In this document: in pieces, positions 1 to 64,000 of the stretch
Position numbering within the stretch: the first letter of the stretch is position 1
Layout: each line of letters starts with the position of its first letter
Source: Bacteroidota bacterium
GTDB lineage: Bacteria; Bacteroidota; Bacteroidia; B-17B0; Aurantibacillaceae
NCBI GenBank assembly: GCA_016194985.1
Contig: JACQAK010000007.1
Coordinates: forward strand, 1 to 64,000
Length of the DNA stretch: 64,000 bases
Reading direction: 5' to 3'
Notes under the pieces: generated by a model
What the model was told of the DNA's origin: nothing
Databases searched by the model: none
What the model saw: only the letters and a program-made list of their open reading frames with translations
Position numbers and translations under genes: made by a program

Positions 1-1
1 T

Positions 2-1636
2 ACAGAAGCTTATATGGCAGATGGAACGGGAACGTTATATAAAATAAAAAATTACACGTCCGAAAATTTCAAAATCCTTGATACACTTGTTTCTTTCCCC
101 GACTATAGAACAAGAATTAATACCATTCATGAATCAAACGACAATTTATTTATTGGAACCTCTGATGGATTGAGTATCTATTCGTTCAAGAATAAAACAT
201 ATAAAAACTATACAAAACAACTATTTAGCTTTGGCATTAATGATATCGAATATTACAATAACAAAACTTACCTTGCCCACGAAAACGGGATCACCATTTT
301 TGAAGATTCGGCACTCATCCAGCAAATAGGCGAACAACAATTAACGGCCGTTAAGAAAATCAAATTTTACCAGAACAAAATATGGATTGCTACTTTAGAC
401 GGCTTATTCATTTGTGATAGCAAATTTATACCAATCGTTATTTATAATAAATCAAAAGGATTGCTATCAAACACCATAAACGATATTGTGTTTGAAGGCA
501 ATAATTGCTGTATTTGTAGTGATAAAGGCATTACACTATGCAGTATTGATGATTTGATTAAACAGGAAAGAGTTCCGAATAAATTGTTTATTACTACCAT
601 TGATGCAGAAGGAAAATTATTAGAATTAACAAACAACATATTACAACTTAATAGTTCACAATCCGATGTGATGATCAGTTTTTCCAGTCCCCTGTACGTA
701 AAACCAAACAAGCAATATTACAGATACAAGTATAACAAAGGTCGTTTTAGTATCGAAAACCGACAAATACATTTAACCGCCATTGACGGAGGAACCCATC
801 GATTGGATATCTCCTGCTCCTACGACAACATTAACTGGAGCGAACCTTTTACAATCATCATCAAAAAAGATATTCCATTTAAACAAACCATATGGTTTGC
901 CTTATCCATTGTTATTGGTGCATTGATATTTATTTTAATCATTGTGTTTTTTATTATCCGTAGAGTCCGTATAAAAGCTACACGAAGAGTTCAGGAAGAC
1001 AGACAGGTAAATTTATTAAAGCATCAGGCAATGAACTCATTGATGAGTCCTCACTTTATTTTCAACTCATTAACCTCTATTCAAAATTATATTAATCTGA
1101 ATGATTCCTTAAAAGCCAGTGAATACCTGGCAAAATTCTCCAGACTGATTCGTATGATTATTGAAAAAGCATCTCAAAGTGAAATCCCACTGCATGAGGA
1201 ATTAATCCGACTGAATTATTACCTCGATCTGGAAAGAGAACGCTTCAAAGGCAAATTCGATTTCCATATCGAAGTAGCTCCGGATATTAATACAATGGAT
1301 ATTAAAATACCAAACATGATTATTCAGCCCTATGCCGAAAACTCTATTATTCATGGCATATTACCTAAACATGAGCATGGCGACTTATATATTCGATTCA
1401 AAAAGGAAAATGAAACGACCCTGCTTATTATTATTGAAGATGATGGAATTGGTTTTAATAAAGCCAGAGAAAACACAAAAGCAGGACACAAATCTCTTGG
1501 TACCAAAACCATTGAAAATATTTTAGAATTGAATACCAAACTAACGGGCAAAAATCAGAAAGTTGAAATAATCGACAAATCCGATTTATCTCCCGCTGAA
1601 CAAGGCACCAGAATCACAATTTCTTTGCAAATTTAA
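2..1636 (+). CDS. Sensor histidine kinase, LytS/YehU type (beta-propeller + Y_Y_Y + TM + HisKA-like/HATPase), 5' partial
   Basis: ORF is open to the left window edge. Motifs: 'LMSPHFIFNSLTSIQNYI' (NPHFxFN-type phosphoacceptor box), 'IIQPYAENSIIHGI' and 'IEDDGIGFN' (HATPase N and G1 boxes), one TM segment, and a Y_Y_Y-like stretch before it. Confidence 0.88.
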   Translation, partial: TEAYMADGTGTLYKIKNYTSENFKILDTLVSFPDYRTRINTIHESNDNLFIGTSDGLSIYSFKNKTYKNYTKQLFSFGINDIEYYNNKTYLAHENGITIFEDSALIQQIGEQQLTAVKKIKFYQNKIWIATLDGLFICDSKFIPIVIYNKSKGLLSNTINDIVFEGNNCCICSDKGITLCSIDDLIKQERVPNKLFITTIDAEGKLLELTNNILQLNSSQSDVMISFSSPLYVKPNKQYYRYKYNKGRFSIENRQIHLTAIDGGTHRLDISCSYDNINWSEPFTIIIKKDIPFKQTIWFALSIVIGALIFILIIVFFIIRRVRIKATRRVQEDRQVNLLKHQAMNSLMSPHFIFNSLTSIQNYINLNDSLKASEYLAKFSRLIRMIIEKASQSEIPLHEELIRLNYYLDLERERFKGKFDFHIEVAPDINTMDIKIPNMIIQPYAENSIIHGILPKHEHGDLYIRFKKENETTLLIIIEDDGIGFNKARENTKAGHKSLGTKTIENILELNTKLTGKNQKVEIIDKSDLSPAEQGTRITISLQI

Positions 1637-1676
1637 TACATAACAAACACTTGAATAATTAGAACCATATTTTTAC

Positions 1677-2678
1677 TTGATTACCAGACGCTACATATTT
1701 TTACTCCTCTTAAGTACATTTTTGAACTGCGCTTATGCACAAACAAAATCGCTTAATATTTTATCTGATACAACCATTATTTGTGCAGGAGACTCCTTTT
1801 TAATCAAATTTTCGGAAGAACAGGTTAGTAAAACAGCTACTTATAACTGGCAAACACCAAAAGCTATTATTGTTCATGCCAAACAACTTTACATCAAGCA
1901 TAAGGGATTATACATCGTAAAAATTTACGACGGAAAAAAATTATTAATAGACACCACATATTTAAAATTAAACGACAGACCAAAAATAAAAATTCGGGAT
2001 ACTGTTATTTGCGGCAGTCCAATCATTGTTTCTGCCAAAAACAAAGCCTATAAATATGTATGGAGTACCGGAGAAAATACAGACCAGATAAAAATAGAAA
2101 AACCGGGAACTTATTGGGTGAAAGCCAATAATAAAAACTGTGCCTTTACTGATACATTCAAAGTAAGCTCCGCCAATGCTGCCATACCTAACTTCAGTAA
2201 AGAATTATTGATTTGTGAAAATGAAACAAACCGTACGTTATCCGTAAGAGCACCGGCCGATGTAAAATTATATTGGAACACAGGTGCCAATACCCCAAGC
2301 ATTTATGCTACAAAAGAAGGTATTTATTGGGTAAAAAGCACATCAAAGAATTGTGGTATTAAAACCGACAGTGTTATTGTAAAATATAAAAACTGCGATT
2401 GCGATATCTATATCCCTAATAGTTTTACCCCAAATGATGACGACCGAAATGATACATTCTCCCCAACTTTTCAATGCGACTACAACTATTTTTTATTAAC
2501 CATTTTTGACCGGTGGGGAAATATGGTCTACACATCCAATAATATTATGGGAAAATGGGACGGGAAATTTAAAGGAAATCCTTGTCCGGATGACGTGTAT
2601 ATCTACCATCTGGAAGCCATTCAAAAAACTACTGATAAAAAAGTAACGCGCAACGGACATATATCTCTTTTCAGATGA
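1677..2678 (+). CDS. Gliding-motility-associated C-terminal (CHU_C) domain secreted protein
   Basis: N-terminal signal-like sequence; C-terminal 'IPNSFTPNDDDRNDTFSP...IFDRWGNMVYTSN...WDGKFKGNPCPDDVYIYHLEA...GHISLFR' is a classic CHU_C/T9SS type-B sorting domain. Confidence 0.9.
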   Translation: MITRRYIFLLLLSTFLNCAYAQTKSLNILSDTTIICAGDSFLIKFSEEQVSKTATYNWQTPKAIIVHAKQLYIKHKGLYIVKIYDGKKLLIDTTYLKLNDRPKIKIRDTVICGSPIIVSAKNKAYKYVWSTGENTDQIKIEKPGTYWVKANNKNCAFTDTFKVSSANAAIPNFSKELLICENETNRTLSVRAPADVKLYWNTGANTPSIYATKEGIYWVKSTSKNCGIKTDSVIVKYKNCDCDIYIPNSFTPNDDDRNDTFSPTFQCDYNYFLLTIFDRWGNMVYTSNNIMGKWDGKFKGNPCPDDVYIYHLEAIQKTTDKKVTRNGHISLFR

Positions 2679-3895
2679 GGCAATTGTACCATATAAAATT
2701 ACTTGTATTTATAGGTGTTGTAGTGGTACGATCCTTAAAAGCACAAGACGATCTGGTTCAAATACGCCCATTCGGAACAAATCCGGGGAACCTAAAACTC
2801 ATGTTCTATGATCCGGGAAATATTACAGAAAAAGCTCCATTAGTGGTTGTTTTACATGGTTGCACACAAATGGCAAAATCCTGCGCAGAACAATCCGGCT
2901 GGAACAAACTGGCCAAACTTCATCAATTTTACGTTTTATACCCCGAACAAATCATCATCAATAATCCCGAAAATTGCTTCAACTGGTATAGAGCCGCCGA
3001 TCAAAGCAGAGATAAAGGCGAACCGGCTTCTATCATGCAAATGATCACGTACCTGAAAAAAAACAAGACCATCGATTCTACCAGAATATACATCATTGGT
3101 TTATCTGCAGGAGGCGCTATGAGCAGTATCATGATGGCCGTATTTCCGGAAGTGTTTGACAAAGGCGGCGTTATGGCCGGTGGCCCTTACAAATCAACCG
3201 AATCGGTTATCAAAGCAGGAACATCCATGCTGGGAATGATCTCAAAATCACCGGAAGATTGGGGTGATCTGGTACGTCAGCAAAATCCCGGTTATAAAGG
3301 CTCTTATCCCGAACTCGTTGTTTTTCATGGAGGTATAGATCCTGTAGTAAGCACCAACAACTCTAACCAATTAATTAAACAATGGACCAATATTCATCAT
3401 GCCGATTACGAAGAAGATGAACATTATGAGCATTTCAGAAATCAGGAAGATATAGAAGCTACCATTTATAAAAATCAACAAAATCAGGAAATAGTAAGAT
3501 ACTATCGCGTAAGAGGTATTGGCCATGCCCTACCCGTAGATACAGGCAAATGCCCTACCCAGGGTGGCAAAACCGGATTGTTTTCCATCAATAAAGGATT
3601 TCATAGCGCCTTTTGGGCAGCAGAATTTTTTGGGATTATCAAACAACCTTACACTATATCCGGAGCTACCACTGTAAAACCACAATCAACGCACCTTTCC
3701 TACTCTGTTCCTATGCATGAAGGATCAAAATACCTGTGGAATATGCCAGCCGGAATGTGGATAACCAATGGAAAACACACCAATTCAATTACAGTAGATG
3801 TAGATTACCAAAGCGGCTATATAGAAGTTACAGAAACTGATGCAAATGGCTGTCAACTAGAACCTTGCAAATTATGGGTCGAAGTAAAGGAATAG
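2675..3895 (+). CDS. PHB-depolymerase/LpqC-family esterase with C-terminal Ig/PKD-like extension
   Basis: 'APLVVVLHGCTQMAKSCAEQSGWNKLA', 'IIGLSAGGAMSSIMMAVFPEVF' (GxSxG nucleophile), 'VVFHGGIDPVV'; 4-nt ATGA overlap with the upstream CDS. Confidence 0.88.
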   Translation: MRQLYHIKLLVFIGVVVVRSLKAQDDLVQIRPFGTNPGNLKLMFYDPGNITEKAPLVVVLHGCTQMAKSCAEQSGWNKLAKLHQFYVLYPEQIIINNPENCFNWYRAADQSRDKGEPASIMQMITYLKKNKTIDSTRIYIIGLSAGGAMSSIMMAVFPEVFDKGGVMAGGPYKSTESVIKAGTSMLGMISKSPEDWGDLVRQQNPGYKGSYPELVVFHGGIDPVVSTNNSNQLIKQWTNIHHADYEEDEHYEHFRNQEDIEATIYKNQQNQEIVRYYRVRGIGHALPVDTGKCPTQGGKTGLFSINKGFHSAFWAAEFFGIIKQPYTISGATTVKPQSTHLSYSVPMHEGSKYLWNMPAGMWITNGKHTNSITVDVDYQSGYIEVTETDANGCQLEPCKLWVEVKE

Positions 3896-3956
3896 CTTAA
3901 AAAGATTTCATTTTCTAATAAAAACCTCCTAAATTCACTACTTTTAAACTATTTAG

Positions 3957-4829
3957 GTGACTTTAAAGAAAATATTTTTTTTCCCTTTTGCTGTAATTTA
4001 TGGCATCATCACCTCGCTGCGCAATTTTTTATACGATTGGAAAATCTTAAAATCAAAATCATTTGATGTTCATACTATTTGTGTGGGAAATTTAGCTGTT
4101 GGCGGAACCGGTAAAACACCACATGTAGAGTATCTTATAAAATTATTGAAAAACGATGTTAAAATTGCCACACTAAGCCGAGGCTATAAACGAAAAACAT
4201 CCGGCTTTATTCACGCCACACAATCAAGTACTGCTTTAGACATTGGAGATGAACCCCTACAGTATAAAACTAAAAATCCCGAATTAGATGTATGTGTGGA
4301 TGCCGATAGAGTAAATGGCGTTAAGAAAATTTTAGAATTTCCTGAACCTCCAAAGGTTATCCTGTTGGATGATGCCTTTCAACACCGCGCACTGAATTGT
4401 GAATTAAAAATAGTAGTCAGCGAATACTCTAATTTATTCCTTCATGATTGCATGATGCCTTCTGGATATCTGCGGGAATCTAAAAAAGGCATAAACAGGG
4501 CAGACATTATCATTGTAAGTAAAACTCCCGAAAGAACCACGGCTGTTGAAATAAGAAACGTTATCAAAGATTTAAAACCTTTAGCGCACCAACAATTATT
4601 CTTTACCTGGCTTAAGTACGGAGAATTGACTGGCTTTCAAAATCCTACGGAAACAATAGATACCCTCAACGAATTATTTCGTTACCGGATTGTGGTTTTT
4701 ACAGGTATTGGTAATCCTTCGCCAATGATCACTTATTTAAAAGAATACGCATCAGACGTTAAACACATGCAGTATCCTGATCACCATCAGTTTACTGTTC
4801 AAGACATTACAGATATTAAACTATGTTAG
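3957..4829 (+). CDS. lpxK: Tetraacyldisaccharide 4'-kinase (lipid A), apparently C-terminally truncated
   Basis: 'ICVGNLAVGGTGKTPHVEYLIKLL', 'SRGYKRKTSGF', 'GDEPLQYKTKNPELDVCVDADRV', 'VILLDDAFQHRAL'. ORF stops just after 'PDHHQFTVQDITDIKLC', before the expected TEKD-containing C-terminus. GTG start. Confidence 0.85.
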   Translation: MTLKKIFFFPFAVIYGIITSLRNFLYDWKILKSKSFDVHTICVGNLAVGGTGKTPHVEYLIKLLKNDVKIATLSRGYKRKTSGFIHATQSSTALDIGDEPLQYKTKNPELDVCVDADRVNGVKKILEFPEPPKVILLDDAFQHRALNCELKIVVSEYSNLFLHDCMMPSGYLRESKKGINRADIIIVSKTPERTTAVEIRNVIKDLKPLAHQQLFFTWLKYGELTGFQNPTETIDTLNELFRYRIVVFTGIGNPSPMITYLKEYASDVKHMQYPDHHQFTVQDITDIKLC

Positions 4830-5638
4830 AACAAATAAATTTTACCACAAAAAGTATTCTTGAAAAAACAAACAACTTCAAACCGGAAGTTGGTATCATC
4901 TTAGGAACAGGATTAGGCGGATTAGTAAAAGAAATAAGTGCTGAATTTGTTATTCCATATGAACAAATACCCAATTTCCCTGTAAGTACAGTGGAAGGCC
5001 ACAGTGGCAAATTAATCTTCGGAGAATTAGGAGGCAAAAAAGTAATGGCCATGCAGGGACGTTTTCATTTTTATGAAGGTTACACCATGCAACAAATTAC
5101 CTTTCCTGTTCGTGTGATGAAAGCCCTTGGCATACACACAGTATGCGTTTCGAATGCCAGTGGCGGTATGAATCCTGATTTTGAAATTGGAGAGATCATG
5201 ATCATCAACGATCATATTAATTTATTCCCGACAAATCCATTAATCGGCAAAAATTATCCCGAGCTGGGGCCTCGCTTCCCCGACATGAGCGAGCCATATG
5301 ACAAAAAATTAATTGCTAATGCATTAAACATTGCCAAAGCCAACAACATAAAAGTAAGTCAGGGCTGTTATGCCGGCTTAACAGGTCCTTGCTTCGAAAC
5401 ACCTGCCGAATACCGGTATATTGGTCGAATTGGAGCAGATGCCGTAGGTATGAGTACGGTGCCCGAAGTTATTGTTGCCAAACATGGCGGTATGCGTGTA
5501 TTTGGTGTAAGTATTGTTACCGACCTGGGAGTAGAAGGGAAAATTATTGAAGTTACTCACGAAGAAGTACAACATATTGCGGCAGCCGCTGAACCAAAAA
5601 TGAGTTTTATTGTTAAGGAAGTTATTAGAACAATGTAA
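4823..5638 (+). CDS. Purine-nucleoside phosphorylase (PNP/MTAP family)
   Basis: 'GIILGTGLGGLVKEI', 'GHSGKLIFGELGGKKVMAMQGRFHFYEGY', 'VSNASGGMNPDFEIGEIMIINDHINL', 'GPCFETPAEYR', 'GADAVGMSTVPEVIVAKH'. Confidence 0.95.
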   Translation: MLEQINFTTKSILEKTNNFKPEVGIILGTGLGGLVKEISAEFVIPYEQIPNFPVSTVEGHSGKLIFGELGGKKVMAMQGRFHFYEGYTMQQITFPVRVMKALGIHTVCVSNASGGMNPDFEIGEIMIINDHINLFPTNPLIGKNYPELGPRFPDMSEPYDKKLIANALNIAKANNIKVSQGCYAGLTGPCFETPAEYRYIGRIGADAVGMSTVPEVIVAKHGGMRVFGVSIVTDLGVEGKIIEVTHEEVQHIAAAAEPKMSFIVKEVIRTM

Positions 5639-5734
5639 TAATAACGAATAGATTACGAATTGATGAATCTATGTATGCAGCAACGATTCTTCAATTCGCG
5701 TTAAGATTCGCAATCATAAATATAAAACCAACCT

Positions 5735-6538
5735 ATGAAACAAACACTTTTAGCATTAACTCTGATTATCTCTTTAGTAAGTAAAGCAGATGAAGGTATG
5801 TGGTTACCACAGCTTTTAAATGCCATGAACATCAAAGACATGAAAAAGAACGGCTTGAAATTAACAGCCGAACAAATCTATAGTGTTAATAAATCAAGCT
5901 TAAAAGATGCCATCGTTCAGTTTGGTGGAGGCTGCACAGCCGAAATTGTTTCCAATCAGGGATTGATCTTAACTAACCACCATTGTGGTTATTCTTCTAT
6001 TGCATACCACAGTACCGTTGAAAAAGATTATCTCACCAAAGGCTTCTGGGCAATGAATAAAAATGAGGAAGTATACACTCCTAATTTAACCGCCACAATT
6101 ATTCAGCGTATTGAAGACGTAACAGCAAAAGTATTAAATGGAATTACCTCAACAAGTACCGAAGCAAAAAAAGATTCTATTATCAAAGCAAACATTAAAC
6201 AACTGGAAAAAGAAGCCGTAGCCGGAACTCACTACGAATCGTTTATTCGTCCGTTCTTTTATGGTAACGAATACTATTTATTTGTTGTAGAAACATTTAA
6301 AGATGTACGTATGGTTGGAGCCCCTCCTTCTGCCATTGGTAAATTTGGAGGAGAAACAGACAACTGGATGTGGCCACGTCATAATGCCGATTTCTCTGTA
6401 TTCAGAATTTATGCCAATAAAGACAATAAGCCTGCAGAATATAGCAAAGACAATGTTCCCTATACACCAAAACATGTAATTCCTATTAATTTAAAAGGAT
6501 ATAAAGAGGGTGATTTTACAATGGGATGGGTGAAATGA
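5735..6538 (+). CDS. S46-family peptidase (DPP7/DPP11-like), N-terminal fragment
   Basis: 'GGGCTAEIVSNQGLILTNHHCGYSSI' (catalytic His region) and 'GKFGGETDNWMWPRHNADFSVFRIY' (catalytic Asp region); the frame breaks at 'KEGDFTM|GWVK*'. Confidence 0.85.
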   Translation: MKQTLLALTLIISLVSKADEGMWLPQLLNAMNIKDMKKNGLKLTAEQIYSVNKSSLKDAIVQFGGGCTAEIVSNQGLILTNHHCGYSSIAYHSTVEKDYLTKGFWAMNKNEEVYTPNLTATIIQRIEDVTAKVLNGITSTSTEAKKDSIIKANIKQLEKEAVAGTHYESFIRPFFYGNEYYLFVVETFKDVRMVGAPPSAIGKFGGETDNWMWPRHNADFSVFRIYANKDNKPAEYSKDNVPYTPKHVIPINLKGYKEGDFTMGWVK

Positions 6539-7686
6539 ACGGCCTCAAAAAATATGATGCTGTAGCTAAAAAACAATTATTCGAACAACAATTTAACGAA
6601 TCCATTAGTGCAGATCCTGCAAAAAAAGAGAAATACGGAAATCTATTTCCCCAATTCAAGAAAGTATATAACGAGTATAAAGTACTTAATAAACAAGTAG
6701 ATTATTATAGCGAATGCTTAATGGCTATTGAAGCCTTTACGTATGCCAGAAGCTACAACAATCTTCTCACCGAACTAAAGAAAAAACAAAAAGGCCTTAC
6801 AAATACATACGAAACAATGTCTGCCGAATTTAAAAAATTAGGGTTCTATAAAGGGTATAATAAGCCAACCGATATTAAAATTTGTGAAGCCATGTTAACC
6901 GAATACATTAAGGGAGTGCCATCTAATAACAGACCTTATGTATTAGACTCTTTTATTGTAGCCAATAGCAATGATGCAAAAAAAATGACGGATTTCTTAT
7001 TTTCAAATACCAATTTTGTTGATAAAGACAAGTCAGAAACGATGTTGAATGATCTTGAAAAATATACCAATCTGTATGAAAGAGATCCTGTATTCTACAT
7101 TACCAATGCCATCGTTAAATACTATTCCACATCAGTATTCCCGCAATTTCAATATGATGAACGCGAGATAAATGAATTAGAAAAATTATATATACAAGGA
7201 CAAAAAGAAATCTTTAAAGACAAGAAATTTTATCCTGACGCCAATTCAACCTTACGAGTAGCTTATGGTAAAGTGAACAGCTATAAACCAAAAGATGGCG
7301 TGCAGTATAATTACTACACCACATTAGACGGTATCATGGAAAAATACATTCCTAAAGATGAAGAATTTGATGTTCCGGAAAAATTAATAGACCTGTATAA
7401 AAAGAAAGATTATGGACCCTATGCCAACAAAGATGGCAAACTACCGGTGGCTTTTACCGCCAGCAATCATACCACAGGAGGAAATAGCGGCAGCCCTGTA
7501 TTTAACAGCAAAGGAGAATTAATAGGCACCAACTTCGATAGAAACTGGGAAGGAACCATGAGCGACATTATGTATAATCCTAATCAATGCCGAAACATTG
7601 TATTGGATGTACGTTACACTCTGTTTGTGATTGATAAATTTGCCGGAGCCGGCTATTTATTGGATGAGATGAAACTGATAAAGTAA
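6526..7686 (+). CDS. S46-family peptidase (DPP7/DPP11-like), C-terminal fragment in another frame
   Basis: 'GEMNGLKKYDAVAKKQ' continues the family; 'ASNHTTGGNSGSPVFNSKGELIGTNFDRNWEGTMSDI' contains the catalytic Ser. Confidence 0.85.
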   Translation: MGEMNGLKKYDAVAKKQLFEQQFNESISADPAKKEKYGNLFPQFKKVYNEYKVLNKQVDYYSECLMAIEAFTYARSYNNLLTELKKKQKGLTNTYETMSAEFKKLGFYKGYNKPTDIKICEAMLTEYIKGVPSNNRPYVLDSFIVANSNDAKKMTDFLFSNTNFVDKDKSETMLNDLEKYTNLYERDPVFYITNAIVKYYSTSVFPQFQYDEREINELEKLYIQGQKEIFKDKKFYPDANSTLRVAYGKVNSYKPKDGVQYNYYTTLDGIMEKYIPKDEEFDVPEKLIDLYKKKDYGPYANKDGKLPVAFTASNHTTGGNSGSPVFNSKGELIGTNFDRNWEGTMSDIMYNPNQCRNIVLDVRYTLFVIDKFAGAGYLLDEMKLIK

Positions 7687-7757
7687 CTTATACAAGACTT
7701 TTTTACCGGCAGTTTCCCTTGATTATTTTACTATTTTAGTAAAATAATCAATTCATT

Positions 7758-8321
7758 ATGAAAAAAATTGCACTATTAATTTTTACAACACTTGTAGTTT
7801 TTGCCTGTATAAGGAAACAAAATCTAGTGGAACCCAAAGGAACTCTGGCAGAATATGCCGAACACTGCTACAATGGTGTGTTGGACGGAGATGAAATAAG
7901 TATCGATTGCGGTGGAGAATGTGGTCCCTGTAATTTCGCAACACCATCTTGCTCTCCGGGAACAAATAAACTAAAAATCGGATCTTCCACATATACTCTT
8001 ACAGGCTACAGTTGCGGAGCACCAAACAGTGATTTTGTAATGGATGCTAATTACTCCAATGGATCTGTAACCATTGAAATCGGTGCATCGGCACCAGATA
8101 TGTCAGTAGCATACAATGTTGTAAATACTAGTATACCCGGCACAAACGAAGCCAGTGTTCGTTGTACTACAGGATCGTTAGGTACACTGGCTCTAAATTC
8201 AGGTAGTGTTTTCTTTTCACAAACTAACGGAAAATATACAGCAACAATATGCGGAGGTTCTGCCTACTCTTTTGTTACAACAAACACATATACAATTACC
8301 GGAAACTTTAGCTGCCCTTAA
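7758..8321 (+). CDS. Hypothetical secreted/lipoprotein with Cys-rich 'CYNGVLDGDEISIDCGGECGPC' motif
   Basis: Hydrophobic N-terminus with 'VVFACI' lipobox-like sequence; CxNGxxDxxExxxDCGGxCxxC motif. Confidence 0.65.
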   Translation: MKKIALLIFTTLVVFACIRKQNLVEPKGTLAEYAEHCYNGVLDGDEISIDCGGECGPCNFATPSCSPGTNKLKIGSSTYTLTGYSCGAPNSDFVMDANYSNGSVTIEIGASAPDMSVAYNVVNTSIPGTNEASVRCTTGSLGTLALNSGSVFFSQTNGKYTATICGGSAYSFVTTNTYTITGNFSCP

Positions 8322-8358
8322 TTTTTTAAATTATTATATCATTAAATTATTCTTTCAA

Positions 8359-9297
8359 ATGAAAAAACTACTAGTATATATTCTTCTTCTTTCTTCACTG
8401 GTTTCTGTTGCACAAACATCGAGCTACACCATTACAAAAGAAAACACTGATATCAAATGCATTTACGGAAAAATCTCACTTTTAGAAGCGTTAATTTCAA
8501 CATCAAGAATGAGTCTTTCTACGGGCCTTGGAACAAGAATGTATTTTAATGGAATTTACGTATCCACAAATTATGACTTTCATTATGCAGATAATTTGGC
8601 AGAAGCCAGTTCCTCTGAAAATATAAGGGGAAATTCAGTATATGCGCGTCAAAAATCCAGAAATGCAGATATAATGGCCGGATATTTTTTCCAAAAAGAT
8701 ACAGAAGGGAAAGTCCGGATCAACTTACATTCAGGTTCAAAAACAACTTATTACACAATGGTAGACGCTCATTATAATAAAATATTTGGTGCACAAATTG
8801 GTTTTAAAAACGGGTTTAGTTATATGACAATTCCTCAGGGAGTAACTGTAAGTAATTACTATAATGAAAGTGCAGGTACGTTTGCTGCAGACGCAGGCAT
8901 GACAACTATTATGAAATATTCGTGGTTAACCATCGGAGGAACTTTTGGCAAAACAGTGGATGTTGATGCAAATTTCACTCAATATGGTTCAAAAGGAGCC
9001 CATTATATGAAAAGATTTTATGCCAATGCGATTATTGCCGTTAAATCGCAATTAGAAGATGTGTATTTTACAGAAAACTATGGTTCAAGTAATGAACTGG
9101 TAAAACGGTACGTTTTAAACGGGAATGTTGACATGTCGAGATTTGGATTTTGTATTGGAGCTGAAACATTTTCTTTGAAAAAATTCGGCATGATTACAAG
9201 TTTAGAAGCCGGAATGATGCCTGGCGTAAAAACCAAAATAACCAATAACATTTTTATTGGGTTTAAAGTTGGATTAGTTATTGGAAGTACATTATAA
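8359..9297 (+). CDS. Hypothetical secreted/outer-membrane-associated protein
   Basis: Signal peptide 'MKKLLVYILLLSSLVSVAQ' at the ATG at 8359; the N-terminal part of the 8206 ORF is out-of-frame overlap with the previous gene. Confidence 0.6.
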   Translation: MKKLLVYILLLSSLVSVAQTSSYTITKENTDIKCIYGKISLLEALISTSRMSLSTGLGTRMYFNGIYVSTNYDFHYADNLAEASSSENIRGNSVYARQKSRNADIMAGYFFQKDTEGKVRINLHSGSKTTYYTMVDAHYNKIFGAQIGFKNGFSYMTIPQGVTVSNYYNESAGTFAADAGMTTIMKYSWLTIGGTFGKTVDVDANFTQYGSKGAHYMKRFYANAIIAVKSQLEDVYFTENYGSSNELVKRYVLNGNVDMSRFGFCIGAETFSLKKFGMITSLEAGMMPGVKTKITNNIFIGFKVGLVIGSTL

Positions 9298-9455
9298 TTA
9301 CATCCAAACTTTTTATTCCCATCAAAACGATATCAGTTTTTCGCCAGTATTCCGATTTAATTTGTTGCATTATAAAGGTCGATTGTTTTGTCATATAACT
9401 TATCCCGTCTGTTTTTTAATACTTTTTACGTAATAGGCAATGATAGAGCTCCCAA

Positions 9456-9488
9456 TTGCCATTAAATCCGAAGAAAATTGTATCTTTG
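9456..9488 (+). promoter_or_regulatory. Bacteroidota-type promoter: -33 TTG (9456-9458) and -7 TATCTTTG (9481-9488)
   Basis: TAnnTTTG consensus with 22 nt spacing from TTG; lies directly against the mtaB ATG. Confidence 0.55.
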
Positions 9489-9492
9489 CCCC

Positions 9493-10836
9493 ATGTCATT
9501 TGAAGGAAAAACGGTCTCATTTCACACCCTTGGTTGTAAACTGAATTTTTCAGAAACATCCACCATTGCCCGCCTTATGCAGGAAAAAGGATTTCAAAAA
9601 ATTCCGTTTGACGCCGGAGCGGATGTTTGTGTGATCAATACCTGTTCTGTGACTGAAAATGCCGATAAAGAATGTAAACAAATTGTTCGCTCGGCTCTTA
9701 GCAAAAATCCCGAAACCTTTATTGCCGTAGTGGGTTGTTATGCCCAACTCAAACCAGATGAAATTTCAAATATTGAAGGAGTGGATGTGGTATTAGGCGC
9801 TTCCGAAAAATTCAAATTACTGAACTATATTAATTTTGCCGGCAAAAATATTCATACCGAAATTCATAATTGTGAGATCTCGGATGTTAATACCTTTGTA
9901 GATTCCTTTTCTGTAGGCGACCGTACACGTTCATTCCTGAAAGTACAGGACGGGTGTGATTATAGTTGCACCTTTTGCACGATTCCTTTGGCCCGGGGCA
10001 AAAGCCGCAGCGATACTATCGAAAATGCAGTGGCTAATGCCAAACGTATTGCCGAAAGCGGAGTCAAAGAAATCGTTTTAACCGGTGTTAATCTGGGCGA
10101 TTTTGGCTACGGTATCGATATTGACAAAGACACAAAAAAACGTAAAAACTATACCTTTCTTGATTTAATAAAAGAACTGGATAAAGTAGAAGGCATCGAG
10201 CGAATCCGGATCTCTTCTATTGAACCTAATTTATTGACCAATGAAGTGATTGAATTTGTGGCACAATCAAAACGCTTTATGCCTCATTTCCATATTCCTT
10301 TACAAAGCGGGAATAACGATATTTTAGCAAAAATGAAACGTCGTTACAAACGCGAATTATATCAGGATCGTGTGGCAAAAATAAAAGAACTAATGCCGAA
10401 TTGTTGTATTGGTGTGGATGTCATTGTTGGATTTCCGGGCGAAACCAACGAGCACTTCACGGATACTTATAATTTCATTAACTCACTGGATGTATCTTAT
10501 TTACATGTATTTACATACAGCGAGCGCGATAATACCGAAGCCATTTCTCTGGCAGGGAAAGTAGATATGAGCGAGCGTAAACGCCGCAATAAAATGCTAC
10601 GGATTCTATCGGCAAAAAAACTACGTCAGTTCTACGAATCGCATTTAAATAAAGAATTTACGGTACTATTCGAACACGAACATAAAAATGGTATCATGAA
10701 CGGGTTTACCGAAAACTACATCAAAATTGTGTATCCTTTTGATGAAAAATTAGTGAACCAATCCCTTACTATTTCTACCAAATCTATAACAGAAGATGGG
10801 TTTGTAAGTGGAGAGTTAATTTCTGTTTTAGCTTAA
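9493..10836 (+). CDS. mtaB: tRNA (N6-threonylcarbamoyladenosine(37)-C2)-methylthiotransferase MtaB
   Basis: 'VSFHTLGCKLNFSETSTIARL', radical-SAM 'DGCDYSCTFCTIPLARGKSRS', 'HFHIPLQSGNNDILAKMKRRY'. ATG at 9493 preferred over 9478. Confidence 0.93.
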   Translation: MSFEGKTVSFHTLGCKLNFSETSTIARLMQEKGFQKIPFDAGADVCVINTCSVTENADKECKQIVRSALSKNPETFIAVVGCYAQLKPDEISNIEGVDVVLGASEKFKLLNYINFAGKNIHTEIHNCEISDVNTFVDSFSVGDRTRSFLKVQDGCDYSCTFCTIPLARGKSRSDTIENAVANAKRIAESGVKEIVLTGVNLGDFGYGIDIDKDTKKRKNYTFLDLIKELDKVEGIERIRISSIEPNLLTNEVIEFVAQSKRFMPHFHIPLQSGNNDILAKMKRRYKRELYQDRVAKIKELMPNCCIGVDVIVGFPGETNEHFTDTYNFINSLDVSYLHVFTYSERDNTEAISLAGKVDMSERKRRNKMLRILSAKKLRQFYESHLNKEFTVLFEHEHKNGIMNGFTENYIKIVYPFDEKLVNQSLTISTKSITEDGFVSGELISVLA

Positions 10837-10840
10837 TTAG

Positions 10841-11101
10841 TTGGGCGTACCCCTCCTATTGTCGGGTCGGCCCGCCGGCTGGCGGGACTCGCTTTTTTAG
10901 TTGCCCTTCGGGACAAATAAAAAGAGCTCAAACAAAGCCTCTATCCCTCACACAGGTTTACTTTAAAACTCAATCTTATTTTCCTATTTGATTTACTCTA
11001 AGCCGCGTGAGGGATAGAACGAAAATCCTTTTTATGAGGCACGAATAAAAAGATTGCAGTGATAGCCCGACCCCGCTGTCTCTTTGCGGGGACACGCCCA
11101 A
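10841..11101. repeat. Composite GC-rich inverted intergenic element (two head-to-head copies)
   Basis: Perfect terminal IR TTGGGCGT (10841-10848)/ACGCCCAA (11094-11101); internal perfect 11-bp IR CTATCCCTCAC (10941-10951)/GTGAGGGATAG (11007-11017). Right half is homologous to 30566-30667. Confidence 0.8.
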
Positions 11102-11208
11102 AATTATTACCAAAACACCTTTAACTTATTAAAATTCCAACGTTTAAAACATTTTGAGTTTCTCCCTCAAATTGCCCGCCCCAACCTTATTTTTAATACC
11201 TATAAGCC

Positions 11209-13887
11209 ATGGCAACAACAAAAAATAAATTCAGGGAAAAACCTATTGAAGAAACTCCAAAAGCAGAGTCCTCTATCGATAAAAACGATATTGAAGAAAC
11301 TGTTTTAAGTTCTTCAAAAAATAAAGCAAAATCCGCCAAATCGGATTCAACAAAAACAAGCTCGTCAAAACCTAAAACAGAAAGTAAATCATCTGTTAGC
11401 GATACCAAAGCTTCTTTATTGGAACGATGGAATAAAACGGTCTCTATTTACAAAAACGAACGCACGCAAAAACTTATTGGCTTATTGTTGATGCTTGCCG
11501 GAGTTTACTTATTCATTGCCCTGCTCTCTTATATTTTTACCTGGGAAAAAGATCAGGACAAAGTGCTTGGCCCTTTATCTGAATTATTTGCTATCGACAC
11601 CAAAGTAGTGAACTGGCTTGGAAAGTTTGGTGCTTTGGTATCTCATCTGTTTATGTATAAATGGTTTGGTGTAGCCTCTTTTATTTTAGTACCCGTATTA
11701 ATTATTTATGGTTTACAAAAAATACTGAATAAACAAATTACCAAACCATCTTCCTTTACAGCAAAGTGGTTGTTTTTTATGGTATGGACAAGTCTGGTGC
11801 TATCGTTTTTCTTTCACGATAAATTATTTTTTCTGGGCGGAGGATATGGTTACATTTTAAATATTCAACTATCCAACTATGTGGGAAGCATTGGTACGCT
11901 GGCTATTTTAGCCTTTAGTATGCTGGCATTTTTAGTACTGAGTATCAATATGAATTTCAACATCAAAAAAGATGTATTGCCTAACCTGAACAACGAAGAT
12001 ATGATTGAAAAGGAGTTAACTGAAACTTCCAACACAATAAACCCTCATGCGAATACCGTTTTTGAAAAAGAACCCACGCTTAGTAAAGAGGAAGAAGAAG
12101 CTTTATTGAATTTTGAAATTATCTCAACAAACGACAATACCAAAGAAGGGCCTATTGAAGAGCTTATTGTTCCTGAAGAAAAACTAGATACCATTCCTTT
12201 AAATCTGGAGATTACACCAAAACCAGAAGATATAAAAAAAGAACTGGAATTTGAGATCAATAACCCGGGAGCTGACGAAATTTTAAAAGAACCTGAGTTT
12301 GTAAAAGAAGAACCTAAAGAAAATTCTATTTCGTTGGATGATGAAGTGAAAGCCGCACAATTAGTGGAAGAGTTTGGCCAATATGATCCTACACTGGATT
12401 TAGGACACTATCAATTCCCAAGCTATGAACTATTAATTGATTACGGTACAGGAAATGCAAAGGTTAGTAACGAAGAATTAACGGCCAACAAAGACCGCAT
12501 TGTTAATACTCTTAAAAACTACGGGATTGAAATTGATAAAATTTCTGCCATTGTTGGTCCCACTGTTACCTTATACGAAATTGTTCCGGCACCTGGTGTT
12601 CGTATCTCTAAAATTAAAAACCTGGAAGATGATATTGCCCTGAGTTTAGCAGCCTTAGGAATCCGTATCATTGCCCCTATTCCGGGCCGAGGTACAATTG
12701 GTATTGAAGTACCTAATCAAACTCCTGAAATGGTTCCTATGCGTAACATCATTGCTTCTGATAAGTTTCAAAACACCACGCATGATTTACCAATTGCCTT
12801 AGGTAAAACCATTAACAATGAGATTTTTATTGCCGATTTAGCCAAGATGCCCCACTTACTAATGGCCGGAGCGACAGGGCAGGGTAAATCTGTTGGATTA
12901 AATGCCATATTGGTTTCGTTATTGTACAAAAAACATCCTGCTCAAATTAAGTTTGTGCTGGTAGATCCAAAAAAAGTTGAATTAACCTTATTCAATAAGA
13001 TCGAACGTCACTTCTTAGCCAAACTTCCTAATGCCGAAGATGCTATTATTACTGATAATACGAAGGTTATCCATACCTTAAATTCCTTATGTATTGAAAT
13101 GGATAATCGTTATGCATTATTGCAGGATGCTCAGGTAAGAAACATTAAAGAGTACAATGTGAAGTTCATTAATCGCAAATTAAATCCAAATGAAGGCCAT
13201 AAATACTTACCATACATTGTATTGGTGGTGGATGAGTTTGCCGATTTAATTATGACTGCCGGTAAAGAAGTAGAAACACCAATTGCCCGTTTGGCTCAGT
13301 TGGCTCGTGCTATTGGTATTCACCTGATCATTGCCACACAGCGTCCTTCCGTAAATATTATTACAGGAACCATCAAAGCTAATTTCCCGGCCCGTATTGC
13401 TTTCCGTGTAACCAGTAAAATAGATTCACGTACCATTTTAGATGCCGGTGGAGCCGAGCAATTAATAGGACGCGGTGATATGTTATTAAGTACCGGCAAC
13501 GATTTGATCCGTATTCAATGTGCTTTTGTTGATACACCGGAAGCCGAAAAAATAACAGAATTCATTGGTTCTCAGCGTGCCTACCCTAGTGCCTTTTTAT
13601 TACCAGAATATGTGGGTGAAGACGGTAGCGACGGCAAAGAAGATATTGATTTGAGTGAGCGTGATAAAATGTTTGATGAAGCTGCTAAACTGGTGGTTCA
13701 ATTCCAACAGGGCTCTGCGTCTTTCTTACAACGTAAATTAAAATTAGGGTATAACCGCGCGGGTCGTATTGTTGATCAATTAGAAGCTGCAGGTATCATC
13801 GGACAATTTGAAGGATCAAAAGCACGTGAAGTAAAATGCAAGGATATGGCTCAGCTGGATGAGATTATCAGAAGCATTAAAGGATAA
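11209..13887 (+). CDS. ftsK: DNA translocase FtsK/SpoIIIE
   Basis: N-terminal TM segments; 'PHLLMAGATGQGKSVGLNAILVSLLY' (Walker A), 'YIVLVVDEFADLIM' (Walker B), 'ARAIGIHLIIATQRPSVNIITG', C-terminal gamma-like winged helix 'LLPEYVGEDG...QRKLKLGYNRAGRIVDQLEAAGIIG'. Confidence 0.96.
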   Translation: MATTKNKFREKPIEETPKAESSIDKNDIEETVLSSSKNKAKSAKSDSTKTSSSKPKTESKSSVSDTKASLLERWNKTVSIYKNERTQKLIGLLLMLAGVYLFIALLSYIFTWEKDQDKVLGPLSELFAIDTKVVNWLGKFGALVSHLFMYKWFGVASFILVPVLIIYGLQKILNKQITKPSSFTAKWLFFMVWTSLVLSFFFHDKLFFLGGGYGYILNIQLSNYVGSIGTLAILAFSMLAFLVLSINMNFNIKKDVLPNLNNEDMIEKELTETSNTINPHANTVFEKEPTLSKEEEEALLNFEIISTNDNTKEGPIEELIVPEEKLDTIPLNLEITPKPEDIKKELEFEINNPGADEILKEPEFVKEEPKENSISLDDEVKAAQLVEEFGQYDPTLDLGHYQFPSYELLIDYGTGNAKVSNEELTANKDRIVNTLKNYGIEIDKISAIVGPTVTLYEIVPAPGVRISKIKNLEDDIALSLAALGIRIIAPIPGRGTIGIEVPNQTPEMVPMRNIIASDKFQNTTHDLPIALGKTINNEIFIADLAKMPHLLMAGATGQGKSVGLNAILVSLLYKKHPAQIKFVLVDPKKVELTLFNKIERHFLAKLPNAEDAIITDNTKVIHTLNSLCIEMDNRYALLQDAQVRNIKEYNVKFINRKLNPNEGHKYLPYIVLVVDEFADLIMTAGKEVETPIARLAQLARAIGIHLIIATQRPSVNIITGTIKANFPARIAFRVTSKIDSRTILDAGGAEQLIGRGDMLLSTGNDLIRIQCAFVDTPEAEKITEFIGSQRAYPSAFLLPEYVGEDGSDGKEDIDLSERDKMFDEAAKLVVQFQQGSASFLQRKLKLGYNRAGRIVDQLEAAGIIGQFEGSKAREVKCKDMAQLDEIIRSIKG

Positions 13888-13931
13888 AATATATTTTATT
13901 TAATTAGAAAAAAGGGGATTCGCCAGTTAAA

Positions 13932-14711
13932 ATGAATGTACTTATAAAGAATCTCTTTTTTTTGCTCACATTTAGCATTTTTACAACTACCTTATCTGCT
14001 CAGGAAACTGATACTATTGCAGAAAAACCTGAACCTGATGCCATCAACACAGGTTCCGCCAGCATTTTTGATTCGGCAGCAGTAGCCAGGTACGAGAATG
14101 TTGATCATATTGTACTGGCTATGAAAAAGCTCAGTAAAAAAACACCTATACTGGCAAAAGAAATTACCGCTCCTTTTACATCCGAAGAAGAAAAAGTAAG
14201 AGCATTGTTTGTTTGGGTCACCAATAACATTTCTTATGACTGTGCGGCTTATCATGCCAAGCCACCTCATGCAGGTAATTTAAGTTACAAAACGCAGGCA
14301 GAGCTGGAAGCAAAACTTGACAAGTACTATTCTAATATTGCAACACTTACCGTTAGAAATAAAAAAGCCGTATGTGAAGGGTATTCCGTTTTGTTTTGGC
14401 AGCTATGCAAAGTAAACGGAATCCATTGTCAATTAGTGGATGGCAGGGCCAGTGAAAACAAAGACAAAATAAAAAGACTGCGAAGTAAGAAAAAATTTAA
14501 CACCAATCACATGTGGAATAAAGTACAAGTAAACGGCGTGTGGTACTATATTGATGTAACCTGGGCAAGTGGCTATTGCGATCCACCGGTAACCAAATTT
14601 TTCAAAAAATTTAACCCCTTCTATTTCCTTACACCCCTTGATAAATTATTTCCCACACATGCAGAAAATATCAAGCTTACAGAAAAACGAAATCATCCCA
14701 TTTCTGAATGA
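13932..14711 (+). CDS. Transglutaminase-like (kyphoscoliosis-peptidase-type) domain secreted protein
   Basis: 'VRALFVWVTNNISYDCAAYH', 'KKAVCEGYSVLFWQLCKVNGI', 'HMWNKVQVNGVWYYIDVTWA' = Cys/His/Asp triad context; signal peptide. Confidence 0.85.
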   Translation: MNVLIKNLFFLLTFSIFTTTLSAQETDTIAEKPEPDAINTGSASIFDSAAVARYENVDHIVLAMKKLSKKTPILAKEITAPFTSEEEKVRALFVWVTNNISYDCAAYHAKPPHAGNLSYKTQAELEAKLDKYYSNIATLTVRNKKAVCEGYSVLFWQLCKVNGIHCQLVDGRASENKDKIKRLRSKKKFNTNHMWNKVQVNGVWYYIDVTWASGYCDPPVTKFFKKFNPFYFLTPLDKLFPTHAENIKLTEKRNHPISE

Positions 14712-14743
14712 TTGAGACAATTAACTTGCCTCTTTTCGATCGT

Positions 14744-14782
14744 AAAAAAACTCCCATTTGATTGGCAAATGGGAGTTTTTTT
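14744..14782. terminator. Bidirectional intrinsic terminator between convergent genes
   Basis: aaaaaaactcccatttg-attgg-caaatgggagttttttt: perfect 17-bp stem with A/T tracts. Confidence 0.9.
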
Positions 14783-14798
14783 ATGGGTTCATTTTCTG

Positions 14799-16661
14799 TT
14801 AATCCTCTTCTTCAAATTCCAATTCGGCATCTTTTTCCCAAATCTCCATTTCGCAAGGCTTGCAGTTAAATTTCAATTTGTAGGCATTGTCGCCATGTGT
14901 TAAGGTCAGAGGTTCTACTACTTTTTCTCCCATCGTCTCTCTTTGAAAACGGGCACATTTACCCAACTCATACTTCACACAATATTTGGTAACCATCACG
15001 CGTGATTTTCCGGGATCCCATTGTAATTCAAACGCCTTTTCAATCTCTGTTACACCATGTCGCTTATAAAAAGCCCGTGCCATATGATTGGCCACGTTGT
15101 ATGTGAAATCCAATTGAGATACAGGATATGGATGATCTGTTTTTTTAATTTGGAACTCTTCTCTGTGGTATTCCTTTATTCTGATATCTATCAATTGTTC
15201 CAATACCACCCGTCTTATCTCATTGATCTTTGAGATTGGCAAAAACCAATTTTGAGAGAAATCTACTTCAATAGCATCAATAATAAAAGGGGTACTACCG
15301 GCCTTCGACAAATTCTTTTTAATATTAGGCGTTGTTGACTCTTCATTCTTAGCCAACTCTTTAGCAGATTCAAACGAAGAAACACTTGTATGTCCGTCTT
15401 CATCAATAGCAACTAATTGAAATCCATTATCAGTTTCCGAGAACTTCAGATTTACTCCTATTTTACGAATAGCGCTGTCATCCCTTTCTACCAGGCGATT
15501 GAACTCCGCATCCGAATTTCGGTAAATGATGGTACCCGGTTTAATATTTTTAAAAGTATTTGGGACAACAATATTATTAATGATAATATTGATTTGCATG
15601 CCATCCGGCTCATTATTCTCATTAATGAAATACAAGCCGTCTCCATTATTTAATTTCTCGTAGTTTTCAATAATATAGCCATTGGCCTTGGTATCAATTA
15701 ACTTACCAATGTATTGCCCTTGCGATTTAGGACTTTCCCACGAACCAATTTTTGCTTTTCGCTTATTAACGAAATAATCTGTATACCCTCTGTTAAAACT
15801 TCTATCCATTTCGGGATCAAAGTTAAAGAAGGTACGACCGGAAGAGGCTTTTTGATACGTCTCATTATTTTCCAGGAAAGCATCAAGTTTCTTACGCAAA
15901 TAAGAGGTGTTATTTTTCACATACACCATATCTTTCAACCGTCCTTCAATTTTAAAAGAAGTAACCCCCGCTTCAATCAGATTTGGCAATTGATCACTTA
16001 AATCTAAATCTTTGATGGATAATAAATGGCTGTTTGAAATAAGTGTTTTTCCGGTACCATCCACCAAATTGTAGGGCAATCGGCAGTTTTGCGCACAGGA
16101 ACCTCTATTGGCACTTCGTTCACCATTAGCAATACTCATATAACAATTACCGCTAAACGACACGCACAATGCACCGGAAACGAAAAATTCCAGTTCCACA
16201 TCAGTGGCCTGATGAATTTCTTTTATCTGATCTAAATTCAGTTCGCGGGCCAGTACCACACGTTTCATTCCGGCATCCGCCAAAAATTTCACATGCCTGG
16301 GATCGCGATTATTGGCTTGTGTACTCGCATGGATCACAATGGGTGGTAAATCCATTTCCAATACAGCCATATCTTGTACGATCAGTGCGTCAACACCAAT
16401 AGCATACAATTGATGAATAAGTTTTTTACAATCTTCCAGTTCATGGTCGTAAAGAATAGTATTAACTACCACAAACACCTGTGCTTTAAACAAATGCGCA
16501 TATTCTACCAATTCTTCTATATCTTCAATAGAATTGGTAGCATTTGAACGGGCGCCAAATTGAGGAGCTCCAATATAAACAGCATCTGCTCCGGCATTAA
16601 TGGCTGCCATACCCTGCACCAGGTTTTTGGCCGGTGCTAAAATTTCAACTTTCTTTTTCAT
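14799..16661 (-). CDS. U32-family peptidase / RlhA-like protein
   Basis: 'VEILAPAKNLVQGMAAINAGADAVYIGAPQFGAR', 'HASTQANNRDPRHVKFLADAGMKRVVLAREL', 'ELEFFVSGALCVSFSGNCYMS...NRGSCAQNCRLPY'. Confidence 0.93.
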   Translation of the reverse strand: MKKKVEILAPAKNLVQGMAAINAGADAVYIGAPQFGARSNATNSIEDIEELVEYAHLFKAQVFVVVNTILYDHELEDCKKLIHQLYAIGVDALIVQDMAVLEMDLPPIVIHASTQANNRDPRHVKFLADAGMKRVVLARELNLDQIKEIHQATDVELEFFVSGALCVSFSGNCYMSIANGERSANRGSCAQNCRLPYNLVDGTGKTLISNSHLLSIKDLDLSDQLPNLIEAGVTSFKIEGRLKDMVYVKNNTSYLRKKLDAFLENNETYQKASSGRTFFNFDPEMDRSFNRGYTDYFVNKRKAKIGSWESPKSQGQYIGKLIDTKANGYIIENYEKLNNGDGLYFINENNEPDGMQINIIINNIVVPNTFKNIKPGTIIYRNSDAEFNRLVERDDSAIRKIGVNLKFSETDNGFQLVAIDEDGHTSVSSFESAKELAKNEESTTPNIKKNLSKAGSTPFIIDAIEVDFSQNWFLPISKINEIRRVVLEQLIDIRIKEYHREEFQIKKTDHPYPVSQLDFTYNVANHMARAFYKRHGVTEIEKAFELQWDPGKSRVMVTKYCVKYELGKCARFQRETMGEKVVEPLTLTHGDNAYKLKFNCKPCEMEIWEKDAELEFEEED

Positions 16662-16711
16662 TGTTCAGATTGGCAAAGGTCTGCATTTATTTGCTTGATT
16701 GCAAATGAGAT

Positions 16712-16749
16712 AAAAAAAGTCCCATCTGCACAGCAAATGGGACTTTTTA
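16712..16749 (-). terminator. Intrinsic terminator downstream of ahcY
   Basis: aaaaaaagtcccatctg-cacag-caaatgggactttttat: hairpin plus T-tract. Confidence 0.85.
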
Positions 16750-16765
16750 TCGTTAATCTTTGGGA

Positions 16766-18085
16766 TTAGTATCTGTAAGCATCCGATTTGAAAGGACCTT
16801 CCACTTTTACACCAATATAATCCGCTTGTTCTTGGTTCAAAGTATCTAATTCCACACCAATTTTAGCTAAGTGTAAACGAGCTACTTTTTCATCTAAAAT
16901 TTTTGGTAACACATATACTTTTTTCTCATAAGCAGCTGTATTTGTCCATAATTCCAATTGAGCCAACGTTTGATTTGTAAATGAGTTACTCATTACAAAA
17001 CTTGGGTGACCTGTAGCACAACCTAAATTCACTAAACGACCTTCTGCCAAAACAATAATGTCTTTACCGTTGATCGTGTATTTATCTACCTGAGGTTTGA
17101 TAGTATCTTTAGTAGTACCATAAGTTTTGTTTAACCAGGCCATATCAATCTCTGTATCGAAGTGACCAATGTTACAAACAATAGCACCATGTTTCATAGA
17201 TTCGAAATGACGGCCAACAACGATGTCTTTATTACCGGTTGTTGTAACGATGATGTCTGCTAATTTAACAGCATTATCCATTTTTTGTACCTGATAGCCA
17301 TCCATAGCAGCTTGTAATGCACAAATAGGATCGATTTCAGTAACAATAACACGAACACCCTGAGATGATAACGATTGAGCTGAACCTTTACCTACATCGC
17401 CATAACCAGCCACAACGGCAACTTTTCCGGCTAACATGATATCGGTAGCACGACGGATAGCATCCACTAATGATTCACGGCAACCATATTTATTATCAAA
17501 TTTAGATTTAGTAACAGAGTCATTTACATTAATTGCAGGTAACAACAATGTACCTTTTGCCATACGCTCATATAAACGGTGAACACCGGTTGTAGTTTCT
17601 TCTGATAACCCTCTGATTCCTTTAGCTAATTCAGGGTATTGATCAAATACCATATTAGTTAAATCACCACCATCATCTAAGATCATATTTAAAGGTTTGC
17701 GGTCTTCGCCAAACCACAGGGTTTGTTCAATACACCAGTCAAATTCTTCTGCTGTCATACCTTTCCAAGCATAAACCTGAATACCTGCAGCTGCAATAGC
17801 TGCGGCAGCATGATCCTGAGTTGAGAAAATGTTACAAGAAGACCAGGTTACTTCTGCCCCTAATTCCACTAACGTTTCAATTAAAACGGCAGTTTGAATA
17901 GTCATATGTAAGCAACCTGCAATACGAGCACCAGCTAAAGGCTTAGACTTACCATACTCAGCACGAAGCGCCATTAATCCCGGCATTTCTTCCTCTGCTA
18001 ATTTAATTTCTTTACGACCCCATTCTGCTAATGAGATGTCTTTTACTTTGTACGCTAAGTACTTTCCTGTTGCTACTGCTGACAT
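16766..18085 (-). CDS. ahcY: Adenosylhomocysteinase
   Basis: '[49 protein letters not shown]', '[16 protein letters not shown]', C-terminal '[10 protein letters not shown]'. Confidence 0.97.
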
Positions 18086-18126
18086 GTTTATTTTATTGAT
18101 TTAAAAGTTTATTTTTTGTAATTATG

Positions 18127-18157
18127 CAAAGATAAGATATAAGTTTGTAACACTCAA
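18127..18157 (-). promoter_or_regulatory. Bacteroidota-type promoter for ahcY: -7 TATCTTTG (18127-18134) and -33 TTG (18155-18157), read on the minus strand
   Basis: TAnnTTTG match, 20 nt spacing to TTG, about 40 nt upstream of the ahcY start. Confidence 0.55.
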
Positions 18158-18184
18158 ACTATTAAAAGGTTTATTAATTAAGAT

Positions 18185-18772
18185 TTGGTAGAGGTTTTTA
18201 ACATAAAAAAAGGGTTGTTCTTTGGGTTATTGAACCTGAAAGACTTCGCGATAATGAACCAACTAAGCATTAAACGGGATATTGAGACCAAAGGCAAAGA
18301 CTACCTGATAAAGAAGTTAATTGATGAAGATTGTCAAATATCCTATGATGATAAAGGAAAACCTTATTTAAAAGGGGATTCAAGGCATATTTCCGTGTCT
18401 CATTCACATGATAAACTGGCGATAATTGTTAATGAAACTGAGGCTACAGGCATTGACATTGAGTTAATAAGGGATAAAGTATTAAAAATCAGACATAAGT
18501 TTTTAACCGATCAGGAGCTTCTCGACACAAAGGAAGATATTGAAAAGTTATTGATTTATTGGGCCGCCAAAGAAACTCTCTATAAAATATACGGACTCAA
18601 AGAAGTGGATTTTATAAAACATTTATTGATTAAACCATTTACAAAACATAATTTAGGAACAATTATTGGAGAAATAAACCTGCCCGATTTTAAAGAAGTA
18701 TTTGAAATGAACTACCAATTATTAGATGACTATGTATTGGTGTATGCCTTAACTAAAATAACAGCTTGCTAA
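18185..18772 (+). CDS. 4'-phosphopantetheinyl transferase superfamily protein
   Basis: 'HISVSHSHDKLAIIV', 'GIDIELIRDKVLKIRHKFLTDQEL', 'IYWAAKETLYKIYG' (GIDxE...WxxKExxxK). Start uncertain (TTG). Confidence 0.87.
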   Translation: MVEVFNIKKGLFFGLLNLKDFAIMNQLSIKRDIETKGKDYLIKKLIDEDCQISYDDKGKPYLKGDSRHISVSHSHDKLAIIVNETEATGIDIELIRDKVLKIRHKFLTDQELLDTKEDIEKLLIYWAAKETLYKIYGLKEVDFIKHLLIKPFTKHNLGTIIGEINLPDFKEVFEMNYQLLDDYVLVYALTKITAC

Positions 18773-19452
18773 ATAAAACAACACATACACAATTGGTTAT
18801 TTTAATTGACCCGGATAAATATAATCCGGAGCTGGTTAAATTAGCCAATGCCTGTAAAGTATCCTATATTTTTGTGGGCGGTAGTTCGTTAAAAGGTAAT
18901 TCTTTCGAAAAAACCATAAGATCCATCAAAAGCATTACTTCTATTCCGGTGGTTATTTTCCCGGGAGATGAAACCCAGATATCCAAATACGCCGACAGTA
19001 TTCTGATTCTTTCTTTATTATCCGGTCGTAACGCCGAATATTTAGTTGGCAAACATATTAAAGCCGCCTCTAAAATAAAAGCTTCTAAATTAGAAACCAT
19101 ACCTACCGGCTATATTTTAGTGAATGGCGACAAAACATCTGCCACCCAGAAAATCACCAAAACAAAGCCTTTGACAGGCAAAAAGGAAATTATAGAAACC
19201 GCTATTGCAGGAGAATTATTGGGAAAACAGTTAATTTATCTGGAAGCAGGAAGCGGGGCTAAAAAAACATTAGATGCTTCTGTTATCAAAGCCGTTAAAA
19301 AACAGATTTCAATTCCCTTAATTGTTGGCGGTGGTATCGATAGTCTTCAAAAAGCAAAACAAATCATTCTCTCCGGCCCTGATTATATCGTTATTGGCAA
19401 TGCCCTTGAAAAACGTCCTGATTTATTATTGGAAATTAACACTTTATTTTAA
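18766..19452 (+). CDS. Geranylgeranylglyceryl/heptaprenylglyceryl phosphate synthase (GGGPS/PcrB family)
   Basis: 'LVILIDPDKY', 'YIFVGGSSL', 'IPVVIFPGDETQIS', 'TGYILVNGDKTSA', 'YLEAGSGAKK', 'LIVGGGIDSLQKAKQI'. Confidence 0.9.
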   Translation: MLNKTTHTQLVILIDPDKYNPELVKLANACKVSYIFVGGSSLKGNSFEKTIRSIKSITSIPVVIFPGDETQISKYADSILILSLLSGRNAEYLVGKHIKAASKIKASKLETIPTGYILVNGDKTSATQKITKTKPLTGKKEIIETAIAGELLGKQLIYLEAGSGAKKTLDASVIKAVKKQISIPLIVGGGIDSLQKAKQIILSGPDYIVIGNALEKRPDLLLEINTLF

Positions 19453-20084
19453 TGAAATTAGTAGTCATCACTCAATCGCAAAAAAGCGACAATGAAATAG
19501 CCTCTATTATTCAAATGTTTGAAGCAGGGCTTGACACATTACATGTGCGGAAAAACAGATTTTCCACCAAAGAACTGGATGAATACCTTAAAGAAATCCC
19601 CTCCCATTTTCATAATCGCATTATTATCCATTCGCATCACCGATTAGCTTTAAAATACAATCTTAAAGGATTTCATTTTACCGAAGCTCACCTTAAAAAA
19701 AAGCTGCATCTGTGGTGGAACACCAAAATGATCTACCTCAGAAAGCCTAATCTTATAAAATCCATTTCCTATAAAAGGGTCTCTGACCTGTATTTGCCAG
19801 AAAAAGTAGATACAAATTATTGTTTTTTAGGTACCATGTTTCATAATGTGTCAGGCGAGTTATACAGTGGCTTTTATCCCGAAACAATAACGGCAGCTAT
19901 ACAAAAGTCAGGTAAGAAAATCTATGCACGTGGTGGGGTAAACGAAAAAAGCGTTGAACTGGCCTATAAACTAGGATTTCATGGCATTGCTTTGTATGGT
20001 CATGTATGGAAAAGCACCTCACCTTTTACAAAATACATTGAATTTGTGAGATTTTGTAAAGAAAAAAATATCCCAATCGAATAA
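19452..20084 (+). CDS. Thiamine phosphate synthase-like (ThiE/TenI) TIM-barrel protein
   Basis: 'MFEAGLDTLHVRKNRFSTKELDEYL', 'NRIIIHSHHRLALKYNLKGFHFTE', 'ARGGVNEKSVELAYKLGFHGIALYGHVW'. Confidence 0.75.
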   Translation: MKLVVITQSQKSDNEIASIIQMFEAGLDTLHVRKNRFSTKELDEYLKEIPSHFHNRIIIHSHHRLALKYNLKGFHFTEAHLKKKLHLWWNTKMIYLRKPNLIKSISYKRVSDLYLPEKVDTNYCFLGTMFHNVSGELYSGFYPETITAAIQKSGKKIYARGGVNEKSVELAYKLGFHGIALYGHVWKSTSPFTKYIEFVRFCKEKNIPIE

Positions 20085-20656
20085 TGAATTTTGCTGATTG
20101 GAGTATCTGGGACTGGATAGTTTTAATAACAGGCGTAGCCGGCGTTATTTTAACCATTTTTGAAACGATTTGGTGCTGGCCAATGGCACTGATATCTGTA
20201 ATTATTTCTACCATTACTTTCTACAACCAACGCCTGTTTGGTGATATGAGTTTAAATGTTTTTTACTTTTTCAGTGGTATCTATGGTTGGTATTACTGGA
20301 ATAAGAAAAAAGGCGAGTCCTTCATTGTTACAAAAATGCCCCGCAAATGGTACATTCCTATTGCGCTATCTGTAATTATCCAAAGTATCATCTATTATTT
20401 TCTTCTTCATTATTTTAAATCCGATCAAATATTATTTGATGCCATCTTAACAGCATGTAGTTTTTCTTGTACCTTTATGATGACTAAAAAGTGGATAGAG
20501 AATTGGTTATTTTGGGTAGTCATAGATGGGGCCTATGCCGTACTATATATTATAAAAGACATGTCGGCTTATGCAATCCTGTACGGTTTTTTTAGTGTAA
20601 TGGTAATTTATGGTTTTTATAAATGGAAAAAACAACTAACAACGTCAAAAAAATAG
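20084..20656 (+). CDS. pnuC: PnuC-family nicotinamide riboside transporter
   Basis: 'IFETIWCWPMALISVIISTITFYNQRLFGDMSLNVFYFFSGIYGWYYW', multiple TM segments, 'GFYKWKK'. Confidence 0.88.
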   Translation: MNFADWSIWDWIVLITGVAGVILTIFETIWCWPMALISVIISTITFYNQRLFGDMSLNVFYFFSGIYGWYYWNKKKGESFIVTKMPRKWYIPIALSVIIQSIIYYFLLHYFKSDQILFDAILTACSFSCTFMMTKKWIENWLFWVVIDGAYAVLYIIKDMSAYAILYGFFSVMVIYGFYKWKKQLTTSKK

Positions 20657-21162
20657 TGATCATTGGTCCGGAAAGTACCGGAAAAACAGTCATCTGCGAA
20701 CAATTAGCAAAGCACTACAACACGGTATTTGTGCCTGAATATGCCAGAACCTATTTTGATGAACATGACATCAATAACTATAACACGGATGATCTGGATA
20801 TTATTGCTAAAAAACAATTAGAACTGGAACAAGAATATTTACCAAAAGCTCATCGCTTTTTGTTTTGTGATACCTCTTTAATTACCATTAAAATTTGGTC
20901 GAGTCACAAGTTCAATAAAGTTCCACCCTTTATTGCTTCTCATATCAAGCCTAATGATTACGATCTTTATTTAATTTCTAACAATGATGTGCCATGGGTG
21001 GCCGACCCTCAAAGAAGAAACGAAGATCTTCGAGAGCACTTATTTAAGTGGAATAAACATGAATTGCAAAAATTAAACGTTGATTACAAAATAATCAAAG
21101 GAATTGATGAGGCACGATTAAAAAACACCATTGCCATCATCAATAACGCTTTTAACCTATAA
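20623..21162 (+). CDS. NadR-type ribosylnicotinamide kinase (AAA P-loop) protein
   Basis: 'IVIIGPESTGKTVICEQLAKHYNTVFVPEYARTYFDE', 'FCDTSLITIKIWS', 'DVPWVADPQR'; no N-terminal adenylyltransferase domain. Overlaps pnuC by 34 nt. Confidence 0.87.
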   Translation: MEKTTNNVKKIVIIGPESTGKTVICEQLAKHYNTVFVPEYARTYFDEHDINNYNTDDLDIIAKKQLELEQEYLPKAHRFLFCDTSLITIKIWSSHKFNKVPPFIASHIKPNDYDLYLISNNDVPWVADPQRRNEDLREHLFKWNKHELQKLNVDYKIIKGIDEARLKNTIAIINNAFNL

Positions 21163-21919
21163 AAGCCATTACACAATTAAAAAAAGCATCCGGCTGTTCA
21201 GCATGAACCCAATGTCCACTATTGGCAATGGTTTTTAATTGATAATCCGAGAATAAAGAAGCAATCTCTTTTTCATCCGTATCGGTAATATAATTTGATT
21301 TTTCACCTCTTATGAATAACGTTTGAGTATTACTTTTAAACGAGTTAACGCTTACTCCAATATTATCATATTCTTTTGTAATGGTTGCCAGATCAAATCT
21401 CCAGGCCATTTGTTTAGTCTCATCTTCTTTCCAGTAAATATTTTTCAGTAAAAATTGCTTTGTACCAAAATCAGTAATATACTCACTTAATATAGCCTCT
21501 GCTTCTTTTCTGGTAGTAATCTCCGAAAAATCAACAGCATTCAATGCTTTCAAAACGGCATCATGATGTGGCTCATACGCTCTTGGAGCGATATCTGCAA
21601 TAATTAATTTTTGGGCGATATGAGGATAACGTTGCTCAAAGAACATCGTGGTTTTTCCTCCCATGCTGTGTCCTAGTATAATTGGGGCCATTAATTGATG
21701 AGTATCAATAAACTCTTTTAAATCATCCGCCATCACCTCATAATTCCAAACAGAGCTATGCGGCGAAAGCCCATGATTTCGCTGATCCAATGTATACACA
21801 TGAAAACCTTTATCAGCAAAACGTTTAGCCAGTGTATTCCAGTTATCGCTTTGTCCAAATAACCCATGTAAAATAATCAACGGTTGTCCCGATCCAAATT
21901 CTCTGTATGCTAGTTTCAT
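21152..21919 (-). CDS. Alpha/beta-hydrolase (YbfF-like esterase)
   Basis: 'PLIILHGLFGQSDNWNTLAKRFADKG', 'LDQRNHGLSPHS', 'ILGHSMGGKTTMFFEQ', 'IANSGHWVHAEQPDAF'. Confidence 0.9.
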   Translation of the reverse strand: MKLAYREFGSGQPLIILHGLFGQSDNWNTLAKRFADKGFHVYTLDQRNHGLSPHSSVWNYEVMADDLKEFIDTHQLMAPIILGHSMGGKTTMFFEQRYPHIAQKLIIADIAPRAYEPHHDAVLKALNAVDFSEITTRKEAEAILSEYITDFGTKQFLLKNIYWKEDETKQMAWRFDLATITKEYDNIGVSVNSFKSNTQTLFIRGEKSNYITDTDEKEIASLFSDYQLKTIANSGHWVHAEQPDAFFNCVMAFIG

Positions 21920-22005
21920 ATAATTGTTTAGTGTTATTTGTTTAATTGTTTAATTGTATGGGGCTTTACTTCAAAAAACCATAAACAACTAAACAATCAA
22001 ACATT

Positions 22006-23271
22006 TCAGTCTTCTATTTTCAATATCAGTTTCCTTAACATATTCATTGCCGCATTTGCTGTCATTTGGATATTACGTAACCTGTTATCTCCAAACACAA
22101 ATTGCTTTGGTACGATCCTATCTTCATAAGCAACAGCAATCCAGGTAGTTCCAACAGGTTTTTCAGATGTTCCCCCTCCCGGTCCTGCAATACCGGATAC
22201 GGCAATCGCAACATCTGCTTTAAATGCTTTTAACGTTTCCTTAGCCATAGCCATTACACATTCTTTACTAACGGCACCATTATTCTCAAAAACAGAGTTA
22301 TCTACTTTTAATAAATCATGTTTAAACTCATTATGGTAAGGAACAATACATCCGTTATAATATGCTGAACTACCTGGTACGCTGGTTATTAAATGTGAAA
22401 TATATCCCCCTGTGCAACTTTCCGCCAATCCTAATTTCAATCCTTTTTTTAATAATAATTCTCCCAGGATCTCTTCTATTTTTGGCTGATCTTTTCCATA
22501 TTCTTCATAGCCGTAGATATATCTTTCGATCAATGGCCTTACTTTATCTACCTCTGTTTCTATTTTATGAAAAAGTTCGGATTCATTAAATCCTTTGCTG
22601 CTCAACCTCAATCTCACCATTCCCGGTGATGGCAAATAAGCCAGTCCAATTTCTTTTTCGGCTAAACCATCCTCCCAATCGCTTATCAATTCAGCCAACG
22701 AACTCTCTCCTATTCCCTGAGTTAAAATAGTTTTATGATAAATAAAAGGCAATTTAAATCGTTTTTTTATTTCAGGAATGACATCATCTGTCATGATTCC
22801 CTGCATTTCATAAGGTACGCCTGGCATAGATACAAAAATCGTATTATCTTTTTCCATCCACATGCCGGGAGCTGTGCCATTTTTATTTCTGATCACCAGG
22901 CATCCTTTAGGAACTTCGGCCTGCTTTCTGTTAATCTCCGTCACTTCTTTATTTCTCTTTGAGAAAAATCCTGTAACATCTTTTAAAACGTTTTCGTCGA
23001 TCACTAACTCTGTTTTAAAATACTCACAAAAGGTTGTTTTAGTAATATCATCTTTTGTAGGGCCAAGACCTCCGGTTATCAAAACAATATCTGCCCTCTG
23101 ACGCGCATCCTCAAATGCCTTTAAAATAGCAGCTCTTTCGTCGGCCACCGAACTCATATGAACAACACTAACGCCAATCATATTCAATTGTTGAGCCATC
23201 CAAACAGCATTTGTGTTAGTAATTTGTCCGATTAATATTTCGTTACCAATTGTTAAAAGTTCTGCGTTCAT
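22006..23271 (-). CDS. cinA: Competence/damage-inducible protein CinA (with PncC-like amidase domain)
   Basis: 'AELLTIGNEILIGQITNTNAVWMAQQL', 'VLITGGLGPTKDDITK', 'LAESCTGGYISHLITSVPGSS', 'IAVSGIAGPGGGTSEKPVGTTWIA'. ATG at 23271 preferred. Confidence 0.94.
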   Translation of the reverse strand: MNAELLTIGNEILIGQITNTNAVWMAQQLNMIGVSVVHMSSVADERAAILKAFEDARQRADIVLITGGLGPTKDDITKTTFCEYFKTELVIDENVLKDVTGFFSKRNKEVTEINRKQAEVPKGCLVIRNKNGTAPGMWMEKDNTIFVSMPGVPYEMQGIMTDDVIPEIKKRFKLPFIYHKTILTQGIGESSLAELISDWEDGLAEKEIGLAYLPSPGMVRLRLSSKGFNESELFHKIETEVDKVRPLIERYIYGYEEYGKDQPKIEEILGELLLKKGLKLGLAESCTGGYISHLITSVPGSSAYYNGCIVPYHNEFKHDLLKVDNSVFENNGAVSKECVMAMAKETLKAFKADVAIAVSGIAGPGGGTSEKPVGTTWIAVAYEDRIVPKQFVFGDNRLRNIQMTANAAMNMLRKLILKIED

Positions 23272-23407
23272 AGTATATTTGGCAATATATTTGTAAAACC
23301 TCTGTAAATTTAAAATTTTAATTATGAAATAACCATGTTTCAAAAAATGTATCTTATCCAAATAGAACATGGTTATACCATATCACAAGTAAAAAACCTA
23401 TAAAAAC

Positions 23408-24229
23408 ATGCATATGAAATTAAAGACAATCATACTAACAACCATTATCTCCAGTAGTTTAGTAAGCAAATCACAAACCTTAAACGATATTTGGAATACA
23501 GCTAAAAATGCTGCGGTTACCAATTCCACTACTATCATTGATGCGGCCAAATCAAATTCAACCACTGTTATCGAAAAAGCGGAAAGTGTGATCAGTGGAC
23601 ATAATACAACTTCTGCCCCTGCATTAACTAATGAAGAAGTAATCAATGGGTTAAAAGAAGCATTAAGTGTTGGTACTAATAATTCATCCGGCATGGCATC
23701 CAAAGCTGACGGTTTTTTAAAAAATCCGGCTATCTTTATTCCATGGCCTGCCGAAGCTAAAGATATGAGAGAAAAACTCATTAAAATGGGGATGCAGAAA
23801 AAAGTAACTGAATTTGAAACGGCTTTAAACAGAGCTGCAGAAGAAGCTGCTAAAAAATCAGCTCCTGTATTTAAAGACGCTATTACCGGAATGAGTATTG
23901 GTGATGGTTTTGCAATCCTAAATGGAGGAGATACGGCCGCTACACATTATTTAAGAGAAAAAACATTTACTCCTTTAAAAGAGAAATTCATGCCTACCGT
24001 TAAAGAAGCCATTGCAAAAGTAAAAGTAACCAGTTATTGGACACCTTTGGCAACAGCTTATAATAAATTACCGGGTGTAAAAAAACAAAACCCTAATTTA
24101 AATGATTATGTGTGTACCAAAGCTATTAATGGTTTGATGGTTTTGATAAAAGATGAAGAAGCCAAAATCAGAAAAGATCCTATGGCTCAGGTAACTGATC
24201 TTTTGAAGAAAGTATTTGGGAAGAAATAA
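23408..24229 (+). CDS. DUF4197-like secreted protein
   Basis: Signal-like N-terminus; 'LTNEEVINGLKEALSVGTNN...FIPWPAEAKDMREKLIKMGM...FKDAITGMSIGDGFAILNGGDTAATHYLREKT'. Confidence 0.8.
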   Translation: MHMKLKTIILTTIISSSLVSKSQTLNDIWNTAKNAAVTNSTTIIDAAKSNSTTVIEKAESVISGHNTTSAPALTNEEVINGLKEALSVGTNNSSGMASKADGFLKNPAIFIPWPAEAKDMREKLIKMGMQKKVTEFETALNRAAEEAAKKSAPVFKDAITGMSIGDGFAILNGGDTAATHYLREKTFTPLKEKFMPTVKEAIAKVKVTSYWTPLATAYNKLPGVKKQNPNLNDYVCTKAINGLMVLIKDEEAKIRKDPMAQVTDLLKKVFGKK

Positions 24230-24242
24230 AAAAAACTATTAT

Positions 24243-24281
24243 AAAAAAAGCCATCAGCCTCATAACTGGTGGCTTTTTTAT
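24243..24281 (+). terminator. Intrinsic terminator
   Basis: aaaaaaagccatcag-cctcataa-ctggtggcttttttatt hairpin with T-tract. Confidence 0.8.
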
Positions 24282-24322
24282 TCAATTATATTTCTCATCT
24301 TTAATGAAATTTAATTTCAATC

Positions 24323-25615
24323 ATGACTTTAAAAGAACGTTACGAAGGTGTCATCAATTATTTCAAAACCAATGTTCCGGTTGCTGAAACGGAATTAAAT
24401 TACTCTAATCCTTTCGAATTAATTGTAGCCGTGATCTTATCGGCTCAATGCACCGACAAACGCATCAATCAGGTTACTCCGAAATTATTTAAGGATTATC
24501 CAACGGCAGAAGCATTGGCATCTGCCAGTTCTGATACCATTTTTAATTACATAAGAAGTGTAAGCTATCCTAATAATAAAGCAAAACATTTAGTTGAAAT
24601 GGCTAAAATGCTATTAAGAGATTTTAACGGTGTAATTCCCAGTGAAATTGATCAACTGGTAAAACTTCCGGGAGTAGGCAGAAAAACGGCCAATGTAGTA
24701 GCATCTGTTATTTATGACAAACCGGCTATGGCGGTTGACACGCATGTATTCAGAGTCTCTAACCGATTGGGACTAACTAAAGCCAAAACACCTTTGCAAA
24801 GCGAACAGCAACTCATGAAATATATTCCAAAAGAATATGTTGCTACAGCTCATCATTGGTTGATTTTGCATGGCCGATACACCTGTCTGGCCAGAACACC
24901 CAAATGCGACGTGTGTCCTCTGACGGAGTGGTGCCAGTACTTTAAAACAAAGGTGATAAACAAAAATGCACCTCATTCGTTATCTACTAAAAAAGAAACC
25001 ATGGCAAAAAAAGAAACCACAACAAAAAAAACGGCTGCTAAAAAAGCAGTAGTAAAAAAAACAGCTACCAAAAAAACAACAGCCGTTGCCCCGGCTAAAA
25101 AAAATACGACTAAGGCTCATGTTAAAGAGCCTGTTAAAGCAGATAAATTTGTAGCCCACAGCACCTCGTTAAAAGCAGGAGATAAGGCCCCCGCTTTCAA
25201 AGCCAAAGATCAAAACGGAAAATTGATTTCATTAAATGACTTAAAAGGAAAAAATGTTATTCTTTATTTTTATCCTAAAGACAACACACCGACCTGTACT
25301 TTGGAAGCCTGTAGTTTAAGAGATGAACATCAGTACTTAAGCAAAAAAAATTATGTCGTACTGGGCGTGAGTGCCGACGACGAAAAAATGCACAAAAAAT
25401 TTGCTACAAAATTCGAGTTACCTTTTTCCCTATTAGCCGATACAGATATGACTATTATTAAGGCGTATGACGTATGGGGTATAAAACAGTTTATGGGAAA
25501 AATTTACGATGGTATCATCAGAACAACCTTTATTATTAATGAAAAAGGTGTGATCTCTCATGTGATAACGGATGTGAAAAGTAAGGAACACGGGAAACAA
25601 ATCCTGGAATTATAA
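24323..25615 (+). CDS. Fusion: endonuclease III (Nth, residues 1 to ~215) + Lys/Ala/Thr-rich H1-like linker + PrxQ/Bcp peroxiredoxin (residues ~280-430)
   Basis: Nth: 'LPGVGRKTANVVASVIYDKPAMAVDTHVFRVSNRLGL' and FeS motif C-x6-C-x2-C-x5-C 'CLARTPKCDVCPLTEWC'. Linker 'AKKETTTKKTAAKKAVVKKTATKKTTAVAPAKKNTTKAHVKEPVK'. Prx: 'FYPKDNTPTCTLEACSLRDEH...VLGVSADDEKMHKKFATKFELPFSLLADTD...YDVWGIKQFMGKIYDGIIRTTFII'. Internal ATG at 25001. Confidence 0.9.
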   Translation: MTLKERYEGVINYFKTNVPVAETELNYSNPFELIVAVILSAQCTDKRINQVTPKLFKDYPTAEALASASSDTIFNYIRSVSYPNNKAKHLVEMAKMLLRDFNGVIPSEIDQLVKLPGVGRKTANVVASVIYDKPAMAVDTHVFRVSNRLGLTKAKTPLQSEQQLMKYIPKEYVATAHHWLILHGRYTCLARTPKCDVCPLTEWCQYFKTKVINKNAPHSLSTKKETMAKKETTTKKTAAKKAVVKKTATKKTTAVAPAKKNTTKAHVKEPVKADKFVAHSTSLKAGDKAPAFKAKDQNGKLISLNDLKGKNVILYFYPKDNTPTCTLEACSLRDEHQYLSKKNYVVLGVSADDEKMHKKFATKFELPFSLLADTDMTIIKAYDVWGIKQFMGKIYDGIIRTTFIINEKGVISHVITDVKSKEHGKQILEL

Positions 25616-25640
25616 TCAAACAAGAGAAACATTTGTCTGT

Positions 25641-25700
25641 TTGGGCGTAGCCGAAAGCTATACATAAAAATCATAAGAACGCTTCCCGACTACGCCCGAA
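25641..25700. repeat. Short GGGCGTAG...CTACGCCC inverted repeat in convergent intergenic region
   Basis: TTGGGCGTAG (25641-25650) pairs with CTACGCCCGAA (25690-25700); ends resemble the family at 10841 and 30566. Confidence 0.5.
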
Positions 25701-25737
25701 GTGACAAAACCTCAATTAGTTGATACTCCTGATTGCG

Positions 25738-27885
25738 TTATTTTTTTACGAAGATTCCCATTTTCTCCAGGTCTTCGAGATAAATTCTTTTACCATTATA
25801 AAGCACTGTTACAAAGGCATCTTTTTGTCCACGGTATACCACTTTTTTATTATGCGTGTATGCCTGCCCCAATGTTTTAAATTCTCCCCCAATAGTAATA
25901 CGAGTAATACCATCATCCAATAGCAACTTCTCAACAGCTCCTAAGCCTCTTAAATGGCTATATGTATAATTTTTCGGATTTTTATATGCCGCTATCTGCA
26001 CTTTAAAGATCAATCCTTCTGCACTGATGTCACCATAGAGGGCACTATAGTCTTTTATTTTTTGTTGTAACGCATTATTAGGTTTAAAATTATCCTTTTT
26101 AGCTACAGGCGTTTTAACAACCGGTTCTTTAGGTTCATGAACAACAGGTGTCTTTGGTTCTTTAACAACCGGAGCCTTCGCTTCCTTTACGACAGGCTCT
26201 TTAGCTGGTTTAGATGTTGCAACAACTGCTACAACAGTATCTTTTACCGGCGGTGGAATCACTGCCTCCACTGGCTTTACCGTATCTGATATATTAAAGC
26301 TTACGTCAAATATCTTTTGTTCAAATCCTTCTAATGCCATTGTATTAATATCCAATGTTTTAGATGGCGATGTTTTGTACTTATAAGTTAATTTAAATAT
26401 CCCTCCCGCAGGTAGCGATACCAAATAATTACCGTTAGAAGAACTGCTTACAAACTCTCCGAATTTTTTATTATTCTTATCTGTGATCTCAACTAAAACA
26501 GTAGCGGCAACAGGAGAACCATCAGATGTTATTTTTCCTTTAACAATATAAAGAGATGGTTTCTTACCCACATAACCGGGGTATACCGTGTAAATATCTT
26601 TCAAGCCCTCTCCACCGCTTTTGCCGGAAGCATAATACCCTCTTTCTCCATTAGCAGAGAGTACATAATAAATATCATCATCCGTTGTATTAATAGGATA
26701 ACCCAAATTAACAGGTCTGATAAAGGTAGAATCTTTCCAGTTTAATTTGGATTGGAAGATATCATATCCTCCCATGCTATTCTTTCCTTTTGAACTATAA
26801 AACAAAGTCACTCCATCAGGATGAATAAAGGGAGCATCATCGTCTAAAGCAGTGTTAATGCTATCACCCAGATTTACTACATTACCCCAGGTACTATCCG
26901 GTAACAAAGTTGCTCTGTAAATATCTTTTCCTCCAAATCCGCCTCCTCTTTCGCTACTGAAATACAATTGCTTTCCATCGGCTGTTAACGAACAACTTCC
27001 TTCCCATGAATAAGAATTCACCTGCCCGTTTAACTTTTGAGGGAATGACCACTCTCCGGATAAGGAATTACTCATATAAATATCTCCGTGATCATCTCCC
27101 ATGTCTCTGTATACAAATAAATACATACCATCTGCGCTCAAGGCAATAGCACCATCATGAGAATTTGTATTCACATTATTTACCGGCACAGGCTTTGTCC
27201 ACTGTCCGTCTATTTGTACCGATTGAAACACATCTTCAAAGTAGCTCCCGTATTTATCCGGTTCTTTAAAATCATTTTGACGACCTCCTTTACTTTCAGG
27301 ACCTCTGTATGTAAAGATCATAATTGATTCATCTGCCGAAACTACAGGCACATATTCATCATTCGCTGAATTAATCTTATTACCGAAATTACTGATTTTT
27401 GCACCTGTTGGATGACTGTACAATTCCTTACCGTTAATACAATACTGCTTTAGCTGTGCGGCACTTTGTTTAATTTCAGGTGATGTTCTTTTTCCGGCAA
27501 TACACTTATCGGCAAGTGCTATCGCCTCATCAAATTTGTAATTAAAGTGATAGGCTCTGGCCAGATCATATTCAATATTATCTGCCTTTTTATTTTTAGC
27601 ATACACCTCACTTAATAATGTGAGTGCCATTTCATGCTTATCACTCCTGTATAAAGCACATTTTCCATAACAATATTTTAAGAATTCTTCTTTAGGATGT
27701 GAATTATATAAATTCTCATAAAAAGGAAGTGCCAATAAATAATTACCATCGTCAAACATCATCAAGGCACTTTGCATGGAATCATTCTCTGTTTTTCTCC
27801 ATTTTTTAGTATTGGTACTTTGTGAAATCACATTCAAACTAACAAAACATAGTAGCAGTAATGATATATAAATCTTAGATAGCAT
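25738..27885 (-). CDS. TPR/PD40 (WD40-like) repeat protein with CRD-like domain, KEPxVKEPK repeat linker and SPOR-like C-terminus
   Basis: PD40-type 'DGMYLFVYRDMGDDHGDIYMS', 'DGKQLYFSSERGGGFGGKDIYRA', 'DGVTLFYSSKGKNSMGGYDIF'; 'VVKEAKAPVVKEPKTPVVHEPKEPVVK'; 'IFKVQIAAYKNP' (SPOR-like). Confidence 0.8.
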   Translation of the reverse strand: MLSKIYISLLLLCFVSLNVISQSTNTKKWRKTENDSMQSALMMFDDGNYLLALPFYENLYNSHPKEEFLKYCYGKCALYRSDKHEMALTLLSEVYAKNKKADNIEYDLARAYHFNYKFDEAIALADKCIAGKRTSPEIKQSAAQLKQYCINGKELYSHPTGAKISNFGNKINSANDEYVPVVSADESIMIFTYRGPESKGGRQNDFKEPDKYGSYFEDVFQSVQIDGQWTKPVPVNNVNTNSHDGAIALSADGMYLFVYRDMGDDHGDIYMSNSLSGEWSFPQKLNGQVNSYSWEGSCSLTADGKQLYFSSERGGGFGGKDIYRATLLPDSTWGNVVNLGDSINTALDDDAPFIHPDGVTLFYSSKGKNSMGGYDIFQSKLNWKDSTFIRPVNLGYPINTTDDDIYYVLSANGERGYYASGKSGGEGLKDIYTVYPGYVGKKPSLYIVKGKITSDGSPVAATVLVEITDKNNKKFGEFVSSSSNGNYLVSLPAGGIFKLTYKYKTSPSKTLDINTMALEGFEQKIFDVSFNISDTVKPVEAVIPPPVKDTVVAVVATSKPAKEPVVKEAKAPVVKEPKTPVVHEPKEPVVKTPVAKKDNFKPNNALQQKIKDYSALYGDISAEGLIFKVQIAAYKNPKNYTYSHLRGLGAVEKLLLDDGITRITIGGEFKTLGQAYTHNKKVVYRGQKDAFVTVLYNGKRIYLEDLEKMGIFVKK

Positions 27886-27961
27886 ATAAATACATATAAG
27901 TGTAGATTTCTAAAATAATATAAAATAATGAGGGGTAATCAACATTTTTATAACAAAACTA

Positions 27962-28585
27962 TTAATCCAAAATATCCAGACTGCCAAGACCTTCTCTTAA
28001 CACCACCAACTCTTCTTCTGAGCAATCGATTACCGTTGAGGCGTACAAATTACCAAATCCGCCATCGATAACAATGTCGACCTTTTTTTCATATTCACGA
28101 TAAATGGCTTCCGGATCCGTGAAATAATCCAGGATATCATCATAAGGATTATGCAAACTGGTTGTTATAATAGGATTACCTAATTCGCTCACAATAGTTT
28201 TACAGATGGTATTATCCGGCACACGTATACCAACTGTTTTTTTATTTTGTTTTAACAATTTTGGAACATTGTTATTTGCCTCTAATATAAAAGTATAAGG
28301 ACCTGGCAAGGCTTTTTTCATGATCCGGAATAATGAATTGGAAATAGGCCTTGCATAATTAGACAAATGACTTAGATCGCTACATACAAAAGAAAAATTT
28401 GCTTTTTCGGGTTTGATGTTTTTTAGCCGGCATAATTTTTCAATGGCTTTGGGCCTGGTAATATCACATCCTATGGAATATACTGTATCTGTAGGATAAA
28501 TAATAAGGCCGTCATTTTTCAAACAATCAACAATAAATTGAATGTCTTTAGGGTGAGGATTGTCGTAATTTAAGCGAAGTAGCAT
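27962..28585 (-). CDS. L-threonylcarbamoyladenylate synthase (Sua5/YciO/YrdC family)
   Basis: 'GLIIYPTDTVYSIGCDITRPKAIEKLCRLKN', 'PGPYTFILEANNNVPK', 'TVGIRVPDN', 'STVIDCSEEELVVLREGLG'. Confidence 0.92.
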   Translation of the reverse strand: MLLRLNYDNPHPKDIQFIVDCLKNDGLIIYPTDTVYSIGCDITRPKAIEKLCRLKNIKPEKANFSFVCSDLSHLSNYARPISNSLFRIMKKALPGPYTFILEANNNVPKLLKQNKKTVGIRVPDNTICKTIVSELGNPIITTSLHNPYDDILDYFTDPEAIYREYEKKVDIVIDGGFGNLYASTVIDCSEEELVVLREGLGSLDILD

Positions 28586-28620
28586 AGTATAAAGGTAAGT
28601 TTAATATTATTATTTATTTT

Positions 28621-28780
28621 CTTTTTTCTTGTATAAAAAAGAAACAAAAAATCAAGTCAAAACGATCCCTTCCCGCTCTTTTAATTGCCAAGTTTCGTTT
28701 CTGAAAAACACTAAAAGTTTTTCAGACTCAACTAGTCAACTAAAATTCACAGCTCATTGCCTCCGCGTTTTGACAGGCCC
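28621..28780. repeat. Intergenic element with nested inverted repeats
   Basis: CTTTTTT/AAAAAAG (28621-28627/28635-28641); GTCAAAACG/CGTTTTGAC (28656-28664/28766-28774); CTGAAAAAC/GTTTTTCAG (28701-28709/28717-28725). Confidence 0.55.
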
Positions 28781-28892
28781 ACGCACTGCTTCGAACTTAA
28801 TTTACAGTAAATACTTTGGCATCGTTTATCCTTTTGTACAATAATATCAGCAAATTCATTGAAGAAAGGGAGTGGCGAGTATGAAAACAATC

Positions 28893-30533
28893 TTATCTAG
28901 CAATTACTTCTTCCAAAGGCTTACCAGTTGTTCCATTCGGAAATGACATATGCAGCATGATCGCAATAGTTGGAGCTATATCTACCACATTTACTTTTTT
29001 TACTGTATGTCCTTTGGGAATTCCCATGCCATAAAATAATAAAGGCACATGCGTATCATAACTATACGACGCACCATGAGTGGTTCCTTTATTGTGATAT
29101 TCCATCCATGCAGGGTTATATGAAAACGCAACGTTTCCGCTCCTTACATGATTGTAGCCTTTTTGGATCAGGTATTTAAAGGCTCCATCCGTGAAGTTCT
29201 CATATTTCAATACTTCAGAAGGATAGGCTTCTGCCACTCCTTTCACCGACAACATAAAATTGGCCAGGGTATGTTCTACCGCAAACTTATTCAGTTTCAA
29301 TGATGCCATTTTGTTTTCATTTAAAAATATCTGCTGATTGATCAAAGAAGACACCAGACTATCTCCATATTGATTCATACAAAATGTTTTAATGGTTTTG
29401 GTTAATTCGTCTTCATCAATGTATCCTCCCGGAATTTTTAAATCTTTTAAATGAGCCGGAACATCGCAGGCTCCGTGGTCTGCGGTTAAAAACAGCACAT
29501 AATTATCTTTTCCAATGCTTGCATTTAAGCTGTTTATCAATTCTTCCAGATCTTTATCCAATCGTACATACACATCCTCTACCTCAACGCTTCTTGGCCC
29601 GTATGAGTGCCCCACATAGTCTGTTGAAGAAAAACTAATACATAACATATCTGTTTGTTTTCCTCTTCCTAACTGCTCCGCTTTTAAACATGCCAATGCT
29701 AAATCCTTAGTAATAGTATTACCGTAGGGCGTTGCTTTAATGATCTCAAAATTATTTTTATCGAGTTGCGATTTATAATTGTAGGGAAAAACAGCGGTAT
29801 CTTTTTTATTAGGGGCTGCTTCATAATTATTTTTATCGGCAATACTTTCTGTATACCCTTCAATTGGATACAGAGTATTCCAGCCTTTAGACAAATACTG
29901 TTTAGCCAATTGCAAATTATTAAATTCGTTTACCCAAGCCGGCAATTGAGTCATATAATGAGTACTGGAGATAAATTTCCCATTACTTCCATCAAACCAA
30001 AAAGCACCATTGGCACTATGCCCTGCGGGTAAAATAGAACTTCTGTCTTTTAAAGAAATTGCGAATACTTTTGATTGCTGATTGGTATTCAATTTTAATT
30101 CATCACCAATGGTAGTTACCAATAAATTTTTGGGAGACATTAATCCTGCTTTACTATCTGTACCAACGGATTTTACATTGTCATCATCCGTGCAATAGGT
30201 TACCTTACCTGTTTCCTTTACATACCAATCGTTGGAAATAATACCATGAGTGGCAGGGCTTGTGCCTGTATAAATAGAAGCATGACCGGGGCCGGTGTAG
30301 GTAGGTACATAGTTGTAGTGAGTGTTCTTATAAAAGTACCCTTCGTTGATCAGTTTTTTAAATCCTCCGTTCCCAAATTTATTCCAGTAGCGGTAAATAT
30401 AATCCTGACGCATTTGATCTACCACTACTCCAACAACCAGCTTGGGTTGTTTTAAATCATTGGCAGCAATTGGTTTTGTTTGTGCAATGACTACATTTGT
30501 TATGACTAAAATTCCTACTATTATTTTTTTCAT
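28893..30533 (-). CDS. pafA: PafA-type alkaline phosphatase family protein
   Basis: 'KLVVGVVVDQMRQDYIYRYW', 'PTYTGPGHASIYTGTSPATHGIISNDWY', 'ADHGACDVPAHLKDLKIPGGYID', 'GTTHGASYSYDTHVPLLFYG'. Confidence 0.9.
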   Translation of the reverse strand: MKKIIVGILVITNVVIAQTKPIAANDLKQPKLVVGVVVDQMRQDYIYRYWNKFGNGGFKKLINEGYFYKNTHYNYVPTYTGPGHASIYTGTSPATHGIISNDWYVKETGKVTYCTDDDNVKSVGTDSKAGLMSPKNLLVTTIGDELKLNTNQQSKVFAISLKDRSSILPAGHSANGAFWFDGSNGKFISSTHYMTQLPAWVNEFNNLQLAKQYLSKGWNTLYPIEGYTESIADKNNYEAAPNKKDTAVFPYNYKSQLDKNNFEIIKATPYGNTITKDLALACLKAEQLGRGKQTDMLCISFSSTDYVGHSYGPRSVEVEDVYVRLDKDLEELINSLNASIGKDNYVLFLTADHGACDVPAHLKDLKIPGGYIDEDELTKTIKTFCMNQYGDSLVSSLINQQIFLNENKMASLKLNKFAVEHTLANFMLSVKGVAEAYPSEVLKYENFTDGAFKYLIQKGYNHVRSGNVAFSYNPAWMEYHNKGTTHGASYSYDTHVPLLFYGMGIPKGHTVKKVNVVDIAPTIAIMLHMSFPNGTTGKPLEEVIAR

Positions 30534-30565
30534 CCTGTAAATTTAATTCAACGTTTGTATATTTT

Positions 30566-30667
30566 GCGTTAGGGATTGAAGTGAAAATCCTTTTTATGAG
30601 GCACGAATAAAAAGATTGAAACGAAAAGCCCGACCTTGCGCTGTTTTTTTGCGCGAGGAACGCCCAA
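30566..30667 (+). repeat. GC-rich structured intergenic element, single copy
   Basis: GCGTTAGGGATTGAAGTG...AACGCCCAA; 36-nt stretch GAAAATCCTTTTTATGAGGCACGAATAAAAAGATTG (30583-30618) identical to 11021-11056. Confidence 0.8.
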
Positions 30668-30689
30668 AACTAATTCATTATTATTTTCA

Positions 30690-32579
30690 TTACGATTTAT
30701 CTAATGTTTGAAACACTGAATTATTACTCACAAATTCAGGCACTATCTCTTTCATTTTAGAAACGATCCTCACATTATCCTGAGTATTAAATAATAAAAT
30801 TAATTCGTTGATGAATTGAGCCACCTCAGCAAATTCATATTCGCGCACTTTACCTACCAATATTTGTTGATGATGCGTTGGCAATGTATTTTCTGAACTT
30901 GCCAATAATTCTTCAAACAATTTCTCCCCCGGGCGTAAGCCTGTGAAAACGATTTTAATGTCCCTGTCTTCTTTTAATCCAGAGAGTCTGATCATTTTAC
31001 GTGCCAGATCAATGATCTTAACAGATTGCCCCATGTCAAACACAAAAATTTCACCGCCCTTTCCCATACAACCGGCTTCCAATACCAGCTGACAAGCTTC
31101 GGGAATGGTCATAAAAAAACGGGTAATATCCGGATGTGTGATCGTGATAGGCCCACCTTCTTCTATTTGTTTTTTAAAACGGGGAATGACTGAACCATTA
31201 GATCCTAATACGTTTCCAAAGCGGGTGGTAATGAATTTTGTTTTGGATGTTTTTCCCAGACTTTGTGTATAGATCTCGGCAATACGTTTTGAGGCTCCCA
31301 TGACATTGGTTGGATTAACAGCTTTATCTGTAGAGATCATCACGAATTTTCCTACGTTAAATTCCACCGCAAGATCAGCCACTGTTTTGGTACCGAGTAT
31401 ATTCGTCAAAATAGATTCAGACGGATTATTTTCCATCATCGGCACGTGCTTATAAGCAGCAGCATGAAAAACAATATGTGGTTTAAATGTATTAAATACA
31501 TTATGCATACGGTCTTTATTACGAACATCTCCAATGACCACTTCATGTTTGCAGACAATGGCTCTTTCATTAAATTCCAGTTCCAATTCATGTAACGGGC
31601 TTTCTGCCTGGTCCAATAAAACCAATAAAGCGGGATTAAATTTCACGCATTGGCGCGCTAACTCTGCCCCAATAGATCCGGCTGTTCCGGTAATTAAAAT
31701 AGTTTTATGATTGAGTTGTTCATTGATCAATTCATTGTCCAGTTTAATCGGATCGCGTTCTAATAACTCTTCAATATTTATACTCTTAATCTGATTGAAA
31801 CTCAATTCGCCGTTGATCCATTTGGCTACGGGAGGAACATTTAAAACTCTAACGCCCAGTTGCAAACATTCATCAATGATTGCGCTCTTTTTTTCAGGGG
31901 ATAAATTTTGAATACTGATAATAACCGATTCAACTTCGTTATCTTTGATCAGTTCCGCTAATTTAGCTGTTGGGTAAATAAAGACTCCTTCTAAACTCCT
32001 TCCTTTCTTTTTTTCATCATCATCAATAAATCCAACTACTTTATAGCGTACGGCAGCATCCCTGTCGAGGGTTCGTTTGGTAATAATCCCGCTTTCCCCG
32101 GCGCCGTATATAATAACCTGTGTTTTTTGTTTTTCCGGATTTTTATTTTCGAAATAAATGGCTTTGATGGCTAATCGTGAACTGATCATAATAAAGATCG
32201 TTACAAGAGCATCGATAACAATTACGGAATGTGGAACAATATAGTAGCCTAATAAAACCTGTCTGGTAAAAATATTGATAACAAATAAAGCAAAACTGCT
32301 CAACAGAACGATTACAAAAATTCGGGTAGCATCTTTGGCTCCTGTATACCTCACCACCCCTTTATAGGTTTTTGAGATAATAAATGCCAATAACCGTACG
32401 CTCAATACTAATGTATAAACTATGGGGAAATTTTCTAATTCGTTGGCCGGAATGGATTTGAAATTAAATCGCAGGAAAAAAGCCAGTGTCAAAGAAAATG
32501 CACAAATAATCAGATCAATGATTAAAATTGACCAACGTGGTAAATTATACTTCCAGAAGTATTCGAGTATCTTATGCAT
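30690..32579 (-). CDS. Polysaccharide biosynthesis protein, CapD/WbpM-like nucleoside-diphosphate-sugar epimerase/dehydratase
   Basis: N-terminal TM segments; 'VIIYGAGESGIITKR', 'KTILITGTAGSIGAELARQCVKFNP', 'VFHAAAYKHVPMMENNPSESILTN', 'STDKAVNPTNVMGASKRIAEI'. Confidence 0.94.
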   Translation of the reverse strand: MHKILEYFWKYNLPRWSILIIDLIICAFSLTLAFFLRFNFKSIPANELENFPIVYTLVLSVRLLAFIISKTYKGVVRYTGAKDATRIFVIVLLSSFALFVINIFTRQVLLGYYIVPHSVIVIDALVTIFIMISSRLAIKAIYFENKNPEKQKTQVIIYGAGESGIITKRTLDRDAAVRYKVVGFIDDDEKKKGRSLEGVFIYPTAKLAELIKDNEVESVIISIQNLSPEKKSAIIDECLQLGVRVLNVPPVAKWINGELSFNQIKSINIEELLERDPIKLDNELINEQLNHKTILITGTAGSIGAELARQCVKFNPALLVLLDQAESPLHELELEFNERAIVCKHEVVIGDVRNKDRMHNVFNTFKPHIVFHAAAYKHVPMMENNPSESILTNILGTKTVADLAVEFNVGKFVMISTDKAVNPTNVMGASKRIAEIYTQSLGKTSKTKFITTRFGNVLGSNGSVIPRFKKQIEEGGPITITHPDITRFFMTIPEACQLVLEAGCMGKGGEIFVFDMGQSVKIIDLARKMIRLSGLKEDRDIKIVFTGLRPGEKLFEELLASSENTLPTHHQQILVGKVREYEFAEVAQFINELILLFNTQDNVRIVSKMKEIVPEFVSNNSVFQTLDKS

Positions 32580-32802
32580 TTTTGTAAAAGTACATTTTTA
32601 AGAGGAACAGGCAAAATGATGGTCTATTCTCCTGATTTTAATCTTTTTTATACTTATTTAAAGCAATCCAAAACCTTGATTAGTCCTATTTTAAACACCT
32701 TTTATCGTAAAAAAAATAGCATTTAACAATAAACGTAAGAATTTTATTCTATATTTAATCCAAAAAAATACAATATTCGATTCATCTGACTAATTAAAAA
32801 CT

Positions 32803-34722
32803 ATGAAAAAACTTAAATTATTTTTCACTGCACTAATTGCGATGTTTACTTTAATTTCATTAGCGCAACCAACGATTGGGGTTTCTCCTTTTACAGTATC
32901 ATCTACAACTATTATTTCAGCTGCAAGTACTTGTGGCTCAGGAAAAACTGCCGATATTATGGATGGCTGGAGGATTAAAATTTCTTCACTAAACACTTGT
33001 GGCTTTAATATTGCAAATGGTAGTGGCAGCGACGGTCATATTAATTACATTATTGGAGGGTTTGCCAATCTTGTTTATTTATCATTTGGTTCAACTAACG
33101 GAGGAGAATTTGAAATGAAAGAAGCGCAACTAAGCACAAGCACAACCAGTTGTACCAATGTGCCAATGTTATATACCGGCTATAAAGACAATATTGCCGT
33201 ACCAGGTGCTACATTAATAGCAAACATGCCTAGTAGTGTATTTCCATCAACGATAGCGGTTACTTTTACGAATGTTCCTGCTTTTCAAAACGTTGACAAC
33301 ATTGAAGTTACAACTTCAAGTTACTGCGCCGGAAATTATCAGGTTTGGTCTCTTACAACAGGTACAGCTACTCCTTCTCCCTGCCCCACCCCTACTCTTT
33401 CTTTATCTGGTCAAACCAATGTATTATGTAACGGAGGCAGCTCGGGAACCGCAACCGTTTCTGCAACAGGAGGACCGTCTTTTACTTATACATGGAGCCC
33501 AAGTGGAGGCAATGCCGTCACAGCTTCAGGTCTAAGTACAGGCATATATACCTGTATAGCAACTAACAGTTGTGGTTTAACGGCATCAACTACTGTCAAT
33601 ATTACCCAACCAACAGCTATCAGTTTAAATGCTGCCTCTCAAACCAATATATCTTGTTTTGGCGGATCAAATGGAGCCACCTCTGTGAATGCCGCCACAG
33701 GCGGAGCAGGAGGATATAGTTATAATTGGACACCCGGTAACCCAACAGGAGATGGCACAACCAGTGTAACAGGCTTAACAGCCGGCTCATGGGCTTGTAC
33801 TGTAACAGATGGCAATGGTTGTACAAAAACAACCAATTTTACGGTCACTCAACCAACTGCTCTCAATTTAAATGCTGCCTCTCAAACCAATATATCTTGT
33901 TTTGGAGGATCCAATGGAGCTGCCTCTGTGAATGCCGCTACTGGTGGATCCGCAGCATATTCTTACAATTGGACACCTGGCAACCCAACAGGAGACGGAA
34001 CAACCAGTGTAACAGGCTTAACTGCCGGCTCTTGGACTTGTACTGTCACCGATGGTAATGGATGTACTAAAACAGCCAATTTCACAATCACTCAACCAAC
34101 TGCTTTAGTAGCAACACTGGCATCACAAACAAACATTTCCTGTAACGGAGGATCTAACGGAGCCGCAAGTATCAATACACCAAGCGGAGGAGCAGGAGGA
34201 TATACTTATAACTGGACACCGGGTAACCCAACAGGAGACGGAACAACCAGTGTAACAGGCTTATATACCTATTCATGGGCACCAAGCGGAGGAACTGCAG
34301 CAACAGCTACAGGATTATCTCAAGGAAATTATACGGTAACTGTAACCGATGCTAATTCTTGTACCAAAACAGCATTTGCGAATATCACACAACCAACCGC
34401 TTTAGCAACATCAACATCAGTTACCAATGTTGCATGTAACGGGGGATCTAACGGTGTTGCTTCGGTAACGGCTTCCGGTGGAGCCGGCGGATATACCTAT
34501 TCATGGGCACCAGGCGGAGGAACTGCAGCAACAGCTACAGGATTATCACAAGGAAATTATACGGTAACTGTAACCGATGCTAACTCTTGTACCAAAACAG
34601 CATTTGCGAATATCACACAACCAACCGCTTTAGCAACATCAACATCAGTTACCAATGTTTCATGTAACGGAGGAAGTAACGGTGTTGCTTCGGTAACGGC
34701 TTCGATGATAATGGTTGTATAG
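32803..34722 (+). CDS. SprB-repeat secreted adhesin-like protein, N-terminal fragment (frame broken near 34703)
   Basis: Signal peptide; repeated 'SQTNISCFGGSNGAASVNAATGG...YSYNWTPGNPTGDGTTSVTGLTAGSWTCTVTDGNGCTKT' SprB-like units. Confidence 0.88.
   Translation: MKKLKLFFTALIAMFTLISLAQPTIGVSPFTVSSTTIISAASTCGSGKTADIMDGWRIKISSLNTCGFNIANGSGSDGHINYIIGGFANLVYLSFGSTNGGEFEMKEAQLSTSTTSCTNVPMLYTGYKDNIAVPGATLIANMPSSVFPSTIAVTFTNVPAFQNVDNIEVTTSSYCAGNYQVWSLTTGTATPSPCPTPTLSLSGQTNVLCNGGSSGTATVSATGGPSFTYTWSPSGGNAVTASGLSTGIYTCIATNSCGLTASTTVNITQPTAISLNAASQTNISCFGGSNGATSVNAATGGAGGYSYNWTPGNPTGDGTTSVTGLTAGSWACTVTDGNGCTKTTNFTVTQPTALNLNAASQTNISCFGGSNGAASVNAATGGSAAYSYNWTPGNPTGDGTTSVTGLTAGSWTCTVTDGNGCTKTANFTITQPTALVATLASQTNISCNGGSNGAASINTPSGGAGGYTYNWTPGNPTGDGTTSVTGLYTYSWAPSGGTAATATGLSQGNYTVTVTDANSCTKTAFANITQPTALATSTSVTNVACNGGSNGVASVTASGGAGGYTYSWAPGGGTAATATGLSQGNYTVTVTDANSCTKTAFANITQPTALATSTSVTNVSCNGGSNGVASVTASMIMVV
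33607..34703 (+). repeat. Two tandem SprB-type repeat series: 243-bp units then 228-bp units
   Basis: 'caaccaac' anchor at 33607, 33850 and 34093 (243 bp = 81 aa); 'atatacctattcatgggcacca' at 34263 and 34491 (228 bp = 76 aa), third copy broken at ~34703. Confidence 0.85.
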
Positions 34723-35429
34723 CGACTACCAGCATTACGGTTACGGAACCAACGGCTCTAGATGTCACATCATCTGTATCATCAAGTGCTATTTGTATGG
34801 GTAGCTTTGTAACGGTTACTGTAAATGTAAGTGGAGGAACAACGCCTTATACAGGAACAGGAACCTATACCACTAATGTAAGCTCTACAACTTATACCGT
34901 AACAGATGATAATGGATGTGAAGCGACAACCAATGTAACATTAACAGTAAATGCATTACCTGTTTTAGTTGCAACATCTACCAGTTCTTTATTATGTTCG
35001 GGAGAAACAGCAACGTTATCTGTTAGTGGTGCAAATACCTATACCTGGAGTACTACTGAGCAAACAGCCACTATAGAAGTAACGCCGACATCTCAGACTA
35101 CGTATACGGTAGATGGAACAGACGTTAACGGATGTTCTGCATCAACAACCATTACTCAGGATGTGAGCTTATGTACAGGGATTGCCGCATTAAATAATGC
35201 AGAGGTATTTATCTCTGCATATCCGAATCCTACAAAAGGCATTTTTTATATTGAGTTAACGTCAGAGGCAAAGGTTACAATAACTAACGCTATAGGACAG
35301 GTGATAATCAATGAAACTATGCAAGCCGGTAAAAACAGCATAGATATCCAACATCAATCTACAGGTATTTATTTTGTAAATGTAAATCACAATGGTAAAC
35401 AACTTGTGATAAAATTGATTAAAGAATAG
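34704..35429 (+). CDS. SprB-repeat protein, C-terminal fragment with T9SS type-A sorting domain
   Basis: Frame runs from 'DDNGCIATTSITVTEPT' (34704) into ORF 34797; ends 'ISAYPNPTKGIFYIELTSEAKVTITNAIGQVIINETMQAGKNSIDIQHQSTGIYFVNVNHNGKQLVIKLIKE'. Confidence 0.85.
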   Translation, partial: DDNGCIATTSITVTEPTALDVTSSVSSSAICMGSFVTVTVNVSGGTTPYTGTGTYTTNVSSTTYTVTDDNGCEATTNVTLTVNALPVLVATSTSSLLCSGETATLSVSGANTYTWSTTEQTATIEVTPTSQTTYTVDGTDVNGCSASTTITQDVSLCTGIAALNNAEVFISAYPNPTKGIFYIELTSEAKVTITNAIGQVIINETMQAGKNSIDIQHQSTGIYFVNVNHNGKQLVIKLIKE

Positions 35430-35446
35430 TCTTCTCAATCTATCAT

Positions 35447-35483
35447 AAAAAATCCCCATCAGAACAATGATGGGGATTTTTTT
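35447..35483. terminator. Bidirectional intrinsic terminator between convergent genes
   Basis: aaaaaatccccatca-gaacaa-tgatggggatttttttt hairpin. Confidence 0.88.
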
Positions 35484-35503
35484 TGTAGAATAAGTTCTAA
35501 AAA

Positions 35504-36427
35504 TCAATAACTTAAATAAGGTAAAATCAACTTCAATTTTTCTTCATTAAACAAGCCCATTCCTTTAATAATTGACTCCGTTAGCTTTCCATGTTTTATC
35601 CTATAATTAATAAGAGCCTGTGCCGATTGAAAATTAAAATAAGGATGCTTTTTAAGACCATTTATATCAACTGAATTTATCGGAATTGCAGTAATGGCAT
35701 TCGCATTGAGTTGTATCTGAGATGTTAACGTTAAAAACAAACTATCATTCATTCCATAAATTTCTTTCAATTGGTTCAAAGAATGAAAACCTCCCAACAG
35801 GGTTCGGTATTTAATGATTCGCTTTGTGAACCCCGGGCCAATTCCTTTCAGATAAACAATAGATAAACTATCTGCCGTATTAATCTCTAAAAGTGGTTTA
35901 GAAATTACTTTTCTTTCAGCTATTCCGGTGAGATACAATGTATCTCTTCTCAATTCCTTTTTCTCACCAGGGATTAAAATATATGGCTCCAGCGCATTAT
36001 ACAATTTGTGAGAGACGCCATATAGCTTTTTTAAATCTTCGGGCTTATGAAACTTACCACCTTTATTCCTGAAATTAATTAAAGTAGTGCTTAGTTTCCT
36101 TGAAAAACCAAGTGCCATTGCCTCTTCTTGCGTAACCGTATTTGGATTAAAAACAAATCGTTCAGCTGAATAGGATTGTAAATTTTCCTTTGTTTCTTCT
36201 TGAGGAAGCTGGTCATCCTCCCGTTCTTTTTCCAAAGAACTAACTTTAGGATTCACCGATAGATGAATCAATTGTACGTTGTCGTTACGATTCAATAAAA
36301 AGGGCATTAACAAACGTACTCCAAACAAAAACGCAATAATGATACATAAAACAAAAACGCCGTTCCGCTCCTGTTTATTAAAATGAAAGAAATTAAACAA
36401 AAAAGATTTGATTTTTCGGAACGGCAT
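35504..36427 (-). CDS. ComEA-like helix-hairpin-helix domain protein
   Basis: Single TM; repeated HhH segments 'FNPNTVTQEEAMALGFSRKLSTTLINFRNKGGKFHKPEDLKKLYG', 'INTADSLSIVYLKGIGPGFTKRIIKYRTLLGGFHSLNQLKEIYG'. Confidence 0.88.
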   Translation of the reverse strand: MPFRKIKSFLFNFFHFNKQERNGVFVLCIIIAFLFGVRLLMPFLLNRNDNVQLIHLSVNPKVSSLEKEREDDQLPQEETKENLQSYSAERFVFNPNTVTQEEAMALGFSRKLSTTLINFRNKGGKFHKPEDLKKLYGVSHKLYNALEPYILIPGEKKELRRDTLYLTGIAERKVISKPLLEINTADSLSIVYLKGIGPGFTKRIIKYRTLLGGFHSLNQLKEIYGMNDSLFLTLTSQIQLNANAITAIPINSVDINGLKKHPYFNFQSAQALINYRIKHGKLTESIIKGMGLFNEEKLKLILPYLSY

Positions 36428-36644
36428 TCTTTAAACATTAACTCAATTAAATGGAGATAAACCACTAACCCCATCTATTAAGAGTCAATTAAGCTATTAA
36501 TTTTTTTTTAGTTTCCTTCTTCGATAACTCAAAAGAAGCATATGATAACTAAATGGTTTTGAGTTTTATTCCTATTTCGAATTTTTCAACGGGAAATTGT
36601 TTTGAATAAATGGGAACTTTTTTTAAAAAAACTATCCGAAAAAA

Positions 36645-38093
36645 TTACAAAGCAACAGGTTTATTTCTTTTAAATATAAAATAGACAGGTATGCCTAATG
36701 CGATAATTAATAAGCCCATGCCGCAGTTAAAGGTTTTATATACTAATAAATCTACACAAATCAACGTTGTTAAAATAATATATAAAGCAGGAATCACAGG
36801 ATAACCAAAGGCTTTGTAAGGCCGTTCGGCATCGGGCATTTTTTTTCGCAGTACAAATAATCCGGTAATGGTGATGATATAAAATATAAGGGATGAAAAG
36901 GTGCAATAATCCAATAAATCTCCATAAGAACCACTTAAACATAATAAGGAAGCCCAGATTCCCTGAAACGTCATGGCTCTGGCAGGTACATTAAATTTAT
37001 TCAGTTTTGATGTACTCCTAAAAAACAAGCCCTCTTTTGCCATGGATTGAAATAATCGGGATCCTGCTAATATCAATCCATTATTACAACCAAAAGTAGA
37101 GATCATGATTAAAGCGGCCATTAAATATTTAGCGATATCTCCAAACACCAGAAATAAAGCTGCTGTGCCTACCCTGTCTTTTTGTGCAAACATAATCCCC
37201 TGTTCAAGCACCGTTTGCCCGTTCACCGAACCGTCTAAGGGCAGCAAACACAAATAAGCCACGTTGGCCAGAACGTATATCAATGTAACAATACACACTC
37301 CAAAAAATAAGCCTAAAGGAATATTTCGTTTTGGATTTTCTACTTCGCCTGCAATAAATGTTACATTATTCCAGGCATCACTGCTGAATAAAGAACCAAT
37401 CATCGCCAACCCCAAAGCGGTAGCTAAAGTCATACCGGATAACGGTAAGAATGATTGAGTTGTTTGTTCATTAACCGTATCAACAACTACTCCCTTTGCA
37501 TCCCAGGCCTTAGTCATGTTCGTTGAAAATACATCCGTATGAAATCCATAGTAAATCCCAACAATAATCAATGCAAACAATGCTATTAACTTTGCGGATG
37601 TGAAAATACGTTGAATGGCTTTTCCGTTCTCGATACCGCGTGTATTGATAAAGGTTAAGAGGGCGATGATAAAAATAGCCAATAACTGGGCACTGGTGAT
37701 TTTAAGTGTGGCTATTTGAAACATCACATTTCCTTCTTCAAAAAAAGGAATGAATACACCTGTAAATTTTGCAAAAGCTACGGCTACAGCCGCAATCACT
37801 CCTGTCTGAATCACCAGAAATACGGTCCAGCCATACACAAAGGCGACCAGATCTCCAAATGCTTTTTTAATGTAAACAAACTGCCCTCCGGCCTGTGGCA
37901 TCATTCCTGCCAACTCTCCGTAACTTAACGCTGCAAATAAAGTAATGACTCCTGATAAGATCCAAACAACCAACAGCCATCCGGCAGAGCCCACAACGCG
38001 TGCTATATCAGCACTCACAATAAAAATCCCTGAACCTATCATGGAACCGGCTACTAAAAGCGTGGTGTCAAATAAGTTCAGGGATTTTTTCAT
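36645..38093 (-). CDS. APC-superfamily amino acid permease
   Basis: 'LFDTTLLVAGSMIGSGIFIVSADIARVVGSAGWLLVVWILSG', ~12 TM segments, 'PERPYKAFGYPVIP'-like 'AERPYKAFGYPVIPALYI'. Confidence 0.92.
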   Translation of the reverse strand: MKKSLNLFDTTLLVAGSMIGSGIFIVSADIARVVGSAGWLLVVWILSGVITLFAALSYGELAGMMPQAGGQFVYIKKAFGDLVAFVYGWTVFLVIQTGVIAAVAVAFAKFTGVFIPFFEEGNVMFQIATLKITSAQLLAIFIIALLTFINTRGIENGKAIQRIFTSAKLIALFALIIVGIYYGFHTDVFSTNMTKAWDAKGVVVDTVNEQTTQSFLPLSGMTLATALGLAMIGSLFSSDAWNNVTFIAGEVENPKRNIPLGLFFGVCIVTLIYVLANVAYLCLLPLDGSVNGQTVLEQGIMFAQKDRVGTAALFLVFGDIAKYLMAALIMISTFGCNNGLILAGSRLFQSMAKEGLFFRSTSKLNKFNVPARAMTFQGIWASLLCLSGSYGDLLDYCTFSSLIFYIITITGLFVLRKKMPDAERPYKAFGYPVIPALYIILTTLICVDLLVYKTFNCGMGLLIIALGIPVYFIFKRNKPVAL

Positions 38094-38101
38094 CTAAAAA
38101 C

Positions 38102-39613
38102 TTAGATTATAGAATTATCTATTCCTTGTTTTTCCAAATTACTGTTTCGTTTACCATAAATAAAGTAAACGATCACACCTAATGTTCCCCATATCAAAAA
38201 GAAGTTCCAGGTAGCAGCTCTTACCTGAGTCATTAAGAATAAATTAAACCCAACACCCAAGGTGCCAATTAAATATACTGCCGGAGTTTTGTAAGGGCGT
38301 TCTAATTCAGGTTTTTTATAACGTAAAATCATAACAGCTACGCAAACCATGGCAAATGCCAATAAAGTTCCCATACTACACATTTCACTTACTTTTTCGA
38401 TTGGCGTAAAGGCTGCAATAATAGAGATTAATCCTCCTACCAATAATGTGCTTTTATGTGGGGTTTTAAATGTTGGATGTAATGTTTTAAAGAAAGGAGG
38501 CATTAATCCGTCTTTTGACATTCCTAAGAAAATACGAGTTTGCCCCAACATCATTACCAACATAACGGATGTTAACCCTGCTGTTGCAGCAATGGTAATA
38601 ATAAATACAGCCCAATTAATCCCAATACCTGAAAAAGCCGAAGCCACCGGTGCTGCTTTATCCAATTGATCGTATTTTACCATTCCTGTTAATACCAGCG
38701 ATACTAAAATGTAAAGCACAGTACAAATAACCAATGATGCTACAATAGCAAAAGGCACATCTTTTTTAGGATTGATAGCCTCTCCTGCTTGTGTAGAAAC
38801 GGCATCAAAACCAATATAAGCAAAGAAAACAATTGTTGCTGCGGTTAATACACCACCAAAACCAAAATTCATTTTGCCAGTTAAGTTTCCAAACGCATCT
38901 TTTACAGGAACTTCATCAGGAATAAAAGGCACCCAGTTTTCTGTTTTAACATAAAATGCTCCTACTATAATTACAAAAAGAACAACAGCAATTTTTACAA
39001 TAACAATAATATTATTTGTTTTAGCAGCTTCTTTAATTCCTTTTACCAAAATGGCTGTTACGATCCAGGTAATTAAGAATGCCGGTAAATTAAAAGCAAA
39101 GCTTGGAACGTCCCATAAATCCGTTGGAAAATCCTTATTATGTTGCAGTATTTTCTCAGTAGCAGTTGCCAAGTCATTACATAACCAAATAGGAAATTCG
39201 ATTCCAAATAAATGCAGAAGTTTCACAAAATATCCGCTCCATGCTACTGCTACCGTGGTTGCCCCCATCATATATTCCAAAATCAAATTCCAGCCAATAA
39301 ACCATGCAAACAATTCACCTACAGTACCATAAGCATAGGCATAAGCTGAACCTTCTACCGGCAACACAGAAGCAAACTCCGCATAACATAGTGAAGCAAA
39401 TAAACAACCAATACCTGCAATAACAAATGCCAGAGCCAAAGCCGGCCCCGCATAATCATGAGCCGCAATACCTGTTAAGGTAAAGATTCCGCCCCCAATA
39501 ATGGCTCCTATTCCAAGGGATGTTAATCCCCATTTTGTTAATACACGCTTTAAATCATTTTTCTTCATATCTGCCTCAAAAGCAGATACCGGTTTTACTC
39601 TCCAAACTGACAT
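38102..39613 (-). CDS. APC-superfamily (cationic amino acid transporter-like) permease
   Basis: 'LTSLGIGAIIGGGIFTLTGIAAHDYAGPALALAFVIAG', 'FFAYIGFDAVSTQAGEAINPKKDVPFAIV', 'LERPYKTPAVYLIG'. Confidence 0.93.
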   Translation of the reverse strand: MSVWRVKPVSAFEADMKKNDLKRVLTKWGLTSLGIGAIIGGGIFTLTGIAAHDYAGPALALAFVIAGIGCLFASLCYAEFASVLPVEGSAYAYAYGTVGELFAWFIGWNLILEYMMGATTVAVAWSGYFVKLLHLFGIEFPIWLCNDLATATEKILQHNKDFPTDLWDVPSFAFNLPAFLITWIVTAILVKGIKEAAKTNNIIVIVKIAVVLFVIIVGAFYVKTENWVPFIPDEVPVKDAFGNLTGKMNFGFGGVLTAATIVFFAYIGFDAVSTQAGEAINPKKDVPFAIVASLVICTVLYILVSLVLTGMVKYDQLDKAAPVASAFSGIGINWAVFIITIAATAGLTSVMLVMMLGQTRIFLGMSKDGLMPPFFKTLHPTFKTPHKSTLLVGGLISIIAAFTPIEKVSEMCSMGTLLAFAMVCVAVMILRYKKPELERPYKTPAVYLIGTLGVGFNLFLMTQVRAATWNFFLIWGTLGVIVYFIYGKRNSNLEKQGIDNSII

Positions 39614-39772
39614 ATTATATAGTTGTTTTTTATGTGTAAATGTATCTTAACTATCCAAATATATATATTTTAATTTAAAAACACATAATAAGCCTATCTT
39701 TACAGCTACAAAAAAGTCACCTTATTTATAGGTCTTTTTACTGATGATTAATAAAAATCTTATTATTGTAGT

Positions 39773-40759
39773 GTGGAAAACAGTGAACCTGAAAATATAA
39801 ACGAAAACGAACAGTACGAGCATGTAAGCGAAGAGCAAGTGCCACGTGTATTGCCTAAACCTGTGCTGATTCAGGATAAGCAGAACTGGGTTCGGAAATC
39901 CTTAGTCAGTCTGGGTATTTATGCCTTTTTATTTTACTTTATTTTTGATGCCAATATCTCATATGTAGCTGCTGTTTTGGTTGTATTGATGATCCATGAA
40001 TTTGGACATTTTTTTGCCATGAAAGCTTTTAATTATTCGAATGTGAAATTATTTGTATTACCATTACTGGGAGCTTATGTCTCCGGCAAAAAATCAACAA
40101 TCTCTCAACGGCAAATGACTGTGGTTATTTTGGCGGGACCTGTTCCGGGAATTATTATTGGATTTTGTTTATCGGTATATGCTACGTTTTATCCTAATGA
40201 ACAGCTAAGCATGTTGGGGAATATTTTTTTGTTATTAAATGTATTTAACCTTCTCCCCTTTATGCCACTGGATGGCGGACGATTATTAGAAACCTTATTT
40301 ATCAATCATAATCATACCATCAGAGTGGTGTTTACGATCATATCCATCATGGCATTAGCCATCGTTGCGGTATTAACCAAAAGTCTCATATTTTTGATCA
40401 TTCCTGTTTCCATGGTTTTTGACCTAATTATGGAAATTAAAAATCAAAGAATCAGAGACTATCTGGATCAGGAACATATAAACTACATTGTTAATTACGA
40501 TGATTTACCGGATACCGATTACTGGACCATTCGTGATTGTATTTTACTTTCGTTCAATAAGCGGTATGCCAGTGTTCAGGCAGGAGTTCAGCAGTATAGT
40601 TTACTGGAAGGGGGACTTATACAACATGTGAATGCTGTTTTAAAAACTCCGTTTATCAAAGACACCGGTACCTTAGAAAAAATAGCTATTATTTTTACCT
40701 ATGTATTATTTTTAGTCATTCTTCCGATAACGTATTTTCTAATAAAAGTATTGATTTGA
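39773..40759 (+). CDS. Site-2 protease family (M50) integral membrane metalloprotease
   Basis: 'MIHEFGHFFAMKAF' (HExxH), 'NLLPFMPLDGGRLLE' (LDG), multiple TM segments; GTG start. Confidence 0.88.
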   Translation: MENSEPENINENEQYEHVSEEQVPRVLPKPVLIQDKQNWVRKSLVSLGIYAFLFYFIFDANISYVAAVLVVLMIHEFGHFFAMKAFNYSNVKLFVLPLLGAYVSGKKSTISQRQMTVVILAGPVPGIIIGFCLSVYATFYPNEQLSMLGNIFLLLNVFNLLPFMPLDGGRLLETLFINHNHTIRVVFTIISIMALAIVAVLTKSLIFLIIPVSMVFDLIMEIKNQRIRDYLDQEHINYIVNYDDLPDTDYWTIRDCILLSFNKRYASVQAGVQQYSLLEGGLIQHVNAVLKTPFIKDTGTLEKIAIIFTYVLFLVILPITYFLIKVLI

Positions 40760-41340
40760 AACAACTCATTCTCCTCTTGTTTATATCTATCAGTATTGAC
40801 ACTCAGGCTCAATCACTTGATTTTTCGATGCTTAGACGTATCAATAAAGATGAGCATCCCCAATGGGATAAAACCATGAAGATTACTTCTGCCTCTGTTT
40901 ATCCGGCTATGGTGGTTGCTCCCGGCTCTTTATTATTAACCGGTTACATCAATGATGACAAAATAATGATGCGCAATGGTGTGAAAACAGGGGTGGCTAT
41001 CGGCTTAAATGTATTACTGACTTCAGGACTAAAATATACCATTAATCGTCAGAGACCTTATGACCAATACCCTAATGATATTGTTAAACGAACAAACGCA
41101 GGTAAATATTCTTTTCCTTCAGGGCACACCTCTACTGCATTTGCAACGGCCACAGCCTTAACGCTGTCTACAAAAAAATGGTATGTGGCAGTTCCTTCAT
41201 ATGCGTATGCCTGTGCGGTTGGTTATTCTCGGATGAGATTAGGTGTTCATTTTCCGAGTGATATATTAGGCGGGATGATTGTTGGTATCGGCTCTTCACT
41301 ACTGGTGTTTCAGATCGATAAATGGCTTCAGAAAAACTGA
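40756..41340 (+). CDS. PAP2-family phosphatase
   Basis: 'KYTINRQRPYDQYP', 'SFPSGHTSTAFATATAL', 'SRMRLGVHFPSDILGGMIVG'. Confidence 0.92.
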   Translation: MKQLILLLFISISIDTQAQSLDFSMLRRINKDEHPQWDKTMKITSASVYPAMVVAPGSLLLTGYINDDKIMMRNGVKTGVAIGLNVLLTSGLKYTINRQRPYDQYPNDIVKRTNAGKYSFPSGHTSTAFATATALTLSTKKWYVAVPSYAYACAVGYSRMRLGVHFPSDILGGMIVGIGSSLLVFQIDKWLQKN

Positions 41341-41441
41341 GTTGTATCATTCATTTTGTTTGTTAATTTTTGTTTATTTAGACTGCTTTCCCCTATAAAA
41401 ATTGTATTTTTACAAAGAGTATTTACCTTTTATTACATTCG

Positions 41442-42080
41442 ATGAAGCATCTATTTACCATAACGTTGTTTTTTATTTCAGTAACCTTGTTTTCTCAAAC
41501 AAAAACAACACAAACTGTTACTCCGGAAAGATACCTGCAAATTTCGGGGGTGGTATTAGATGACAGCTTACAACCTCTTCCTTTTGTTTCTATCATGTTA
41601 AAAGGCACACGTTCCGGTACTGTTAGTGATTTTTACGGTTTTTTTACGATTGTAGCCCGACCAGGCGATGAAATGCAGTTTTTCTCTGTTAATCACAAAA
41701 GCAAAGCGTATAATTTATCCGATACATTAACCGGAAAGCACTACTCTATTATTCAGATTTTAACAAAAGATACGATCCAATTACCGCAGGTGAATGTATT
41801 TCCCTGGCCAAGTAAAGAGCAATTTAAACGTGCCATTCTTAATCTGGATTTAAGTGATACGGATATAGAACGAGCCTACAAGAATATGGATAATGAGGAT
41901 ATTCGCGAATCCATTAAAGGCGGCTCTATGGATGCAGCTGCCAATTACAGGGTTCGAATGCAGCAGCAGTATACGCGATTATATCAGGCCGGTCAGTACC
42001 CAAGTGTGAGCTTATTGAATCCCGTTGCCTGGTCTCAGTTTATTGATGCCTGGAGAAAAGGCAAGCTGAAGATTAAGTAA
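41442..42080 (+). CDS. Carboxypeptidase-like regulatory domain (CarboxypepD_reg-like) protein
   Basis: 'LQISGVVLDDSLQPLPFVSIMLKGTRSGTVSDFYGFFTIVARPGDEMQF'. Confidence 0.8.
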   Translation: MKHLFTITLFFISVTLFSQTKTTQTVTPERYLQISGVVLDDSLQPLPFVSIMLKGTRSGTVSDFYGFFTIVARPGDEMQFFSVNHKSKAYNLSDTLTGKHYSIIQILTKDTIQLPQVNVFPWPSKEQFKRAILNLDLSDTDIERAYKNMDNEDIRESIKGGSMDAAANYRVRMQQQYTRLYQAGQYPSVSLLNPVAWSQFIDAWRKGKLKIK

Positions 42081-42255
42081 TAGTCTTTCGTCATTGATTT
42101 TTCCTGCCTATTTGTTAAATCTTCTGCAGGATTTCCTATTTGTGCCAAAAACCATTCTAACGGCAATTTTGTCTTATTATAATTCTTTATCTTTAATATC
42201 ATTAATGCTATTGGGAGCATTTAAGATTAATGACATATTTCATAAGTTAAAGGAT

Positions 42256-45200
42256 ATGAAAAAAACAGCGAATATACTGTTCTTTATATTGATGTTTCAT
42301 CAATATATCTTTTCTCAAAATTTCTGGGCATACTCTGCAGGTAGTATCAAAGAAGATGAAACAATGGATATATGCTATGACTACAATGGTAACATTATAT
42401 CTGCCGGGTATATTTCAGGGCAAACCACCTTCAATTATTCTACAAATTTGGTTTTAAATTCCAATTCTAATGGCAATCCTGATATTTATATTTCCAAATC
42501 GAACTCTAGTGGTCAAATCATATGGGCCGTAAAAGCAGGCGGCAGTGGTAGTGACCGAGCTACTTCTGTAAAATCAGATGCAAACGGCAATATTTACATT
42601 ACCGGATTTTATTATGGTTCTGCCACCTTTGGTTCAATCATACTATCATCAGTTAATGGTTCTCAGGATGGTTTTATTGCCAAATTGGATATGAATGGTG
42701 TTTTTATTTGGGCAAAGTCATTTGGAGGAAATTTAGCGGAATGGGGAAATTCTATTACTGTGGATGACCTAGGGAATCCAATTGTAACAGGGCAATTTCA
42801 GGGCTCAACTAATTTTAGTGGAACTATATTAACCAGTATGACAAATCCTAATACGATGTTTGCTTCATTTGACATTTTTGTTGCCAAATATTCTCCCACC
42901 GGCAATCTAACATGGGTAAAACAGGGTTCTGCCAAATATGACGACAGAGGGTTAGATATCATTAGCGACTCTCAAAACAATATATACGTATGTGGGCAGT
43001 TTTCTGATACCATACAATTTCAAAACACCCACAATAATATGATTATGAATGCCTCATTTATTATTAAATACAATGCAAATGGGCAGGAACAATGGTTTAG
43101 AAAAGCTACCGGGGTATTTTCAATTCCATATAGTATGGTAATGGACAATTCCAATAAAATTTATATAACAGGAGATTTTCAGGGAAGTTTGACCTATTTT
43201 GGCTTATCCGGAAACAGTTTTATAAATGGTACCTATTCGAATAAAACATTTTTAATGAAAATTGATAACGCCGGAAATTTTATCTGGGGAAAATCAGAAT
43301 CAAGCACAAATTATCTTTCAGGTAAACGGGTAGCGCTAGATGCGCAACAAGATCCTTATATATTTGGTGAATTTGGTTGTACGATGACAGAATATTCAGA
43401 TGCCTATGGCCCCGGAGTTTTTAACAGTATTGGGTTTGGCGATTTGTTTATTACAAAATACAACAATACTGGCACACGCCAGTGGTTCAGGCATTTTGGC
43501 GGCCCAAGAAATGATAAAGCACATGGTTTATTAGTTGCAGGTATCAATGAACCTATCATGGCCGGTAGCTATGAGCACCATCTGAATATACCGAGTACCT
43601 ATGGCTCTCTATTAACCATTAATGACAACAACGCAACAAATAATAATTATAATTTAATACAACCAGGTAATTATTGTTCAGCTAATAATAACTATACTGA
43701 TTATACAGCGCTATCCTGTCAGGGGTACTCAGACGCCTTTATTTTCAAAGGAATTGATTTGACACGTAACCCTTACGATTATTATGACAGAAAAGGGAGT
43801 TCCTGCAATTTAGATTTTGTAGGTAATTGTTTTCAAAACTCTTTTTTAAATTGCACTGATACTATCCCATTCTGTTTAAATGGTTATATAAGTCCCAATA
43901 CACATGCCAGCACTACACAATTATATTTTAATACTTATGGCATAGGCCCTATCCACAGATATGTATGGAATAACAACTTACATGATACTTTAAGCAGTCT
44001 GTATGTAAATACCAGTGGTTACAATTCTGTTAAAGTAACTACCCTTGACGGATGTTACACCAGCAGAGACACTGTATATGTAAAAATAAATCCACTACCG
44101 CCTCCACCGGTTATTACAGATAGCTATGGTGCAAATACACTCCAACCACCTTTTACTCATTCGATACATATTTGTGGCCCTTCAACAATAACCTTAACAG
44201 GTGGCAATGTCCAAAACACAACCTATTCGTGGAGTGGTGGTTATATATCTACTCATGATTCTATTGCAATAATTAATGCTACAGGTAATTATAGTTTTAC
44301 AGTAGTAGATCGTAACGGATGCGTAAATGGGAATGATATATGGATAGAAATTGATGCGCCAATGACTCCTTTTATTCCAAAACAAACAACAGACAGTATT
44401 TTTATTTGTCAAGGGAATACTGATATTATTTATGTATACGATACAGTTTCAAATCCTTCAGGACTATATCCCTATCCTTGTGTTGATCATACAATATCGG
44501 GTATTATTTCATCTAGTCCGGGATTATATATTTTGAATGGCAATCAATGTAATTTATATTTACAAGCAAGTGCTAACGTTTCGGGATGGTATAAATATTC
44601 CTATAAGTATGGATACACATCACTATGCGGAACTTATACAGCAACATTAAATGACAGTATTTATATAACAGTGAAACCATTACCTACCGGAACTATAACG
44701 GTAACAGGCAACGCTAACCTCTGCCCCGGAGATTCATCATTGGTATCTGTAACAAGTGTTAGTGTTTCATCGGTAAATACCAGCTACACAGTATCGCCAT
44801 CCACGCCATTTTGGGTTCATCAGCAAGGACCGGTTAGCTTTTATCTGTCAATGACCGACACCTTAAGCGGTTGTACAAACTATGATTATTCTACTGTGAT
44901 GGTTACTGTAAAACCAAATCCCTTTATTATTCTTAGTCCGTATAACTCTATCATATGCCCCAATGATTCGATTAAACTCACTATTAATTTACCCGGAGCC
45001 ACAACTTACGAATGGCATGGGCCCGGAGGAATTATTCCAATTAATAGTCAAAGTATATACAGTAAAATTGCCGGTTTTTATCACTGTATTGTAACTGACA
45101 ATACAGGCTGCGTTTTTACTACCAACACCGTTGAGTTAAAACAATACGCAACCCCTTATCTGATTAGCACGCCAATCAATGTGATCTGCAACAATCAACC

Positions 45201-47049
45201 AATTAATTTGCATGTAAATACACTGGATTCTACGTTGATCGTATGGAATTCTCCATTATCAGGCGGAGGAGCTACAAAAGTGATTACTTCACCCGGCATA
45301 TATTCCTGTTTGGTAACGATGTGTGGTATAACAACTTCCCTTTCTATAAATATAGCAGGTTCAACACCAACCGCCAATATTTCCAGTTCGGGACCGACAT
45401 CTGTTTGTCCGTTTGATTCGGTGCTTTTAACGGGTAATCCGGGAATGACAAACTATATCTGGCAACCCGGCAATCATATCGGGCAGAACTACATGGTACA
45501 CAGCGCCGGAAGCTATACACTGGAAGTAACCGATATATATGGCTGTATAGCAAAATCAAGTCCGGTTACTGTAACGTTTACAAGTAATATTGCCCCACCT
45601 TCAGGTATAGTGAATGATACGATATGCTCAGGACAGACAGCAACCTTAACTGCTATTAATTCGGGCACAAATCAAATGGAATGGTTCTCCAATCCAAATA
45701 GTGCCCCGGTTATCAATACCGGAAATACTTATTATACCCCTGTTATAAATAGCCAAACTTCATATTATGTAACCAATGTTTCTCCCGGTGGATGTCATAG
45801 TTTTGGTGTTCCTGCCACAGTATTTATATATCCGACATCTTTGCCGCCAATATTAACAAGTGATACTACCGTTTGTAAACATGACAGTATAAAAATCACG
45901 ACTTCATATATTAATGGCGCAACCTACCAATGGTCTGGCCCGGGCATTACCACAAATACCACAACTACTATTCAAATTCCAAATGCAGATAGTACACACG
46001 CAGGAACATATAGCCTGCAAATCTCAGGATTTGGTTGTCCCAGTTCTACTTCTTCCATCAATATTTATGTCTTAAATCCGTTAAAGGCGTTTATAACAGA
46101 TATTGATTCTATTTGCGATCATTCTAATTATGTATTTGCAATAAACCCTGTCAGAGCAAATTATATATATGAGTGGGTGGGACCAAATGGCTATTCCAAT
46201 ACTTCTGATTCACTTATTATATCCAATGCTCATATAAATCAATCAGGAATTTATACGGTTACATCAAACTTATATGGATGTACAAGTGCACCAAGCACAC
46301 TAAGTCTGACTGTTTTAGAGACACCTGTAACTCCAATAATTACAAGTAATTCTCCATGCGTTGGCGACAGCTTACACCTAAATGTAAATAATCCAAATCA
46401 AAACTATACCTACCAATGGTTTAGCATGAATGGTCCAATCGGAACTAACAGTTCCCTTTCGATTCTTGCTACCGATACCAGTTTTAGTGGATATTACGAA
46501 GTTATTGCAGCAAACAGGTTTTGCTTTAGTCCCATTGCTTATGATACTGTGAAAATAGTTCCGTATCCTGTTTTGCATACATCACCTGACACTATAGCCT
46601 GTGAAAATACCAGCATCATTCTTTCGTGCCAAAGTAGTTATAACAATTACAATTGGAATACAGGCTCTACAAATACTACAATAAGCGTCAATCAAAGTGG
46701 CACTTACTGGGTTTCTTCACAAAATGGCTCGTGTATAAAAACAGATTCGATTCATGTGAGTTTTGTTTCATGTGAGAATTTTGATATAAATGTTTTCACT
46801 CCAAACGGCGATGGTATAAATGATATTTTCATATTTAAATCAAAAGCAATAAAAGATATTCACTGTGAAATAAGAAACCGTTGGGGAGAAAAAATAGCAG
46901 AATTTACTGGAAGAGAAAACGGATGGAATGGAAAAAACATGATTTCGAACCAGATTTGTGAAGAGGGCACCTATTTTTATATTGCTCAGATTAAAACTAT
47001 TGAAGGTACCGCAAAAACAGTGAATGGATTTGTTACCCTTATCAGGTAG
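42256..47049 (+). CDS. Large secreted protein: SBBP-like beta-propeller + Ig/PKD-like repeats + CHU_C C-terminal domain
   Basis: Signal peptide from ATG 42256 'MKKTANILFFILMFHQYIFSQ'; 'GSGSDRATSVKSDANGNIYITGFYYGSATFG' SBBP repeats; C-terminus 'INVFTPNGDGINDIFIFKSKAIKDIHCEIRNRWGEKIAEF...GFVTLIR'. Confidence 0.88.
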   Translation: MKKTANILFFILMFHQYIFSQNFWAYSAGSIKEDETMDICYDYNGNIISAGYISGQTTFNYSTNLVLNSNSNGNPDIYISKSNSSGQIIWAVKAGGSGSDRATSVKSDANGNIYITGFYYGSATFGSIILSSVNGSQDGFIAKLDMNGVFIWAKSFGGNLAEWGNSITVDDLGNPIVTGQFQGSTNFSGTILTSMTNPNTMFASFDIFVAKYSPTGNLTWVKQGSAKYDDRGLDIISDSQNNIYVCGQFSDTIQFQNTHNNMIMNASFIIKYNANGQEQWFRKATGVFSIPYSMVMDNSNKIYITGDFQGSLTYFGLSGNSFINGTYSNKTFLMKIDNAGNFIWGKSESSTNYLSGKRVALDAQQDPYIFGEFGCTMTEYSDAYGPGVFNSIGFGDLFITKYNNTGTRQWFRHFGGPRNDKAHGLLVAGINEPIMAGSYEHHLNIPSTYGSLLTINDNNATNNNYNLIQPGNYCSANNNYTDYTALSCQGYSDAFIFKGIDLTRNPYDYYDRKGSSCNLDFVGNCFQNSFLNCTDTIPFCLNGYISPNTHASTTQLYFNTYGIGPIHRYVWNNNLHDTLSSLYVNTSGYNSVKVTTLDGCYTSRDTVYVKINPLPPPPVITDSYGANTLQPPFTHSIHICGPSTITLTGGNVQNTTYSWSGGYISTHDSIAIINATGNYSFTVVDRNGCVNGNDIWIEIDAPMTPFIPKQTTDSIFICQGNTDIIYVYDTVSNPSGLYPYPCVDHTISGIISSSPGLYILNGNQCNLYLQASANVSGWYKYSYKYGYTSLCGTYTATLNDSIYITVKPLPTGTITVTGNANLCPGDSSLVSVTSVSVSSVNTSYTVSPSTPFWVHQQGPVSFYLSMTDTLSGCTNYDYSTVMVTVKPNPFIILSPYNSIICPNDSIKLTINLPGATTYEWHGPGGIIPINSQSIYSKIAGFYHCIVTDNTGCVFTTNTVELKQYATPYLISTPINVICNNQPINLHVNTLDSTLIVWNSPLSGGGATKVITSPGIYSCLVTMCGITTSLSINIAGSTPTANISSSGPTSVCPFDSVLLTGNPGMTNYIWQPGNHIGQNYMVHSAGSYTLEVTDIYGCIAKSSPVTVTFTSNIAPPSGIVNDTICSGQTATLTAINSGTNQMEWFSNPNSAPVINTGNTYYTPVINSQTSYYVTNVSPGGCHSFGVPATVFIYPTSLPPILTSDTTVCKHDSIKITTSYINGATYQWSGPGITTNTTTTIQIPNADSTHAGTYSLQISGFGCPSSTSSINIYVLNPLKAFITDIDSICDHSNYVFAINPVRANYIYEWVGPNGYSNTSDSLIISNAHINQSGIYTVTSNLYGCTSAPSTLSLTVLETPVTPIITSNSPCVGDSLHLNVNNPNQNYTYQWFSMNGPIGTNSSLSILATDTSFSGYYEVIAANRFCFSPIAYDTVKIVPYPVLHTSPDTIACENTSIILSCQSSYNNYNWNTGSTNTTISVNQSGTYWVSSQNGSCIKTDSIHVSFVSCENFDINVFTPNGDGINDIFIFKSKAIKDIHCEIRNRWGEKIAEFTGRENGWNGKNMISNQICEEGTYFYIAQIKTIEGTAKTVNGFVTLIR

Positions 47050-47121
47050 TAATTAAGTTTATAATACTTCAAATTCCATTTCTTTTTACAATATTTGTAG
47101 TTTACCGTCGTTATTTAACCT

Positions 47122-49620
47122 GTGCTACAAAAACACTATTATACTATCTGTATCTTCTTTCTTGGAGTTATTTGCTTTGGGCAAACAGCTACTATTTCAG
47201 GTACAATCAGGGATGATGACGGTGTAAGTATTCCTGACGTACAAATAGCCGTTTTAGAAGATGGTTCGTACGCAACCAGCAGCGATGCCAACGGCCACTA
47301 TACTCTAATCGTTCCTGCCGATAAAGATATTACTATATCCGCCTATAATATTAGCTATAAGCAGGTTAATCAAAAATTCAAGTTAAAATCAGGAGAAAAA
47401 GTAAGCTATAATCCCAGATTAGCTGTAAAAAACACTATTACTCAGGTAGATGTGGTTTATGAAAAAAACAGAAATCAGGAAATACAACGCATCGATCCTA
47501 AAAACTTCATCTATATTCCCAGTCCCAGCGGTAATTTAGAAGATCTCATCAAAACCCAGATTGGCGTCAGCAGCAATAATGAGTTAAGCAGCGGCTATTC
47601 GGTACGAGGAGGAAATTTTGATGAGAACCTGGTATATGTGAATGACATTGAAGTATATCGTCCCTTTTTAGCCAGAAGCGGACAACAGGAAGGATTAAGT
47701 TTTGCTAATCCGGATATGGTAAGTAATATTAATTTTTCGGCCGGTGGTTTTGAAGCCAAATATGGCGATAAAATGTCATCGGTATTGGATATCACTTACA
47801 AGAAGCCATTAAAGTTTGGCGGAACCGTCAGCGGGAGTTTATTAGGAGGGAGTTTACATGTACAAGGCGTATCTAAAAACAGGGTATTTGCCTGGAGCAT
47901 TGGTTCCCGGTACAAATCGAATGCCTATTTGCTAAAAAGTATGGACACCAAAGGGGAATATCGCCCGAGATTTTATGACGTTCAAACATTTTTAACCTTT
48001 ACCTTAAATGAAAAATGGAGTATCGAATTTTTGGGAAACGTGGCCAATAACCAATATTTGGTTATTCCTGCCAACCGCGAAACTACCTTTGGAACCGTAA
48101 ATAATGCCATTAAATTAAGTATCTATTTTGACGGTCAGGAGTTAACTCAATATAATACCATGATGGGTGGTTTGTCTACCACCTTTAAACCCAATTCCCG
48201 AACTAAATTAAAATTAATAACCTCTGCATACAAAGCCCAAGAGGAAGAAAAATATACCGTGCAAGGTCAATATTATATTGACCAGCTGGAAGCTGATTTT
48301 GGCAAAGATAATTTTGGTCAAGTAGCCTTTAACAGAGGCGTTGGTACTTTTTTAAACAATGGAAGAAACCGTATTGATGCCAATGTATTTAATATTGAAC
48401 ACAAGGGAACACGCCAGGTTGGAAGAAGCAGCGAACTCTTATGGGGTATCCGCTATCAGCACGAAATTATTCATGATAAATTAAGTGAATGGAGAACCAT
48501 TGATTCGGCAGGCTATGTAAGCCCATACAATCCAACTGAAATCAACCTAATTGATGTTTTAAAAACAAAAATAAATCTGGAAACCAATCGTGTACAAGGT
48601 TATGTACAATATATCTACAGCAAACAATTACGCGATTCATCTACATTTACTGCTACGGGAGGCATAAGAGCCAATTACTGGGATTTTAACAAACAAACCG
48701 TTGTATCTCCCAGAGTAACTTTATCCTACAAACCAAACTGGACACGTGATATTTTATTCAAAGCATCATGGGGCTACTATTACCAACCTCCGTTTTACAG
48801 GGAGATGCGAGGCTTTGACGGACAATTAAATCCAAACATCAGAGCTCAGCAATCTATTCACTATTTATTATCCGGTGATTATAATTTCAAATTATGGCGT
48901 CGGCCGTTTAAAGTTATTTTAGCGGGATACTATAAAGAAATGAAAGACCTGATCCCTTATGAAATCGACAATACGCGTATCCGTTATTTTGCTACTAATA
49001 ATTCGGTGGGATATACGGAAGGAATTGATTTAAGGATCAATGGGGAATTTGTGAAAGGCATTGAATCGTGGGCCACTATTGGTGTTTTAAAAACAATGGA
49101 AAACATCAGCAATGACAGAAGAGTTACTTACTTTAACAGCGACGGTGATTCTATTGTAAAAGGACTCACCTTTAATAACAAACCGGTAGATAGCCTTGTG
49201 GTTTATCCTGGCTACATTCCTCGTCCTACAGATCAACGAGTAACTTTTGGCATGTTCTTTCAGGACTATATTCCAAAATTACCTTCCTGCAAAATGTATT
49301 TGAATATGCAGTTTGGAACCGGTTTACCCTTTGGCCCACCTGGTCATGAGCGCTGGAAACAGGTATTGCGAATGCCTCCATACAGAAGGGTTGATATTGG
49401 GTTTGCCTATCAGATCATAAAGGAGGATAAACCTTTACCAAAGAAAAATCCGTTCCATCAATTAAAAGGAATGTTTATCAGTATTGAAGTATTTAATTTA
49501 CTACAGGTAAATAATACGGTGTCCTACACATGGGTAACAGATGTTACCAACAGACAATATGCTGTTCCAAATTATTTAACACGACGAACATTAAACTTAA
49601 AGTTGCAGGTGAAGTTCTAA
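47122..49620 (+). CDS. TonB-dependent receptor with CarboxypepD_reg-like N-terminal domain
   Basis: 'ISGTIRDDDGVSIPDVQIAVLEDGSYATSSDANGHYTLIVP', plug 'SSGYSVRGGNFDENLVYVNDIEVYRPFL', beta-strand-rich barrel to C-terminal aromatic end; GTG start. Confidence 0.9.
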   Translation: MLQKHYYTICIFFLGVICFGQTATISGTIRDDDGVSIPDVQIAVLEDGSYATSSDANGHYTLIVPADKDITISAYNISYKQVNQKFKLKSGEKVSYNPRLAVKNTITQVDVVYEKNRNQEIQRIDPKNFIYIPSPSGNLEDLIKTQIGVSSNNELSSGYSVRGGNFDENLVYVNDIEVYRPFLARSGQQEGLSFANPDMVSNINFSAGGFEAKYGDKMSSVLDITYKKPLKFGGTVSGSLLGGSLHVQGVSKNRVFAWSIGSRYKSNAYLLKSMDTKGEYRPRFYDVQTFLTFTLNEKWSIEFLGNVANNQYLVIPANRETTFGTVNNAIKLSIYFDGQELTQYNTMMGGLSTTFKPNSRTKLKLITSAYKAQEEEKYTVQGQYYIDQLEADFGKDNFGQVAFNRGVGTFLNNGRNRIDANVFNIEHKGTRQVGRSSELLWGIRYQHEIIHDKLSEWRTIDSAGYVSPYNPTEINLIDVLKTKINLETNRVQGYVQYIYSKQLRDSSTFTATGGIRANYWDFNKQTVVSPRVTLSYKPNWTRDILFKASWGYYYQPPFYREMRGFDGQLNPNIRAQQSIHYLLSGDYNFKLWRRPFKVILAGYYKEMKDLIPYEIDNTRIRYFATNNSVGYTEGIDLRINGEFVKGIESWATIGVLKTMENISNDRRVTYFNSDGDSIVKGLTFNNKPVDSLVVYPGYIPRPTDQRVTFGMFFQDYIPKLPSCKMYLNMQFGTGLPFGPPGHERWKQVLRMPPYRRVDIGFAYQIIKEDKPLPKKNPFHQLKGMFISIEVFNLLQVNNTVSYTWVTDVTNRQYAVPNYLTRRTLNLKLQVKF

Positions 49621-50637
49621 CTAGAGCTTTTTTAAAACCTCCAGAACCTTTGTAAGCATATCATCCGTGAAATCAAGATGAGTCACAAAACGAACGGTTT
49701 GTTTTCCAAAGGCAGAAGACTTTATCCCATACGGTTTTAATTTTTCATCAAATGATGCCGCCGTGTATTTTTCCGTTAAATTAAAAATAACAATGTTTGT
49801 ATCTACCGGCATTACACTTTCTACATAAGGTAAAGTGGCCAATGTATCTCCAATTTGTCTGGCTCTTGTATGATCTTCTTTTAATCGGTCAATGTTGTTA
49901 TCCAGTGCATAAATTCCGGCAGCGGCTAAAAATCCTACCTGACGCATTCCTCCTCCAAATACTTTACGAAGGCGTCTGGCTTTTTTAATGAATGTTTTAT
50001 TTCCTAATAATAATGATCCCACCGGCGTTCCCAATCCTTTACTCAAACAAATAGAAATTGAATCAAACTGGTTCCCTATGTCGCCTGCCGTATAATCTGT
50101 TTCTACCAGGGCATTAAAAATACGGGCACCATCTAAATGCAAAGCCAATTGCTGTTGTTCACATATTTTTTTAATTGCCTTAACCGAATCTAAATCATAA
50201 TAACTTCCTCCTGCCTTGTTCACTGTATTTTCAAGACATACTAATGATGTTCGGGTTAACCAGTCATATTCTGCATTGATATTATCTTCAACATGTTTCG
50301 CAGTTATTCGACCTCTGTCGCCCTGTATCAGTTTTGCCTGAACACCCGAGTTAAAAGAAATCCCCCCTCCCTCGTAATTGTAAATATGAGAATTCGCATC
50401 GCAAATTAATTCATCTCCCGGTTGAGTATGACATTTAATAGCAATTTGATTAGTCATTGTTCCGCTGGGACAAAACAATGCTGCTTCTTTATTAAATAAA
50501 CGAGCTGCCTTTTCTTCCAATACCAGTACAGTTGGATCTTCATTAAATACATCATCACCAACAGGTGCCGACATCATCATTTCCATCATGCCTTTGGAAG
50601 GCTTAGTAACAGTATCGCTTCTTAAATCAATTATCAT
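49621..50637 (-). CDS. ltaE: Low-specificity L-threonine aldolase family (PLP)
   Basis: 'IDLRSDTVTKPSKGMMEMMMSAPVGDDVFNEDPTVLVLEEKAARLF', 'HLDGARIFNALVETD', 'SICLSKGLGTPVGSLLLGN' (PLP Lys). Confidence 0.93.
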   Translation of the reverse strand: MIIDLRSDTVTKPSKGMMEMMMSAPVGDDVFNEDPTVLVLEEKAARLFNKEAALFCPSGTMTNQIAIKCHTQPGDELICDANSHIYNYEGGGISFNSGVQAKLIQGDRGRITAKHVEDNINAEYDWLTRTSLVCLENTVNKAGGSYYDLDSVKAIKKICEQQQLALHLDGARIFNALVETDYTAGDIGNQFDSISICLSKGLGTPVGSLLLGNKTFIKKARRLRKVFGGGMRQVGFLAAAGIYALDNNIDRLKEDHTRARQIGDTLATLPYVESVMPVDTNIVIFNLTEKYTAASFDEKLKPYGIKSSAFGKQTVRFVTHLDFTDDMLTKVLEVLKKL

Positions 50638-50717
50638 GTGTAGAATTTTTATATGTAAACATAAGAGAATATTTTTTAAATCTTAAACAATCTTATGTAT
50701 TTGTTGTTTACTTTATA

Positions 50718-51404
50718 ATGAAAACAACGCTTATCATAGGAGCATCTTCGGGAATAGGAAAAGCTTTGGCACAACAACTCATTAGTCAAAATGAACAGGT
50801 CATTTCTCTGTCCAGACAACTATCCGATTTTAAAACCACTCAATTTATCCAACATGATATATTATCATATACCGACCTGCCAAAGATAGAAGGTGTTATT
50901 GATGGGCTGGTATATTGCCCGGGATCTATTAATCTAAAGCCCTTTCGCACACTCAAACTTTCTGATTACAGAAATGATTTTGAGCTGAATGTATTAGGTG
51001 CAATCAAAAGCATACAGGCTTACACTTCCAATATGCAACTTTCGAAAAACGCATCTGTTGTATTATTTAGCACCGTAGCAGTACAAACAGGAATGCCTTT
51101 TCATTCGGCTGTATCGGCAAGTAAAGGTGCTGTTGAAGGACTGACCAGAGCCCTGGCTGCAGAATTCTCGCCAAAGATCAGAGTGAATTGTGTGGCACCT
51201 TCCTTAACCTATACGCCACTAGCAGATAAATTAGTAAATACTTCCGAGAAACTCGAAGCCGGAAATCAACGCCACCCATTAAAACGTATTGGACAGCCTG
51301 AGGATATTGCCAACATGGTTGAGTTTTTATTATCTGAAAAAGCTTCCTGGATAACCGGGCAAATACTTTCTGTAGATGGCGGTATGTCTGCCTTAAAAGT
51401 ATAG
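50718..51404 (+). CDS. SDR-family oxidoreductase
   Basis: 'TLIIGASSGIGKALAQQLI', 'VVLFSTVAVQTGMPFHSAVSASKGAVEGLTRALAAEF', 'ITGQILSVDGGMSALKV'. Confidence 0.92.
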   Translation: MKTTLIIGASSGIGKALAQQLISQNEQVISLSRQLSDFKTTQFIQHDILSYTDLPKIEGVIDGLVYCPGSINLKPFRTLKLSDYRNDFELNVLGAIKSIQAYTSNMQLSKNASVVLFSTVAVQTGMPFHSAVSASKGAVEGLTRALAAEFSPKIRVNCVAPSLTYTPLADKLVNTSEKLEAGNQRHPLKRIGQPEDIANMVEFLLSEKASWITGQILSVDGGMSALKV

Positions 51405-51406
51405 CT

Positions 51407-52075
51407 ATGACTTCTAAAACTACACAACGAAACTTTTCATTTGTTGATCTAATGGGCTTAGAACAGCGTTACCGTGCTGCTTTTGTCAATTCGCTGTCCG
51501 GATTTAAAAGCGTGGCGCTTATTGGGACTACGGATGCTAAACATCAAACCAATCTTGCCATTTTTAATTCTTTTGTTCATATCGGTGCCAATCCTCCCTA
51601 TATTGGCTTTATTTCGCGTCCTGATTCGGTAGACCGACATACGCTATCCAATATTCTGGAAAGTGGTCATTATACAATTAATCATATCAACGAAGAGATC
51701 TATCAACAGGCACATCAAAGCTCTGCGCGCTATCCAAAAGACATATCCGAGTTTGATGCCACCCATTTAACTCCCGATTATAAATCAGGATTTAAAGCAC
51801 CTTATGTAAAAGAAAGTCATATTCAACTGGGTGTGCAATTTAAAGAACGTATCGACATTAAAACCAACCATACTATTTTAATTATAGGACAAATACAACA
51901 GGTTTATTTTCCTAACGACTGCTTATGTGAAGATGGTTTTTTAGATATTGAAAAAGCAAAAACAATTACCTGCAGCGGGCTTGACAGCTATCATAAAACA
52001 GAGCGTCTTGCCCGATTAACGTATGCCAAAACCGACAGGGCTTTATCTTATGCCAAACTTGGATATATTGAATAA
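51407..52075 (+). CDS. Flavin reductase family (FMN-binding split-barrel) protein
   Basis: 'FVNSLSGFKSVALIGTTDAKHQTNLAIFNSFVHIGANPPYIGFISRPDSVDRHTLSNILESGHYTINHI'. Confidence 0.88.
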   Translation: MTSKTTQRNFSFVDLMGLEQRYRAAFVNSLSGFKSVALIGTTDAKHQTNLAIFNSFVHIGANPPYIGFISRPDSVDRHTLSNILESGHYTINHINEEIYQQAHQSSARYPKDISEFDATHLTPDYKSGFKAPYVKESHIQLGVQFKERIDIKTNHTILIIGQIQQVYFPNDCLCEDGFLDIEKAKTITCSGLDSYHKTERLARLTYAKTDRALSYAKLGYIE

Positions 52076-52077
52076 TT

Positions 52078-52545
52078 ATGAATCGCTATCTTAAACTCAG
52101 TCTTTGCATTATCATTCCCCTCGCGATAGGTGGTATTTCCGGATTTGCAACGGTAGCAAGCGTCAATACATGGTACGTTACCTTACATAAACCGTCTTTT
52201 AATCCTCCTAATTATTTGTTTGGCCCAGTATGGACAACTCTTTATCTATTAATGGGTATTTCACTATATATGATCTTACAAATGCCTGCTACAAAAATTA
52301 AACATTCGGCCATTACTCTATTTTGTATACAATTACTTTTAAATTTTTGCTGGAGCTTTTTGTTCTTTAAATTTCAATTATTGGGCATAGCCTTCATAGA
52401 AATTATTGTGATGTGGGTTAGCATCCTTACGATGATCATTCTCTTTTTCGAAATCAACAGAAAAGCCGCATTATTACAAGTACCTTATCTTTTATGGGTA
52501 AGTTTTGCCAGTGTTTTAAATGGCAGCATTTGGTTTTTAAACTAA
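52078..52545 (+). CDS. tspO: TspO/MBR family protein
   Basis: 'WYVTLHKPSFNPPNYLFGPVWTTLYLLMGISLYMI', 'QLLLNFCWSFLFF', C-terminal 'VLNGSIWFLN'. Confidence 0.92.
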   Translation: MNRYLKLSLCIIIPLAIGGISGFATVASVNTWYVTLHKPSFNPPNYLFGPVWTTLYLLMGISLYMILQMPATKIKHSAITLFCIQLLLNFCWSFLFFKFQLLGIAFIEIIVMWVSILTMIILFFEINRKAALLQVPYLLWVSFASVLNGSIWFLN

Positions 52546-52692
52546 CTTCTATATTTACATCCTGAACTAGTTGTAATAATTTACCATTAAAAAAACACAA
52601 TAATTACTTCTGGTTTTTATGTTAAAATGAAGATTTATTCCTTGTAAAAGCATTTTTTATAATTATCTTAGATGTTATATAAAACAAGGCCT

Positions 52693-54786
52693 ATGCAAAA
52701 AATCATTATTACTCTTTTTACTTTGTGTTTAGCAACAAAAGTTACTAATGCTCAAACTCACCGATGTGCTTCTACTGAAGCTTCTGAAATTCATTTCAAA
52801 AAACATCCCGAACTAAAAAAGGCGTTTGATGACTATCAGGCAAGTTTTAATGCTCAATTAAACAGTAGCAATACCCACTCTGCATCAAAGCTTTTAACAA
52901 GTACCAATTATACCATTCCTATGGTGTTTCACATTCTACACTTAAATGGTGTTGAAAATATTTCTGATGCGCAAGTTATGGATGCCGTTAAAGTATTAAA
53001 TGTTGATTTTGCCAAACGTAATGCCGATACAAGTAATACTCTCCCTGTATTTAAATCCATTGCCGATTCAGTATCCATCAGATTTGCGTTAGCGGCCAAG
53101 GACCCTAACGGGAATTGCACCAATGGAATTGTTCGTTACTTTAATTCGGATGCCAACTGGAATGATGCTTCCAGTACACTATATGCACAAGGCTGGGATC
53201 CTACTAAATACTTAAATATTTATGTAGTAAAAACAATCACTATGAGTAGTGGTTTCAGTGCTGCTGGTTACACTTATCTTCCGGGTTCATGGTCTTATGG
53301 TGCTCCTCAGGATGCAATTGTATTATTGCATGACTATACAGGTACAATAGGAACTTCCTCAGCCTTTCATTCTCATGTACTAACACATGAAGTAGGACAT
53401 TGGTTCAACTTATTACATGTATTCGGTTGGAATTCCTGTGCCGTAGATTGTAATAATGATGATTTTGTGAACGATACTCCAACTACTCCGGGTTATTTAA
53501 GCTGTCCTTCTACTTACGATATTTGTACCCCGGGTATACCGGAAAATTATCAGAATTTTATGGATTATTCTTACTGCGAAACGATGTTTACCCAGGAGCA
53601 GGCACTGAGAATGGAGGCTGCTGCTCAATCCGGAATTGTAGGAAGAAGTAATTTATGGTCAGCCTCTAATTTAATGTCCACCGGCATTAGTCCAACTGTG
53701 GCTTGCCCTCCAACAGCATTATTCAAATCAAATACACAAATGGTATGTGCCGGACAAAACGTTTATTTTACAGATCAAAGTAATGTTGCTGTTCCTACAA
53801 ATTGGTCGTGGACTTTTGAAGGAGGAACTCCTAATGTATCCAGTGTTCAAAACCCTACCGTTACATACAGCAGTCCCGGAACCTATTCCGTACAATTGAT
53901 TGCAGGTAATTCAGCAGGTAATTCTATTCCTGAAACTAAAATCGGCTATATCACGGTATTATCCTCTCCGATAACAAGCAACTTAATAGAAAGCTTTGAG
54001 GGCTCCCCTATCCCAAACAGTACCTGGATCGTAAAAAATGTCTCTTTATACAATACCGATTGGCAACAAACAAATATGGCAGCTGCTTCCGGAAGTAAAA
54101 GTGCCTATGTGAGTGAAAATATTTCTCCTTCTTCTGTAGCCGAATTATTCTCTCCTATCTATAACTTCAGTGCTATGCCATCTGTTGCCCTAACCTATAA
54201 ATGGGCGGGTGCTGAAAGAAATACAACTACTACCAGCTCAACCGATCAATTTGGACTTTTCTACTCTACAAATTGTGGATTAACGTGGATACCACGACTT
54301 ATCAGAAATATAAAATCAGGTGCGGTAGGCGTTAACGGCGTTGTTAATGGAAATTACCATCCGAGTTCTTCCGAATTTTATCAGGAAAATGTAACACTGG
54401 CAGGTCTAACAGGAGCTACCAGTATTTTATTCAAATTCAAATTCAGCTCAGAAACCGGCACTTCCAATAATTTTTATCTGGATGATATTAATTTAACCAG
54501 TGTTACCGGGTTAAACGAAACATATCAAACACTGATTAATCTGTCTGCATATCCCAGCCCTGCTTCTGATAATGTAACTGTATCTTTTGAATTACTGGAA
54601 GATAAACATGTAGAGATTGTTTTATGTGATGTATTAGGAAGAACTGTTAAACATATTGCCAAACAACAGTTAAGTGCCGGAAATCAGGAACAATTTATTT
54701 CTGTTTCAGATTTAAGTAAAGGCATTTATTTTGTGAACGTAATCGTCAATGATATTTCTACAACTACCAAAATAATGGTAGACTAG
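52693..54786 (+). CDS. M43 (pappalysin-like) zinc metalloprotease with PKD domain and T9SS sorting domain
   Basis: 'VLTHEVGHWFNLLHVFG' (HExxHxxxxxH), 'NFMDYSYCETMFTQEQALRM', PKD 'PTNWSWTFEGGTPNVSSVQNPTVTYSSPGTYSVQLIAGN', T9SS 'LSAYPSPASDNVTVSFE...KGIYFVNVIVNDISTTTKIMVD'. ATG at 52693 preferred. Confidence 0.92.
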   Translation: MQKIIITLFTLCLATKVTNAQTHRCASTEASEIHFKKHPELKKAFDDYQASFNAQLNSSNTHSASKLLTSTNYTIPMVFHILHLNGVENISDAQVMDAVKVLNVDFAKRNADTSNTLPVFKSIADSVSIRFALAAKDPNGNCTNGIVRYFNSDANWNDASSTLYAQGWDPTKYLNIYVVKTITMSSGFSAAGYTYLPGSWSYGAPQDAIVLLHDYTGTIGTSSAFHSHVLTHEVGHWFNLLHVFGWNSCAVDCNNDDFVNDTPTTPGYLSCPSTYDICTPGIPENYQNFMDYSYCETMFTQEQALRMEAAAQSGIVGRSNLWSASNLMSTGISPTVACPPTALFKSNTQMVCAGQNVYFTDQSNVAVPTNWSWTFEGGTPNVSSVQNPTVTYSSPGTYSVQLIAGNSAGNSIPETKIGYITVLSSPITSNLIESFEGSPIPNSTWIVKNVSLYNTDWQQTNMAAASGSKSAYVSENISPSSVAELFSPIYNFSAMPSVALTYKWAGAERNTTTTSSTDQFGLFYSTNCGLTWIPRLIRNIKSGAVGVNGVVNGNYHPSSSEFYQENVTLAGLTGATSILFKFKFSSETGTSNNFYLDDINLTSVTGLNETYQTLINLSAYPSPASDNVTVSFELLEDKHVEIVLCDVLGRTVKHIAKQQLSAGNQEQFISVSDLSKGIYFVNVIVNDISTTTKIMVD

Positions 54787-54803
54787 TTATAGGTCTGCAT
54801 TCA

Positions 54804-56537
54804 TTATGGTTGAAAGACCCTGATATAGAATATAAAACCATTTTTCCGATATAGCTCTTTAAGATAGGGACTATCACGTTTTACGACATCTTCATCATTT
54901 ACCTTTGCTACAAAACAAGCAGGTTTATCTGATTTAATGCTCTCCAGCCAATGAGTTCGGATCAATCCGTGCGAAATATCGACATTGATATTTCTGTTTT
55001 CGTATTCTTTCTGATGAAGTTTAATAAAATCTTTGAATGATTGATTGGTCTTTAAAGACGGGTCCAACTCTCCGTAAAACAACGTTGCATAGCTTTTAAA
55101 TCCAATGGTTTCCACTTCAAAATGATGTTTGGCACATTGCTTATAAAACTCAATAGCTGCGCGCTGGGAGTATTGCTCGATCTTAGGTGCCACTACCATA
55201 ATTAAGCTATATACAGCAAATAAAGATGCCAGGCACAACAAATAGATGTATTTAAAATTAGTCTTTCTGATTTTGAATAAACTAAAGTAGATCGCTCCCA
55301 GAAAAACTGCTCCAATTAACCATTCATAGCCACTCCAATAGACATCTGCCTTCAAATTTTCAACCGCAAACTGATCAGCGATGATATTGCTTGATATCAA
55401 CCACGGCTTAAACAAAGGCACAAGACCTATGATTATAAAAGCAAGTCCCAACAACGAACTAATTCCAATAAACAACCAATGAAACCAGGTTTTCCAATGA
55501 TATTGACCGGAAATTATTTTTTGAATAGCATAAGTTGCCAGATAAGTCAAAGGAAAATAACACAGGGAAGAGTAGTGAACAATTTTAGTTTGTACAATAG
55601 AAAATAAAATCAAGACTACCCAAAACAAGCTCATCATCCAACGCTTGGTATGTTTTTGAAAAGGGGTATCACTTGTAGATCGTTTATGAGCTAGTATTAA
55701 AAATAAAGATGAGGGAAAACAGCCTATAAGCAGAACCACAAAGTGATAAATAAACGGCCCTCCATGATCACTGTCTTCTGTATTAAATAACCTGATCTGA
55801 TAGTCAATAAACTCCCTAATCACCTGTCCGTGACCTTTCATCAGCTCAATGGCAAACCAACTCAGTCCGGTAATTAAAAAGGATATGAAGAACACCGCCA
55901 TGAATTTAAAAGAAGATATTTTTTTCAGTTTACCCAACACAAAAAATACGGTTACTGTTAACCCCACTAATATCAATGCGGCCGGACCTTTGGTTAATAA
56001 TGCCAATCCCAAAAAGAAACCTGAAATAATAGCTGTTTTATATCCGAATTTGCCTACCGGATTATTGGTATGCTGTATCAGATAATACACCGACACATAA
56101 ATAAACAAATTAAACCATGGGTCGATGATGCCGCTTTTAAAAAACAAATGTGGCAACAAGGTAGACGCATATACAAACACCCAAATCAATCCGAATCGTT
56201 TATCGTTTAACTCTTTTCCTGTTTTATATAATACCATTAAGGTAATAACGCCACATAAAGCATTAGGAAAACGTGCCGCAAACTCATTCACGCCAAACAC
56301 ATTCATGCTTATGGCCTGTAACCAGATAAACAAAGGTGGCTTTTCCCAAAAAGGATGAAAGTATAACTGCACATCAGAGTAATTGTTGGAAGCCAGCATT
56401 TCTCTGGCACATTCGGCAAAATTGATTTCATCCCAATCAAATAAAGGCATATTCCCTATAAAAGGGATGTATAGTAAGCAGGCCGTTATAAAAATAAAGG
56501 TGTATGCTTTAAAATCGGTATTTAATAATTTAAACAC
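54804..56537 (-). CDS. ArnT-like / GT39-GT83 membrane glycosyltransferase
   Basis: 'LFDWDEINFAECAREML', 'FHPFWEKPPLFIWLQAISMNVFGVNEFAARFPNAL', 'KSGIIDPWFNLFIYVSVYYLI'; many TM segments. Confidence 0.9.
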   Translation of the reverse strand: MFKLLNTDFKAYTFIFITACLLYIPFIGNMPLFDWDEINFAECAREMLASNNYSDVQLYFHPFWEKPPLFIWLQAISMNVFGVNEFAARFPNALCGVITLMVLYKTGKELNDKRFGLIWVFVYASTLLPHLFFKSGIIDPWFNLFIYVSVYYLIQHTNNPVGKFGYKTAIISGFFLGLALLTKGPAALILVGLTVTVFFVLGKLKKISSFKFMAVFFISFLITGLSWFAIELMKGHGQVIREFIDYQIRLFNTEDSDHGGPFIYHFVVLLIGCFPSSLFLILAHKRSTSDTPFQKHTKRWMMSLFWVVLILFSIVQTKIVHYSSLCYFPLTYLATYAIQKIISGQYHWKTWFHWLFIGISSLLGLAFIIIGLVPLFKPWLISSNIIADQFAVENLKADVYWSGYEWLIGAVFLGAIYFSLFKIRKTNFKYIYLLCLASLFAVYSLIMVVAPKIEQYSQRAAIEFYKQCAKHHFEVETIGFKSYATLFYGELDPSLKTNQSFKDFIKLHQKEYENRNINVDISHGLIRTHWLESIKSDKPACFVAKVNDEDVVKRDSPYLKELYRKNGFIFYIRVFQP

Positions 56538-57207
56538 GTATATTATTTTTTTGAGATAACAATTTCGGTAATGGTGAATTTAATTGCGCCCATTTTTTGG
56601 AATGGTAAAACAGGATATAAAATAATAAAGAGAAACTAACGCCTATAACAGATCCTACATATACATCAATGAGCCAATGTTGAGACAGATACACCCTGCT
56701 ATAGGCTGCCAATATTGCCAGTACAAAGCATCCTGTTTTTAAAACATGATTTTTACTCACAAACAACAGGCAAAAAAATAAGGCAAAAGCCGATAAGGCA
56801 TGGCCACTTGGGAAAGAATGAAAAGCAACTACATCTACGCCATCTACTAATTTAAGTTGTTCGCGTACAAAATACTGAAATACAAAATGTGGGCGGTAAA
56901 TTTCATAATATATCCAATGCTTCAAAACATAAGATACGATGCCTGCTCCTGCATAAGAAAGTAATATATATAATGAAACCCTTACATTTTTGAATAAAAA
57001 TAAAAAGGCGATCAATACTGCAAATATTCCATCTCCCAAATGCGTCGCATAAGCAAAAAACTGATCTATTGTTAAATTACCAACATAAGCATTCATTTCC
57101 CTATGGATTTGAACCTTACTTTCATGTATTAATATATTACCAATAAAGCATAGTAACCCTATATAAATAAGAAGGTAAATACCATTATGTTTTAAGAAGG
57201 CTTTCAC
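56530..57207 (-). CDS. PAP2-family phosphatase (lipid A/undecaprenyl-PP type)
   Basis: 'IYYEIYRPHF', 'AFHSFPSGHALSAFALFFCL', 'AAYSRVYLSQHWLIDVYVGSVIG'; overlaps downstream GT by 8 nt. Confidence 0.9.
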   Translation of the reverse strand: MKAFLKHNGIYLLIYIGLLCFIGNILIHESKVQIHREMNAYVGNLTIDQFFAYATHLGDGIFAVLIAFLFLFKNVRVSLYILLSYAGAGIVSYVLKHWIYYEIYRPHFVFQYFVREQLKLVDGVDVVAFHSFPSGHALSAFALFFCLLFVSKNHVLKTGCFVLAILAAYSRVYLSQHWLIDVYVGSVIGVSFSLLFYILFYHSKKWAQLNSPLPKLLSQKNNIRV

Positions 57208-57881
57208 TAATTGCTTTTAACGGTTGGAGTGGTTTCTTTTTTTATTTCGGGTTGTATGGGAGGAGTCACTTTTATATCTTTTTTAAATGGCTTATCCTGT
57301 GCCACTATATCGCACGATGTTTTTATAGCTTGTTTTACCACTTTCATCACACAGTCGGAAGGCTGCACATATATCTGTTTCACAGTACTGTCAGGCATGG
57401 TAAACGACATATCTGTGGCAAAGCTCTTAGGACCTTCAAACAAAAACGGGTCTTTAAAATAATCTTCTAAATGTATATCTTTAATATGAATCTTTTTCTT
57501 CAAAACCACGGTATATAATTCAAAAACCGCATCCACTATTTTAATGGAAATCAGATTTTGCTTACTATCATACCCTATTTTTACGTGTCCCAATACCTGG
57601 GATTTGTAGCTAAAAGGCCCAACTTCTACCTTGGCGTCACAGGTAAAATCGCTGCTATCCGGCTTAAAACTGATCTTTGGATTAACAACCTTCCATTTAT
57701 AATGCCCGTCAATGATCCCCAGCACTTCATACTGACTTTTCCCGTTAATCTCCCCTACTGCCGTAAACACTTTATTGACTGCTCTTTCGCTCAATACAAA
57801 GGCAAAATCATTTGGATTCTGACCTACTAAAGCGGAGGAAAAATGAATTAAAAAAAGAATAATAAGTTTCTTAAATTGCAT
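57207..57881 (-). CDS. Hypothetical secreted protein in operon with PAP2 and GT39-like genes
   Basis: Signal peptide from ATG 57881 'MQFKKLIILFLIHFSSALVGQ'; no family recognised by eye. Confidence 0.6.
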   Translation of the reverse strand: MQFKKLIILFLIHFSSALVGQNPNDFAFVLSERAVNKVFTAVGEINGKSQYEVLGIIDGHYKWKVVNPKISFKPDSSDFTCDAKVEVGPFSYKSQVLGHVKIGYDSKQNLISIKIVDAVFELYTVVLKKKIHIKDIHLEDYFKDPFLFEGPKSFATDMSFTMPDSTVKQIYVQPSDCVMKVVKQAIKTSCDIVAQDKPFKKDIKVTPPIQPEIKKETTPTVKSN

Positions 57882-57978
57882 GCTATAAATATATAATTTT
57901 GCTGCGCTTACACATTGATAAAAATAAAAACTAAATAATTTAAAAAACATTCATTTTTCTTTTTTTAACTAACATATT

Positions 57979-59253
57979 ATGATCATAAAAGCCAATAATC
58001 CCACATTGAAATCATGGATAGACGTTGATGTCAATTCTGATTTCCCTATTCAAAATTTACCTTTTGGAGTTTATTCGGATACTCATACTAAACACCATGC
58101 TTGTTCCGCCATTGGAAGCTATGCCATTGATTTGTATGAACTGGCGAATCATGGTTTTTTAAGTAATCTGAACATTCCCACAGAAGTATTTAATAATGCC
58201 TATTTAAACGATTTTATTGAATTAGGTAAAGAAACCACCCGTGCCTTAAGAGACCGCTTATCTGATTTATTAGACAGCAACAATAAAGAGTTGCAGGATA
58301 ATAAAGCAGTATTTAATAAAATTTTCAAACCACAATCCGGTATTAATTTATTATTACCGGTTAAAGTGGGCGATTATACTGACTTTTACAGTAGTATTGA
58401 TCATGCTACCAATATTGGTACGATGATAAGAGACCCCAAAAATGCATTGATGCCTAACTGGAAGTACATTCCTGTGGGATATCACGGACGTGCTAGCAGT
58501 ATTACTGTGAGCGGCACGCCATTACACCGCCCTAAAGGGCAAATGAAACCGGCTGATGCAGAAGTGCCGACATTTGGCCCATGTAAGTTATTGGATTTTG
58601 AATTAGAAACAGCTTATATCATTGGAAAATCCACCAAATTAGGGGAAAGCGTGAGCACTGAAAAAGCCGATGATTATATTTTTGGAATGGTGTTATTTAA
58701 TGACTGGAGCGCACGTGATATCCAAACATGGGAGTATGTGCCATTAGGACCATTTTTATCTAAAAACTTTGCATCCACCATTTCACCATGGATAGTAACA
58801 TTAGATGCCTTGGAACCATACAGAACCAGAGGCTATGAGCAGGAACCCAAAGTGTTCCCATACCTGGAGTACACCGGAGATAAAAATGTGGACATAAAAT
58901 TAGAAGTTGCCATACAACCAGAAAATAGTACTGAAACTGTAATTTGTAACTCCAACTACAAATACATGTACTGGACTATGGAACAACAATTAGCACATCA
59001 TACCGTAAACGGTTGTAACGTCAATGTAGGCGATATGATGGGAAGCGGCACGATCAGTGGTCCTCAACCGCATGAGTATGGCAGCATGATGGAACTAAGC
59101 TGGAAAGGCACCAAACCATTAACATTAAATGACGGTAGCGAGCGTAAATTCATCAATGATAATGATACCGTGATCATGAGAGGCTACTGCCAAAACGATA
59201 AAGTGCGCATTGGTTTTGGAGAATGTAAAGCCAAGGTATTGCCTGCTAACTAA
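57979..59253 (+). CDS. fahA: Fumarylacetoacetase
   Basis: 'FPIQNLPFGVYS', 'DFYSSIDHATNIGTMIRD', 'NWKYIPVGYHGRASSITVSGTPLHRPKGQ', 'LDFELETAYIIGKSTKLGES', 'MMGSGTISGPQPHEYGSMMELSWKG'. Confidence 0.96.
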   Translation: MIIKANNPTLKSWIDVDVNSDFPIQNLPFGVYSDTHTKHHACSAIGSYAIDLYELANHGFLSNLNIPTEVFNNAYLNDFIELGKETTRALRDRLSDLLDSNNKELQDNKAVFNKIFKPQSGINLLLPVKVGDYTDFYSSIDHATNIGTMIRDPKNALMPNWKYIPVGYHGRASSITVSGTPLHRPKGQMKPADAEVPTFGPCKLLDFELETAYIIGKSTKLGESVSTEKADDYIFGMVLFNDWSARDIQTWEYVPLGPFLSKNFASTISPWIVTLDALEPYRTRGYEQEPKVFPYLEYTGDKNVDIKLEVAIQPENSTETVICNSNYKYMYWTMEQQLAHHTVNGCNVNVGDMMGSGTISGPQPHEYGSMMELSWKGTKPLTLNDGSERKFINDNDTVIMRGYCQNDKVRIGFGECKAKVLPAN

Positions 59254-59348
59254 AATTCCTGTGATATTTTCATTGCTTTTTTCATTTTAAAAGCATTGTT
59301 GTAGAAAAATATAGCTTATTTTCATCATTTTGTAAAGTTTTTTGGCAT

Positions 59349-59393
59349 ATCCCGCCGGCTGGTGTGCCGACCCATCTTTCGGCGGAAACGCCC
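59349..59393 (+). repeat. Degenerate copy of the GC-rich intergenic element (3' part)
   Basis: CCCGCCGGCTGG (59351-59362) shared with 10871-10882; GCCGACCCATCTTTCGGC hairpin and AACGCCC end (59387-59393). Confidence 0.45.
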
Positions 59394-59475
59394 TGATTAA
59401 AAAGTAAACCTAAATTAGTCTAATGCAAGTGGATTTAAAATAATTATTATCTTAGATAATTAAATTAAATAAACT

Positions 59476-62400
59476 ATGAAATACATTTACATTTTAGCGA
59501 GCCTCCTTTATTTTCACTTTCTTACATTTTCTCAATCTCCTAACATTTACGGAGTTACCTCCAAAGGTGGTAAATATGATGCCGGCGTTATTTACAAAAC
59601 GGATGCCTCCGGCAATAATTACCAAAAGATCAAGGATCTGGAAGCACATCCTTTTAATTTGAGCAATAATCTTTGTAAAGCTACTAATGGCAATTATTAT
59701 GGCATCGGCAGACAAAGTGATCTGGCCTATATTTATAAATATGATCCGGTTACCTTAGAAACCACTATTATTCAGGATCTAAGCACCGCAATAGGTTATA
59801 CCAGCGCAAATAAACCTTATGACCTAACAGCAGCCGGTAATGGCAAACTATATGGCACTTTATATGATTTAAATGGCTACGGAGGTATTATTGAATTTGA
59901 TCCCGCAACCAATATCACATCTGTTAAATATACTTTTACAGGTGGCTCCAACGGGCAATATCCTTATTGCTCATTGTATCCTGCCAGCAACAATAAACTA
60001 TACGGTTCTACCGAAGGTGGCGGTTCTGCTGGAAACGGTATATTCTTTGAATATGATTATACCACGAATACGTTTACCAAAAAAGATGATATGAGCGGCT
60101 CCGGACATATCAGCTTCGAATTAAAAGAATCTAATGGGGTTTTGTATGCGTTAAGTGGTTCTTTTTCGTCAGGAAGTAATGTTGCTACTGTAAATGCTAT
60201 TTATGAATATAACCTCACATCAGGCCTGTCCATTACAAATAGCTTTATGATGATGGGAACTTCTTTTGCTTCGTTTACTACTAATAGTACCGGTTTAGAA
60301 TTAGACCCTAATGGCAATTTATATTGTTCGGGAGGAAATAATAGTATATTAAGTTTTTATGAATACAATCCATCCACTATAAGATGCTACGAAGTATACA
60401 CTTCAGCTTCTATGGGGTTACATTTAACAGGAAATTTAAAAAGCATAAACAGTAAATTATATTGCGCAGGCTACACTTTATGTGTCGTTCAACCAGCAGA
60501 CTCTACATGTTATGATTTTAAAATGTATGAATTTGATGCTTCAACGTATTCATTTACTTCAAAAGCAACAATTAGCGGTATTGATAACACGTTATACACC
60601 AGTTATACAAACTATAATACATCTTTTACCGGTTCTTCCGGCGGGCAAATCATGGCCGTTATTAATAATGCGGTAATAGAATACAATACATCTTCAGATG
60701 TTATTTCAAAAAAATCACAATTAGGGCGCGTATATGGGGCATTTCCAAATGGTAAGCCATTGCTAAAAAACGATCATATCTATTGTTACACTCAAACTTT
60801 TGCCAATACTAAACAGGATTTTGGGCCAATGTTTAATTTTGATGTGAACACGTCTCTTATCACCCAACCTGTTCCCAGCTCCTATAGCAGTGGAGGAAAT
60901 TTCATTGACTTATCACCTACACATTTCATGGCATCTTTTGGACTGGGAAAAACAGCAATCGCCTCTTATAATATGAATACCACCAATGGAACTTACTCGG
61001 TAATTTCTCAGGGGAATAGCGGAGTTAGCCCGAGTGGTTATTTTACACAAGGTGCAGATGGTTTTATTTATGGCAGTGGAGAATATAACATGAACGGCAG
61101 TAGTGGCACCGCTATTTACGCCATTGATCAGGCATCAAACGATGAATACCTGATTAATGTATTTACAAATGTTTTACAAGGCACAAACAACAGAGGCATT
61201 GTGCAAGCCAGTAATGGTAAAATTTATGGCGTATCTTATGATGGTGGTGTATTTTCTAAGGGTGTTTTATATTCTTTGGATTTATACAACTATAACGTTA
61301 CCAAATTAATTGATTTTAATGGGGTAAACAGAGGTGCTTACCCGGATGGACAACTAATTCAGGCGGCTAATGGCAAGCTATACGGAACAACTTCCTCTGG
61401 TGGCACATATAATAAAGGGGTTTTATTTGCTTTTGATATTACTACCAATCTTATTCAAAAATTAGTGGATTTTGATGGTACAAATAAAGGGCAAACACCG
61501 AACGGTTATCTCCAATTATTACCTAACAACATTATTATGGGTATGACCAAAGAAGGGGGTGTGAATGGCAAAGGCGTGTTATACACCTATAATTATGCCA
61601 CTAATACATTCAGTAAAAAATTAGACTTTGATGGTACGAATGGAGCAGCTCCCTATAAATGCGGTTTTACTTTTGATTGCTCGATGGAACCTATTCCAAG
61701 TGCGGGACCAGACAAGAGTGTTTGTAACAATGCACAATTAGCATTAGGCGATCCTAATAACTCAACACTATATTCTTATATATGGAATCCGGTCACAAAC
61801 TTAACCAATCCTACCTCTCCTACCCCTATTTTAACCGTAAGCAGCCCTACAGCCATGTATGTAATGACAGCTGCCTGTGATCAGAGCAATGTTATTGATA
61901 CAGTGTATATTAATTCAATTGCGCCGCTTACACCAAGTATTTGTGTGGTAAGTGTTGATTCGGCATCGTTATTTAATTATATCTATTGGGATAAAACACC
62001 TTATACCAATGTGGATTCATTTATTGTTTATCGTGAAGTACTTTCAGGATATTACTTACGCATTGGCGGGCAAAAATATGGAGCCTTAAGTCAGTTTAAG
62101 GATTCAATACAAGCTATTGGACCTGCTAACGGAAATCCAAATGTGGGAACATACCGTTACAAAATTCAAATTAAAGACAGTTGTGGTAATTTAAGTGCAT
62201 TAAGTGCTTATCACAACAGCATCTATTTTGTTGACAATTCAGGAACATTTACGTGGAATACGTATAATGTTCAAGGACAAAGCCTCACCCCTGTTACTCA
62301 GTTTGATTTAATGCGGGATGACATCAGCGATGGTACCTGGCATGTTGTTGGAACTGTAGCAGGAACCCAGAATGTATTGAATGATCCGGCTTATTCCACG

Positions 62401-62781
62401 TATCAAAATACAGCCAGATGGCGCGTAGAAGCCTTAGGTTTCAATTGTACTCCTCTTGCCAAAACGGCCGCAGTTCAGGCACAGGTTAACAAATCCAAAT
62501 CAAATGTAAAAAACAACTTTGTTATTACAGGAGTTTCCGGTACTGAACTAAATACATCCACGCATGTTACCCCTAATCCGGCTAAAGATATTGTAACCAT
62601 TCAATCGGCAGCTGAAATTAAAAAAATAGTTATCTATAATAACATGGGGCAAATCGTTATAGAACAAGCCAATAAAGATAAACAAGCAACAATTCAGATT
62701 TCTGAATTAAGTAGTGGTTTATATACAATAGTTATTGAAAGTGAAGCCGGCAAGGTGATGAAAAAAATAGTAAAAGAGTAA
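59476..62781 (+). CDS. GloVer-type tandem-repeat secreted protein with T9SS C-terminal sorting domain
   Basis: Repeated 'ANGKLYGTTSSGGTYNKGVLFAFDITTNLIQKLVDFDGTNKGQTPNG' units; C-terminus 'THVTPNPAKDIVTIQSAAEIKKIVIYNNMGQIVIEQ...LSSGLYTIVIESEAGKVMKKIVKE'. Confidence 0.9.
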   Translation: MKYIYILASLLYFHFLTFSQSPNIYGVTSKGGKYDAGVIYKTDASGNNYQKIKDLEAHPFNLSNNLCKATNGNYYGIGRQSDLAYIYKYDPVTLETTIIQDLSTAIGYTSANKPYDLTAAGNGKLYGTLYDLNGYGGIIEFDPATNITSVKYTFTGGSNGQYPYCSLYPASNNKLYGSTEGGGSAGNGIFFEYDYTTNTFTKKDDMSGSGHISFELKESNGVLYALSGSFSSGSNVATVNAIYEYNLTSGLSITNSFMMMGTSFASFTTNSTGLELDPNGNLYCSGGNNSILSFYEYNPSTIRCYEVYTSASMGLHLTGNLKSINSKLYCAGYTLCVVQPADSTCYDFKMYEFDASTYSFTSKATISGIDNTLYTSYTNYNTSFTGSSGGQIMAVINNAVIEYNTSSDVISKKSQLGRVYGAFPNGKPLLKNDHIYCYTQTFANTKQDFGPMFNFDVNTSLITQPVPSSYSSGGNFIDLSPTHFMASFGLGKTAIASYNMNTTNGTYSVISQGNSGVSPSGYFTQGADGFIYGSGEYNMNGSSGTAIYAIDQASNDEYLINVFTNVLQGTNNRGIVQASNGKIYGVSYDGGVFSKGVLYSLDLYNYNVTKLIDFNGVNRGAYPDGQLIQAANGKLYGTTSSGGTYNKGVLFAFDITTNLIQKLVDFDGTNKGQTPNGYLQLLPNNIIMGMTKEGGVNGKGVLYTYNYATNTFSKKLDFDGTNGAAPYKCGFTFDCSMEPIPSAGPDKSVCNNAQLALGDPNNSTLYSYIWNPVTNLTNPTSPTPILTVSSPTAMYVMTAACDQSNVIDTVYINSIAPLTPSICVVSVDSASLFNYIYWDKTPYTNVDSFIVYREVLSGYYLRIGGQKYGALSQFKDSIQAIGPANGNPNVGTYRYKIQIKDSCGNLSALSAYHNSIYFVDNSGTFTWNTYNVQGQSLTPVTQFDLMRDDISDGTWHVVGTVAGTQNVLNDPAYSTYQNTARWRVEALGFNCTPLAKTAAVQAQVNKSKSNVKNNFVITGVSGTELNTSTHVTPNPAKDIVTIQSAAEIKKIVIYNNMGQIVIEQANKDKQATIQISELSSGLYTIVIESEAGKVMKKIVKE

Positions 62782-62795
62782 TCCTATATTTAATT

Positions 62796-62823
62796 AAAAA
62801 GGCAGCTTGTTAGCTGCCTTTTT
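62796..62823. terminator. Bidirectional intrinsic terminator between convergent genes
   Basis: aaaaaggcagct-tgtt-agctgccttttt perfect hairpin. Confidence 0.9.
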
Positions 62824-62848
62824 AATTTCACAATTTTATCATCATAAA

Positions 62849-64000
62849 TTACATTTTCACTAACCAACTACTCCACATTTTTCCTTTCTCAGTAGAAAGC
62901 GTTACAGCATAAATACCTTGTTCGAAAGCAAAAGAAGGAATTTCTATTAATGAGGGATTTTGACCAACATATTGTTTAGTAAATACTATCTGCCCGAGAG
63001 AATTGTACACATCCATCTTTACATCCATGATTTTTTCGGAAGATAAATCAATATATGTATAATTGCCAGATGTAGGGTTAGGAAATAATTTCGCCTGCAA
63101 TAAATGACTTTCCTGTTCTGAAAGGGAAGTAACAAGTCCTGTGCCTTTCAAAAGAACAGCAGTCGTAGATAAAGCGGGCAAATTAATTGTAAATGTATTA
63201 GTCGTTACATTTACATTGCCCTGCACTAAAGCATTATTGGTGTGTGATACAAATGTTTCGGAGCCTGGTAATGCATTTAACTGTTTGGTGGCATAGTTTC
63301 CATTTGATAACGTGAAATTACTAATGGCCATACTTACTGTTTTAGAAGCCGTTAAATGCCTGTTCACCAAAATAACCGTCATCGAATCATTGCTTGTATT
63401 TACCGAAGAGTAAGCCGATACATTGAGCTCCTGATTGGAGACTGATTTTACGCGTGTTGTTTTAGCATATCGACTAAATAGATGCAGCGTTTCCCACATC
63501 CCCGTATTCCAATACCAGGGAGATAAAAATTCAACCCCATTATCTGAAAAGGTTCCAAGTAATGAGGCATAACTTACAGAACTTACATTTGCATTGTTAT
63601 GAGTAAAGCCATATTCAGAGATTCCCAATTTTACACCATGATTAATACCCAAATACTGATTTAACCAACGATTACAACGCTCAAATACAAACTCCTGTGT
63701 AATTGAATTATCCCAACCTGAAGCTGCCGTCGTTTTTACACCATTAGCACCGGGATAGCTATATGTTGTATCAAAATACAAGCGATGCAATTGAACTATA
63801 TCCGAGCTGTTGGTTTCTGCCGGATAACTATGTATATCAATCACATCTAAAAGCCTTATACCTGAAGCGGCTTGTTCTTCCGAAATACGCTTAATAAAAA
63901 ACTCCAACCAAGTATAAGTTTGCCCGTTAAGAGCTACTATTTTAGCATTATTCCAGGCATACCACTGCCACTCACTGGCCGGAACAGGACCGGTTAACTT
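62849..64000 (-). CDS. Probable GH44-like glycoside hydrolase with T9SS sorting domain, 5' partial (runs off right edge)
   Basis: Frame stays open to window end: 'KLTGPVPASEWQWYAWNNAKIVALNGQTYTWLEFFIKRISEEQAASGIRLLDVIDIHSYP...KLGISEYGF'; T9SS 'KLFPNPTSGNYTYIDLSSEKIMDVKMDVYNSLGQIVF'. Confidence 0.75.
   Translation of the reverse strand, partial: KLTGPVPASEWQWYAWNNAKIVALNGQTYTWLEFFIKRISEEQAASGIRLLDVIDIHSYPAETNSSDIVQLHRLYFDTTYSYPGANGVKTTAASGWDNSITQEFVFERCNRWLNQYLGINHGVKLGISEYGFTHNNANVSSVSYASLLGTFSDNGVEFLSPWYWNTGMWETLHLFSRYAKTTRVKSVSNQELNVSAYSSVNTSNDSMTVILVNRHLTASKTVSMAISNFTLSNGNYATKQLNALPGSETFVSHTNNALVQGNVNVTTNTFTINLPALSTTAVLLKGTGLVTSLSEQESHLLQAKLFPNPTSGNYTYIDLSSEKIMDVKMDVYNSLGQIVFTKQYVGQNPSLIEIPSFAFEQGIYAVTLSTEKGKMWSSWLVKM

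Follow-up and report, generated by a model that had tools for sequence, protein, structure and literature searches.

Endonuclease III (Nth) and the PrxQ/Bcp peroxiredoxins are both known enzymes, and yeast Dot5/nTpx is an earlier example of an atypical 2-Cys peroxiredoxin located in the DNA compartment. Dot5/nTpx is a nuclear thiol peroxidase that was proposed to prevent DNA oxidation and shows a genome-stability phenotype together with Tsa1 (PMC2688748). Genes that also give a shorter in-frame protein, translated from an internal start, are known too, with mycobacteriophage Ms6 lysA and archaeal Cas11b as examples; there the shorter protein belongs to the same enzyme or complex (PMC3111421, PMC11899642). 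Histone H1-like (HC2) and Lys/Ala-rich bacterial tails are the closest described counterparts of the basic segment discussed below.

We analyzed a gene in a window of 64,000 nucleotides (the whole stretch of DNA under analysis, contig C123) from a 4.2 Mb genome in 236 contigs, which belongs to a genus of uncultured Bacteroidota. An earlier note had proposed that a single ORF here joins Nth to PrxQ/Bcp. Translation of the window gives exactly this, one uninterrupted frame of 430 codons at 24323-25615 on the plus strand. It opens with a complete Nth that bears an extension of 19 residues; a tail rich in Lys, Ala, and Thr comes next, and the frame closes with a PrxQ/Bcp peroxiredoxin, also complete. 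We regard it as practically certain that the fused ORF is real, and the gene probably yields two proteins guarding DNA against oxidation. The features of the locus are as follows.

24244-24279, plus strand: intrinsic terminator-like hairpin of the upstream gene, 14 bp (-18.6 kcal/mol, z = -6.3, 0/200 shuffles as good)
24287-24294, plus strand: candidate Bacteroidota -7 promoter element TATATTTC, one mismatch to the TAHHTTTG consensus
24323-24943, plus strand: endonuclease III (Nth) domain, codons 1-207 (K121, D139, four FeS cysteines; profiles, alignment, structure matches)
24944-25000, plus strand: Nth C-terminal extension, codons 208-226, without a stop (open in 16 of 17 genus members)
24958-24984, plus strand: stretch AAACAAAnnnnnnCCTCATTCGTTATC, with few synonymous changes (13/16 fused genes)
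25001-25003, plus strand: internal ATG, candidate start of a second product, H1-like tail-PrxQ (kept in 16/16 fused genes, in G506 and G035, and in the G006 counterpart)
25001-25147, plus strand: Lys/Ala/Thr-rich H1-like tail of PrxQ, codons 227-275 (composition; counterpart on separate PrxQ genes)
25157-25612, plus strand: PrxQ/Bcp atypical 2-Cys peroxiredoxin domain, codons 279-430 (C325, C330; profiles, alignment, structure matches)
25613-25615, plus strand: TAA stop of the fused frame

The fusion gene stands alone, as the strong terminator hairpin ends the upstream gene and separates the two. The near-consensus -7 element (Bacteroidota consensus TAHHTTTG; PMC6847099) lies 36-29 nt upstream of the fusion-gene ATG, and an exact TAnnTTTG is found 28-31 nt upstream of the nth start in the related loci L002, L004, and L005.

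The earlier claim that both enzymes are complete is borne out by the family models and by the catalytic residues. All Pfam matches exceed the curated cut-offs (HhH-GPD at residues 35-170, HHH at 101-128, the EndIII FeS motif at 188-204, and AhpC-TSA at 286-413). The full-length NCBIfam equivalog model for nth (TIGR01083) scores 257.4 bits against a cut-off of 211.7 over residues 6-204, and the thioredoxin-dependent thiol peroxidase model PRK09437 (NF006960) scores 173.5 against 140 bits over residues 282-429. In a 15-sequence alignment, the catalytic K121 and D139 and the FeS ligands C188, C195, C198, and C204 of Nth are invariant, and so are the peroxidatic C325 of PrxQ (in the TPxC motif) and the resolving C330 five residues on. 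Sequence matches to solved structures include 2abk, 1orn, and others for Nth and two Bcp structures (5enu, 3drn). With the HhH, the catalytic Lys/Asp pair, and the four FeS cysteines in place, the Nth half is predicted to be a glycosylase/AP-lyase acting on oxidised pyrimidines. An AlphaFold model made with 15 close rows described the Nth half poorly (mean pLDDT 57.8) and was set aside. Apart from the fusion gene, no Nth and no PrxQ of the source genome scores above the family cut-offs. A second Nth-like protein of the same genome (L136, G000:C49:14516-15067) reaches 162 bits, below the nth cut-off.

Compared with E. coli Nth (2abk), the fusion aligns over the whole length and shares the HhH-GPD fold, the catalytic Lys/Asp, and the [4Fe-4S] cysteines, but it adds the C-terminal extension, the basic tail, and the peroxiredoxin. 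With the PrxQ/Bcp thioredoxin-dependent peroxiredoxins it shares a complete atypical 2-Cys domain above the family cut-off, whereas the basic N-terminal tail and the Nth fusion are features of the protein here. Unlike the fusion, Dot5/nTpx is eukaryotic, nuclear, and not joined to a repair enzyme. In contrast to what is described for Ms6 lysA and Cas11b, the candidate shorter product here is a different, complete enzyme. Both enzymes and the dual-start principle are known, but keyword searches of the open-access literature found no paper describing an Nth-PrxQ fusion or an H1-tailed PrxQ, nor the combination or a maintained Nth fusion.

The segment between the enzymes had been read as a strongly basic, H1-like linker. 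Its composition agrees with this (K 31%, A 21%, T 19%; net charge +13 over 52 residues), but its origin as a linker does not hold. Family members outside the genus have two genes, nth and then tail-PrxQ, which identifies the segment as PrxQ's own N-terminal tail; it also occurs sometimes alone, as an H1-like ORF. The likeness to H1 lies in composition and in HC2 matches of 15-21 bits, under the Pfam gathering score of 40, and the tail here is attached to an enzyme, unlike the HC2 and Lys/Ala-rich bacterial tails that it resembles. Judged by its composition, we lean slightly toward DNA binding by the tail in vivo. The tail is unstable in sequence: all 29 of its well-filled codon columns have changed, at 4-5 changes per site, as have all 75 four-fold sites. 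A separate H1-like ORF lies between nth and prxQ in ten family genomes. Examples (MAKK..., several ending in acidic EEE) are L024 2188-2670, L068 972-1427, and L102 1064-1735 in nth orientation, which abut or overlap the prxQ start in another frame and arose because the tail was repeatedly split off from PrxQ. A stepwise order with nth, H1, and prxQ as three ORFs from the outset was dropped because the family tree makes the three-ORF state derived, by about four splits from tail-PrxQ.

The genus relatives are metagenome-assembled genomes (for example, Bacteroidetes bacterium UBA5697). Seventeen of 20 genomes carry the locus, and 16 of these 17 are fused in one frame (one is cut by a contig end), so that close relatives do not all encode separate genes with a stop before 25001, the finding that would have counted against the earlier proposal. 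The remaining one, G006, is split. Three genomes, G002, G009, and G019 (96, 89, and 76% complete), are without a strong match to the locus, through loss or an assembly gap. The three-part architecture is therefore shared by 15 other genus members, and it recurs in G035 and G506, two further, independent fusions that are placed apart on the family tree. In G035, a net 11-nt difference upstream of the start relative to its sister G020 puts the overlap in frame. In the nearest other genus (G024), a TAA is followed by a separate ATG. Among the 87 genomes searched in the rest of the family, nth usually precedes a separate gene for the basic tail and PrxQ, which often overlaps nth in another frame. 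Four genomes of other genera or families (G066, G078, G090, and G023) had appeared fused by frame length, and stops were found in each. Outside the family, no nth frame exceeds 306 residues among the approximately 155 best nth matches listed in the class, and PrxQ frames in the class are mostly 150-190 residues. In another class of the phylum, L127 (G314:C189) has nth in a 418-residue frame with a different extension that contains Cys pairs (..YYCQTHDGYF..IACPTCGSMNVF..). Of the 68 listed out-of-family genomes in which rows for both were compared, 23 have prxQ on the nth strand no more than 1 kb downstream of nth.

From this distribution, the nth-prxQ neighbourhood is old, the tail is a family trait, and the fusion belongs to the genus and to two single genomes. 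Because the neighbourhood is frequent in the class, a functional link may extend beyond the genus. A family tree of 59 Nth+PrxQ sequences, from a quick search and with several open forks, places the pair of nth and tail-PrxQ as the inferred ancestral state at the family base. On this tree the full fusion was gained about three times and lost once, in G006, which is nested inside the fused clade and reverted to two genes. The fusion is real and old within the genus, and by the tree it arose from the nth, tail-prxQ pair by loss of the reading-frame boundary.

The earlier note had offered, as an alternative, that the internal ATG at 25001 starts a second H1-tail-PrxQ product. This candidate is now the better supported part of that interpretation, because no fused relative has lost the ATG and the re-split gene starts at the corresponding position. 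The ATG stands just upstream of the basic tail in 16/16 fused genes, usually as the sole ATG of the linker, and is also present in both independent fusions; the separate tail-PrxQ of G006 has its initial Met at the matching position. It is kept while the surrounding linker turns over, since every other well-filled tail codon shows change. In a neutral simulation on the genus tree, the ATG survived in all 16 lineages in 0/4000 runs at each of four rates. The conserved internal start codon that marks an in-frame nested (dual-start) gene is thus present. The context of the ATG is A-rich (58% over -15 to -1 compared with 39% at other in-frame ATGs, and A at -12 in 15/16), which is partly forced by Lys codons. 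It resembles that of efficiently translated genes of Flavobacterium johnsoniae, a member of the Bacteroidota in which A at -12/-13 and -3 favours initiation (PMC6847099). An internal promoter before 25001 was rejected, as TAnnTTTG occurs upstream of the internal ATG in only 5/16 fused genes. On these grounds we consider it likely that the second product is made.

The stretch between Nth and the internal ATG is open in 16 of 17 genus members. Under neutral simulation on the genus tree, 1.5-2.5 of 16 lineages remain open at the 4-fold rate and 4.9-7.0 of 16 at 30% of it, on the premise that stops before 25001 are tolerated; a constraint on the Nth extension or translational coupling could also keep the stretch open. 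All 16 lineages stayed open in 0/1000 runs at each setting, with the 16 tips chosen as fused and G006 being the one loss seen. The open stretch and the kept ATG resist neutral decay in these comparisons, and together they speak for selection on read-through as well as on internal initiation. Within the stretch, AAACAAAnnnnnnCCTCATTCGTTATC shows unusually few synonymous changes in 13/16 fused genes, and its Ser codon is TCG in 12/12. The signal is only suggestive because one measure ranks it first and a second places it only fourth to fifth. Beyond this locus, the genus yielded a single loose match (G015:C43), and a dispersed regulatory motif was rejected, the stretch being essentially confined to this locus within the genus. 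An RNA hairpin from the Nth end to CCTCATTCGTTA appeared in some single folds and was also rejected, since its changes are uncompensated by eye.

Taken together, we think it fairly probable that the locus is a nested in-frame gene with two products, Nth-tail-PrxQ and a tail-PrxQ from the inner start. Translation from 24323 would give the full-length Nth joined via a disordered basic tail to PrxQ, and this protein is very probably made. Every Nth molecule from the fused gene carries the tail and PrxQ because there is no stop after the Nth part; it follows from the genetic code that this Nth is not releasable without PrxQ unless cleaved. Translation from 25001 would add free tail-PrxQ, allowing much more peroxidase than repair enzyme per mRNA and a putative excess of PrxQ. 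The basic tail may keep the two products on DNA irrespective of sequence; peroxide would then be removed near DNA and oxidised pyrimidines repaired there. That such co-localisation of detoxification and repair is the selected benefit is possible, if somewhat doubtful. We are more tentative still about the whole genus keeping, by selection, both an Nth welded to a DNA-tethered peroxiredoxin and a free DNA-tethered peroxiredoxin, as a repair and detoxification unit held on the chromosome.

Translational coupling could explain part of the pattern. If nth translation were kept running across the tail-prxQ start for efficient PrxQ translation, the joined protein would be a tolerated side effect of being in frame, and the open extension and the kept ATG would be explained equally well. 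In many family genomes nth overlaps the start of tail-prxQ out of frame and extends 32-140 nt beyond it, a hint of coupling between genes that are not fused. However, coupling is not universal, because in other family members the nth stop lies 4-170 nt upstream of the start without overlap. The in-frame fusion also persists across nearly the whole divergent genus and is not mixed with out-of-frame overlaps, and we consider a by-product of coupling unlikely. The single open frame and the absence of a conserved internal promoter motif would agree with one bifunctional protein of 430 residues whose internal Met is unused as a start. Such a protein would force Nth and PrxQ to a 1:1 ratio, however, and there is no obvious protein-level reason to keep a Met in a fast-changing, Lys-rich, disordered tail in 16/16 genes and two further fusions, which makes this reading improbable.

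The fusion arose three times and reverted once, and is therefore easily reached and tolerated. This would fit a neutral loss of the stop between neighbouring genes, accommodated by the flexible tail and leaving a functionless joined form, but the simulation predicts that the stop would be regained in most lineages, and we hold this account to be highly improbable. We give a negligible chance to an error of assembly or sequencing within the A-rich tract. The tract contains A6-A8 runs, and such an error is conceivable for the single-genome fusions G035 and G506, but 16 genomes that were assembled separately, and whose linkers differ, share the frame. Neither chance nor an A-run indel can account for the fusion in the genus, because the frame recurs in 15 other species, each assembled separately.

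If the nested two-product gene is correct, peroxide defence directly at DNA becomes testable in a bacterium, and the natural fused, split, and re-split versions can be compared. It would also show plainly how two neighbouring genes can become a single gene with two products, in a phylum that is not known to use Shine-Dalgarno signals. In the re-split locus of G006 (L018), Nth keeps a long Lys-rich C-terminal extension, and the separate tail-PrxQ gene comes next in another frame.
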